Origin: Myxococcus sp.
GTDB taxonomy: Bacteria > Myxococcota > Myxococcia > Myxococcales > Myxococcaceae
Assembly (NCBI GenBank): GCA_014879945.1
Contig: JACSRE010000143.1
Location: forward strand, 1 to 46,691
Direction of reading: 5' to 3'
DNA length: 46,691 nt
Within the stretch, counting starts at the first letter, position 1. Each line of letters begins with the position of its first letter. This document shows, in pieces, positions 1 to 46,691 of the stretch. A program made the position numbers and the translations under genes. Under the pieces are notes generated by a model. The model saw only the letters and a list, made by a program, of their open reading frames with translations, ran no database searches and had not been told where the DNA came from.

Positions 1-118
1 CACCCCCGACGGCGGCGCGCCCACCAAGCCGGCGTCGTGCAGCGTGGTGCCCTTCGACGCCTCGGTCGCCGGCCTGGGCCTGGCGATGCTGGCCCTCATT
101 CGCCGCCGCCGCAGCTGA
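1..118 (+). CDS. C-terminal end of a MYXO-CTERM-type surface protein (5' partial)
   Basis: The frame is open from the window edge to TGA at 116-118 and gives the last 38 residues of a protein. They contain a Pro/Cys stretch (PASCSV), a hydrophobic segment (GLGLAMLAL) and a terminal RRRR cluster before the stop. This Cys, then transmembrane segment, then Arg-cluster layout is that of MYXO-CTERM sorting tails in myxobacterial surface proteins, which are thought to be processed and lipid-anchored. The rest of the protein lies upstream, so its function cannot be read. The tail is short, so the assignment rests on layout rather than on a full domain match. Confidence 0.72.
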   Translation, partial: TPDGGAPTKPASCSVVPFDASVAGLGLAMLALIRRRRS

Positions 119-161
119 AGGCGCCTGTGAGGAAGTGGAGTCGTACCCAGCGGTGAATCGA

Positions 162-197
162 CTCGCCCCTCGCCAGCGATTGCTGACGGGGGGCGAG
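162..197 (+). terminator. Long stem-loop after the MYXO-CTERM gene, probable terminator
   Basis: CTCGCCCC (162-169) pairs with GGGGCGAG (190-197). Pairing continues inward through T170-C171-G172 with C187-G188-G189, skips one C/A mismatch, and closes with CAGC (174-177) on GCTG (182-185) around a GATT tetraloop. That is about 15 pairs. It starts 43 bases after the stop at 118 and ends 44 bases before the next start codon. There is no long T tract (GTCGTTCAGT follows), so it could also act as an mRNA-stabilising hairpin. Confidence 0.6.
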
Positions 198-227
198 GTC
201 GTTCAGTAGGCTTGGTGGTTCAGGGCC

Positions 228-235
228 GGGAGGAG
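228..235 (+). promoter_or_regulatory. Strong ribosome binding site fixing the start at 242
   Basis: GGGAGGAG lies six bases ahead of ATG 242. It favours ATG 242 over the in-frame GTG at 212, which has no such site and would put ten extra residues in front of a classical lipoprotein signal. Confidence 0.75.
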
Positions 236-241
236 CAACAC

Positions 242-2230
242 ATGAGACGCGAAGCACTCGCCGTCGCTGTCGCAGTCGCTGGGGTGGTCGGCTGCTCCGA
301 CGTCAACATCGAGAAGAAGGCCAGAGACTCGATCAACGTCGACGACCGGCTCTCGATCTCGGGGCGCGTCTGCACCGAGCGGCCTGACCGAAACGGGTTC
401 CCCGTGAAGGTGGTCTTCGTCGTCGACCAGTCGGGCTCGATGTGCGTCTCCGATCCACCCGGCTCCCAGGAGTCGAACGGCTTCTGCGAGATGGCGGCGG
501 CGACGCTCAACGTCACCGGGCTCACCCAGCCGGCCCGGGTGCGCGCGCTGCGCCGGCTGCTCGCGGGCTTCGCGACCCAGCGCAACATCAACGTCGCGGT
601 GGTGCCCTTCGAGACCAACATCAAGGGCGTCTATCCTCCCTCGGGGTTCGCGCGGCCTGACGACCCGGCCCTCATCGCGCGCGTCGACGCGCTCCAGTCG
701 GAGCTCGGCAAGGGCACCGACTACCAGGGCGCCCTCGCGGCGGCGTACACCCGCATCGCGGCCGACATCGACGCCACCCAGCGCACCGCGCCCAACATGC
801 TGCCCCGCACGCGCTACGTCGTCGTCTTTCTCTCTGACGGCGTGCCGTACCCCCGCTGCGCGGCGAACGACAACCTCACCCAGTACGCCGACGACCTGAA
901 CCCCGACCTGACGTGGGAAGACTCGCTGGGCGCCGGCACGTTCTGCAACGAGATCAACGCGCCGATCGCCCCGGCCGACCGCATCACGACCTTCGTGGCG
1001 GGCACCGACCGCAACCAGAACTACCAGCTGTTCAGCTACGTCGATCAGCTGATGGAGCTGCGCGATCAGTACAACATCGGCGACGTGCGGCTGCACACCG
1101 TGCTGCTGTTCAACGAAGAGGCGGTGCGGGCGTGCGGCCCCATCTGCCAGGACCTCTACGGGCGCTACGTGCGCTGGCCCGGGCCGGTGCCGCTCACGAA
1201 CGGGCCGGCCGCCGCCAAGAGCATCGCAGGGTGGACGCTGCAGCAGCTCGCCCAGCGCGGCAACGGCGTGTACCAGGAGTTCAACAACTTCGCCGGCATC
1301 GCCCAGCTGAACCTCGGCGCCCTCGACTACTCGTCGCTCTTCTCGCGCAACGTGATGAAGAGCCTCTTCGTGCAGCCGCTCTCGAGCGAGCCCGGGCCTC
1401 TCGATCGCGTGGTGGACAGCGACGGTGACGGCCTCCCCGACGAGATCGACAACGACTTCAGCTTCAACACCTCGCGCTTCGACCCCGACTCCGACGGCGA
1501 CGGCTTCACCGACCGCTTCGAGGTCGATCGCCGCCCCGACGGGTTCCGGCCCGACGCGAAAGATGGCCGGGGCTGCGACCCCATGTCGCCGCTCACCCTG
1601 GGGTGCCGCCCCTCTGACCGCGACGGCGACGGGCTGTCTGACTTCGCCGAGAAGTACCTGAGCGCGTGGTTGGCCGACAACACCCTGGTCGACGGCGACG
1701 CCGACGGCATTCCGAACGGCCTCGAGGTTCGTTACGGGCTCGACCCGCTCACGCCCCAGAAAGACCTCGACACCGACGGCGACACCATTCCCGACGTCGA
1801 AGAGATTCGCTTCGGCTCGCACCCGACCCGGCGCGACCGGGAGTTCCGCGAGAAGAACGGCATTCAGTACTCGCTGCGGCAAGAGGTGCTGGCCGACGAC
1901 TCGGTCTGCTACGACTTCACCGCCAGCAACCTGCAGCTGGTGACGCCGCCGCTGCGGGCCGGCTTCTCGCGGCAGGGCTTCAACCTCTTCAAGCTCTGGT
2001 TCGGAGAGGCGCCCGAGGCGGGCGTGGCGACGGACTACGGCACCTGGAAGGCGGCGTGCGTGTGGGCGCAGTACGACCCGCCGTCGGTGCGCGTGCCGGC
2101 GGGGCCCGAGACGCAGCCGCTGACGAACTCCGACTTCTACGCCCCCGCGAACATGATCGAGCCGGCGCACTACGACGCGCGCTGTGTCGGCATCAACCCG
2201 TCGCGGGGCCAGACGGGGCCGGTGCCATGA
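242..2230 (+). CDS. VWA-domain lipoprotein with DxDxDG calcium-type repeats (paralogue 1)
   Basis: The 662-aa protein begins with a lipoprotein signal (AGVVGC, lipid-attachment Cys18). A von Willebrand factor A domain follows at roughly 55-300. Its metal-ion-dependent adhesion site looks complete: DQSGS starting at D62, a Thr in KGTDYQGAL, and a downstream Asp in FLSDGVPYP. From about residue 390 to 540 there are repeated acidic DSDGDG / DGDADG motifs of the thrombospondin-type-3 or dockerin-like calcium-binding kind. The last 120 residues are unassigned. The stop overlaps the next start by four bases (ATGA), so it is translationally coupled to a second VWA lipoprotein of the same plan. The likely role is calcium-stiffened surface adhesion or scaffolding; the ligand is unknown. 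Confidence 0.85.
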   Translation: MRREALAVAVAVAGVVGCSDVNIEKKARDSINVDDRLSISGRVCTERPDRNGFPVKVVFVVDQSGSMCVSDPPGSQESNGFCEMAAATLNVTGLTQPARVRALRRLLAGFATQRNINVAVVPFETNIKGVYPPSGFARPDDPALIARVDALQSELGKGTDYQGALAAAYTRIAADIDATQRTAPNMLPRTRYVVVFLSDGVPYPRCAANDNLTQYADDLNPDLTWEDSLGAGTFCNEINAPIAPADRITTFVAGTDRNQNYQLFSYVDQLMELRDQYNIGDVRLHTVLLFNEEAVRACGPICQDLYGRYVRWPGPVPLTNGPAAAKSIAGWTLQQLAQRGNGVYQEFNNFAGIAQLNLGALDYSSLFSRNVMKSLFVQPLSSEPGPLDRVVDSDGDGLPDEIDNDFSFNTSRFDPDSDGDGFTDRFEVDRRPDGFRPDAKDGRGCDPMSPLTLGCRPSDRDGDGLSDFAEKYLSAWLADNTLVDGDADGIPNGLEVRYGLDPLTPQKDLDTDGDTIPDVEEIRFGSHPTRRDREFREKNGIQYSLRQEVLADDSVCYDFTASNLQLVTPPLRAGFSRQGFNLFKLWFGEAPEAGVATDYGTWKAACVWAQYDPPSVRVPAGPETQPLTNSDFYAPANMIEPAHYDARCVGINPSRGQTGPVP

Positions 2231-4044
2231 CGAAGGCCGCGAAGTGGGCGGGGCTGAGCGCGTTTCTGGTGGGGCTGCTGCTGGCGGCCTGCTCCGACAC
2301 GTACCTCTACGACGAGCGCCGCGAGCGCGAGATTCCAGCCGACCGGTCGGTGAGCCTTCAGGGCGACTTCTGCACCCCCGGCTCCGATCAGGTGGTGCGG
2401 CCCATCAAGATCCTGGTCGCGATGGACGCCTCTCAGTCGATGACGGTGACCGACCCCAACGGCACCCGCGCGCGGGCCATCGTCGACCTGCTCGACAACC
2501 TGCCGCAGGAGCGCGAGGTGTCGATTCTGGTGATGCTCTTCGCCGGCAGCACCACCGCGTTCCTCTCGAAGAGCGGGCTCCAGCAGTTCGAGTCGGTGAT
2601 GGACTTCGACCAGGGCGACCGCGACATCTTGCGCCAGCGGGTGCTCAACTTCACGGCGCCCGGCAACATGGCGAACCGCGACTCGACCGACTTCGTCAAG
2701 CCGCTCTCCGACATCTACGCCATCATCAACCGAGACATCGCGAACACCCGCTTGATGCGCCGCGGAGAAGAGACGCGCGCGCGGTACTCGGTCATCTTCC
2801 TCTCTGACGGTCAGCCCACCAACAACCAGGACGACGAGCTGCTCTGCGACATGGGCGGCAGCAACCTGGTGCGGCGCATTCGCCAGCTGAAAGATCTCGC
2901 CGACGACGTGAAGGTGAACACGGTGCACGTGTTCCTGCCCACGCAGCCGGTCAACTCGTCGGTGTGCGACCTCGACGGTGGCTCCATTCCGCCGCCGCCG
3001 GCGGGCGCGCAGTGCGAGATTCCCAACCTGCCGCCTGGCTCCTGTCCGCTCATCATCATCAACCAGAACGCCGAGCGGCTCTCGCGAATGGCCGACCTCG
3101 GGGGCGGCAACTTCCGCGACTTCCGCAACGGGGAGCCGATCAACTTCCTCAACTTCCAGTTCGGGCAGGTGCGCCGCACCTTCGTGTTCGATCGCGTGGT
3201 GGTGGCGAACTTCTCGGCGCCCGCCGGCAGCCCCATCGAGCTGGCCGACACCGACAGCGACGGGCTGCTCGACGCCGACGAGGTGCGGGCGCGCACCGAG
3301 CCGTGGGTGGTCGACAGCGACTTCGACGGCTTCTCTGACGGCATCGAGGTGTACTTCAACGCCCGCGGCGGCATGTTCAACCCCATCGGCCGGCTGCCCG
3401 ACGGTGGCGGCTCTGACCAGGGCTGTCCGCCCGAGCTGCGCGGGGTCGACAGCGACTGCGACGGCCTGCTCGACTGCGACGAGCAGCTCATCGGCACCAA
3501 CGCCCGGCGCATCGACAGCGACGACGACGGGGTGCCCGACTCCATCGAGTTCAAGCTGGGCACGCAGTCCGCCTCGAAGGACCTCGACCAGGACCCCGAC
3601 AACGACGGGCTCTCGAACGCGACCGAGCTGCAGCTGCACACCGACCCGAACGCCGTCGACTCGCAGAAGCTGTCGGTCAGCGGGTACCGCTACGAGGTGA
3701 TCAAGCGTGGCGGCATCGACGAGCAGGGCCGCCAGTGCTGGGACCTGCGGGTCGACAACATCTTGCTGGCCAACACGCTGCCCGACACGCGCGACGCGGG
3801 CGTCGATGACGCGGGCGTGGCCGAGTACCGGCGAGGCGCGGGCTACAACGACATCTTCGTGAGCGTCTCGATGCGGCCGGGCGACGACCCGACGGGGCGG
3901 GTGCTGCACCGCGTGTTCCGCCACCGCACCACGCGCTTCCCGGTCGGAGGCATTCGCTCGCCGCCCGATGGCATCATTCGGGTCACCGACGCTGATTTCG
4001 TGGCAGGCTGCCCACCGCCCCCCGGCGGCGTTCCGGGGCCGTGA
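2227..4044 (+). CDS. VWA-domain lipoprotein with DxDxDG calcium-type repeats (paralogue 2)
   Basis: This 605-aa lipoprotein (LLLAAC, Cys22) repeats the architecture of its upstream neighbour. The VWA domain starts near residue 60, with DASQS at D67, a STDF Thr and FLSDGQPT. Acidic DTDSDG / DSDCDG / DSDDDG repeats run from about 340 to 480, followed by a C-terminal globular part. ATG 2227 overlaps the TGA of the previous gene. The two proteins differ enough that this looks like an old duplication. The insert between VWA and repeats is rich in Cys and Pro here. A hairpin separates the gene from the PPC-like lipoprotein downstream. Function is inferred only from domains: extracytoplasmic, probably metal-dependent protein binding. 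Confidence 0.85.
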   Translation: MTKAAKWAGLSAFLVGLLLAACSDTYLYDERREREIPADRSVSLQGDFCTPGSDQVVRPIKILVAMDASQSMTVTDPNGTRARAIVDLLDNLPQEREVSILVMLFAGSTTAFLSKSGLQQFESVMDFDQGDRDILRQRVLNFTAPGNMANRDSTDFVKPLSDIYAIINRDIANTRLMRRGEETRARYSVIFLSDGQPTNNQDDELLCDMGGSNLVRRIRQLKDLADDVKVNTVHVFLPTQPVNSSVCDLDGGSIPPPPAGAQCEIPNLPPGSCPLIIINQNAERLSRMADLGGGNFRDFRNGEPINFLNFQFGQVRRTFVFDRVVVANFSAPAGSPIELADTDSDGLLDADEVRARTEPWVVDSDFDGFSDGIEVYFNARGGMFNPIGRLPDGGGSDQGCPPELRGVDSDCDGLLDCDEQLIGTNARRIDSDDDGVPDSIEFKLGTQSASKDLDQDPDNDGLSNATELQLHTDPNAVDSQKLSVSGYRYEVIKRGGIDEQGRQCWDLRVDNILLANTLPDTRDAGVDDAGVAEYRRGAGYNDIFVSVSMRPGDDPTGRVLHRVFRHRTTRFPVGGIRSPPDGIIRVTDADFVAGCPPPPGGVPGP

Positions 4045-4052
4045 CGTTGACC

Positions 4053-4075
4053 GTCGGAGGAGGCCGTCCTCCGAC
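4053..4075 (+). other. Perfect 9-bp hairpin between two co-directional lipoprotein genes
   Basis: GTCGGAGGA (4053-4061) pairs perfectly with TCCTCCGAC (4067-4075) around a five-base GGCCG loop. It sits in the 52-base gap between the second VWA gene (stop 4044) and the PPC-like gene (start 4097). No T run follows, so it could be a terminator, a partial terminator that lowers expression of the downstream gene, or a processing or stability element. Confidence 0.6.
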
Positions 4076-4096
4076 CTGCAGGATCTCGAGCTCGAC

Positions 4097-6379
4097 ATGA
4101 TGCAGACGCTGACGCGGGTGGCCGTGGTGCTGGGCGGATTGGCGATCGCCGCCGGGTCGGGGTGTTCTCCGCCGCCGGTGCTGTGTGTCGAGGGCGATGA
4201 GCCGACCTGCGATGGCGGCTCGCTGCCCGTCGACGGGTGCAACACGCCCGAGGCGGCGAAGTCAGACCCCGCCTGCCGGCTGACCCTGTGTCAGGACACC
4301 GAGGCCTTCATCTCGACCGTCGAAGATGGCGGCATCGACGTGGACTTCTACTCGGTGACGCTGCCGGGCAACCTCACGGCGCGGAGCCTGCTCAACGTGA
4401 AGGGCGGCTACGGCGGGGTGCCGCAGACAGCCGTGAACTTCAGCATCAACGTGCTACGCGAGCAGCCCGACGGAGGCCTGGGCGCCATCGCGTCGGGCAA
4501 CGATCGGCGCATGGGCGCGGCGGTGCCGAAGAACGTCGAGATCACCCAGCCGTTCTCCGAGTCGAACGCGCAGCTGCTGGTGCGCGTCAGCGACATCGGC
4601 GGCGTGGCGATGCCGCGGGTGGACAACAAGAACCCCTACAAGCTCAACGTCTGCGTCATCGACAACCCCGACACCAACGAGCCCAACGACGCCACGCCCA
4701 CGCCCATCGCGCTCACGGCGGCCAACGGCGTGCAGCAGGGCACCTCGTCGGGCTACCTGGCCACCAACGACGACCTCGACACCTTCTCGTTCCCGGTCGC
4801 GGGCGCGCGGCAGATCATCTACCTGCGCATCTCGAGCACCATGATGAACCTGATGCCGCCGCTGGCCTACCGCATGGCCTACACCCTGAAAGACCCGATG
4901 GGCCGCCCCATCTCGGAAGGGGTGATGGACAACGAGTTCTTGCAGGTCGACCTCTCGACGGCCCGGCTGACCGCCGGCGACGGCACCTACGTGCTCGAGG
5001 TGTTCGGCTACAAGACGGCGCAGCAGATGACGCCGGCGCTGGGCGACCTGCGGCTCAAGTACGACGTCGACGTGCGCGTGATGCCAGACCTCGACATGAC
5101 GAGCGACGGCGTCACGGGCAACGACACCTCGGCGACGGCGCGGCCGGTCAACCTGGCGCTCAACACCACCACCGCGCTCTCGGGGCGCATCGCCTACGTG
5201 GCCGACAACGAGTGGTTCCGGCTCAACCTGCCCGCCCGCGCGGGGCCGACTGTGCTGCGCTACGAGCTGGCCGCGCTCCCGGCGACTGGCGGCCGCTTCC
5301 CGCCGCTGTCGACGACGCCCACCCGGCAGATCCGGGTGATTCAAGAGGTGACGACGGGCGCCAGCCCGCAGGAGCGGCAGAACAACTGCGTGATGAACGC
5401 CACGTTGTGCCCGCGCAGCTTCAACGACCCCAACGCCGGCTCTGGCTTGCTGGTGTCGGGGGTGTGCCGGTCGCCGGGCATCGACCCGCCGCACTGCGTG
5501 CTGTCGGAGCGCAACGAGGAGTTTCAGATCAACGCGCTGCGAAACCGGAAGAACTTCGTCGGCGCCATTCCCGTGCCGGCCAACGTGACGGCGATGCTCT
5601 TCTCGTTCGGCGACACCGGGAAGGGGCGCCTCAAGTACGCAGACGACCGCGACTGGTCGATTCGGGTGACGCTCGAAGACGACCCCGACGAGGCCATGCG
5701 GCCCGCCGGCGACGTGCCCACGAACGTCTCGCTGGGGGCGGCGGCCTCGACGGTGCGGGGCGTCATCTCGCACGGCTACGGCAAGACCATCGAGTTCGAC
5801 GACCTCAACCAGGGCCGCGGCATTCGCGGGCCCAACGACTACGACGCCACCGAGACCGACCGCGACGCCTACCGCTTCGACTACGGGGGCGCGATGGGCG
5901 ACCAGACCTGGCAGCTGGAGTGGACGGTGGGCGACGTCGACGGCGGCAGCGCGCCCGCGGGCACCCTGGCCTTCGAGCTGTTGCTGTGCACGGGCGCGCA
6001 GCTGGGCGACGGCGGCTGTGCCGGTCGGCAGAGCGTGCTGGCGCCCACCTTCAGCGCGTTCACCCCCTGGTACCTGCCAGTCGAGAACCAGAACCGCAGG
6101 GTGCAGTTCACCCAGATGCGCCAGGGCAACGCCACCGTCATCAGGGTCGAGCCCATCGCCTGCTTCTGCTTCTCGCAGGACAAGGTGGCGTCGGGCTCGT
6201 TCCAGATGCGGGTGGTGGCGGTCGACCGCACCGCCAACGACCCCATCGCGTACTCGGTGCGGCAGTCGATCTCGGCCTACCCGGGCTCGTACCAGGACCC
6301 CGACGGCGGCTCGACGCCGGTGATGTGCCCGGGGCGCGGCGCCGACGGCGGCGGCGGCTGCGGGTTCCAGACGCGCTGA
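4097..6379 (+). CDS. Large lipoprotein with PPC-like beta-sandwich repeats
   Basis: The 760-aa protein starts MMQ with a lipoprotein signal (AAGSGC, Cys23). It contains at least two stretches of the bacterial pre-peptidase C-terminal (PPC) type: NEPNDATPTPIAL followed by DDLDTFSFPV near residues 195-240, and GNDTSATARPVNL followed by DNEWFRLNL near 340-380. These are the usual 'EPND...D.D.F.F.v' signatures of extracellular beta-sandwich modules. No catalytic motif is visible. ATG 4097 is chosen because the open frame upstream overlaps the previous gene and would bury the signal peptide. It follows the two VWA lipoproteins in the same direction, so the three may form one surface-lipoprotein transcription unit, with the 4053-4075 hairpin in between. 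Confidence 0.78.
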   Translation: MMQTLTRVAVVLGGLAIAAGSGCSPPPVLCVEGDEPTCDGGSLPVDGCNTPEAAKSDPACRLTLCQDTEAFISTVEDGGIDVDFYSVTLPGNLTARSLLNVKGGYGGVPQTAVNFSINVLREQPDGGLGAIASGNDRRMGAAVPKNVEITQPFSESNAQLLVRVSDIGGVAMPRVDNKNPYKLNVCVIDNPDTNEPNDATPTPIALTAANGVQQGTSSGYLATNDDLDTFSFPVAGARQIIYLRISSTMMNLMPPLAYRMAYTLKDPMGRPISEGVMDNEFLQVDLSTARLTAGDGTYVLEVFGYKTAQQMTPALGDLRLKYDVDVRVMPDLDMTSDGVTGNDTSATARPVNLALNTTTALSGRIAYVADNEWFRLNLPARAGPTVLRYELAALPATGGRFPPLSTTPTRQIRVIQEVTTGASPQERQNNCVMNATLCPRSFNDPNAGSGLLVSGVCRSPGIDPPHCVLSERNEEFQINALRNRKNFVGAIPVPANVTAMLFSFGDTGKGRLKYADDRDWSIRVTLEDDPDEAMRPAGDVPTNVSLGAAASTVRGVISHGYGKTIEFDDLNQGRGIRGPNDYDATETDRDAYRFDYGGAMGDQTWQLEWTVGDVDGGSAPAGTLAFELLLCTGAQLGDGGCAGRQSVLAPTFSAFTPWYLPVENQNRRVQFTQMRQGNATVIRVEPIACFCFSQDKVASGSFQMRVVAVDRTANDPIAYSVRQSISAYPGSYQDPDGGSTPVMCPGRGADGGGGCGFQTR

Positions 6380-6426
6380 GTGGTGGGGTGGCCCGTCGCG
6401 CGCTGGCGCCGAGACGAGTGCAGGGG

Positions 6427-6464
6427 CGCCTCGGGGCTCCCGACGACGTCAGTTGCCCGAGGCG
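6427..6464 (+). terminator. Weak terminator-like inverted repeat between convergent genes
   Basis: CGCCTCGGG (6427-6435) pairs with CCCGAGGCG (6456-6464) across a 20-base loop and is followed by TCTTTG. It overlaps the 3' end of the minus-strand lipoprotein gene that terminates at 6449. The large loop makes it a modest candidate for ending transcription from the plus-strand lipoprotein operon. Confidence 0.3.
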
Positions 6465-6955
6465 TCTTTGAGGCGCAGCGGCACCACGTCCACCTTCACC
6501 AGGTACTTCGCGCGGGCGTCGGCTTCGAACTCGATCAGGTGATCGCCGATGTCCGACAGATCGGCCTCACGAAAGGCCCAGCCCCGCGACTCGGCCTCGC
6601 CCACCAGCGCGCGGCCGCTCAAGGTGCGGCGAATTCGGCTGCGGCACTCGGTCTCGTAGAAGCTGATGCGCATCTCTTCGCCGGTGCCGGCGACCTCGGA
6701 GAGGAAGAACGACAGCGTGACGGTCGAGGGCTCGAAGAGCTGCACCGAGAGCTTGTTCTGGCCGGGGAAGCGGCCCTCGACGTAGCTGCGGTCGCCGACG
6801 ATGCAGCCCACGGTGGTGCGACAGACCGGCCACTCGCCGTCGCAGCGGTCCTTCACCCGCGTGCCGAGGAACTGGTCCTGAATGCTCCCGCAGCCGGCGA
6901 GCGCCAGCGCAAGAAACGCGACGGTCCCCACCCTTTGCAGTACAACGTGCCGCAC
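6449..6955 (-). CDS. Small lipoprotein of unknown function
   Basis: About 168 aa. It has a lipoprotein signal (VAFLALALAGC) and a mature part with Cys pairs (RCDGEWPVC, TTVGC) and an otherwise beta-rich look. No family was recognised. I place the start at GTG 6955 because AGGTGA stands five bases upstream of it. An ATG at 6979 is also in frame but has no ribosome binding site and would overlap the ATG of the divergent neighbour. It runs head-to-head with the ASH-domain lipoprotein, and the promoters of one or both genes must lie within the other's 5' region. Confidence 0.7.
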   Translation of the reverse strand: MRHVVLQRVGTVAFLALALAGCGSIQDQFLGTRVKDRCDGEWPVCRTTVGCIVGDRSYVEGRFPGQNKLSVQLFEPSTVTLSFFLSEVAGTGEEMRISFYETECRSRIRRTLSGRALVGEAESRGWAFREADLSDIGDHLIEFEADARAKYLVKVDVVPLRLKDASGN

Positions 6956-6977
6956 TCTCTTCACCTGAGGACGATTC

Positions 6978-7814
6978 ATGAATCGCTCGATTCTGGTTGC
7001 AGGCATCGTCGGCGCCGTCGTCACCGGCAGTTTCGTAGCCTGCGGGCCCACGAATAGAAAGGTGTGCGATGGCGACACCTTCGCCAACGAGGCCGAGCTG
7101 TGCGTCGATCGCTCGGCGCTGGGGTTCAACACCGAGTTCGGCAGCGGCACCTTCGTGGGCGCCCGGCCGGTCGACTCCATCAGCATCGTCAACCGCGGGC
7201 TCAAGCCGCTCACCATCAACAAGGTGACCTACGAGGGCGAGCCCGAGTTCAAGGTGACGTCAAGCTGGGGCGAGGCCGCGGTGGGCAGCGACATTCCTCC
7301 GACCAGCATCGCGGGCGGGCAGCGCGGCTTCCTGCAGGTCGAGTTCGCGCCGCGCCAGAACCGCGGCTACAGCGGCACCATCACCGTCGACACCAACGCG
7401 TCGAACCTGCCGAAGCTGGTCGTTCAGCTCTCGGGCTGCGGCGTGCCCACCGACGGCGGCTCGTCGAACTGCTACGCCTGCGACGTGCTCGCGCAGGTCT
7501 GCACCGCGCAGGTCGATGGCGGCCCGCGCACCTGCTACCAGAGCCCCTCGGGCGCGACGTTCTGCTCCTTCGAGACGGGCACCAAGGCGACGGGCGAGGC
7601 CTGCGACGCGCCGGCGGCCTGCGTGAAGGGCTCCAACTGTCTGTCGGTGTGCGAGCGCCGGCTCGACGGCGGCGCGTGCGCCACCGCGGCGGAGTCGCGC
7701 TGCTACCAGGCCTGCAGCCGCGACGGCGGCGCGTCGGGGTGCCCGGCGGGCAAGAGCTGCCTCGATCTCTCGGCGCAGGGCATTCGCAGCTACGGCGCCT
7801 GCGCTCAGCAGTAG
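6978..7814 (+). CDS. Lipoprotein with an ASH/HYDIN-like domain and a Cys-rich tail
   Basis: This 278-aa lipoprotein has its signal ending GSFVAC (Cys22). Residues about 45-145 carry an immunoglobulin-like module of the ASH (ASPM-SPD-2-Hydin) or abnormal-spindle type: DSISIVNRGLKPLTI, then FLQVEFAPRQ, then GYSGTITVDTNA. Residues 146-278 are Cys-rich with repeated CxxC-like spacing and many Asp-Gly-Gly turns, a common disulfide-rich tail in myxobacterial surface proteins. The start ATG 6978 is preceded by CTGAGGA. The likely location is the cell surface; the binding partner is unknown. Confidence 0.78.
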   Translation: MNRSILVAGIVGAVVTGSFVACGPTNRKVCDGDTFANEAELCVDRSALGFNTEFGSGTFVGARPVDSISIVNRGLKPLTINKVTYEGEPEFKVTSSWGEAAVGSDIPPTSIAGGQRGFLQVEFAPRQNRGYSGTITVDTNASNLPKLVVQLSGCGVPTDGGSSNCYACDVLAQVCTAQVDGGPRTCYQSPSGATFCSFETGTKATGEACDAPAACVKGSNCLSVCERRLDGGACATAAESRCYQACSRDGGASGCPAGKSCLDLSAQGIRSYGACAQQ

Positions 7815-7842
7815 CCGGCGCGTCTCGGTGTCGGGGTGACCG

Positions 7843-7871
7843 CGGGCTGCTCCTCGACCAGGGGCAGCCCG
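7843..7871. terminator. 11-bp stem-loop between convergent genes, probable bidirectional terminator
   Basis: CGGGCTGCTCC (7843-7853) pairs with GGGGCAGCCCG (7861-7871), with one T/G wobble and a seven-base TCGACCA loop. It occupies the 72-base gap between two convergent stop codons (7814 and 7887). T tracts are lacking on both sides, as is common in very GC-rich genomes. Confidence 0.55.
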
Positions 7872-7886
7872 TCGTCGTTGGGGCGG

Positions 7887-8645
7887 CTAGCGCGACTTCA
7901 GGGTGGGCGCCTCGTTGGGCTTCCACAGGTAGACGCTCGGCGCGCCCCGCTCGTCCTGGGCCCAGGGGTCGGGCGAGGGGCCGTCCCACCCGTAGGGGTC
8001 GACGACGACGGGCCGGCCGGTGCGGGTGCCGGTGAGGCGGCGCACCTCGAAGTACAGGGCGCTGGTGGTGGCGCAGCCGGTGCGGCCCGCGACGCCCAGC
8101 CGCTGGCCGGCCACCACGCGCTCGCCCACCTTCACGTTGAGCGAGGCCAGGTGCGCGAAGTGGGTGCGGAAGCCGATGTTGCCGAGGGTCGAGTGCTCGA
8201 CGTCGACCTCGAGCTGATCGTCCACCATGCGGTGGGTCAGCACGCAGTTGAAGGCCGGCGCGGGGCCAGCGCGCACCACCTCGCCGTCGGCCGGGGCGAG
8301 CACCGGCGTGCCTTCGGGCATGGCGAAGGCGTAGCCCGCGAAGCCCTCGGCGAGGCCGAGCGCGTCGATGCCGCAGTAGGTGAGCTCGCGGTCGCCCTCG
8401 ACGAAGGGCTTCAGGTCAGCCACCAGCGGCAGATCGTGATCGAAGAGGTTGAGGACGGGGTAGTGGCCGTCGAAGGGGCGCTGCAGCACCGGGAGCACCG
8501 GGTTCTTCGGCCCGGGCTGGCCCGAGCAGCGCTGGGCCCCCAGCCGGCCTTCGCGGGGCGGCGCCTTCGGGGCCTCGGTCTTCGGGCAGCCCGTCACCGC
8601 GAGCGGCACCGCCACCAGGAGCGTTCGGCACAGGCGCTTCATCAC
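7887..8645 (-). CDS. M23 (LytM)-fold lipoprotein lacking the zinc ligands
   Basis: The 252-aa lipoprotein (AVTGC, Cys20) carries a C-terminal LytM-type fold: GTPVLAPADGEVV, HFAHLAS, the turn GERVVAGQRLGVAG and ALYFEVRR. In active M23 endopeptidases the first strand has HxxxD and the last has HxHFE. Here the corresponding positions read F/A before GTPV and A/Y in ALYFE, so three zinc ligands are gone while the scaffold and the HFAHL His remain. Known catalytically dead LytM proteins (EnvC, NlpD) activate cell-wall amidases, so a regulatory role is a reasonable inference. It lies four bases downstream of the GMC oxidoreductase gene, probably in one transcript. Confidence 0.78.
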   Translation of the reverse strand: MMKRLCRTLLVAVPLAVTGCPKTEAPKAPPREGRLGAQRCSGQPGPKNPVLPVLQRPFDGHYPVLNLFDHDLPLVADLKPFVEGDRELTYCGIDALGLAEGFAGYAFAMPEGTPVLAPADGEVVRAGPAPAFNCVLTHRMVDDQLEVDVEHSTLGNIGFRTHFAHLASLNVKVGERVVAGQRLGVAGRTGCATTSALYFEVRRLTGTRTGRPVVVDPYGWDGPSPDPWAQDERGAPSVYLWKPNEAPTLKSR

Positions 8646-8649
8646 CGCC

Positions 8650-10314
8650 TCAGGTCGCGCCCTTCTTCATGCGCTCGACGAGGCCCTGGGCCACGCGGAA
8701 CGAGTTGGCCACGATGGTGAGGGTGAAGGGCACCGCGCCAGAGGTCGGCATGAAGCTGCCGTCGACGACGTAGAGGTTCTTCACCGAGTGCGCGCGGCAG
8801 TCCTTGTTCAGCACGCTGGTGAGCTCGTCTTTGCCGAAGCGGCAGGTGCCGCCCTGGAGGATGGTCGTCTCGCCGGCGGTGCCCACGCGGTCGAGCCGCT
8901 CGGGGTTCATGGCCGCGAGCACCTCTTCGCCGCGCTCCACCAGGAACCGGGTCATCACGAAGTCCATCGGGTGGCGCTTGATGGTGATGGCCGCGACCGG
9001 GGTGCCGAACTTGTCCTTCACCTTCTGGTCGACGGTGACGTTGGTGTCGTCGGTGGGGAGGAACTCACCGTAGATCTCGAACTCGAGGATCTTGCTGTCG
9101 CGGTACTCGCGCAGCTTGTCCTTGAGCGCCTTGCCGAAGACGCCGGCCTCACCCTTTCGGGCCAGGCCCACCGCCGCGAAGATGGGGTTGGGGTGCGCCC
9201 ACATGAAGCCCAGGGTGCCGCCCTTGCGGAAGCCGAAGCGGTCGTCGGGCATCACGTAGAAGTCCTGCAGGGAGCGGTTGACGAAGGGCGCCGTCGTCTC
9301 GAGCCAGGGGTGGGTGGCCTTCTGCTTCGAGACGCGGAAGGTGGCCTTCGACTGGCCGAAGCTCGAGAACAGCAGGTTCTTGCCGACCAACCCGTTGTTG
9401 TTGGCGAGCCCCCTGGGGAAGCGCGAGGACTGCGAGTTGAGCAGCAGGCGCGCCGACTCGACGGCGGTGGCCGACACCACCACCACCTTCGCGGCCTGCT
9501 CCTGTCGCGCGCCCTCGGCGTCGAGGTACACCACGCTCCTGGCGAGGCCCGCCTTCGGGTCGACGGTCACCTCGACGGCCATGCAGCGGGGGCGGATCTC
9601 GACGTTCCCGGTGGCGACGGCCTGCGGCACCAGCGACGCGAGCGTCGAGCTCTTGGCGTCGTTCTCACAGCCGTAGCTGCCGCACAGGGTGCAGTAGGTG
9701 CAGCCGCTGCGGCCCTTGTAGGCGGTGCTGGTGATGCCGCGCGCGGTGGGAATGGAGTGGAAGCCGAGCGCCTTGCAGGCCTTGTCGATCTCGAGCGACA
9801 CCGGGTGCTCCGAGAGCGGCGGCATCGGGTAGTTCTTCTTGCGCGGCTCGAGGAAGGGGTGGGGCACCGCGTTGCCCGAGACGCCCAGCTCCTCTTCGGC
9901 GCGGTCGTAGAAGGGCGCGAGCTCGTCGTACGAGATGGGCCAGTCGGCGATGTTGGCGCCCTTGATGGCGCCCAGTTCGCTCTTGAGGCGGAAGTCGATG
10001 GGCTTGAGGCGGTAGAAGTACCCGCTCATGTGCACGGTGCCGCCGCCGACGCAGTTGGCCGTCCACGCTTCGTTGGTGCGGGCGTAGGGCTTGTCGGGGC
10101 CGGCGCGCCAGAGGTGGGGCTCGTCCCACGGGAGCGGCATGAAGAAGTTGCGCCGCGAGTTGAGCACCTCGTCGTGAACAAACTCTTCCCGTTTGTACCA
10201 GGGGCCCTTCTCGAGCACGACGACCTTGAAGCCCGCGCGCCCGAGCTCGAGCGCCATGGGCGCGCCGCCCGCGCCGCTGCCAACGATCACCACGTCGACG
10301 GGGTCGTTCGCCAT
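8650..10314 (-). CDS. GMC-family FAD-dependent oxidoreductase
   Basis: The 554-aa flavoprotein has an N-terminal FAD-binding GSGAGG motif (residues 12-17) with ELGRAGFKVVVLEKG, and a typical GMC C-terminus (LYVVDGSFMPTS, then a nearby TLTIVANSFRVAQGL). A Cys cluster C205-x2-C208-x2-C211-x4-C216 recalls the iron-sulfur or Cys motif of the catalytic subunits of membrane-bound sugar or gluconate dehydrogenases. ATG 10314 follows the stop of the subunit-3-like gene by a single base (TGAGATG), so the two are coupled. The expected reaction is oxidation of an alcohol or sugar in the periplasm, with electrons passed on. The usual multihaem cytochrome subunit is not in this window. The substrate cannot be read from sequence. 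Confidence 0.88.
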   Translation of the reverse strand: MANDPVDVVIVGSGAGGAPMALELGRAGFKVVVLEKGPWYKREEFVHDEVLNSRRNFFMPLPWDEPHLWRAGPDKPYARTNEAWTANCVGGGTVHMSGYFYRLKPIDFRLKSELGAIKGANIADWPISYDELAPFYDRAEEELGVSGNAVPHPFLEPRKKNYPMPPLSEHPVSLEIDKACKALGFHSIPTARGITSTAYKGRSGCTYCTLCGSYGCENDAKSSTLASLVPQAVATGNVEIRPRCMAVEVTVDPKAGLARSVVYLDAEGARQEQAAKVVVVSATAVESARLLLNSQSSRFPRGLANNNGLVGKNLLFSSFGQSKATFRVSKQKATHPWLETTAPFVNRSLQDFYVMPDDRFGFRKGGTLGFMWAHPNPIFAAVGLARKGEAGVFGKALKDKLREYRDSKILEFEIYGEFLPTDDTNVTVDQKVKDKFGTPVAAITIKRHPMDFVMTRFLVERGEEVLAAMNPERLDRVGTAGETTILQGGTCRFGKDELTSVLNKDCRAHSVKNLYVVDGSFMPTSGAVPFTLTIVANSFRVAQGLVERMKKGAT

Positions 10315-10315
10315 C

Positions 10316-11002
10316 TCAGCACCCCTTCCCGCCGCCGCAGCGCAGCGCATCGAGGTGCTTGGAGCCGTCGTAGCCCTTCGCGGGGTCGGCCCTGGTGTGA
10401 TCGACCAGCGTGAAGCCCACCGTCTTCCAGCCGACGCCGTCGCGGTTGCCGCCGTAGCTGGGGTCACCGAGGAAGCCCTCGAGGGTCAGCACCACCAGCA
10501 TCTCGTACCAGCGGGCCTCGCCGGTGTTCTCGGGGCTGTTCTTGAAGATGGTGAGCACCTCGTCTTGCTGCTGGGGCGTGGCGGCCGCGAAGCCCACCTT
10601 GAACATGCGCTGGCAGCGGCGATCGAGCGCGGCCACGCCGGGCACGAAGTTCTGGCGCATGTTCTCGAGCTGCCGGGTCTGCAGCATGCGGTCGATGTAC
10701 TCGGGCACGTTGGCGTCGAGCGCGCCGGCGTCTTCGTCTTTGGGCAACACGCGCTCACACGCGGCCGCGACCACGGCGAAGTCTTCGTTGGTGAAGGTGA
10801 GGTGCGAGGTGGAGAGCGCCTGGGGGCGGGGCGGCGAGACGGGCGGTGGAGCGGCCTCGGTCTTCGGCTTGTCCTTGCAGGCGCTCCCCAGCAGCACCAC
10901 GCCGCCGCCCATGAAGGTGAGGCGCTGCACGAAGACGCGGCGCTCCGGGTCGGCGGGGCCTTCGGCGGCTTCGACGTCGGGTGCAGAGGAGTCGGGAATC
11001 AT
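10316..11002 (-). CDS. Gluconate 2-dehydrogenase subunit 3-like Tat-type protein
   Basis: The 228-aa protein has an ERRVFVQRLTFMGGG segment and then a GSAC lipobox, which looks like a twin-arginine lipoprotein signal. The mature part (LTFTNEDFAVVAAACERVLP, YIDRMLQ, WYEMLVVLTLEGFLGDPSYGGNRD) matches the small gamma subunit (subunit 3) family of FAD-linked dehydrogenases. That subunit typically carries the Tat signal and drags the folded catalytic subunit across the membrane. The GMC gene starts one base after its stop, as expected for such a pair. The start at 11002 has no strong ribosome binding site and is the least certain part. Confidence 0.82.
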   Translation of the reverse strand: MIPDSSAPDVEAAEGPADPERRVFVQRLTFMGGGVVLLGSACKDKPKTEAAPPPVSPPRPQALSTSHLTFTNEDFAVVAAACERVLPKDEDAGALDANVPEYIDRMLQTRQLENMRQNFVPGVAALDRRCQRMFKVGFAAATPQQQDEVLTIFKNSPENTGEARWYEMLVVLTLEGFLGDPSYGGNRDGVGWKTVGFTLVDHTRADPAKGYDGSKHLDALRCGGGKGC

Positions 11003-11167
11003 GGGGCGCGGAGCATTCCCCCGAGAGTGAGGCCATGCAACCCTCCTTCTCACTGGGGTGGACTGTTCCCCACACCGTGTCCTGAAGCCGGTCAACCGCA
11101 CCGGCGCCGTCCTTGGGTACACTGCGCGGCTGGCCGGGCTTTTCTCCCCAGAAGGAATGGTCGCTCC

Positions 11168-12922
11168 ATGAACGCACGCGTCTTCGTCACGTCGTTGGCC
11201 GCCTCGCTGCTGGCCGCTTCGTGTTCGCCGCCCGGGAGCGGCCCCAACCCCGCCGGCACCGGCAAGAGCGAGGCGAAGGCCATCGGCGCGGCCGGCGGCA
11301 GCCTCGAGCTCGAGAAGGTGAAGCTCACCGTGGCGCCCAACACGGTGCCCGCCGACGTGATGTTCAGCGTCACCTCGTCGCCCAACGCGGCCGCCGCGAA
11401 CTACACCGCGCACACGCCTGTCTACGTCTTCAAGCCCGAGAACACCGACTTCCAGACGCCGCTGACGGTGGAGTTCGACATCTCGGGGCGCACCGTGAAG
11501 AACCCCATCGTCTACTGGACCCGCAAGGGCAGCGCGGTGTTCGAGCGGCTCGCGTCGACGGTCAACGGCTCGAAGGTGTCGGCGCAGGTCACCCACTTCT
11601 CGATGGGCTTCGTGGGTGAGGCCTCGACGGCGACGGGCGGCGACGGCGGCACCACGTTGGTGAGCAACTTCACCATCGTCGACGTCGACGCGACCGCCCG
11701 CGACCAGGACTACATCGCGATGGCCGTCGACCCGGCGACCTCGAAGGTCGGCATTCTCTACCTCACCCCCCGCGGCACCATGACGATGACGGGCGTCGCG
11801 GACTACGACATCAAGTACGTCGAGGTGGTCAACGGCGTGGCGAGCGCGCCCGAGACGCTGCGCTACGTGCAGCGGAAGATCGGCCTGGCGCTCACCTTCG
11901 ACCCCATGGGGCGGCCGGTGGCCTCGTACCTCGGCGGCGCGGCGGGCTTCGAGATGGGCATGTCGATCTACTGGTTCCAGAGCGACTCGGTCATCTCGCG
12001 GCGCATGGGGCCCAACAACTGGGTCGAGACCGCCGTCACCACCGACAGCAACAACGTCGTCTGCGGCAACGGCGTCTCTGACATCGGCTTCCTGGTGGGG
12101 CTCTACCCCGCGCTGGCCTTCACGCCGGGCGGCGAGCTCTACCTGGCCTATCGCGACACCCACAACGGCCAGTACCCGCAGCAGGACTGGGCGGGCTCCG
12201 ACGTCGAGGTGGTGGAGGACGTGCTGGGCGCGCGGCGCATGGTGTGCGCGCAGAACGGCGGCAACAACAAGGCGGGCTGGGGCGGCCGCATTCGCATGGT
12301 CATCGGGGCCGACGGCCTGCCGGCCATCATGTACGACAAGGCGCTCGGCGGCGCCGACACGCGCGGCAACGACGTGGCCTTCCAGCGCCGGCTGCCCAAC
12401 GGCACCTGGTCGCCGACGGCGCTGCTGGCGAACGTCTCGGACACCATGACGGGCGCCTCGCTCGGCTACCACGCCAACGAGGGCTGGGCCTTCGCCGTCA
12501 CCGATCGCCAGACGAACAAGCTGCTCTACCGCCGCAACCCCGACCCCGGCGCGAACACGATGATGTGGGAGAGCCCGCAAGAGGTCTTCGCCTCGGGCAC
12601 CGGCGGCTGGTACCCCTCGCTCGCGATGGACAACGACCCGATGTTCGCGGGCGAGCCGTCGATCGCCTACTACGTCTGCTCCCGCCGCGATCAGGTGGCG
12701 CCGGGCGACTGCTCGCAGGATCAAGACGAGCTGCGCATCGCGCGCCGCTCGGCCAACGTCTGGCGCGAGGAGCTGGTCGACGCGGCCGGCGGCTACGCTC
12801 CGCAGCTGGCCTTCCTGCCCAACGGCAAGCGGGTGGTGGCCTACCGGGTGCCCGCGGCCATCCGCGGAGACGGCACCGTCGAGCCCACCGCCGGCGCGGT
12901 GAAGCTGGCCATCGAGCGCTGA
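11168..12922 (+). CDS. Large lipoprotein with an N-terminal ZU5-like module and a repeat body
   Basis: The 584-aa lipoprotein has its signal ending LLAASC (Cys19). Residues about 35-75 (AIGAAGGSLEL, VAPNTVPADVMFSV) look like the ZU5-type beta module often found after the signal in myxobacterial surface proteins. The body from about 160 to 580 has repeated blades of the kind GLALTFDPMGRPVASYL, YPALAFTPGGELYLAY, RMVIGADGLPAIMY and APQLAFLPNGKRVVAYR. These short recurring units ('AxxxxPxGxxxxAY') suggest a beta-propeller. No enzymatic motif is seen. AAGGAA lies about a dozen bases before ATG 11168. A short lipoprotein gene follows at 12970. Confidence 0.8.
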   Translation: MNARVFVTSLAASLLAASCSPPGSGPNPAGTGKSEAKAIGAAGGSLELEKVKLTVAPNTVPADVMFSVTSSPNAAAANYTAHTPVYVFKPENTDFQTPLTVEFDISGRTVKNPIVYWTRKGSAVFERLASTVNGSKVSAQVTHFSMGFVGEASTATGGDGGTTLVSNFTIVDVDATARDQDYIAMAVDPATSKVGILYLTPRGTMTMTGVADYDIKYVEVVNGVASAPETLRYVQRKIGLALTFDPMGRPVASYLGGAAGFEMGMSIYWFQSDSVISRRMGPNNWVETAVTTDSNNVVCGNGVSDIGFLVGLYPALAFTPGGELYLAYRDTHNGQYPQQDWAGSDVEVVEDVLGARRMVCAQNGGNNKAGWGGRIRMVIGADGLPAIMYDKALGGADTRGNDVAFQRRLPNGTWSPTALLANVSDTMTGASLGYHANEGWAFAVTDRQTNKLLYRRNPDPGANTMMWESPQEVFASGTGGWYPSLAMDNDPMFAGEPSIAYYVCSRRDQVAPGDCSQDQDELRIARRSANVWREELVDAAGGYAPQLAFLPNGKRVVAYRVPAAIRGDGTVEPTAGAVKLAIER

Positions 12923-12969
12923 AAAGGCCGCGTCAGGGCTCGCCCGGCGCGCTAACCTCACACCCTCTC

Positions 12970-13494
12970 ATGCGACGAGCTCTCGTTCTGGCGGCGCTGT
13001 TGACGGTTCCCGCGTGTTCGCCCGAGAACGCGCTCGGGGGCAGCCTCGGCGAGGTGATCGATCTCACTGTCACCGAGGTGATCGCCTACCGGAACACCGA
13101 GGCCCTGCAGCTCATCTACACGCGCAACCGCGGCGTCTTCCTCGACATCGTCATTCGCGTCACCATCTCGCTGCAGACGCAGGCCGAGGACGGCACCATC
13201 ACCTCGGTCGAGCCCGCGCCGGGCTCCCGCATCTTGCTGGGCGGCGACTGGCGGTTGGGCAACCCACGCACCACGGTGGCGCACGCGCCAGGCGGCGAGC
13301 CGACCCGCAACCTGCCGCGCGTTCGCTCCGGCGACCTGCAGATCAGCCGCGGCGGCCAGTCGGGCGCGCTCACCTCGGGCAGCTTCTCGATGCGCTTCGA
13401 AGACACCGGCGGCGACATCGGCTTCGGGCGCACGCTCAACAGCAACTTCACCGCCAACCAGACGCGCGACGCGGGCTTCGGCGAGCTGCCGTAA
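12970..13494 (+). CDS. Small lipoprotein of unknown function
   Basis: 174 aa with a short lipoprotein signal (LLTVPAC, Cys16). The mature part is rich in polar beta-type segments (VFLDIVIRVTISLQT, SGSFSMRFED); I recognise no family. The start is the ATG that opens the signal peptide. It is 47 bases after the propeller-like lipoprotein and probably co-transcribed with it. It converges with the kinase gene with only two bases between the two stop codons, so transcripts from the two directions must overlap. Confidence 0.7.
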   Translation: MRRALVLAALLTVPACSPENALGGSLGEVIDLTVTEVIAYRNTEALQLIYTRNRGVFLDIVIRVTISLQTQAEDGTITSVEPAPGSRILLGGDWRLGNPRTTVAHAPGGEPTRNLPRVRSGDLQISRGGQSGALTSGSFSMRFEDTGGDIGFGRTLNSNFTANQTRDAGFGELP

Positions 13495-13496
13495 CC

Positions 13497-14903
13497 TCAG
13501 AAGTCGAGCCGCACGTTCACCACCGCGCCGGCGGTGATCTCCACCGTGCGCTCGACGGGCCGCGCGCCGCTGAGCTCTCCGCGCAGGGCGTGCTTGCCGG
13601 GCGGGAGCGTCACCGAGCGGGGCGTGGTGAACTTCGCGCCGCCGTCGATCGACACCTGCGCCGAGACGACCTTGCCCTTGAGCGACGCGATGACGCGCAC
13701 CTGGCCGGTCTTCGGCACGGGGTGCGGGCCGCTGGCGTCGCGGGTCAACGCGGGCCCCACGTAGGTCGCGTCGGTCGAGAAGATCTGCGTCTTGCCGGTG
13801 TCGGAGTCGGCCTCGATGGCGTTGAGCACGCTCACCACGTCTTCGTTGGCCGCCAGGGGCACCTCGGCGCTGTCCTTGCGGGCGGGCGTGAACTTCGGGA
13901 TCAGGCGGGTGCTCTCGGCCACGACGGGCGCGCCCAGCACTGGCCCGAGCTGATCGCGCGTCTCTCTGGTGTCGCGGCCCTTCTTGCCGCGCTCGCCGAT
14001 GAAGGCGAAGGCCTTGGCGAGGTCGACGCGGTTGGGCCCCGCGGCGGCCTCGAGCTCGGCGGCGAACTCCGAGGCGGTCTCAGGCCGCTCCTCGCGGCGC
14101 TTGGCCATGCCGTGAATCAGCACCGCGGCCACGCCTTTGGTGATGCCCTTCACCAGCGCCGCGGCGTCGGGCACCGCGTTGTTCTTGTGCCCGTAGAGCA
14201 CCTCGAAGTTGGTGGACCCGAGGTACGGCGGCCGGCCGGTGAGGAGCTCGAAGGTCATCGCGGCCAGCGCGTAGACGTCGGTGCGGCGGTCGATGTCGTC
14301 GGCCCCGAGGATCTGCTCGGGCGACATGTAATAGGGCGTGCCCACCATGGCGCCGGGCTTGGTGAGGCCGGGGTTGTGCTGATCGCGCACCACGCCCAGG
14401 TCGAGGATGGTCACCCGGCCCTTCGAGGTGAGGAAGATGTTCTGCGGCTTGATGTCGCGGTGCACCAGCTTGTTGCGGTGCAGGAAGGCCAGGCCCGACG
14501 CGATGGGCTTGATGAGCGCGACCGTCTCGGCGACGCCCAGCTTGCCGCCGCGGGCCTCGAGCACCTCTGACAGCGTCATGCCGTCGAGGTACTCCATGAC
14601 GATGTAGGGGAGCGCGCGCAGGCGGCCGTGGCCGAGCAGCTGCACGATGTTGGGGTGGCGCAGCTGCACCATCAGCTCGGCCTCGCGCTCGAAGCGGGCC
14701 AGCACCTTGGGCTTACGGCAGTGCTCCGGCGCCAGCACCTTCACCGCCACCAGCGAGCCCGTCTTCACGTCTCTGCCGCGAAAGACGCTGCCCATGGCGC
14801 CCTGGCCCACGCGATCTTCCAGGCGCCAGCGCTCGTCGAGCACCTCGCCAGGCATCACGTGCAGCACGACGGTGTGTTCAGCGGTCTCGGACGCCACGGC
14901 CAC
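13497..14903 (-). CDS. Hanks-type Ser/Thr protein kinase with a C-terminal PEGA domain
   Basis: This 468-aa protein has a complete kinase core at about 26-290: GQGAMGSV P-loop, VAVK (K55), FEREAE (E74), HRDIKPQN (D150), DLG (D168, in place of the usual DFG), GTPYYMSPEQ activation/APE segment and TDVYAL. A 100-residue linker follows, with no obvious transmembrane helix, then a PEGA-type beta-sandwich at about 398-468 (GKVVSAQVSIDGG, VTLPPGKHALRGE). The start is a GTG; an ATG 16 codons in is an alternative that keeps the kinase domain intact. A hairpin (14933-14952) lies in front of the gene. Its substrates are not indicated by the context. Confidence 0.92.
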   Translation of the reverse strand: MAVASETAEHTVVLHVMPGEVLDERWRLEDRVGQGAMGSVFRGRDVKTGSLVAVKVLAPEHCRKPKVLARFEREAELMVQLRHPNIVQLLGHGRLRALPYIVMEYLDGMTLSEVLEARGGKLGVAETVALIKPIASGLAFLHRNKLVHRDIKPQNIFLTSKGRVTILDLGVVRDQHNPGLTKPGAMVGTPYYMSPEQILGADDIDRRTDVYALAAMTFELLTGRPPYLGSTNFEVLYGHKNNAVPDAAALVKGITKGVAAVLIHGMAKRREERPETASEFAAELEAAAGPNRVDLAKAFAFIGERGKKGRDTRETRDQLGPVLGAPVVAESTRLIPKFTPARKDSAEVPLAANEDVVSVLNAIEADSDTGKTQIFSTDATYVGPALTRDASGPHPVPKTGQVRVIASLKGKVVSAQVSIDGGAKFTTPRSVTLPPGKHALRGELSGARPVERTVEITAGAVVNVRLDF

Positions 14904-14932
14904 CTGCGGTTGTACCCATTTTCGGAGCTGCG

Positions 14933-14952
14933 CGGGGCACGACCACGCCCCG
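14933..14952 (-). other. Hairpin between the TatD-like gene and the kinase gene
   Basis: CGGGGC (14933-14938) pairs with GCCCCG (14947-14952) around an eight-base loop, in the 90-base gap between two minus-strand genes. It may terminate the upstream TatD-like transcript or sit in the kinase leader. It lacks a T tract. Confidence 0.4.
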
Positions 14953-14993
14953 TTCAGTCACAGTGGACAGGCGCGCTGGCCCCGCGGCGAAGG

Positions 14994-15746
14994 TCAACCC
15001 AGCCCGAGGAACGCCTTCACCGTGCCGCCCGAGACGCGGCGCAGCACGCCCCCCGACAGCTTCGCGACCTTCAGGCGCGAGACGAGGCGGGGCAGCGAGA
15101 GCAGGTCGCTGGGCCCATCGCCGGCGCCGCTGCCCAGCACCAACCGGGTGGGCCCCAGGGCGTGCACCAGGCGCTCGGCCACGTCGACGTCGAGGCGGTC
15201 GGGGTGGAGCGTCAGCCCCGCGAGGTGCCCGCGCGCCAGCACCGAGCGCACGCTCTTCGCGGTGAGGCCGTCGACCAGCACGCGCGCTGGCTCCACCCCG
15301 GACTGGTGGAGGAGCGCGAGGCTCTTCACGGTGAGGGCGTCGTGCCGGGCGATGGGCGCGGTGACGACGACGGGCCGCGCGAGCGCCTCGGCGAGGGCGA
15401 GCTGCTCGAGGAAGAGGTCCACCTCGTCCTCCGTGCCGCGGTGCAGGGTGAGCGGGCCGAGCGCCCTCACGCCGCGCGCGCCCAGCTGCTTCGGCAGGGC
15501 CGCCACCAGCGCCGCGACGCCTCGCTTCCCTCCGAGCGCGACCGGCACGCACGCGCAGGTGACGGCGTCGAAGCCCTTCGCCTCGAGGCGCCCACGTTGC
15601 TCGAGGGCCTGGGCCCACGCGCCCTCGACGTCGTCGACCCGGTGCGCGGCAGGCGCGAGCGCCAGGCCGCCGGTGACGCCGAACTGCCGCAGCGTCTCGA
15701 GGTCCTGGTCCGACAGGCCCGCGGGGGTCAGGCGCGCGTCGAACAT
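14994..15746 (-). CDS. TatD-like TIM-barrel protein without the usual metal ligands
   Basis: 250 aa that read through as a TatD/amidohydrolase-type barrel: FDARLTPAGLSDQDLETL at the N-terminus, LFLEQLALAEALARPVVVTAP in the middle, and LGPTRLVLGSGAGDGPSDLL near the end, which matches the family pattern 'GPeRIllgSdaGdg.SDpla'. The HxH normally found in the first strand (DsHcHl) is replaced here (DARLT), and the His expected after PVVV is absent. So either it is inactive or it uses other residues. ATG 15746 overlaps the 3' end of the serine protease gene by 19 bases, which supports co-translation. The closest family I can suggest is the TatD-related COG1099/EboC type; confidence in that subgroup is low. 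Confidence 0.68.
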   Translation of the reverse strand: MFDARLTPAGLSDQDLETLRQFGVTGGLALAPAAHRVDDVEGAWAQALEQRGRLEAKGFDAVTCACVPVALGGKRGVAALVAALPKQLGARGVRALGPLTLHRGTEDEVDLFLEQLALAEALARPVVVTAPIARHDALTVKSLALLHQSGVEPARVLVDGLTAKSVRSVLARGHLAGLTLHPDRLDVDVAERLVHALGPTRLVLGSGAGDGPSDLLSLPRLVSRLKVAKLSGGVLRRVSGGTVKAFLGLG

Positions 15747-16951
15747 CGTCGTCGTCGGAGCAGGAGCAACAGCGCGGGGAGGCAGGTGAGCGCGCCGGTC
15801 ACCGAGCAGCCGCCGGTGACGGGGCTGATGGGCTCGGGCCCGGGGAGCGGCTGGCCCGGCGCTGCGCGGCACGCGCCCTCGAGGCACACCATCTCGCGCG
15901 TGCAGACGGTGTCGTCGACGCACGGGCGGGAGCAGAACGAGAAGCCGCGTGGGTCGGCGAGGCAGCGGGCTCCGGCGCACTCGGAGGCTTGCGCGCAGAC
16001 GTCGCCGTCGAGCCGGCAGTCAGGGTCGGGCGCGGGGCAGCCGGCGCTCTGGCAGACGTCGTTGGCGACGCAGTTGGCGGGGCAGTCTGGGTCGACGCGC
16101 CCGTCCGTGCAGGCCTCGCAGCGGCCGTCGGCGACGCAGGTGCAGTCGGGGTCGGCGGGCATGCAGCCTGGCTGACACCGGCCGTCGCCCACGCACGAGG
16201 GCGGGTCGAGCTGGTTCAAGGTGGGGTCGATGAAGCCTAGCTCGGTGTCGACGCGCACGTCGCCGCCGACGCCGCACTGGTTGGTGGTGCCGTAGGAGTG
16301 CACGCCCGCCAGGCGGGTGACGCCGTCGGGGCCGCGCCAGAACGAGGGCCCGCCGGAGTCGCCGGAGCAGATGCCGAGGGCGCCGGCCTGGCCGAACTCG
16401 AACGTCTCGGCCATGGAGCGCGCGACGGTGGCGTTGACGGTGCGCCGGGTGCCGGTGTCGCTGGCCCCCGAGGCGCTGGTGCGGCCATACCCGACGACGC
16501 GCAAGGGCTGCCCCGTCCAGGGCGCGGGCGGGGTGCGCACGAGGAGCTCGGGCGTGACGCCTCCCACCGCGTTCTCGAGCTGGAGGAGCGCGAGATCGTT
16601 CGCGCCCTGGCCCGAGTAGCCGGGGTGCCGACGAATCGTCACCACGTTGCGCAGGTCGCTCATCATCAACATGGTGTCGTCGGGCTTGTTCATCACCCGC
16701 ACCATCACGCTCTGGGCGCCCTCCCGCGCCGGATCGACGCAGTGCCCCGCGGTGAGGATGACGCGCGGGCTGATGAGGGTGCCGGTGCAGAAGCCCATCT
16801 GGCCGTTGTTGAAGGTCGAGATGACGAAGAAGACCGACGTGCTGCCCGGGTCTGCCGTGCCGGCGAGGATGGCGTCGTCGCGGGAGGCGACGTCGTGGGC
16901 GGGCGCGGGCGCGCAGGCGAGCAGCAGACAGCCGAGGAGCCCGACGCGCAT
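15728..16951 (-). CDS. Secreted trypsin-fold serine protease with Cys-rich stalk and MYXO-CTERM-like tail
   Basis: The 407-aa preprotein has a signal ending LLLAC (possible lipobox at Cys13). It has an S1 protease domain with the catalytic triad visible as TAGHC (H70), ANDLALL (D119) and GDSGGP (S199). The residue six before the Ser is Gly193 rather than Asp, so trypsin-like Arg/Lys specificity is not expected. Residues about 260-370 form a stalk with repeated Cys-Asp motifs (CQPGCMPADPDC). The C-terminus is GGCSV, a Leu-rich segment, then RRRR, a MYXO-CTERM-like anchor. The start is ATG 16951; a TTG five codons earlier is less likely. It follows the gamma-glutamyltransferase gene by 48 bases and overlaps the TatD-like gene. 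Confidence 0.88.
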   Translation of the reverse strand: MRVGLLGCLLLACAPAPAHDVASRDDAILAGTADPGSTSVFFVISTFNNGQMGFCTGTLISPRVILTAGHCVDPAREGAQSVMVRVMNKPDDTMLMMSDLRNVVTIRRHPGYSGQGANDLALLQLENAVGGVTPELLVRTPPAPWTGQPLRVVGYGRTSASGASDTGTRRTVNATVARSMAETFEFGQAGALGICSGDSGGPSFWRGPDGVTRLAGVHSYGTTNQCGVGGDVRVDTELGFIDPTLNQLDPPSCVGDGRCQPGCMPADPDCTCVADGRCEACTDGRVDPDCPANCVANDVCQSAGCPAPDPDCRLDGDVCAQASECAGARCLADPRGFSFCSRPCVDDTVCTREMVCLEGACRAAPGQPLPGPEPISPVTGGCSVTGALTCLPALLLLLRRRRCSTRA

Positions 16952-16999
16952 TCGAGGCCCATTCAACCCCGGCGCGCGGGTGGGCTCAACGGCGGCGGC

Positions 17000-18709
17000 T
17001 CACTCTTGTCCGGCCGGGGCGCCCTCGTTGCGGGGGTCGCTCCCGGCAAAGCGGAGCCTGGTGAGGGGGTCGACGAAGACGGCCTCGGCGTCGCCCCAGC
17101 CCTCGAGGCGGCTGATGGTGTGGCCGAGGGCCTGGAGCGCCGAGACGGTGGCGGGCTCGAGCCCGGTGCGGTCCACCATCACCTCGTCGGGCAGCCACTG
17201 GTGGTGCAGGCGGCCCATGCCCACCGCGCGCACCGGGTCGAGGGCGCCGTCGATGACGTTCGAGATGACCTGCAGCACCGTGGTGGGAATGGTGGAGCCG
17301 CCCGGGCTGCCGACGGCGAGCATCACCTCGTTGGGCGCGTCTTTCATGAAGACCAACGTCGGAGTCATCGACGAGAGGGGGATCTTCCCGGGCGCCACCG
17401 CGTTGGCCTCGAGGGTGACCAGGCCGTACGCGTTGGGCGTGCCGGGCTGCGCGGCGAAGTCGTCCATCTCGTCGTTGAGGAGCACGCCCGTTCCTTTGGC
17501 GACGAGGCACGAGCCGAAGGCGTAGTTGACGGTGGTGGTGAGCGCCGCGGCGTTGCCCGCCTTGTCGATGACCGAGAGGTGCGTGGTGTTCTGCGGCTTG
17601 AGGCCTTTGTCGAGCGGGCCGGTGGCAGGCTTGAGCTCTGGCGGCGACAGCGTGATGGACCTGGTGGCGCGCCTGGGGTCGATGGAGGCGAGCGTCTTGT
17701 CGACCCACGCCTTCGAGATGAGCTCGGCGGTGGGCACGGTCTGCACGTCGGGGTCTCCCACGAAGCGGGCGCGATCGACGCCAGCGCGGCGCAGCGCCTC
17801 GATGAAGACGTGGAGCGTCTCCACCTCTCTCGTCGCGGTGCCCCGCGGGCCCTTCGCCTCGAGCACGCCGAGCACCTGCAGCAGGGTGATGCCGCCGCCG
17901 CTGGGGGGCGGCATGGTGAGGATGCGGTGGCCGCGGTACTGGCCCTCGAGCGGCGCGCGCCAGCGGGTGCGGTAGGCCTTGAGGTCGGCCTCGTTCAGCA
18001 CGCCGCCGTTGGCCTTGATGGTGGCGGCGATCGCCCTCGCGGTGGGCCCTTCGTAGAACGCGCTGGCGCCCTTCGCCGCGAGCGCCTTGAGCGTCTTCGC
18101 GAGCTCCGGCTGGGTGATGACGGTGCCGATGGCGGGCACCGAGGGCAGGCCGCTGGCGTTCGGTCGCAAGAAGAGGCGCGCGGCCTCGGGGTCCTTTCGC
18201 AGACAGGCTTCCCGCAGGCTCGCCAGCGCCTGGTACTTCGGGGTGACTGGAAAGCCCTCGAGCGCGGCGCGAATGGCGGGGGCGAGCACCTTCGCGCGCG
18301 AGAGCTTGCCGTACCTCTCGTGGATCTCGAGGTAGCCCTTCACCGCGCCGGGCACGGCCACCGAGAGGGCGCCGTCGGTCGAGAGGCCGGGCACCACCTG
18401 GTTGTCCTCGAGGAACATGTCGCGCGACGCGCCCGCGGGCGCCACCTCGCGAAAGTCGAAGGCGAACTCGCCGGCGGGCACCTTGAGCACCGCGAAGCCG
18501 CCGCCGCCGAGGCCTGAGTGGTACGGGCCGACGACGGCCATGGTGAAGGCGCCCGCGACGACGGCGTCGATGGCGTTGCCGCCCTGGTCGAGCAGCTCGG
18601 CGCCCGCGGCGCTGGCGAGCGGGTGGGCCGCGGCGACGACGCCTCCGCGGTAGGGCCGGGCGGCGGAGGCAGGCAAGGCGAAGAGGGTGAGGGCGAGCAG
18701 GGCGCGCAT
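17000..18709 (-). CDS. ggt: Gamma-glutamyltransferase (periplasmic, self-processing)
   Basis: The 569-aa proenzyme starts with a cleavable signal (ALPASA, then ARPYRGG). The catalytic N-terminal nucleophile is visible in QNTTHLSV at Thr375, where family members cut themselves into large and small subunits. Other family features are GNAIDAVVAGAF, SGLGGGGFAV, NDEMDDF and GSPGGSTIP. It transfers or hydrolyses the gamma-glutamyl group of glutathione and related peptides in the periplasm. The length matches the family. ATG 18709 opens the signal peptide; the long open frame upstream is not coding. It is the first gene of a four-gene minus-strand run with the serine protease, TatD-like and kinase genes. 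Confidence 0.93.
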   Translation of the reverse strand: MRALLALTLFALPASAARPYRGGVVAAAHPLASAAGAELLDQGGNAIDAVVAGAFTMAVVGPYHSGLGGGGFAVLKVPAGEFAFDFREVAPAGASRDMFLEDNQVVPGLSTDGALSVAVPGAVKGYLEIHERYGKLSRAKVLAPAIRAALEGFPVTPKYQALASLREACLRKDPEAARLFLRPNASGLPSVPAIGTVITQPELAKTLKALAAKGASAFYEGPTARAIAATIKANGGVLNEADLKAYRTRWRAPLEGQYRGHRILTMPPPSGGGITLLQVLGVLEAKGPRGTATREVETLHVFIEALRRAGVDRARFVGDPDVQTVPTAELISKAWVDKTLASIDPRRATRSITLSPPELKPATGPLDKGLKPQNTTHLSVIDKAGNAAALTTTVNYAFGSCLVAKGTGVLLNDEMDDFAAQPGTPNAYGLVTLEANAVAPGKIPLSSMTPTLVFMKDAPNEVMLAVGSPGGSTIPTTVLQVISNVIDGALDPVRAVGMGRLHHQWLPDEVMVDRTGLEPATVSALQALGHTISRLEGWGDAEAVFVDPLTRLRFAGSDPRNEGAPAGQE

Positions 18710-18802
18710 GACGGGTGGGTATAGCGTCCTCCCTGCGAGACGCCCGAGGCGCGCTGAAATCGTCGTGCACATTTTCGCGCGCGACGGGACAATCGCGCCC
18801 CG

Positions 18803-19708
18803 ATGAACGCTCCCGCTGCCTTGAACCTCTCGTGTCAGCAGTGCAGCGGCGCGCTCCAGGTCGGGCGCCTCGACAAGACCACCACCTGCCCCTGGTGTGG
18901 CTCGGGCAACATCGTGCAGCGCCCGCCGCGCCCGGGCATGCCGGCGCCCTCGTTCGTCATCGGCTTCACCCGCACCGCCGACGAGGTGAAGCAGGGCGTG
19001 AAGGCCTGGGCCCGGCGCGTGGGCTTCTGGGCGCCGCGGGCGTTTCGCAGGCTCGAGGTCGAGCAGCTCAAGCCGGTCTACGTGCCGGCCTACCTCGTCA
19101 GCGGCGTCGCGACCGGCCAGTGGAGCGCGCGCGTCGGCTACGACTACACCGAGAAGCAGAAGCGGGGCGACCGCACCGAGACCGTCACCAGGACCGAGTG
19201 GCACGCGCTCCGGGCGCCGTACTCGCTGCGCGTGCACGACCTGCTCATCTCGGCCTCTCAGCGCATCAGCAACGACGAGCTCGAGCAGCTCGAGCCGTTC
19301 GACCTCGGCCGCCTCGCCCGCTACTCCGACGCCGCCATCGTCGGCTGGCCCGCGGAAGAGCCCGCGCGCGCGGTTGACTCGGTCGATGACGCGCTGATGA
19401 AGGAGGTGGTGGCGGCCCTCAAGCCCCGCCTGCGCGCGCTGGTCCCCGGAGAGCGGATCGACGACTTCACCTTCACCACGCAGCTCCTCGACCCGGCCTT
19501 CGCCGCGGTGCTGATCCCCGTGTGGACGATGATGGTGCGCTACGCCGAGAAGCAGCCCCGCACGCGGGTGCTGGTCAACGGGCAGACGGGACAGGTCACC
19601 GGCAAGGTGCCGACGTCGTGGCTCAAGGTCACCTTCGCGGTGCTGGTCGCGGCCGTGGCCATCGGCGCCGCGATCTGGTGGCTCTCGCACCACCGGGGGC
19701 ACCGATGA
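18803..19708 (+). CDS. Zinc-ribbon membrane protein (paralogue 1)
   Basis: 301 aa. The N-terminus has a TFIIB-type zinc ribbon (CQQC at 11-14, CPWC about 15 residues later). A soluble domain of about 210 residues follows, with VGFWAPRAFRRLEVEQLKPVY and LIPVWTMMVRY, then one C-terminal transmembrane helix (VTFAVLVAAVAIGAAIWWL) and a His/Arg tail. This is the plan of 'zinc ribbon plus membrane anchor' proteins whose role is largely unknown. The stop overlaps the ATG of the next gene (ATGA), and that gene encodes a clear paralogue, so the two probably form a complex. No enzymatic motif is visible. Confidence 0.8.
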   Translation: MNAPAALNLSCQQCSGALQVGRLDKTTTCPWCGSGNIVQRPPRPGMPAPSFVIGFTRTADEVKQGVKAWARRVGFWAPRAFRRLEVEQLKPVYVPAYLVSGVATGQWSARVGYDYTEKQKRGDRTETVTRTEWHALRAPYSLRVHDLLISASQRISNDELEQLEPFDLGRLARYSDAAIVGWPAEEPARAVDSVDDALMKEVVAALKPRLRALVPGERIDDFTFTTQLLDPAFAAVLIPVWTMMVRYAEKQPRTRVLVNGQTGQVTGKVPTSWLKVTFAVLVAAVAIGAAIWWLSHHRGHR

Positions 19709-20646
19709 CCGACTGCGCCCGCTGTCACAGCGTGCTCGAGGCCGGAGACCTGCGCTGTCCGGTGTGCTCGCTCCCGCCGCCCGTCACCGAGGCGGCCGAG
19801 GCCGTCACCTCGAAGGTGCTGCGCTGCAAGGAGTGTCACGCCGCGCTCCGCTACTCCGAGACGCACGCCAGCACCGTGTGCGGCTTCTGTGGCGCCGCGC
19901 TCGCGCTCGAGCTCTCCACCGACCCGATGGAGCACGCCGAGGCCTTCGTGCCGTTCGGCGTGTCGAAGCGCCAGGCGGTCATGTCGCTCAAGGAGTGGCT
20001 GGGTCGTCGTGGCTTCTTCGCGCCGGGCGATCTCGCCGAGGCCTCGCGGGTCGACCAGCTCCAGCCGGTGGCGTGGGCGGCGTGGGTCGTCTCGGGCTCG
20101 GCGCAGGCCTCGTACGGCGCCGACGTGTCGGGCTTCGGGCGCAGGGCCGCGTGGGGCCCGACGACCGGCCAGCTCACCCGCGAGCTGAACCTCATCGTGC
20201 CGGCCACCCAGGGCCTGGCGCTCGAAGAGGTGGTGGACCTGGGCGAGTACGACGTCAGCACGGCGAGGGCCGAGCCGCTCGAGGGGGTGGCGGCGGAGGA
20301 CTTCGGCGTCACCCGGGCCAGCGCGCGCGAGAGAATCGTCGAGGGCGTGCGCAACGACGCCATCGCGGCGCTCTCGTTGTCGTTGACCGGCCACCGGCTC
20401 CGGCGCCCGAAGGTCGAGGTGATGCTGACGGGCCTGCGCACCCGCCGGCTGCTGTTGCCGGTCTGGGTGATGGCCTACCGCTACGGGAACGAGAAGTTCC
20501 GCGTCGTCGTGCACGGCCAGCGCGAGCGCACCGTCGTGGGCCGTTCGCCCATCTCGCTGTGGAGGGTCGTCGGCGTCATCGGGGCCGCGCTCGCCGTCAT
20601 CGCGGCGCTGCTGGGCGCGCTGGCCCTGCACCAGAAGCTCGGCTGA
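19705..20646 (+). CDS. Double zinc-ribbon membrane protein (paralogue 2)
   Basis: The 313-aa protein begins with two zinc ribbons in tandem: CARC...CPVC and CKEC...CGFC. The same middle domain as in paralogue 1 follows (KEWLGRRGFFAPGDLAEASRVDQLQPV; LLLPVWVMAYRYGNEKFRVVV), then a C-terminal transmembrane helix (VVGVIGAALAVIAALLGALAL). The shared 'LPVW.M.YRY....R.lVnGqtG/R' block shows the two are homologues. The ATG at 19705 overlaps the previous stop. It converges with the CHAT protease gene with only five bases between stop codons. Confidence 0.8.
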   Translation: MTDCARCHSVLEAGDLRCPVCSLPPPVTEAAEAVTSKVLRCKECHAALRYSETHASTVCGFCGAALALELSTDPMEHAEAFVPFGVSKRQAVMSLKEWLGRRGFFAPGDLAEASRVDQLQPVAWAAWVVSGSAQASYGADVSGFGRRAAWGPTTGQLTRELNLIVPATQGLALEEVVDLGEYDVSTARAEPLEGVAAEDFGVTRASARERIVEGVRNDAIAALSLSLTGHRLRRPKVEVMLTGLRTRRLLLPVWVMAYRYGNEKFRVVVHGQRERTVVGRSPISLWRVVGVIGAALAVIAALLGALALHQKLG

Positions 20647-20651
20647 CGCGC

Positions 20652-23600
20652 TCACCCACCGTAGAGGACGAAGCCCGCCCAGTAGTACGGCGACCTGAAC
20701 CGCGGCTGCTTCGCCACCACCTGCTGCGCCCGCGACAGCGCCTGCTCGTGCGACAGGCCCAGCTGCAGCACCCCGACGTAGAACGCCTTCATCAGCTCGG
20801 CCGTCGCCCGGTCGTCCACCTTCCACAGGCTGGCCACCACCGCCTTCGCGCCCGCGTGGAGGAACCCGCGCGCCAGGCCGATGAAGCCCTCACCGCGCAC
20901 CTCTTGGCCCAGCGCCGTCTCGCACGCGCTCAGCGTCACCAGGTCGGCCGGCAACGACAGCCCGTACACCTCGGCCAACGACAGGAAGCCGTCGATCGCT
21001 CTCCCGTCTGGCGCGCGCCGCGACAGCACCAGGCCCGAGCGCTCCGGGTGCTCGGTGTCCAGCACGCCGTGGGTCGCGAGGTGAACGACGCGCGGCCGGC
21101 CCGACGCGTTGAGGCGTGACTTCGAGGCGTCGAAGTCGAGCAGCACCGTGCGCTTCGGCTCTGGCACCAGCGCGCCCAACGCCTCGCACTCCGCCCGGCT
21201 CGCCAGCAGTCGCTGGTAGTGCGCCTTCTCGCCTGCGCGGAGCTGGTTCGGCGGCGGCTCCACCGGGGCCCCACCCAGTCGTGGGTCATCGGCCTCGAAG
21301 ACCGGGTCGCCGATCGCCACCAGCTCCGAGGTCGGCCCCGCGCGCTTGAGCGACCGCTGCGCCTTCATCACGCTCAGGCTCGGCGTCGACAGCACCGGCA
21401 GCTCGGGCACCAGGGCCGCCCAGGGCACCAGGTGGAGCGGCCCGTCGGCCACCACGATGAGCCGCCGCTTGCCCGACAGGCGCGCCTCGAACGGCCCCAC
21501 CAGCGCCGCCCGCAGCGACCGCCGCGTCGCCTCGGCCTTCGCGTCTGCCGCCTCGAGCCGCGCCAGGCGCGCGGCGGCGGTCTCACCCTCGACGTCGAGG
21601 TTGCGCGCCGAATACAGCGTGTGGAGCGCCTCGGCCTGCTCTCCGAGCGCCGCCGACGCCTCGAGCAGGTACGCCGTCGGCGCCGCGCCGCCCAGCACCA
21701 GCGCGTAGTTGCCGTTGCGGCCCAGGGAGTACTCGACCACCAGCGAGCCCGGGCCGACGAGCGCCTCCACCTCGGCCGCCGTCGCCAGCGGGAGCGTGGA
21801 CAGGCTCGCCACCTTCGGGTCCACCGCCTGCACCTTCGCGCGCAGGGCCTCGTACGCCGCCAGCTTGAGCTCGAGGAGCGCCTCCTGCGGAGGGCTGCCT
21901 GCGTCGGGGCTCGCGGTGGCCTTGAACCGGCGCGCGGCGTTCTCGAGGTCACGAATCTCGGCGCGCAGGGAGTCCTCTTCAGACAGCAGCGCGTCGTGCC
22001 CGACTGGGCGGTCGGCGTCGACCAGCATCAGGAAGTCGAGCAGCGACCTGGCCCGGGCGCGCTCGCTCGCCTCGAGCGCCTTCTCGAACCACGCGCGCTC
22101 GCCCTTCACCTGCGCCTGGAGCGCCGCCGCGGCGACCCACAGGTCGTAGAACTTGCGCACGCCGGCCGAGTAGTAGGCGCGTCGATCTTCGCTCGCGATG
22201 CGCTCCCGCAGCGTCTCTGACATCGCCAGCGCCTGCTCGGCCCAGGCCACCGCCTCGGGGTAGTGCTTCGCCATCAGCTCCGCGCGCCCGAGCCGGTAGT
22301 ACGCGTACGCCTCCCACGACACGTCGCCGAGGCGACGAAAGAGCGCGACGGCTTGGTGCAGCGGCGCCATCGCCTCGGCCGGCCGGTTCAGGCGCCCGTA
22401 GGCCGAGCCGAGCGAGGTCAACGTCTGCGCCTCGCCGCGCACCGAGCCGATCTCCCGTCGCAGCCGCAGGGCCTCGGCGTGGCGGGTCAGCGCGACGTCG
22501 TCGAGCAGCGTCGACTCCATCTCTCCCGCGGCGTCGAGGCTGAACGCGAGCCCCTGCTTGTCGCCGGCCACGCGCCGCACCTTCACGGCCTCGAGGTAGA
22601 AGGGCAGGGCGCCCTTCCAGTCCGCGTCGAAGTCGGAGCGCAGGCCGCCGAGGTCGTGCAGCGCGTGGCCGATGGCGCGCCCGTCGTGCGTCAGCAGCGC
22701 CGCCGCGTGGCCCCGCTCGAAGTGCTCGGTGGCCTTCTTCTTGTCGCCCAGCGCCTTGTGGCACCAGCCCAGCGAGCTCTCGTACTCGGCGATGAGGTGC
22801 GGGTGGCCGAGCGCTCGCACGCGCTCCCGTCGAGGCACCAGCTTCGCCACGCACTGGGCGTGCTCTCCGCGCTCCGCCAGGTCGTCGGCTTCGGCCACGT
22901 CGACGCGCGCCTGGAGGAGCTCGTCCTCACCCGCCGCGGCCCGCGCGGCCAGCTCGTGCGCCACCGCGGCCTCGAGCCGGCCCTGCTCGTGGTCGATGGC
23001 GGCCAGGCCCAGGTGCGCCGACGCGACGGTCTCTGGGGTCGGGCTCTGCAGGGCCTGCTCGAAGGACGACGCCGCCGACGGGTCGCTCACCCGCAGCAGG
23101 AGCTCGGCGGCCGAGAGCGTGAGCTCCGTCGAGCGCGCCGCGTCCTTCAGCGTCCTCGCGTCAGCCGCCAGGCGCAGGAGCGCGTTCGCCGCGCTCGTCA
23201 GCCCCTCGGCGGTGGCCGGGGTGGTGGAGGCGAGCGCGGCCAGCGCGGCGACGTCGTTCGCCTCGAGCGCCGCCCCGTCGGTGCTCGCCCGCGCCTCGAT
23301 GGAGAAGGCGGAGGACGGCCACGCGGCCCGGGGCGCCAGCACCTCGAGCTCCACGCCCTCGGTGTCGCCGAACGCCACCCGCTCGGGCGTCGAGAAGGGC
23401 CGGCGATCGATCGACCGCCGCGCGCCGCCACGCACGACGACGAGCTGGGCGCCGCTCTGCCCGGGGCGCAGCACCACCTCGACGCCACCGGGAGGCAGGC
23501 GGAACCGCTGCGGCTCGGCGGTCAACGTGCCCTCGAGCGCCCGGCCGAGCTGCAGCTTCGGCGTCGAGGGTTGGCACGCGAACGAGGCGAGGCCGAGGGC

Positions 23601-23684
23601 CAGGAGGTGAAGCCGCACGAGGCGAGGGTCGCACACCGGGGCGCGTGCAGGCTGGGCGCGGCTCGCGGGCGGGGTGGTCGCCAT
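20652..23684 (-). CDS. TPR-repeat CHAT-domain (caspase-like) protein
   Basis: The protein has 1010 aa from ATG 23684. The N-terminus holds a lipoprotein- or signal-like segment (LALGLASFAC). A GTG at 23618 would give a tighter signal and is a real alternative start. Residues about 60-140 look like a beta domain. About 150-560 is a long array of TPR-like helical repeats (AIGHALHDLGGL, AQTLTSLGSAYGRL, YYRLGRAELM). From about 690 to the end is a CHAT protease domain with its catalytic pair: LATHG (His872) and LSACET (Cys921). CHAT proteases (separase/caspase fold) cut partner proteins after an activating signal. Here the protease follows an ECF sigma factor and a membrane anti-sigma-like protein, 11 bases downstream of the latter. 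Confidence 0.9.
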   Translation of the reverse strand: MATTPPASRAQPARAPVCDPRLVRLHLLALGLASFACQPSTPKLQLGRALEGTLTAEPQRFRLPPGGVEVVLRPGQSGAQLVVVRGGARRSIDRRPFSTPERVAFGDTEGVELEVLAPRAAWPSSAFSIEARASTDGAALEANDVAALAALASTTPATAEGLTSAANALLRLAADARTLKDAARSTELTLSAAELLLRVSDPSAASSFEQALQSPTPETVASAHLGLAAIDHEQGRLEAAVAHELAARAAAGEDELLQARVDVAEADDLAERGEHAQCVAKLVPRRERVRALGHPHLIAEYESSLGWCHKALGDKKKATEHFERGHAAALLTHDGRAIGHALHDLGGLRSDFDADWKGALPFYLEAVKVRRVAGDKQGLAFSLDAAGEMESTLLDDVALTRHAEALRLRREIGSVRGEAQTLTSLGSAYGRLNRPAEAMAPLHQAVALFRRLGDVSWEAYAYYRLGRAELMAKHYPEAVAWAEQALAMSETLRERIASEDRRAYYSAGVRKFYDLWVAAAALQAQVKGERAWFEKALEASERARARSLLDFLMLVDADRPVGHDALLSEEDSLRAEIRDLENAARRFKATASPDAGSPPQEALLELKLAAYEALRAKVQAVDPKVASLSTLPLATAAEVEALVGPGSLVVEYSLGRNGNYALVLGGAAPTAYLLEASAALGEQAEALHTLYSARNLDVEGETAAARLARLEAADAKAEATRRSLRAALVGPFEARLSGKRRLIVVADGPLHLVPWAALVPELPVLSTPSLSVMKAQRSLKRAGPTSELVAIGDPVFEADDPRLGGAPVEPPPNQLRAGEKAHYQRLLASRAECEALGALVPEPKRTVLLDFDASKSRLNASGRPRVVHLATHGVLDTEHPERSGLVLSRRAPDGRAIDGFLSLAEVYGLSLPADLVTLSACETALGQEVRGEGFIGLARGFLHAGAKAVVASLWKVDDRATAELMKAFYVGVLQLGLSHEQALSRAQQVVAKQPRFRSPYYWAGFVLYGG

Positions 23685-23695
23685 GCTCGCCTGGC

Positions 23696-24430
23696 TCAGT
23701 CTGTCGGGGCGAGGGTGAGCGCGTACTCGGCGAGCTGCTCCGCGCCCGAGCGCAGGTCGATGCGGTAGCGGCCGCGCGCCCACCCGCTCGCCGGGAGCTC
23801 CACGTGCACCGCGACCGCGTCGGCGCGCGACGGCGGGCCCCGCCACACCTCTCCTGAGGGGCCCGTCACCACCACCTCCCACGACGCGCGCGGCGGCTCA
23901 CCCTCGAGGCCGAGCTCGAGCTTCAGCACGCCCAGGTTCCGGGGGACGGGCAGCGGGCGCGCGTCGTCGCCGGCGCGCACCGACACCGGCCGCAGCGAGC
24001 GCTCGACGTCGACGGTGCCGCGTGGCCACGCCAGCAGCGCCACGGCGCCGGCCACCGCCAGCGCGCTGGCGAACGCGAAGGGGAGCCGCCCCGAGAAGCG
24101 CGACCGAAGCGAGCCGGGCGCGGCCTCGGCCGGGTGTTGCTTCGCGCGGGCTCGCAGCGCGCGCGCCGTCGCGACCTGGGAGCGCCACTGTTCGGACGCC
24201 CGGCACAGCGCCTCGACCTTCGCCGCGCGCGCCGCCGAGAGCCGCCCGGCCAGGTACGCGTCCACCAGCTCGCCCTCGGAGGCCCGCAGCGCCTCGAAGT
24301 GCGCCTGGTGCTCCAGCGCCGCCTCTTCGAGCGCCTGCGCCTGCACCTCGGGTAGCTCGCCGAGCAGGTACGCGAAGGCCTGGTCCTCCGAGAGCGACAT
24401 CAGAGGGGGTGAGGTGGGGCCCGGATTCAT
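23696..24430 (-). CDS. Membrane-anchored anti-sigma-like protein
   Basis: 244 aa. The N-terminal about 90 residues (FAYLLGELPEVQAQALEEA, LRASEGELVDAYLAGRLS) match the helical anti-sigma domain type that lacks the zinc-binding HxxxCxxC motif. One transmembrane helix (117-135) follows, then a periplasmic beta domain ending in LPASGWARGRYRIDL. ATG 24430 overlaps the sigma-factor stop codon (ATGA), the usual coupling of sigma and anti-sigma genes. It should hold the ECF factor at the membrane until an envelope signal, or perhaps the CHAT protease, releases it. The role is inferred from fold and position. Confidence 0.78.
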   Translation of the reverse strand: MNPGPTSPPLMSLSEDQAFAYLLGELPEVQAQALEEAALEHQAHFEALRASEGELVDAYLAGRLSAARAAKVEALCRASEQWRSQVATARALRARAKQHPAEAAPGSLRSRFSGRLPFAFASALAVAGAVALLAWPRGTVDVERSLRPVSVRAGDDARPLPVPRNLGVLKLELGLEGEPPRASWEVVVTGPSGEVWRGPPSRADAVAVHVELPASGWARGRYRIDLRSGAEQLAEYALTLAPTD

Positions 24431-25026
24431 TTCGGCTCCCCCAGGCGGTTTCCGACGCACGTCTCGAGGCGCGCCCGCAGGCGGAACGCCCGCACCCGCA
24501 GGGCCTCGACGGTGGTCCCCAGTGACTCGGCCAGGCGCTGCCGCCCCGCGATGCGCGAGGGCCCATCGTCGCGGTAGTAGCGCATCACCAGGTCGCGCTC
24601 GGCCTTCACCAGCGCCTCGAGGCAGGCGTCCAGCGCTCGCAGGCGCAGCTCGTCTTCGGGCTCGTCGGGAGGCGGCGCGGCGAGGGGGCGGTCCTCCAGC
24701 GTCACCTCGCGACGCTCCTTGCGTCCGGCCTCGAGGGCCACCATGCGCGCGACGCCGGCCACGAAGGCATACGGGGCGGCGGTGCGCACCTCGCCGGCCT
24801 GGGCCCGGCGCGCCACCCGATCGAGCGTCTCGTCTGCCAGGCCCGCGGCGTCTCCCAGCCCACGCCAGCGGAAGAACGCCTCAACGCGGTCGCGCACCTC
24901 GCGGTACCGTTGCGCCCGGGCCCCTGCGTCGCCCCCTCCAAGGAAGTCGAGCAACACCTCAAAGGCGGTGGCTTCGAGCGTTCTTCGGGGGTTGCTGGGC
25001 GCCACCTGCGACACGCCCCGACACAA
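24427..25026 (-). CDS. RNA polymerase ECF-type sigma factor
   Basis: About 199 aa. It shows a sigma-2-like helical part (LADETLDRVARRAQAG, APYAFVAGVARMVALEAGRKERR) and a sigma-4-like part with a helix-turn-helix (SRIAGRQRLAESLGTTVEALRVRAFRLRARLE). It lacks region 1 and region 3, as ECF factors do. The start is uncertain: the frame opens at TTG 25026, with GTG 25014 and GTG 25005 as alternatives, none with a strong ribosome binding site. It is the first gene of a three-gene unit with the anti-sigma-like and CHAT genes, and stands back-to-back with the 25.0-25.3 kb regulatory region. Confidence 0.8.
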   Translation of the reverse strand: MCRGVSQVAPSNPRRTLEATAFEVLLDFLGGGDAGARAQRYREVRDRVEAFFRWRGLGDAAGLADETLDRVARRAQAGEVRTAAPYAFVAGVARMVALEAGRKERREVTLEDRPLAAPPPDEPEDELRLRALDACLEALVKAERDLVMRYYRDDGPSRIAGRQRLAESLGTTVEALRVRAFRLRARLETCVGNRLGEPK

Positions 25027-25123
25027 CCGCAGTCGGTGTGGCCAGACAAGGGTGAAGCGGCTCGACAGATTCCTTCACCTGCCCCGGCTGTGGCGGGTCT
25101 GTGCCTACGTTGCAGGCAGGTGT

Positions 25124-25140
25124 GGCATGGGTGCCATGCC
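25124..25140. repeat. Inverted repeat GGCATGG-gtg-CCATGCC upstream of a sigma-54-type promoter
   Basis: A perfect 7-bp inverted repeat with a 3-base centre. The core GGCATG (either strand) recurs at 25190-25196 and 25204-25209. It lies about 70-80 bases upstream of the GG/GC elements at 25203-25218, within the range where enhancer-binding activators of sigma-54 bind. Confidence 0.5.
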
Positions 25141-25209
25141 TGTCACAGGGCGCCGGTCGGACTCGGCGTTCTAACCACTCGGAATAGCGGGCATGGCCTG
25201 ACAGGCATG
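25135..25209. repeat. 11-bp inverted repeat pair, arms 53 bases apart
   Basis: CATGCCTGTCA at 25135-25145 is the exact reverse complement of TGACAGGCATG at 25199-25209. The left arm shares bases with the 25124-25140 repeat, and the right arm overlaps the upstream half of the sigma-54-type promoter. That placement would suit an activator that also occludes the promoter, or a looping arrangement. Which of these applies is not determined. Confidence 0.5.
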
Positions 25210-25218
25210 TCCCTTGCT
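25203..25218 (+). promoter_or_regulatory. Candidate sigma-54 (-24/-12) promoter
   Basis: AGGCATGTCCCTTGCT matches the consensus TGGCACG-N4-TTGCW with two changes. The invariant GG (25204-25205) and GC (25216-25217) are separated by exactly ten bases. Transcription would start near 25229, about 54 bases before ATG 25283 of a short ORF with a good ribosome binding site. Repeated GGCATG elements lie upstream. Confidence 0.6.
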
Positions 25219-25270
25219 GACAAGGTGCGTCATGCAGGGTTTCGACTCAGGCCGCTGGGCGAAACGTGAC

Positions 25271-25277
25271 GGAGAAG
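25271..25277 (+). promoter_or_regulatory. Ribosome binding site of the 48-aa ORF
   Basis: GGAGAAG, five bases before ATG 25283. It decides between this start and an in-frame ATG at 25214, which would lie upstream of the predicted sigma-54 transcription start. Confidence 0.65.
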
Positions 25278-25282
25278 AAGCC

Positions 25283-25429
25283 ATGGAAACCACCACCTTC
25301 ATCAAGCCCCGCTTTGCCATCGGCGCCCTGTTGGGCACCGGGGTGATGCAGGTGCAGGTCAAAGCGGCCACCGAGAAGCCCGCGGTGCGCGTGGTGTTGC
25401 AGACGCCGGCGGTCTCGACGCTGAGCTGA
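25283..25429 (+). CDS. 48-aa small protein of unknown function
   Basis: A 49-codon ORF including the stop, reading METTTFIKPRF..., then a hydrophobic stretch (FAIGALLGTGVMQV), QVKAATEKP, and a tail ending TPAVSTLS. All but about three codons end in G or C, as in the certain genes around it, and the ribosome binding site is strong, so it looks truly translated. The hydrophobic stretch followed by VKAA resembles a weak secretion signal, which would leave a peptide of about 20 residues, but this is inference. It has its own candidate sigma-54 promoter and precedes glmU by 57 bases. I recognise no family. Confidence 0.6.
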   Translation: METTTFIKPRFAIGALLGTGVMQVQVKAATEKPAVRVVLQTPAVSTLS

Positions 25430-25486
25430 CCGTCCTGGCGCTTGTGCCGTTGATTTCGAGGGCCGCTGTCTGACAGACCGGCCCAC

Positions 25487-26896
25487 ATGAACCCACCGCT
25501 CGCCGCCGTCGTGCTCTGTGCCGGAAAAGGCACGCGCATGGAGTCCGTGACCGCCAAGGTGCTGCACCCGATTCTGGGTCGTCCGCTGGCCTGGTACCCC
25601 ATCACCCGCGCGTTCGAGTCTGGTTGTCAGCAGGTCGTCGCCGTCATCGGCCATCAGGGCGAGCAGGTTCGCGCGACCATGAGCAAGGCCTTCGAGGGCC
25701 AGGCGCTCGCGTTCGCGGTTCAGGAGCAGCAGCGGGGCACCGGCGATGCGGTCGCCGCGGCGCGTGGTTGCCTCACCGGGTTCACCGGCGCCGTCCTCAT
25801 CCTCATGGGAGACGTGCCGCTCCTGACGGCCGAGACCCTCACCAGGCTCGTCTCGGTGTACCGCGCCAGCAAGGGCCCGCTCGCGATGGTGACGTGCAAG
25901 CCGCCCGACGCCACCGGCTATGGCCGGGTGCTGCGCGGGGCTGGGAGGCGGGTCGAGGGCATCGTCGAACACAAAGACGCCACGCCCGAGCAGCGCCTCA
26001 TCACCGAGATCAACGCCGGCCTCTACATCGCCGACGCGCGCTTCTTGTGGGGCGCGCTCGAGACGCTCACGCCCGCCAACGCGCAGGGCGAGCTGTACCT
26101 CACCGACATCGTGGCGAAGGCCGCCGCCCTGGGCGAAGTCGTGGTGGTCGAGGCCGACGCGCGTGAGGTCGAGGGCGTCAACGACCGCGCGGAGCTGGCC
26201 GAGCGGGCCGAGCTGCTGCGGGCGCGCATCAACCGGCGGCACATGAAGGCCGGGGTGTCGCTGCAGCACCCCCAGTCCACCTTCATCGACGAGGGCGTCG
26301 AGATCGGCCCCGACACCGTCATCGGGCCCAACGTCACCATCTCGGGCGAGTGTGAGATTGGCAGCGGCGTCGTCATCGGCCAGGGCTCGGTGCTCACCCA
26401 CTCCACCATCGGCGACGGCACCGAGGTCAAGCCGTACTCGGTCTGCGAAGAGGCGGTGGTGGGGCCCCGCTGTCACGTGGGCCCGTTCGCGCGGCTGCGC
26501 CCCGGCACCGTGCTGGACGAGGGCGTGCACGTCGGCAACTTCGTCGAGACCAAGAAGACGCGCCTGAAGAAGGGCAGCAAGGCCAACCACCTCGCGTACC
26601 TGGGCGACGCCGAGATCGGCGCCGGCTGCAACATCGGCGCGGGCACCATCACCTGCAACTACGACGGCGTGGACAAGCACCAGACCGTGCTGGGCGACGG
26701 CGTCTTCATCGGCTCCGACACACAGCTGGTGGCGCCCGTCACCATCGGCGATGGGGCCTTCGTGGCGGCGGGCAGCACCATCACCGAGAACGTGCCGGCG
26801 CAGGCCCTGGCGCTCTCGCGCGCGCCGCAGACCATCAAAGAGGGCTGGGCCGAGCGCCGCCGCAAGGTGCTGGCGGGCCTGAAGTCGAACCGCTGA
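25487..26896 (+). CDS. glmU: Bifunctional UDP-N-acetylglucosamine synthesis enzyme GlmU
   Basis: 469 aa. The N-terminal half is the uridylyltransferase (LCAGKGTRM nucleotide loop, [25 protein letters not shown]). The C-terminal half, from about 255, is the left-handed beta-helix acetyltransferase with hexapeptide repeats ([16 protein letters not shown]) and the NCNIGAGT-like [15 protein letters not shown] acceptor site. It converts glucosamine-1-phosphate to GlcNAc-1-phosphate and then UDP-GlcNAc, the precursor of peptidoglycan and lipopolysaccharide. glmS follows 79 bases downstream, so two steps of the same pathway are adjacent. Length and motifs are those of the family. Confidence 0.96.
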
Positions 26897-26975
26897 ACCG
26901 GGAAGGCCCTTCGGGGCACGCAGTTCGAGATGACCGGGCGCCTCGACACCACGAGGGCCCAGAAAGCAGAACACC

Positions 26976-28811
<1,836 letters not shown>

Positions 28812-28865
28812 GCGCAGGCGCCGGCGCGAAGCCTGACGGCAGCGCACCGCGCCGAGGCGGGCGCC

Positions 28866-30923
<2,058 letters not shown>

Positions 30924-30933
30924 CGATCGCAGG

Positions 30934-31665
30934 TCAATCGTCTTCGTCGGCCAGCATCGGGCGCCGCAGCACCGCCGCGCCTCGCGCGCCGTCGAGCAGG
31001 CCCTTCTCGAGCATCGACAGGTAGCCCGTCTCGGCCAGCACCAGGTGGTCGAGCAGGGTGATGTTGAGCTGCTGCGCGGCCGCCTTGAGCCTGCGCGTCA
31101 TCGCCACGTCCTGGGTCGAGGGCTCCGGGTCTCCGCCGGGGTGGGTGTGGAGCAGCACCAGCCCGCTGGCCCGGCACGCCACCGCGGGGGCGAGCGCCTC
31201 GCGCGCGTCGATGACGCAGTGGTCGACGCCGCCCGTCGCGACGCGATCGAAGCGCAGCAGCACGTTGCGGGTGTTGAGCGAGAGCACCCACGTCTCCTCC
31301 AGCCGCCGCTGCACCAGCTGGGTGCGCGCCCAGGCGGCGATGGCGTGGGGGGTGAAGAGGCGCGGCCGCTCGAGCTTGCGGTGCGGCAGCCGGTGCGCCA
31401 GCTCCACCGAGGCCAGCAGCCGCGCGGTCAACACCGGGGCCAGCTCGAACGAGAGCTCCGGGGCCTCGAGCAGGTGCGCCAGCCCGTGCGTCAACAGCGG
31501 CGTCACCTCGGCCTCGCTGCGCGCGCCCCCCAGCACCGTCAGCAGCTCCACGTCGGTGAGCGCCGCCGCCCCCAGCCGCCGCAGCCGCGCCTGCGCCTCG
31601 CTGCCGCCCCGCGTCGGCTTCTTCGGCTCCAGCACCTCGCTCGCTTCGAACCAGTCACCGTTCAT
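30934..31665 (-). CDS. radC: RadC-family JAB/MPN protein
   Basis: 243 aa. N-terminal helix-hairpin-helix-like region (RLRRLGAAALTDVELLTVLGG), then the JAB/MPN metal site HTHPGGDPEPSTQD with a downstream TLLDHLVLAETGYLSM. This is the usual layout of RadC (older name: DNA repair protein; actual role unproven and radiation sensitivity was misassigned in E. coli). The metal site reads HTHPGG where HNHPSG is usual, keeping both His and the Asp. ATG 31665 is chosen because the frame upstream is Arg-rich and non-coding in character. It is co-directional with recQ and probably one transcript. Confidence 0.92.
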   Translation of the reverse strand: MNGDWFEASEVLEPKKPTRGGSEAQARLRRLGAAALTDVELLTVLGGARSEAEVTPLLTHGLAHLLEAPELSFELAPVLTARLLASVELAHRLPHRKLERPRLFTPHAIAAWARTQLVQRRLEETWVLSLNTRNVLLRFDRVATGGVDHCVIDAREALAPAVACRASGLVLLHTHPGGDPEPSTQDVAMTRRLKAAAQQLNITLLDHLVLAETGYLSMLEKGLLDGARGAAVLRRPMLADEDD

Positions 31666-31776
31666 CACCCGCCCCCTTGCGCGCAGCGCGGAGCAAGGCC
31701 GGTGCCGACGGGCTGGCGCCGCGCGATCAGCCACCTGCGCGGTCGGCGTGGCGGACGAGCGCGGACGCACCAGGCG

Positions 31777-31793
31777 ATTCTCGGGTGCCGAGA
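31777..31793. promoter_or_regulatory. Palindrome TTCTCGG-gtg-CCGAGAA, operator-like
   Basis: A perfect 7-bp inverted repeat with a 3-base centre in the 156-base region between the divergent radC and zinc-ribbon/L12-like genes, 28 bases upstream of ATG 31822. Its size and symmetry fit a dimeric repressor site or a tight hairpin. It does not match the SOS box types I know. Confidence 0.4.
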
Positions 31794-31821
31794 ACGGCCG
31801 GCGGCGCGCTACGCTTCACCC

Positions 31822-32277
31822 ATGTCGCTCGCCGCGTCCCTGCCCACCGTCTGCGCGGCGTGCCGCAAGGCCGGAGACCTCGTCGTGGAGCAGGCGCTCG
31901 TCAAGGGCAGCCTGCGGTGGGCCGAGTCCTTCGCGTGTGGCTGCGGGCACGGCTTCGAGGCGCAGAGCGTGGGGCTCCCCATGCCCGCGGCGCGCCAGGC
32001 GCTGATGGTGCGGCACGGTCGCTTCAAGGTCCTCGTGGACGCGGTGCCCCGCGGCGGGAAGGCCTGGAGCGTGCTCGCGAAGGTGCTCGACGCCAGCGAG
32101 GCCGAGGTGGCCAGCGCCCTGGCGCGGCTGCCCGCGGTGGTGTGGGAGGGCACGCGCCCCGAGGCCGACTTCATGCACGCGGCGCTCTCGAAGAGCGGCG
32201 CCACCGTGCGCGTGGAGCAGCTCGGCCCGAAGCCCTCAGCGCCCCGGCCGTCGGCGAAGCGCCCGAAGAAGAAGTGA
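31822..32277 (+). CDS. Protein with a zinc-ribbon-like N-terminus and an L7/L12-CTD-like domain
   Basis: 151 aa. Residues 11-43 hold CxxC (C11, C14) and CGCGH (C39, C41, H43), suggestive of a small zinc ribbon. Residues about 64-135 (FKVLVDAVP, AWSVLAKVLDASEAEVASALARLP, GATVRVEQL) follow the alpha/beta order and spacing of the ribosomal protein bL12 C-terminal domain, in which a Lys-rich helix binds translation factors. The C-terminus is a Lys/Arg/Pro-rich tail (PSAKRPKKK). The resemblance to L12 is by pattern only. It stands divergently from radC-recQ and converges with an NAD(P)-binding protein gene with four bases between stops. No function can be given. Confidence 0.65.
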   Translation: MSLAASLPTVCAACRKAGDLVVEQALVKGSLRWAESFACGCGHGFEAQSVGLPMPAARQALMVRHGRFKVLVDAVPRGGKAWSVLAKVLDASEAEVASALARLPAVVWEGTRPEADFMHAALSKSGATVRVEQLGPKPSAPRPSAKRPKKK

Positions 32278-32281
32278 CTCG

Positions 32282-32923
32282 TCAGCGCAGCGGGGCCGCG
32301 GTGTTCACCACCTCCCACAGCGGGGTGCCTTCGAGCGCGACCCCGACGGGCGCGCGCTCCTTCGCGACGTGCAGCAGCGCCGAGGCCAGCTCGGCGAGCG
32401 TGATGGGCTGGTACCTCGCCAGGCCCAAGAGCTTCGTCGCCGCGCGCAGCCCCGGCATCGCCTGGCCTTCACGGTCTTCGAACGCCGAGGGCCGCACGAT
32501 GGTGAAGGCCAGAGTGCTGTCTCGCACCAGCGCCTCGGCCTTCGCTTTGGCCTGCAGGTACGCGCCCAGCGGGCGGCCGGCGCCGACCGACGAGAGCAGC
32601 ACCAGGTGGTCCACGCCGGCCTTCTTCGCGGCCTCCACCAGCAGCCGCGTGGTGCCGATGTCGCTAGTCTCGTAGGTGTCACCCTTCGCGAAGCGCTTGC
32701 GCATGGTGCCGATGAGCTGCACGACGGTGGTGCAGCCGGCCATGGCCTTCGGGAGCGCCTCGTCAGAGAGGTCGATGGCCACCGCAGACGGGTGTGACAG
32801 GGTGGACGCGCTCTGGGGGCGCACGTGCGGCACCACCGCGACGCCGTTGCGGTCGGCCATGGGAACGAGCACGCGGCCGACGGCGCCGGTGGCTCCTGCG
32901 ACGAAGAGGCGACGGGGGCTCAT
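32282..32923 (-). CDS. NAD(P)-binding Rossmann-fold protein (NmrA/epimerase-like)
   Basis: 213 aa. It begins with a Rossmann loop (LFVAGATGAVGRVL), with VVQLIGTMRKRF, DIGTTRLLVEAAKKAGV and LVLLSSVGAGRPLGAYLQAKAKAEALV, the atypical short-chain dehydrogenase/NmrA or epimerase-like set. The YxxxK of classical members appears as YLQAK. ATG 32923 is fixed by AGAGGAG five bases upstream (32929-32935), better than the GTG at 32941. Such proteins are often redox-sensing or complex I-assembly-like (NDUFA9-type), but the substrate cannot be assigned. Confidence 0.85.
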   Translation of the reverse strand: MSPRRLFVAGATGAVGRVLVPMADRNGVAVVPHVRPQSASTLSHPSAVAIDLSDEALPKAMAGCTTVVQLIGTMRKRFAKGDTYETSDIGTTRLLVEAAKKAGVDHLVLLSSVGAGRPLGAYLQAKAKAEALVRDSTLAFTIVRPSAFEDREGQAMPGLRAATKLLGLARYQPITLAELASALLHVAKERAPVGVALEGTPLWEVVNTAAPLR

Positions 32924-33009
32924 GAGGGCTCCTCTACTCACGATTGTGGCTCGGCGCCCGAGGCGTCGCGATACTGTCGGCCCCGCCGGTTCCGCTCCAG
33001 GGAGACTTC

Positions 33010-33603
33010 ATGCGCTCGTTCGTCCTCGCAGCAGCCCTCGTCTGCGCCAGCTTGACCGCCACGTCTGCGCTCGCCGACGAGGACAAGCCCGCCAGCAGCA
33101 GCGGCAGCCTCGACCCCAGCCTGCGTGGCCCCGGCTCGTTGTCTGACGCCAGCCCCCAGCGGCGCCACCCGATGATCTCGCTCTTCGTCGGCTTCCCCGC
33201 CGGGTACTTCGGCTACGGCGGGGTGCCCTTCAGCGTCGGCGGCCGCTACCTGCAGCCGATTCTGCACGACGGCTTCGTGCCCACCATCAACGACTCGTTC
33301 AGCGTCGAGATCGGCGCCGACCTGTACGTGCTGGGCGCGTCTCGGTTCGGCGCGGCCATCGGCATTCCCATCGAGCTGATGTGGGCGCTGCACTTCTCGC
33401 AGAAGTTCGCCGGCTACCTGAAGCTGGGCGCGGCCCTCGAGCTGCGCTTCCTGGGCGACTGGTGCTGGGGCGGCTTCTGCAGCGCCATCGGCGCCGGCAT
33501 CGTCGCGCAGCTGGGCATCATGTACCGCCTCACCGACACCATCACCCTGCGCGTCGAGCTCGGCTACCCCGGCCTCAAGCTGGGCCTCGGGTTCCCGCTG
33601 TAG
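33010..33603 (+). CDS. Probable outer-membrane or periplasmic beta-rich protein
   Basis: 197 aa with a clear Sec signal (MRSFVLAAALVCASLTATSALA, cut before DEDKP), a Ser/Pro-rich linker, then alternating hydrophobic strands (MISLFVGFPAGYFGYGG, SFSVEIGADLYVLG, YLKLGAALELRFLG, ITLRVELGYPGLKLGLGFPL). It ends in L, close to the aromatic/hydrophobic C-terminal strand of small outer-membrane barrels. ATG 33010 follows GGGAGACTTC. No enzyme motif is seen, and the family is not recognised. Confidence 0.7.
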   Translation: MRSFVLAAALVCASLTATSALADEDKPASSSGSLDPSLRGPGSLSDASPQRRHPMISLFVGFPAGYFGYGGVPFSVGGRYLQPILHDGFVPTINDSFSVEIGADLYVLGASRFGAAIGIPIELMWALHFSQKFAGYLKLGAALELRFLGDWCWGGFCSAIGAGIVAQLGIMYRLTDTITLRVELGYPGLKLGLGFPL

Positions 33604-33640
33604 CGCCTCAGCGAGGCCTCTGGACACGACGCGCCGGGGC

Positions 33641-34894
33641 TCAGCCCGGGCGTGGCAGGCTTCGCCGCAGCGCATCGAGGGCGGTGGCGGCGGCGAACGA
33701 CCGAACGCGCGCGCGATCTCCACCGAACCGGTGCTGCTCCACCGTGACGCCGGCCGGCGTCGCGACCCCGACGAAGACGGTGCCCACCGGGTTGACGGCG
33801 TCGCCGCCAGCGGGCCCCGCGTAGCCCGTCACCGAGAGGCCGCACGACGTGCCCAACACCTCGCGCACGCCCAGCGCCAGGGCCTCGGCCACCTGGGCAG
33901 AGACGACGCCGTGTGTCTCCATCAGCGCCGGCGCCACCTTCGCCCACGTCGCCTTGGCGCTCGGCGCGTAGGTCGCCGCGCCCCCGACGAACCACCCGCT
34001 GGCGCCGGGCACCTCGGTGCAGGCGGCGCTGACGAGGCCGCCGGTGCACGACTCGGCGACCCCCAGGGAGAGCCCCTTCGCCAGCAGCGCCGCTCCCAGC
34101 ACGCCCGCGAGCGTCTGCTCGTCGGCGCCGAAGACGGTGTCACCGAGCACTGCCCGCGCGTCGCGCTCCGCGGCCTGTAGCAGCGCCTCGACCTGCGCCG
34201 CGTCTGGAGCCGTCGCCAACAGCTTGAGGTGGTTCTCGGGCGCGTGGGTGCGGTAGCCGAAGGTGACGCCGGGGTGGCGGGCCAGCAGCGGCTGCACCTT
34301 CGCGTCGAGGTGCGACTCGGGCACGCCCATGGTCTTGAGCACCTTCAGCCGGGTGACGCCGACGCGCGAGGCCGCGGTCATCGCCTCGAGCCGCGGGATG
34401 ACGAACGAGCCCACCAGGTGCCGGTACTCCCGCGGCACGCCGGGCACGAAGAAGAGCGTGCAGCGGCCTCGTCGCTGGATGATGAGCGGCGCCGAGCCCT
34501 CGGCGTTGAGCACCGCCTCGCTGCCTTCGGGGACGCGCGCCTGGCGCCGGTTGTTCTCGGTGAGCGCGATGCCGCGATGGGCGAAGCGCGCGCGGATGTG
34601 CTCCATCACGCGCTCGTCTTCTCGCAGCCCCACGCCCGCCGCTTCGGCCGCGCACTCGATGGTGAGATCGTCGGTGGTGGGGCCAAGCCCGCCTGACACC
34701 AGCACCACGTCGCAGCGCGCCGCCAGGGCGTCGAGCACCTCGACCAGGTCGTCGCGGGTGTCGCCCACCACCGTCGAGCGCCGCACCGTGAGGCCGCAGC
34801 GCTCGAGCAGCAGGCTCTGGAAGAAGCGGCTGTTGGTGTCGGCGGTGAGGCCCGTCAGCAGCTCGTCGCCGGTGCAGAGCGTCTCGATTCGCAC
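33641..34894 (-). CDS. cinA: CinA-family protein (nicotinamide-nucleotide amidase)
   Basis: 417 aa in two domains. The N-terminal MoaB/MogA-like COG1058 domain (CTGDELLTG, VLVSGGLGPTTDDLT, PEGSEAVLN) is followed by a C-terminal PncC deamidase domain (LGVAESCTGGLVSAACTEVPGAS, VTGYAGPAGG, VGTVFVGV). Full-length CinA recycles pyridine nucleotides and is damage- or competence-associated in some species. The start is a GTG at 34894, seven bases after the pssA stop, so cinA is downstream of pssA in one transcript. The length equals the family norm. Confidence 0.93.
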   Translation of the reverse strand: MRIETLCTGDELLTGLTADTNSRFFQSLLLERCGLTVRRSTVVGDTRDDLVEVLDALAARCDVVLVSGGLGPTTDDLTIECAAEAAGVGLREDERVMEHIRARFAHRGIALTENNRRQARVPEGSEAVLNAEGSAPLIIQRRGRCTLFFVPGVPREYRHLVGSFVIPRLEAMTAASRVGVTRLKVLKTMGVPESHLDAKVQPLLARHPGVTFGYRTHAPENHLKLLATAPDAAQVEALLQAAERDARAVLGDTVFGADEQTLAGVLGAALLAKGLSLGVAESCTGGLVSAACTEVPGASGWFVGGAATYAPSAKATWAKVAPALMETHGVVSAQVAEALALGVREVLGTSCGLSVTGYAGPAGGDAVNPVGTVFVGVATPAGVTVEQHRFGGDRARVRSFAAATALDALRRSLPRPG

Positions 34895-34901
34895 GACGGC
34901 C

Positions 34902-35732
34902 CTAGAGCACTTCCTGCTCGTCCACCGCGTCGGCTTCGTCGTCCTCGTCGTCTTCGTCGATGACCGACGCGAGCGCCTCGGCCTTCTTGTCGACCAGGTA
35001 CCTCCGCAGCAGCAGCACCGACTCGATCAGCCCCGACACGAGGTACAGCCCGAAGTACGCCACCAGCACCGTGGCCGGGTGCACCCGGGTGGCGATGAAC
35101 ACGCCGCCGGCGAGGATGAAGGCCAGCACCATCATCGAGCGCTTCGAGAGCTTGAGGTCCTTGAAGGTGCGGTAGCGCACCGTCGACACCATCAGCAGCG
35201 CCAGGAACGTCACCGCGCCGAACACCGGCCAGCGCAGCGCGTCGGGCAGCTCACCCCCGCGCGCCGCCTGGAAGGCGATGACCATCGAGACCAGGCCGCC
35301 CGCCGCGAAGGGGATCGGCATGCCCACGAAGAACCGCGAGGCGCCGCCGTGCGGCGAGCGAATGGCCAGCACGTTGAAGCGCGCCAGGCGCAGCGCGCCG
35401 CAGGCCGCGAAGAGGAACGCGCCGAACAGCCCGACGATGCCCAGCGGCTGCAGGGCCCACTTGAAGATGAGCAGCGAGGGCGCGGCGCCGAAGGTCACCA
35501 CGTCGGCCAGCGAGTCGAGCTCCTGGCCGAAGAGGCTCTGGGTCTTGGTCAGCCGCGCCACGCGGCCGTCGAAGCCGTCGAAGAAGATGCCGAAGAAGAT
35601 GGCCAGCGCCGCCTGGTACAGCTGCGTCGGGCCGGCCTCGCCCGTACACAGGGTCATCGCGTAGAACCCGCAGAAGATGGACGACACCGTGAAGAGGTTC
35701 GGCAGGACGAACATCAGGTCGCGCAGCTTCAT
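34902..35732 (-). CDS. pssA: CDP-diacylglycerol-serine O-phosphatidyltransferase
   Basis: 276 aa, mostly transmembrane. The CDP-alcohol phosphatidyltransferase motif is visible as DGRVAR, eight residues, G, three, D, three, D. The N-terminus (LPNLFTVSSIFCGFYAM) is typical of the Gram-positive-like type II PssA enzymes. It makes phosphatidylserine, which is decarboxylated to phosphatidylethanolamine. The C-terminus is an unusual acidic tail (VIDEDDEDDEADAV). ATG 35732 is only 27 bases from the start of a divergent hydrolase gene, so the promoters must overlap or lie inside the neighbouring genes. Confidence 0.88.
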   Translation of the reverse strand: MKLRDLMFVLPNLFTVSSIFCGFYAMTLCTGEAGPTQLYQAALAIFFGIFFDGFDGRVARLTKTQSLFGQELDSLADVVTFGAAPSLLIFKWALQPLGIVGLFGAFLFAACGALRLARFNVLAIRSPHGGASRFFVGMPIPFAAGGLVSMVIAFQAARGGELPDALRWPVFGAVTFLALLMVSTVRYRTFKDLKLSKRSMMVLAFILAGGVFIATRVHPATVLVAYFGLYLVSGLIESVLLLRRYLVDKKAEALASVIDEDDEDDEADAVDEQEVL

Positions 35733-35759
35733 GCCGCGCGGACCATACCAGCCCTCGCC

Positions 35760-36872
35760 ATGACGCTGCTGATCATCGTCGTCGCGACGGTCGCGCTGCT
35801 CGTTTTGTGGGTGACAGGGGCGCGGGTCGCCTATCACCTCGCCGACCGCCCCCGGCTCCTGCGCGTGCCCACCGCCGACGGCTGGTCGCTGTCGTTGTGG
35901 TTTCGGCCGCCGACGCAGCAGCGCTTCGCCCAGCCCGTCGTGCTGTGCCATGGGCTGGGAAACAACCACGCCTTCTTCGAATTCCGCGGGCGCGCCCACC
36001 TGGCCCGGGTGCTGGCCGACGCCGGCTTCCTCGTCTTCACGATGGACTGTCGCGGCGCCGGGCGCAGCCGCGCGCCCGAGCCGGAGTTCGCCGAGGTGTG
36101 CGTCGACGATCACATCGACCTCGACGTGCCCGCCGTGCTCGACGCCGTGCGGGCCCAGACGGGCCAGGCGCAGGTGCTGTGGGTGGGGCACTCGCTGGGC
36201 GGCGTCATCGGGGTGCTGGCCTCGGCGCGCAAGGCCAGGGGCCGGCTCGCGGCGCTGGTGACCATCGGCAGCCCGCTGTTCTTCCGCAACAGCGCCTTCT
36301 TCCCCCGCGCGCTCCGGCTCGCGCAGGCGCTCTCTCCGGCGGGCCGCTTCCCGGCGCGGGTGCTCTCGACGCTGTTCGCGCCCATCGCGGGGCTCTTTCC
36401 TCCGCCCCGGGTGGCGCGCATCACCGCGCGGGTCTCGAACATCGACGGCGTCGAGCAGCGCTACCTGCTCGCCAACGTCTTCGCCGATCTCTGGCGCGGC
36501 GTGCTGGGGCAGCTCGGGCGGTGGATCGTCAGCGGCCAGCTCACCAGCGAGGCGACCGGGGAAGATCTGCGGGCGCCGGCGCTCGCGCTGACCGAGGTGC
36601 CGACGCTGGTGGTGGGCGGGAGCGTCGATCACCTCGCGCCGCTCGACGTCACCGAGCGCTTCTTCGCGGAGCTCCAGGCGCACGACAAGGAGCTGGTGCG
36701 CGTCGGCACTGCCTTCGGGCACGCGGTCGAGTACGGCCACGGAGACTTGATCGTCGGGCGCGACGCCGACCGTGACGTGTACCCACCCATCGTGCGCTTC
36801 CTGGAGCGGCACGCGACGCCGGCGGGGCCGGGCGCCGTCGCGAACCCAGAAGCGATGCGCGACGCGGGCTGA
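35760..36872 (+). CDS. Membrane-anchored alpha/beta hydrolase
   Basis: 370 aa. One N-terminal transmembrane helix (LIIVVATVALLVLWV), then an alpha/beta hydrolase fold with oxyanion HGLGNNHAFF, nucleophile elbow GHSLGG (Ser145), acid candidate GGSVDHLAP and a His in FGHAVEYGHGDL. A 70-residue helical lid lies between the Ser and the Asp. Candidate roles are lipase or esterase; the partner pssA suggests lipid work, but nothing fixes the substrate. It is divergent from pssA with a 27-base gap. Confidence 0.87.
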   Translation: MTLLIIVVATVALLVLWVTGARVAYHLADRPRLLRVPTADGWSLSLWFRPPTQQRFAQPVVLCHGLGNNHAFFEFRGRAHLARVLADAGFLVFTMDCRGAGRSRAPEPEFAEVCVDDHIDLDVPAVLDAVRAQTGQAQVLWVGHSLGGVIGVLASARKARGRLAALVTIGSPLFFRNSAFFPRALRLAQALSPAGRFPARVLSTLFAPIAGLFPPPRVARITARVSNIDGVEQRYLLANVFADLWRGVLGQLGRWIVSGQLTSEATGEDLRAPALALTEVPTLVVGGSVDHLAPLDVTERFFAELQAHDKELVRVGTAFGHAVEYGHGDLIVGRDADRDVYPPIVRFLERHATPAGPGAVANPEAMRDAG

Positions 36873-37556
36873 GCTCGTCGAGCGTGGGAGCGCCTGCCCC
36901 GCGCTGGCGCTGCGCAGCCGACGCGCGACGCTGGCCGCTCGGTGCAGGGTGGATCGTCGAGGCGTCGGAACGCACGAGCGATCGCCGCGCAGCGCCGTCG
37001 CGATGCCTCTCGTCGGCCGCGCACCAGTCGTGCTGCCGCTGCAGGCAGAGGTCCGGAGAGCGCGGTCGTCTTCGTCGTCGTGCAGCGCCTGATAGTCAGA
37101 GGCGCTCCGGTGCAGCGCCGCCGCGGCGGTGACTCTTCGGCGGCCCGCCGGTGGCGCGTCGGATGGCCGCTGTCCAAAGGCTGGCGGGCACCCTGGACGC
37201 TGCGCCGCGGTCGCGTCGCTCCGCTTCGCGACGGTCGTGCACGACGTGGCCGGCGGCACCGTCGACACCATCGACTCGTCGATGAGTACCCGTCGATCGG
37301 TGCGGCTGGCGACCGCTGGAGCGCCGTCGCGAAGTCCCGTGCGCGCGCGAGAGACGTGCTGCGCGCAGCCTCCACGTTACAAAGGCCCAGGGATGTCCCG
37401 GCACGCCGCGCGTGACCCCTCGTCAGAGGTGGCGGCGAGGCTGACGCAGACGAGAGCAGCGGCCAGGGCGAACGAGCGCGCCGGTTCAAGGCGTGCAGGC
37501 GCGAGCCGCGCGCCACCGCTCCGCTCGAGCGCCGTTCCACCGCGCGCCCTCCCACC
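36873..37556. other. About 680 bp with no supportable gene
   Basis: Every open frame here is Arg-, Ser- and Ala-rich, has mixed third positions and lacks a ribosome binding site. By contrast, the surrounding genes have almost only G or C at third positions. I see several short inverted repeats, the clearest being CATCGA-ctcg-TCGATG at 37269-37284, and CGTCGATCG-like words repeated. No tRNA, terminator with T tract, transposon end or coding remnant could be recognised. It may hold an RNA or be degraded sequence. Confidence 0.5.
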
Positions 37557-38963
37557 TCACTGCGGGCGCAGCGGCCCCTGAAGGCACCGAAGGCGCGGCA
37601 GCTCGGTGCCGGGCGCCACGGCCTTCACGGTGACGAAGGAGCCGGTGGCGCAGTCGGCCCACACCGTCACGTCGCCGCCCTGCGCGTCCAGGACGTCGAC
37701 CGAGAGCAGCCCGTCCTCCGGGGCGGCCAGCGCCGGGCCGCGGTTGCCGCGTGACGTCACCCGCTCCACCGTCACCACGCTCTTTCGATCGACCACCACC
37801 GCGCCGGTGCCCGCGCCAGACACCTCGAGGGAGCCCGCCTTCACCACCGCGAAGCTCGACGCGTAGAGGCCCGCGCCGTCGAGGCCCCGCGCCACCAGCC
37901 GCGCCACCTCGACCTCGGCGTCGCGGACGTGCAGCGCGTCACCCAGGCCCATGGCGCCGTCGACGCCGGGCTCGCCGCGAATTCCCTCGGCCGTCAGCTC
38001 GGTGACGGTCGCCCGGCCCTTGCGGACGAAGAGCCCCCAGGCCTGGGTGTCGCGCACCGTCAGCGACTGCACCTGCGACGTGCAGCCCATCAGCTGGGCG
38101 CCGCCGAGCCCGCCCGCGCGCTCCACCGTCACCTTCGACAGCCGCACCGCCGCGTCGAGCATCGACACGCCGCCGCGCTGCGGCCCGCGCGCCACGAGCC
38201 CGTCGACCTGCAGCTCGCCGCCCCGCCCCAGCACCGCGTACTCGTGCCCCGTCACCTCGAGGCCCGAGAGCCTGGCGCGCGTCCCCGTCACCGAGATCGC
38301 CGTCCGCATGCCGCCCGCCGCGCGCAGCCCATCGAGCTCGAGGGCGCCGCCGAGGGTCTGCACCGCGGTCGCCGGGCCCTCGCTCGTCACCTGCGCCAGG
38401 GCCACCGCCGAGTCCCTCGCGCGAACGCCCTGGGCGAGCGGACCCAGCAGCTTCACCGCGCGCAGCGACACCGAGGCGTTGGTGGCGTCGAGGCCGATGA
38501 CGCCGTCGACGCGGGCGCTGACCTCGAGCTGCTGGCCGGTGACGCCGGCGTCGATGACCTGCACGGCCGCCACCCGGTGGCCCGAGAACTTCACCTGCTC
38601 CAGCACCAGCGGCGCGTTCGCCAACACTCCGACGCGCCCGCCCTGCACCGAGAGGCGTCGCAGCGAGAGCGGCCCCTCCGAGGTCGCCACCGGCCCTGCG
38701 CCCTCGTCGAAGAGCACCACCTCGCCGTGCCCCTCGACCTGGCTGCCTGGAGGAAAGACGAAGGGCCCCCGGTACAGCCCGCTGCGCAGGTGGAGGTGGG
38801 CCGCCGCGCCCAGCACGGGCACCTGCTTGAGCGCCGCGGCCCGGCTCCCGTCACCGCCCTCGGGCGCGAAGGCGTCGACCCACACCTCGCGCGGCGCCTC
38901 GGCCACCACCACCGGCGGCGCCCGCGCGCAGGCCCCCAGCAGCACCGCCACCAGCACCCCCAT
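37557..38963 (-). CDS. Right-handed beta-helix-like lipoprotein
   Basis: About 468 aa. It starts MGVLVAVLLGAC (lipobox-like, Cys12) and then a long run of short parallel beta-helix coils: LRSGLYRGPFVFPPGSQVEG, LSLRRLSVQGGRVGVLAN, LELDGLRAAGG, LQVDGLVARGPQRGGVSM, KAGSLEVSGAGTGAVVVD. The repeating 'V.v.gl.a.g....g' pattern is that of pectate-lyase or NosD-type surface proteins, with no visible catalytic pair. The start is uncertain because the signal has no basic n-region. An upstream TTG or GTG would add DRRAASIDRR in front. The likely location is the cell surface. Confidence 0.68.
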   Translation of the reverse strand: MGVLVAVLLGACARAPPVVVAEAPREVWVDAFAPEGGDGSRAAALKQVPVLGAAAHLHLRSGLYRGPFVFPPGSQVEGHGEVVLFDEGAGPVATSEGPLSLRRLSVQGGRVGVLANAPLVLEQVKFSGHRVAAVQVIDAGVTGQQLEVSARVDGVIGLDATNASVSLRAVKLLGPLAQGVRARDSAVALAQVTSEGPATAVQTLGGALELDGLRAAGGMRTAISVTGTRARLSGLEVTGHEYAVLGRGGELQVDGLVARGPQRGGVSMLDAAVRLSKVTVERAGGLGGAQLMGCTSQVQSLTVRDTQAWGLFVRKGRATVTELTAEGIRGEPGVDGAMGLGDALHVRDAEVEVARLVARGLDGAGLYASSFAVVKAGSLEVSGAGTGAVVVDRKSVVTVERVTSRGNRGPALAAPEDGLLSVDVLDAQGGDVTVWADCATGSFVTVKAVAPGTELPRLRCLQGPLRPQ

Positions 38964-39106
38964 GCGTCGATCGATCGAGGCTGCGCGGCGATCACGAACG
39001 TGCAAGAAGGGCCAGCGACGTCGCGGCCTTGCGGTCAGCTGCCGATCGCGCGCGCCCGCTCGCTGATCAGACATGGGATTTCGCTGTACCGTATTTCTGT
39101 ATATCA

Positions 39107-39136
39107 TTGACGCCGTTGATTTTCCTCTGGTATTCA
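39107..39136 (+). promoter_or_regulatory. Candidate sigma-70-type promoter of the HU-like gene
   Basis: TTGACG (39107-39112) and TATTCA (39131-39136) are separated by 18 bases in the most AT-rich stretch of the window (39077-39136). They lie about 41 bases before ATG 39178. The -10 element is poor, so the call is tentative. Confidence 0.4.
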
Positions 39137-39165
39137 CGCGCCCCTCGCAGCGGCGGCTGCGACTC

Positions 39166-39171
39166 GGGAGG
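39166..39171 (+). promoter_or_regulatory. Ribosome binding site of the HU-like gene
   Basis: GGGAGG, six bases before ATG 39178. It rules out an earlier start at 39073, which opens in the promoter region. Confidence 0.7.
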
Positions 39172-39177
39172 GTTCAC

Positions 39178-39447
39178 ATGACGAAGGCAGAGCTGGTCGA
39201 GGCGGTGGCGCAGCAGACGCGGTTGACCAAGAAGGACGCGGCCCATCTGATGGACGTGGTCTTCGACAACATCGGTAAGGCCGTGAAGGCCGACGCGCGC
39301 TTCAGCTACCCGGGCTTCGGGACCTGGAGCATCCGCACCCGCAAGGCGCGGCGCATTCGCAACCCGCAGACCAACGAGCTGATGAAGCTCAAGGCCACCA
39401 AGACCATCGGCTTCCGGCCGGCCAAGGAGCTCAAAGACACGCTCTGA
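39178..39447 (+). CDS. HU-family DNA-binding protein
   Basis: 89 aa of the HU/IHF fold: MTKAELVEAVAQQTRLTKKDAA (helices 1-2), SYPGFGTWSIRTRKARRIRNPQT (the beta arm, here with FGTW and basic residues), IGFRPAKELKDTL at the end. The arm has the usual RNPQT tip. It binds and bends DNA without strict sequence preference and shapes the nucleoid. It is flanked by a promoter-like region and an intrinsic terminator, so it is a single-gene unit. Confidence 0.95.
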   Translation: MTKAELVEAVAQQTRLTKKDAAHLMDVVFDNIGKAVKADARFSYPGFGTWSIRTRKARRIRNPQTNELMKLKATKTIGFRPAKELKDTL

Positions 39448-39473
39448 GGTCTCGGGCGTCGTCGTCGAGCCAG

Positions 39474-39508
39474 GGGCTCCGCGCGCAGGTGCGGGGCCCT
39501 TTGTCTTT
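39474..39508 (+). terminator. Intrinsic terminator of the HU-like gene
   Basis: GGGCTCCGC (39474-39482) pairs with GCGGGGCCC (39491-39499), with one T/G wobble, around an eight-base loop. It is followed directly by TTTGTCTTT. It lies 26 bases after the stop codon at 39447 and is the clearest Rho-independent terminator in the window. Confidence 0.85.
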
Positions 39509-39515
39509 GCCCCCA

Positions 39516-39911
39516 TCAGACGCCCAGGAGCTTCGGGTCGCCGGGGCCGCCGTCGCCGTAGCGGCGGAACGCCTCGTCGATCGACAGGTGCTTGAGCGCC
39601 GCCAGCACCTCGAGCACCGCCCCGCCCTCGATGAAGAAGAGGCCGGCCGGCGTGAAGAGCGAGACGAAGACGCCGGGGGTGCGGCTCGCCTTGAAGCCGC
39701 GGCAGTGCAGGAAGTTCACCAGCCGTGGGAGCGCGTGGTCGGTGAAGTAGGCCTCGACGTTGGCCTGCGGCACGAAGAGCTCGTAGCTGAAGGCGGCCTG
39801 TCCGGTGCGCTCCTCTTCGGCGAGGCGGGCCGCTTCGATGGCGGTGTTCGCCGCCGCGGCGTCGGCCCGGTGAAAGGCGCGCTGCTCGAGCAGCGCGACG
39901 ACGCCGCTCAT
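39516..39911 (-). CDS. 131-aa protein of unknown function, coupled to the M23 gene
   Basis: 131 aa, soluble, no signal. It has a helical N-terminus (MSGVVALLEQRAFHRADAAAANTAI) and a beta/alpha C-terminal part (FKASRTPGVFVSLFTPAGLFFIEGG). No family was recognised. The ATG at 39911 overlaps the stop of the M23 lipoprotein gene (ATGA), so its production is tied to that of a peptidoglycan hydrolase. The arrangement suggests a cytoplasmic or regulatory partner, but the sequence does not show which. Confidence 0.65.
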   Translation of the reverse strand: MSGVVALLEQRAFHRADAAAANTAIEAARLAEEERTGQAAFSYELFVPQANVEAYFTDHALPRLVNFLHCRGFKASRTPGVFVSLFTPAGLFFIEGGAVLEVLAALKHLSIDEAFRRYGDGGPGDPKLLGV

Positions 39912-40777
39912 CGCTCCACCATGAAGGCGCCGCCCGGCCCGGGGAGCTCGGTCTCGGGGTCCACCGACTCGCCGTCACGGCGCAGCTCGAAGTGCAGGTG
40001 CACGCCCGTCGCGGTGCCCGTCTTGCCGGCGAAGCCGATGACGTCGCCGCGCTTCACCACCTCGCCAGGCTGCACCGACCACCCCGAGAGGTGGCTGTAG
40101 CGGGTCGCCAGGTGCGGGTCGTGCTGGAGCTCCACCTGCTTGCCGTGCCCTGAGTTCCACCCGGCGAAGGCCACCACGCCGGGCGCGACCGCGTAGACGG
40201 GCTGCTCCCGATCGGCCTCGAGATCGACGCCCGCGTGGAAGCGGTAGTCGCCGTGCACGGGGTGGGTGCGGTGGCCCCAGGGGCTCGTCACCACCACCGG
40301 GTCGACCGGCCAGCTGAAGGCGGCGGGGTTCGCGCGCAGCGGCCGCCCCTTCCGCGTCAGCGTCACCAGCTTGAGGGTGAGGGCCGCGAGGGTGTGCTGG
40401 GCGAGGGTGGCGACGTCCATCGGGACGTCACCGAAGCGGGCCCCGTCGGCCTCGAGCGCGGTCTGCAGCCACAGCCGCGCGCGCACCAGGTCGAGGGCCG
40501 AGGCGTTCTTCGACGTCAGGGCGTCCACGTCCTCCAGCACCACGCGCCAGTCTTCGGCCAGCGCCGCCGGCATCGGTGAGCCGCGAGGGGTCTGGGCGCG
40601 CGCGGCGTCGGCCCGCCCCACGAAGGCCTGGAGCCGCTCGAGCAGCGCCGCCGACGCGACGAGCGGCCTGGCCTCACGCCGGGGCGCGCCCATCACCGCC
40701 TCGACCGACAGCCGCTCGACTGGCGCGGCCGCGCACGAGGCGAAGACGACCAGCAGGAGGGGGCTTTGCGCGCGCAT
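39908..40777 (-). CDS. M23 (LytM) peptidoglycan endopeptidase, probable lipoprotein
   Basis: 289 aa with a signal ending VFASC (possible lipobox), a helical spacer (about 40-130) and an M23 domain. The zinc site is complete: FHAGVD, RYSHLSG, VHLHFEL. Other markers are SPWGHRTHP and KRGDVIGFAGKTG. It should cleave peptidoglycan peptide cross-bridges in the periplasm. It contrasts with the zinc-free M23 protein at 7887-8645. A coupled 131-aa gene follows. The spacer helices may regulate access to the active site. Confidence 0.9.
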   Translation of the reverse strand: MRAQSPLLLVVFASCAAAPVERLSVEAVMGAPRREARPLVASAALLERLQAFVGRADAARAQTPRGSPMPAALAEDWRVVLEDVDALTSKNASALDLVRARLWLQTALEADGARFGDVPMDVATLAQHTLAALTLKLVTLTRKGRPLRANPAAFSWPVDPVVVTSPWGHRTHPVHGDYRFHAGVDLEADREQPVYAVAPGVVAFAGWNSGHGKQVELQHDPHLATRYSHLSGWSVQPGEVVKRGDVIGFAGKTGTATGVHLHFELRRDGESVDPETELPGPGGAFMVER

Positions 40778-40890
40778 CTTTCGCCAACCGTAGCAGCGCC
40801 GCCTGCCGTGGGCCGCTTCTCGGACGGTGAGGTGGTCGCGCCTCCGACACGGGCGACGCCGCGCTTGATTCTTAGTAGGGCCACCCCGTC

Positions 40891-42072
40891 ATGCCTGTCC
40901 CTGCGCCCGGTGAGCTGTCCTCGCGCCTCGAGCTGTCCGCCTCGGCCTTTCGGGCCAACGTCGCGGCGTTTCGGGCCGTGGCCGGGCCTGGGCGGCAGGT
41001 GGGCGCGGTGCTCAAGGGCAACGCGTACGGGCACGGCTTCTCCGAGGTGCTCCCGCTCGCGCACGCCGCGGCCGATTGGCTCTACGTCATCACCCCCGGC
41101 GAGGGCCTGGCGATTCGTGCCTTCGAGGCCGCGCAGGGCGCGGCGCGGCGCGCGGTGCTGGTCATCGGCGCGGCCTCGGCGAGCGAGGTGGTGGCGCTCG
41201 CGGCGGCAGGCGTCGACGTGGTGGTGGCCGATCGCTCCTTCGAGGCCGCGGCGCCCCTGCTGCGCGCGAAGGGCCTCAGGGCCTCGGTGCACCTGCACCT
41301 CGACACCGGGCTGGGGCGCGAGGGCTTCACCGCCGCCCAGCTCGACCAGGGCGACGCCGATGGCCTGGCTGCCGCGCGCGACGTCTTCGAGGTGAAGGGC
41401 GTGTTGAGCCACTTCGCCAACACCGAGGACGTCACCGAGCAGTCGTACGCGGTCACCCAGCTCGAGGCCTTCGAGCGGTCCTTCAAAGTGCTGCAGCGCC
41501 GCCTATCCATTCCGCCCTCGACGCCCCGGCACTTCGCGGCCAGCGCCGCGGCCCTGGTGCTGCCGCCGTCACGCTTCGACGTGGTGCGGGTGGGCATCAG
41601 CCTCTACGGCCTGTGGCCGTCGACCGAGACGCGGCTGTCGGCGAAGGTGGTGCTGGGCGAGCTGCCCGCGCTGCAGCCGGTGCTGGCCTGGCGCTGCCAA
41701 AGCCAGGTGGTGAAGTGGGTGCCCGCGGGGAGCTTCATCGGCTACGGCTGCACCTGGCGCTGCGGCGCCGACACCCGCGTGGCGGTGCTGCCGGTCGGCT
41801 ACTGGGACGGGTACCCGCGCCTGGCCTCGGGCAAGGCGCACGTGCTGGTGAACGGCCGCCGCTGCCCGGTGCTGGGGCGGGTGATGATGAACCACCTCAT
41901 CGTCGACGTGACGCACGCCGTGGCCGACGAGGCGCCGGTGACCGCGACGCTCCTGGGCAGAGACGGTGACGAGAGCATCACCGCCGAGCTGCTGGCGAGC
42001 TGGGCGCAGACGATTCACTACGAGGTGGTGACCCGCCTGGGCCCCCACCTCGCCCGACGCGTGGTGGAGTGA
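40891..42072 (+). CDS. alr: Alanine racemase with altered active-site positions
   Basis: 393 aa, PLP-dependent fold III. The Schiff-base Lys is in AVLKGNAYGHG (K42) and the C-terminal catalytic Tyr in IGYGCTW. GYWDGYPR follows. It interconverts L- and D-alanine for peptidoglycan. Two positions differ from most family members. VHLKiDTG reads VHLHLDTG, so the usually carbamylated Lys is His. The GRVsMD of most members reads GRVMMN, so Asp is Asn. The DTGLGREG Arg is kept. Both changes are compatible with a folded, perhaps slower or specificity-shifted racemase. nth follows three bases later in the same operon. Confidence 0.88.
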   Translation: MPVPAPGELSSRLELSASAFRANVAAFRAVAGPGRQVGAVLKGNAYGHGFSEVLPLAHAAADWLYVITPGEGLAIRAFEAAQGAARRAVLVIGAASASEVVALAAAGVDVVVADRSFEAAAPLLRAKGLRASVHLHLDTGLGREGFTAAQLDQGDADGLAAARDVFEVKGVLSHFANTEDVTEQSYAVTQLEAFERSFKVLQRRLSIPPSTPRHFAASAAALVLPPSRFDVVRVGISLYGLWPSTETRLSAKVVLGELPALQPVLAWRCQSQVVKWVPAGSFIGYGCTWRCGADTRVAVLPVGYWDGYPRLASGKAHVLVNGRRCPVLGRVMMNHLIVDVTHAVADEAPVTATLLGRDGDESITAELLASWAQTIHYEVVTRLGPHLARRVVE

Positions 42073-42075
42073 GCG

Positions 42076-42738
42076 ATGGCGGCCGAGCGCGTCGAGGAAC
42101 GCAAGGCCCGCGCCCTCGAGGTGATTCGTCGCATCGACGCGGCGATGCCCGAGGCGAAGATCGAGCTCGACTTCACCACGCCGCTCGAGCTGCTGGTGGC
42201 GGTGCTGCTGTCGGCGCAGACCACCGACAAGCGGGTCAACCTGGTGACGCCCGCGCTCTTTCGCGACTTCCGCACCGCGCAGGACTACGCCGACACCACG
42301 CCGCAGGTGCTCGAGGGCTACCTGAAGTCGGTGGGGCTGTTCCGCAACAAGTCGAAGGCCCTGGTGAAGCTGGGCAAGGCGCTGCTCGAGCGGCACCACG
42401 GCCAGGTGCCCACCGCGCGCGCGGCCCTGGCCGAGCTGCCCGGCGTGGGCAACAAGACCGCCGGCGTCGTCACCATTCACCTCGACGGCGAGCGCGCCTT
42501 CCCGGTCGACACCCACATCTTGAGGCTCTCGAAGCGGCTCGGCTTCTCACGCCACGAAGACCCCGACGACGTCGAGGCCGATCTGCGGCGCCTGCTGCCC
42601 GAGGCGCGCTGGTTCAAGGCGCACCAGCTGATCATCTGGCACGGGCGCCGGGTCTGCGACGCCAGGAGCCCCGCCTGCCATCGCTGCGTGGTGGCCGACC
42701 TGTGCCCCCGGCGCGGCGTTCCTCCCAGGAAGCGCTGA
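42076..42738 (+). CDS. nth: Endonuclease III (DNA glycosylase/AP lyase)
   Basis: 220 aa. Helix-hairpin-helix LPGVGNKTAGVV carries the catalytic Lys127. The catalytic Asp is D145 in FPVDTHILR. The C-terminal iron-sulfur loop is C194-x6-C201-x2-C204-x5-C210, the exact family spacing. It removes oxidised pyrimidines. It starts three bases after alr and shares its transcript. It is followed at once by a 16-bp palindrome. Confidence 0.96.
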   Translation: MAAERVEERKARALEVIRRIDAAMPEAKIELDFTTPLELLVAVLLSAQTTDKRVNLVTPALFRDFRTAQDYADTTPQVLEGYLKSVGLFRNKSKALVKLGKALLERHHGQVPTARAALAELPGVGNKTAGVVTIHLDGERAFPVDTHILRLSKRLGFSRHEDPDDVEADLRRLLPEARWFKAHQLIIWHGRRVCDARSPACHRCVVADLCPRRGVPPRKR

Positions 42739-42743
42739 CGGTC

Positions 42744-42759
42744 GTGCACGGCCGTGCAC
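42744..42759. repeat. Perfect 16-bp palindrome after nth
   Basis: GTGCACGG joined directly to CCGTGCAC, five bases after the nth stop. The absence of any loop argues for a dimeric protein site rather than a terminator. It is about 180 bases upstream of the TetR-type gene, so it could be its operator or part of the nth 3' region. Confidence 0.5.
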
Positions 42760-42792
42760 ACCCGCGGCTCTCGGGCGGCGAGAATCGCTCGT

Positions 42793-42804
42793 TGACGTGC
42801 GTCA
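42793..42804. promoter_or_regulatory. 12-bp inverted repeat TGACG-tg-CGTCA upstream of the TetR gene
   Basis: A 5-bp inverted repeat with a 2-base centre that overlaps a TTGACG hexamer, 131 bases before GTG 42936. It is a possible autoregulatory site of the TetR-type protein. Half-site length is short for a TetR operator. Confidence 0.3.
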
Positions 42805-42924
42805 CTCTCGGGGCGCCGGTATGGTCGTCGGCACCAACACCCCGCTGAGCGTTCGCCGACGTGTCGTTGGGCAACGTGAGTCGCAGCGGGCCGCAGCACG
42901 CGCGGTGGCCGGCCGCGTCGAAGT

Positions 42925-42931
42925 GGGGGAG
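42925..42931 (+). promoter_or_regulatory. Ribosome binding site fixing GTG 42936 as the TetR start
   Basis: GGGGGAG, four bases before GTG 42936. The in-frame ATG at 42861 would add 25 residues without homology and no ribosome binding site. Confidence 0.6.
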
Positions 42932-42935
42932 ACCA

Positions 42936-43553
42936 GTGACCGACACCAGTCGAGATCGACAGCGCGAAGCGACGCGGCAGCGGCTCTACGAGGCGGCCCT
43001 GGGCATCTTCCGGCGCGACGGCTTCCGCGAGGCGCGGGTCGACGACATCACCCTGGTCGCGGGCGTCAGCCGCACCGCCTTCTACTTCCACTTCCCCACC
43101 AAGGAAGACGTGCTGTCCGAGATGATGCGCCGCACCGAGCAGCCCATCTGCGCGGCGGTCGAGGCGCTGCCGGCCGACGCCGATCTCAGCCAGGTGCTCG
43201 AGACCGTCGTGGAGGGAATGAACCGGGTCTGGCAGGGCGAGCGCGACCTGATCGTCGACGCCATGGCGGTGGGGCTGCGCATCGAGTCTGGCGCGCCGCA
43301 GGCGGGGTTGAAGGCGCTCCTGGCCCGGCGGCTCGAGGCGGCCTCGGCGCGCGGGGTCGTCACCACCGCGCTGCGCCCGGCGATGCTGGCCGACCTCTAC
43401 CTGCTGGGCTGCATGTCGACGATGGTGCAGTGGGCGCAGGACGAGGGCCGCAGCCTGCACGACGCCCTCACGGCCGCCACCGGGCTGTTTCTGGACGGCG
43501 CTCGCAACGGCAAGAGCCACCCGAAGGGCAACGGCGCCAACGGGAAGAGCTGA
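42936..43553 (+). CDS. TetR/AcrR-family transcriptional regulator
   Basis: 205 aa from GTG. The N-terminal TetR DNA-binding domain is clear: RLYEAALGIFRRDGFREARVDDI, TLVAGVSRTAFYFHFPTKEDVL. The C-terminal ligand domain (VLETVVEGMNRVWQGE, LYLLGCMSTMVQWAQ) does not point to a ligand. The Gly/Lys/Asn-rich tail (NGKSHPKGNGANGKS) is likely disordered. It converges with def. Candidate operators are the palindromes at 42744-42759 and 42793-42804. Confidence 0.88.
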   Translation: MTDTSRDRQREATRQRLYEAALGIFRRDGFREARVDDITLVAGVSRTAFYFHFPTKEDVLSEMMRRTEQPICAAVEALPADADLSQVLETVVEGMNRVWQGERDLIVDAMAVGLRIESGAPQAGLKALLARRLEAASARGVVTTALRPAMLADLYLLGCMSTMVQWAQDEGRSLHDALTAATGLFLDGARNGKSHPKGNGANGKS

Positions 43554-43556
43554 CGG

Positions 43557-44129
43557 TCAGCGGGCCTCGGCGCGCGCGCGCGACTTCGACTTCTTCGCCT
43601 CGGCGGCGGCCTCTTTCTTCTCGGCCTCCTGCGCGGCCTGGAGCTTCTTCATGCGCTTGCGAATCAGCTCGCGCTTGAGCGTCGAGATGTGGTCGACGAA
43701 CATCGTGCCCTTGAGGTGGTCGGTCTCGTGCTGCACCGCGATGGCCAGCAGCCCGTCGCAGGTGAGCGTCTGCGTCTGGCCCTCGGCGTCCTGGAAGCGC
43801 ACGGTGATGACGGCCGCGCGGTCGACGTCTTCGGCCTCGCCGGGAATCGAGAGGCAGCCTTCGCGGTACTCCACCTTGCCCTCGTAGGTGAGGATCTCGG
43901 GGTTCACCATGGCCAGGGGCCGGGCCTCGGGCTGGCGCGGCGTGGTGTCGAGCACGATGACGTTCTTGAGCACGCCGATCTGCGGCGCCGCCAGGCCCAC
44001 GCCGTCGGCGGCGTACATCGAGTCGAAGAGATCTTTGATCAGCTCGCGCGTCGAGTCGTCGACGACCGAGACGGGCTCGGCCTTCTGCTTGAGCACGGGG
44101 TGGGGCCACACCAGGATTTCGCGAACCAT
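43557..44129 (-). CDS. def: Peptide deformylase
   Basis: 190 aa with all three family motifs: GVGLAAPQIG, EGCLSIPG (metal Cys92) and QHETDHLKG (H134, E135, H138). It removes the N-formyl group from nascent proteins. A C-terminal extension of about 30 residues rich in Lys, Ala and Glu (AAQEAEKKEAAAEAKKSKSRA) could touch the ribosome. The J-domain-like gene is upstream in the same direction with a 62-base gap containing a promoter-like TTGGCG / TTACAA pair. Confidence 0.96.
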   Translation of the reverse strand: MVREILVWPHPVLKQKAEPVSVVDDSTRELIKDLFDSMYAADGVGLAAPQIGVLKNVIVLDTTPRQPEARPLAMVNPEILTYEGKVEYREGCLSIPGEAEDVDRAAVITVRFQDAEGQTQTLTCDGLLAIAVQHETDHLKGTMFVDHISTLKRELIRKRMKKLQAAQEAEKKEAAAEAKKSKSRARAEAR

Positions 44130-44136
44130 GGCTCTT

Positions 44137-44165
44137 TTGTAACGCCTTGTGCCCGCCCTCGCCAA
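44137..44165 (-). promoter_or_regulatory. Promoter-like -35/-10 pair just upstream of def
   Basis: On the minus strand TTGGCG (44160-44165) and TTACAA (44137-44142) are 17 bases apart. The predicted transcription start would coincide with the def ATG (44129), implying a leaderless or very short-leader mRNA. There is no ribosome binding site in the seven bases before the ATG. Confidence 0.3.
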
Positions 44166-44191
44166 GCCGGGCGACCTGCCCCCTCGAAAGA

Positions 44192-46691
44192 TCAGTCGAG
44201 CAGGTGCCGGGCGTACTCGGCGCGGCGGCGCTCGTCTTCCAGGGCCCGGGCTGCCTCTTCGATGAGGGTGGAGACGACCTGGGCCCGCTGCTGGAGCGAG
44301 GCGTCGGGGTGGCCGGTGTACTTGATGGGGTCGAACTCCTCGGACAGCCGGCGGAAGGCGCGCTGCACGTCGTCTCCCGAGGCCGACCGCGCCAGGCCCA
44401 GAATGCTGAAGTAGTCGGCGTCTTGCACCTCGTCGTACTTGGCCTCGAGGCGGCGCACGTCGAGATCGCCCGAAGGGGCAGGGGCCGGCTTCTCGGGCGG
44501 CTTCACCTCGATGACGCCCAACAGCCTGGCGACCACCAGGGCGCGGAAGGCGTGCTCCTGCTTGAGGCCGGCGGCCAGGGTGAGGTCTTCGACCGAGGCC
44601 TCGCCATCGACCCACGAGAGCATCTTCCGCTCCTTGTCGTTGAAGCCCATGGCGCGCAGGTCGACGTCGTGGTCGGTGGCCACGCAGACCGCCTGGGCGC
44701 CGCCCAACGTCTCGAGCAGGGCGTCGGCGGGCACGGCGCGGCGCAGGGCCTCGGCGAGCAGGGGCAGGGTGGCGCGGGGCACCGCCACCAGCAGCACCGC
44801 CGCGCCGGGCGGCTCGTCGGAGAGCCGGTACTGGGTGGTGTCTTCGCTGAAGGCCTCGAGGGCCACCGCCTCGGTCGCGCGCTGGAGCAGCGGCACCGTC
44901 TCGATCTCCCGCAGCAGCCCGCGCGCCTTCATCGCGTCCACCTGCTCGAGGCCGGTCGCGGTGCGCAGCAGCCGCAGGTCGGCCTCCTGCCGGGCGTCGA
45001 TGAGGCCGTCGCGGCGGGCGCGATCGATGAGCGACTCGTGATCGAACGACGACTCGGCCCCGTGGAGCGCGCCCTTCTTGAACCAGAGCGTGCGGGTGCC
45101 CCCGCGCACGCCGAGCTCGAGCCGGACGTCGGCCTGCGCCGCGGCGAGGGTCGAGACGAGGTGGGCGAGCTGCTCGAGCGACACGGTGCCGGTGCGGGGC
45201 AGGCCGAGGGCGCGGCGGCCGGGCAGGGCGAGGTTCATCACCTGGCGGTGCTCGAGCGCCTTGAGCCGCTCGGTCGACAGCTGCGCGAGGGCTTCGGCCT
45301 CGTCGGCGCGCGCGCGCTGGGTCTCGAGCGCCTCGCGCAAGGCCTCGAGGTCGTGGGCGCGCTCGGCGGCCTTCGTGCGCTCGGCCTCGAGGGCGGCGCG
45401 GGCCGTCTCGAGCGCGGCGGTGGCCCCCTGGAGCTCGGTCTTCGTCACCGCCAGCGCGGCCTCGACCTCACCCGCGAGCTTGATAGCCACCTCGGCCTCG
45501 TCGGTCGCCTCGGCGGCGGTCGCGACGGCGCCGGTGAGCTGGGCCGAGACCTCGTCGAACCGCTCGTCGAGCTCCATCTTGGCCAGGCGCTCGTCGTCGA
45601 GCTGGGTGCTCAGCTCCTTCACCCGGGCGGCGGCCAGGGCCAGCTGCTCGCGCACCACCTCGAGGTCCTTCCCGAGGCCGAGCTGCTCGGCCTCGAGCCT
45701 CGCGGCGCGCTCTTCGGCGCTGCGGGCGGCGTCCTGCTCGTGCGTCAGGCTCGAGAGCAGCGACTCGCGCTCGGCGGCGCGCTCGACGGCCGTGGCGTTG
45801 GCGGCCTCCAGGCTCAGCTCGGCCTGCTGCGCGCGGTCCTCGAGGGCGGCGAGGCGCACCTCGCGCTCGGCCAGGGCCGCGTTCTTCTCGATGAGCGCCT
45901 GCTCCAGGGCCGCGATGCGCCGGCCGAGCTCGTCGTCCTTCGCCGCGAGCTGCAGCCTGGCCTCGCCGTGGGCCGCCTCGAGCTCGCTGGCGAAGCGCTG
46001 CTGGGTCTCGACGCGGTCGGCCTCGAGCTGCTCGGTGTAGCTGCGCGACTCTTCCCGCAGCTGCTCGAGCTGATCTTCCAGCGCCGCGCGGGCCTCGCGC
46101 TCGCGGCGCACCAGCGACTCGGCGTGCTCGGCGCGGCGCTTGAGCGCCTCGAGCTCGGCCTGGCTCTTGCGATGCACGACGTCGGCGGCCTGGCGCTGCG
46201 CCTGCGAGACGGCGCGGCCTTCGAAGACGATGGCCTCGGCGCGGGCGAGCACCTCGCGGGCGGTGGCGCCGTCGGGCGGCGCGAGCGAGGTCGGCGCGGC
46301 CTGGGGCGCGGTCGGGTCGCTGGCGCCCTCGGGGGGCGTGGTGACGTCGGCGAACGAGGTCTCTTCTGCCGAGGCCGCAGCTCCGTCGAGGCCAGCGTCG
46401 TCTGCCGGCTCGGCGACCGGCGGCGCCGCCGGCACCGAGAACACGCCGGAGCCCGTGGAGCCCTGCGCCTCGCGCGCTGCCCTGCGACGAGCGGCCTCGG
46501 CGCGCACGTCGTCCTCCAGCCGCTGCAGCTCTTCATCGTCGGTCGCGACGGGCGGCAGTGACGACTCGAGCGAGGCCAGGGCCTGCGCTTCGACGTCGCG
46601 GTGTAGCTCGTCCTCGAGCGTCGGCAGATCGCCGAACAGGCGCATCATCACCGAGTTCGAGGCGCCGGGAACGCCGGTGCGCAGGGTGGCC
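44192..46691 (-). CDS. Coiled-coil protein with PATAN (DUF4388)-like and J-like domains (5' open)
   Basis: At least 830 aa; the frame stays open to the window edge. The upstream residues (RTGVPGASNSVMM) look coding, so the true start probably lies outside. In-window starts would be GTG 46651 or ATG 46648. The order is: acidic Pro/Ala-rich segment (about 60-130 from GTG 46651), a long Glu/Arg/Ala coiled coil (about 150-480), a PATAN/DUF4388-like region (about 490-650: GTVSLEQLAHLVSTLAAA, LWFKKGALHGAES, RDGLIDARQEADL), and a C-terminal J-like domain (DYFSILGLARSASGDDVQRAFRRL). The J motif HPD reads DPI, so DnaK stimulation is unlikely. Such proteins act in myxobacterial signalling and cytoskeletal scaffolds; the exact role is unknown. 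Confidence 0.82.
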   Translation of the reverse strand, partial: ATLRTGVPGASNSVMMRLFGDLPTLEDELHRDVEAQALASLESSLPPVATDDEELQRLEDDVRAEAARRRAAREAQGSTGSGVFSVPAAPPVAEPADDAGLDGAAASAEETSFADVTTPPEGASDPTAPQAAPTSLAPPDGATAREVLARAEAIVFEGRAVSQAQRQAADVVHRKSQAELEALKRRAEHAESLVRREREARAALEDQLEQLREESRSYTEQLEADRVETQQRFASELEAAHGEARLQLAAKDDELGRRIAALEQALIEKNAALAEREVRLAALEDRAQQAELSLEAANATAVERAAERESLLSSLTHEQDAARSAEERAARLEAEQLGLGKDLEVVREQLALAAARVKELSTQLDDERLAKMELDERFDEVSAQLTGAVATAAEATDEAEVAIKLAGEVEAALAVTKTELQGATAALETARAALEAERTKAAERAHDLEALREALETQRARADEAEALAQLSTERLKALEHRQVMNLALPGRRALGLPRTGTVSLEQLAHLVSTLAAAQADVRLELGVRGGTRTLWFKKGALHGAESSFDHESLIDRARRDGLIDARQEADLRLLRTATGLEQVDAMKARGLLREIETVPLLQRATEAVALEAFSEDTTQYRLSDEPPGAAVLLVAVPRATLPLLAEALRRAVPADALLETLGGAQAVCVATDHDVDLRAMGFNDKERKMLSWVDGEASVEDLTLAAGLKQEHAFRALVVARLLGVIEVKPPEKPAPAPSGDLDVRRLEAKYDEVQDADYFSILGLARSASGDDVQRAFRRLSEEFDPIKYTGHPDASLQQRAQVVSTLIEEAARALEDERRRAEYARHLLD

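Follow-up and report, generated by a model that had tools for sequence, protein, structure and literature searches.

A conserved microprotein gene ahead of glmU-glmS in Myxococcus sp. and its probable enhancer-activated sigma-54 promoter

We analyzed a 46,691-nucleotide stretch of Myxococcus sp. DNA (contig JACSRE010000143.1 of assembly GCA_014879945.1; hereafter the window), in which glmU (25487–26896, + strand; TIGR01173, 571.7 bits) and glmS (26976–28811, + strand; TIGR01135, 829.5 bits) follow a short ORF that ends 57 bases ahead of glmU. This ORF, proposed in a first-pass annotation of the DNA, was confirmed: it runs on the + strand from ATG 25283 to TGA 25429, encodes 48 residues (METTTFIKPRFAIGALLGTGVMQVQVKAATEKPAVRVVLQTPAVSTLS) and has G or C at 45 of its 48 third codon positions. 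It is preceded by GGAGAAG at 25271–25277, within a ribosome-binding stretch (25268–25282, + strand; GAAGGAGCAG in relatives) whose identity among congeners is 0.73. Upstream, divergent and outside this unit, lie a gene for a sigma-70/ECF-like factor (24427–25026, − strand; a weak match to TIGR02989, 45 bits, under the cut-off), a gene for a putative zinc-finger anti-sigma-like protein and one for a CHAT/TPR protein; of six congeners, three have this cluster (20652–25026, − strand) conserved beside the locus. Genera are given here by working labels (g1, g4 and so on), g1 being the window's own genus.

A 48-residue frame with a ribosome-binding site is not rare in itself, as four similar ORFs occur on the + strand of the window. 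We therefore rely on conservation. A search with the 48 residues found the homologous frame in every one of the seven congeners, and also in one further genus. A profile built from those eight sequences detected weaker relatives elsewhere in the family, and nearly all that were examined immediately precede glmU, in the same orientation; homologues precede glmU in most sampled genera of the family. A broader profile was run against 145 genomes from the order and matched 84, all of them among the family's 96 and none among the remaining 49; this profile drew on many of the family genomes or on close relatives of them. Adjacency to glmU is evidence that does not depend on the profile. The frame, start and stop of the 48-residue gene are conserved, as expected of a protein-coding gene. 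Identities at codon positions 1, 2 and 3 are.83,.83 and.57 in congeners, and the third position is also the freest to change in g4, g20, g8/9 and g3/7. Comparative sequence thus indicates that the small gene is almost certainly real.

The encoded proteins share the core (V)T.F(L)KP.F.I......L.V.V.A. Neither Pfam nor NCBIfam gave a match, and no credible match was found among PDB sequences. AlphaFold2 predicted a beta-hairpin (residues 9–16 and 21–28; hairpin pLDDT about 83–91) with a disordered tail and a pTM of 0.33. Within the literature collection searched, there was no report on a gene upstream of glmU or on Myxococcus glmU with sigma-54. The microprotein is thus a previously unclassified protein family, whereas the kind of promoter proposed for it below is already known.

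Sigma-54 promoters carry GG and GC exactly 10 bases apart within TGGCACG-N4-TTGCW. Transcription starts about 12 bases after the GC and needs sigma-54 together with an activator ATPase, whose enhancer lies roughly 70–200 bp upstream. The GG-N10-GC element that the first-pass annotation had reported ahead of the ORF is present on the + strand at 25203–25218 (AGGCATGTCCCTTGCT), with GG at 25204–25205 and GC at 25216–25217, 10 bases apart. Its position-weight score is 14.8, and the match alone is weak (local shuffle p=0.007); in a pattern search of the window's own genome, GGCAYGNNNNTTGCW occurred six times, against seven for the reversed control, which is chance frequency. Conservation, rather than the quality of the match, makes the element credible. 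The GG-N10-GC spacing is kept in all seven congeners, one of them weak, as well as in 4/4 g4 genomes, in g11 and in g23. The weak congener is G090, in which the -24 box is degenerate (CGGTTCG; CGGTTCGTCCTTTGCA), so that the element is well kept in six of seven. In the seven-genome alignment, the stretch containing -24/-12 (25199–25234) has an identity of 0.79, versus 0.47 in the preceding 45 bp. Sigma-54 matrix scores were 10.3–14.8 in g1, 13.4–15.8 in g4, 14.0 in g11 and 12.2 in g23; the matrix is based on the published consensus, which agrees with the one in PMC9765219. Sites in g4 and g11 (TGGCACGAACCCTGCT, TGGCACACACCGTGCT, TGGCGCTCAAGTTGCA) differ in sequence yet are nearer to the consensus, which is what a functional site should show; the g4 -24 box is TGGCACA in two of four genomes and exactly TGGCACG in one. 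The genome has one copy of rpoN (PF04552, 218 bits). The first-pass annotation would have been contradicted by homologous regions that keep neither the ORF frame nor the GG/GC spacing; both are kept in congeners, the frame also across the family and the spacing also in g4, g11 and g23. These comparisons support its reading of the element as a sigma-54 promoter, which we consider highly probable, with a predicted start at about 25229.

Conservation at the locus peaks farther upstream, where it exceeds even that of the gene. This segment, which we call element A (25091–25150, + strand), has a mean pairwise identity of 0.85 among the seven congeners, and its core of about 43 bp (25105–25147; CTACGTTGCAGGCAGGTGTGGCATGGGTGCCATGCCTGTCACA) reaches 0.88, versus 0.47 in the 45 bp downstream. 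It contains the dyad TGGCA-N4-TGCCA (25123–25136) and lies at about -124 to -82, within the usual enhancer range. Element A keeps a distance of 87–88 bp to the GG of the -24 box in each of the seven congeners, even as the DNA between them drifts. A matrix of element A derived from g1 found a copy on the same strand in g11 and copies on the opposite strand in 4/4 g4 genomes, the g4 matches being weak (p 0 to 0.03, 60 shuffles). In g23, where the promoter match is present, the element A hit is marginal and overlaps that genus's own promoter; in genera without a sigma-54 site the matrix found nothing convincing. Fixed spacing, co-occurrence with the sigma-54 site and tolerance of inversion are the behavior of a sigma-54 activator's enhancer, and element A is likely to be an upstream activating sequence (UAS), a putative binding site for an activator. 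By their conservation, both it and the -24/-12 element are under selection. We also considered element A as a motif shared by a regulon and rejected this, because the exact dyad core occurs in its own genome at this locus alone.

The first-pass annotation had pointed to GGCATG repeats and an inverted repeat upstream of the promoter, where activator sites of sigma-54 promoters are found. Conservation instead picks out the longer block of element A (about 25091–25150, core 25105–25147) with its fixed distance to the promoter; the two repeats are not the signal. Four GGCATG copies are present (25124, 25190 and 25204 on the + strand, 25135 on the − strand), and four in 130 bp exceed local chance (shuffles, P=0.0005); congeners, however, hold just 0–2 copies, and the one at 25190 is unconserved. 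The 11-bp inverted repeat (25135–25145 with 25199–25209) is likewise present but not conserved as a unit: one arm belongs to element A and the other to the -24 box, each conserved on its own, and the arms are not complementary in all congeners. Between element A and the promoter there is a weak, tentative IHF-like site (25173–25185, + strand; TAACCACTCGGAA, with TAACCACTTGAAA and TAACTCTTTGAAT in relatives). Compared with the consensus YAANNNNTTGATW, it has one mismatch in two congeners and two to three in the others, and is suggestive only.

An in-frame ATG at 25232–25234 (+ strand) lies at the predicted transcript start (GCGTC/ATG), 17 codons before the METTT of the 48-residue form. The g4 proteins (MxxxxDTQ...) begin at its homologue, the sole plausible start in that genus, so the g4 message would be nearly leaderless; in g4 (L105–L109) the microprotein ORF opens at the predicted sigma-54 transcript start, again GCGTC/ATG. 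A 65-residue reading from ATG 25232 is accordingly in frame and has its parallel in g4, but the leader codon positions carry no coding signal in g1, which favors the 48-residue form there. ATG 25232 is probably not the main start of the window's gene.

We propose that an enhancer-activated sigma-54 promoter, consisting of a UAS and a -24/-12 element, transcribes the conserved microprotein gene ahead of glmU-glmS, an account that we hold as a whole to be probable. An enhancer-binding protein would sit on element A, some 100 bp upstream, and in response to a signal would open sigma-54 RNA polymerase through a DNA loop. Transcription would then start at about 25229 and the microprotein would be made at once. 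The same transcript would probably add to glmU-glmS expression, on top of a leaderless promoter belonging to glmU itself.

This glmU promoter is probable from its sequence, with a start at or beside the ATG. In the window it comprises TTGATT (TTGACC in relatives), a spacer of about 17 bp and TCTGACAGAC (25450–25486, + strand), and it is conserved in the seven congeners. In most genera TTGACG-N17-TAATTC, or a similar sequence, ends 6–8 bases before the glmU ATG and in many cases overlaps the small ORF's stop codon; the form TTGACG-N17-TAATTC-N7/8-ATG is seen in genera other than g1. In g1 the -35-like TTGACC is retained with an atypical -10, and a sigma-70 scan gave no match in the window itself. 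A GC-rich inverted repeat (25459–25482 in the window) flanks the -10 position and ends 0–4 bases before the ATG. A repeat of this kind is found upstream of glmU in L003–L007, L021 and L105–L110; its arms vary between genomes yet are mostly complementary, its center is conserved (TCTGACAGA, or TCTGC-AAAG in g4/g13/g19), and folding gave modest z-scores (0.5 to -3.0).

No convincing terminator was found in the window between the small ORF and glmU (one weak hit; shuffles 0.3 +/- 0.5), and so the sigma-54 transcript may well feed glmU-glmS too; such read-through is plausible, its probability falling a little short of even. If sigma-54 control of glmU-glmS were the main purpose of the promoter, the short frame might be a leader peptide that controls the translation or transcription of glmU. 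The lack of a strong terminator fits this, as does the fact that the small gene adjoins glmU in nearly all loci examined. However, amino acids are conserved in the predicted hairpin, unlike in attenuator leaders, and glmU apparently has its own promoter after the ORF. We consider a leader peptide unlikely.

Among the genera tested, only g1, g4, g11 and g23 have a strong sigma-54 site (score of at least 10) at the corresponding position; every other genus scored at most 6.6. These other genera keep the gene without a sigma-54 element or UAS, indicating that such control is not essential to it. One might accordingly suppose that the small gene is real while the conserved elements belong to an operator and an ECF or sigma-70 promoter, GG-N10-GC being incidental, since in other genera the small gene does without a sigma-54 match and pattern matches of this level arise by chance. 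Against this, the g4 and g11 sites have drifted toward the consensus (TGGCACG-N4-CTGCT, TGGCGCT-N4-TTGCA) while GG and GC stay unchanged, and element A keeps a constant spacing at a distance suited to an enhancer. An incidental GG-N10-GC is improbable, somewhat more so than a leader peptide. Control of the divergent sigma-factor gene (24427–25026), which begins a short way upstream and is transcribed outward from this intergenic region, was rejected as very remote: G091, G094 and G090 lack the gene next to the promoter but retain both element A and -24/-12 (the -24 box being degenerate in G090), so that the elements serve the small gene/glmU side, toward which the -24/-12 element also points.

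In a GlmU tree, effectively unrooted for want of a valid outgroup, g1 and g4 cluster with g13 and g26, whereas g11 and g23 fall outside this cluster. By this placement, the enhancer-dependent sigma-54 promoter is either old with several losses or was gained more than once. Myxococcus-like genera carry the small gene ahead of glmU without a sigma-54 promoter at the locus; one of them, g20 (L092–L104), has another conserved stretch, TTTCA-N10-ATTTTTC-TCTTGGATTGT, in its place. In g10, g15, g16, g17 and g13 (L085, L088, L089, L090, L110) the small ORF directly follows a PilZ-type gene, the domain being Pfam-confirmed for g10 and g13 and assigned by sequence resemblance for g15, g16 and g17; this neighbor suggests a link to c-di-GMP signaling in these five genera.

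That the microprotein acts on GlmU or GlmS is doubtful, and a role of the beta-hairpin protein itself in UDP-GlcNAc synthesis is speculative. Equally tentative is a fuller version, in which the microprotein would be a family-specific regulator of UDP-GlcNAc synthesis, its hairpin binding GlmU or GlmS, and a sigma-54 activator dedicated to the locus would induce it together with glmU-glmS. The locus matters on two other counts: an unclassified small-protein family is fixed upstream of an essential cell-wall gene in a family that includes predatory, multicellular bacteria, and sigma-54 input at UDP-GlcNAc genes, absent here in Myxococcus-like genera, offers a testable example of control gained or lost. 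A published regulon prediction reports that M. xanthus cannot do without sigma-54 and that cell-wall COGs are enriched among predicted sigma-54 targets in Myxococcia (PMC12316311); no mention of glm genes was found in the text of that study.

Among known systems, Nla28-type promoters of M. xanthus have TGGCACG-N4-TTGC(T/A) with sites for an enhancer-binding protein upstream (PMC9765219). The -24/-12 consensus and, putatively, the upstream activator sites are alike in the present promoter; by contrast, element A is a long single-copy TGGCA-N4-TGCCA block and, by eye, not tandem CT(C/G)CG(C/G)AG half-sites, and Myxococcus-like genera themselves are without this promoter at the locus. The E. coli glmY sRNA promoter depends on QseF/GlrR and sigma-54, with a UAS and IHF, and is tied to the supply of glucosamine and envelope precursors (PMC6075780). 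Here, a protein rather than an sRNA is encoded, in cis, directly before glmU-glmS. QseF sites (TGTN12ACA or TGTCN10GACA) were absent upstream of the -24 element in every congener, and positions 24900–25700 gave no Rfam match of any kind up to E 5, GlmY/GlmZ sRNA included. The protein product, cis location, different UAS and lack of an Rfam match together indicate that the locus is not a member of the glmY system. What the two would share is an activator-dependent sigma-54 promoter with a UAS, a small product, a link to envelope precursors, and an overlapping or additional sigma-70 promoter that gives basal expression. Should the microprotein prove to be the regulator sketched above, the arrangement would parallel the GlmY circuit of enterobacteria, with a protein in place of the sRNA, and would adjust the supply of cell-wall precursors.
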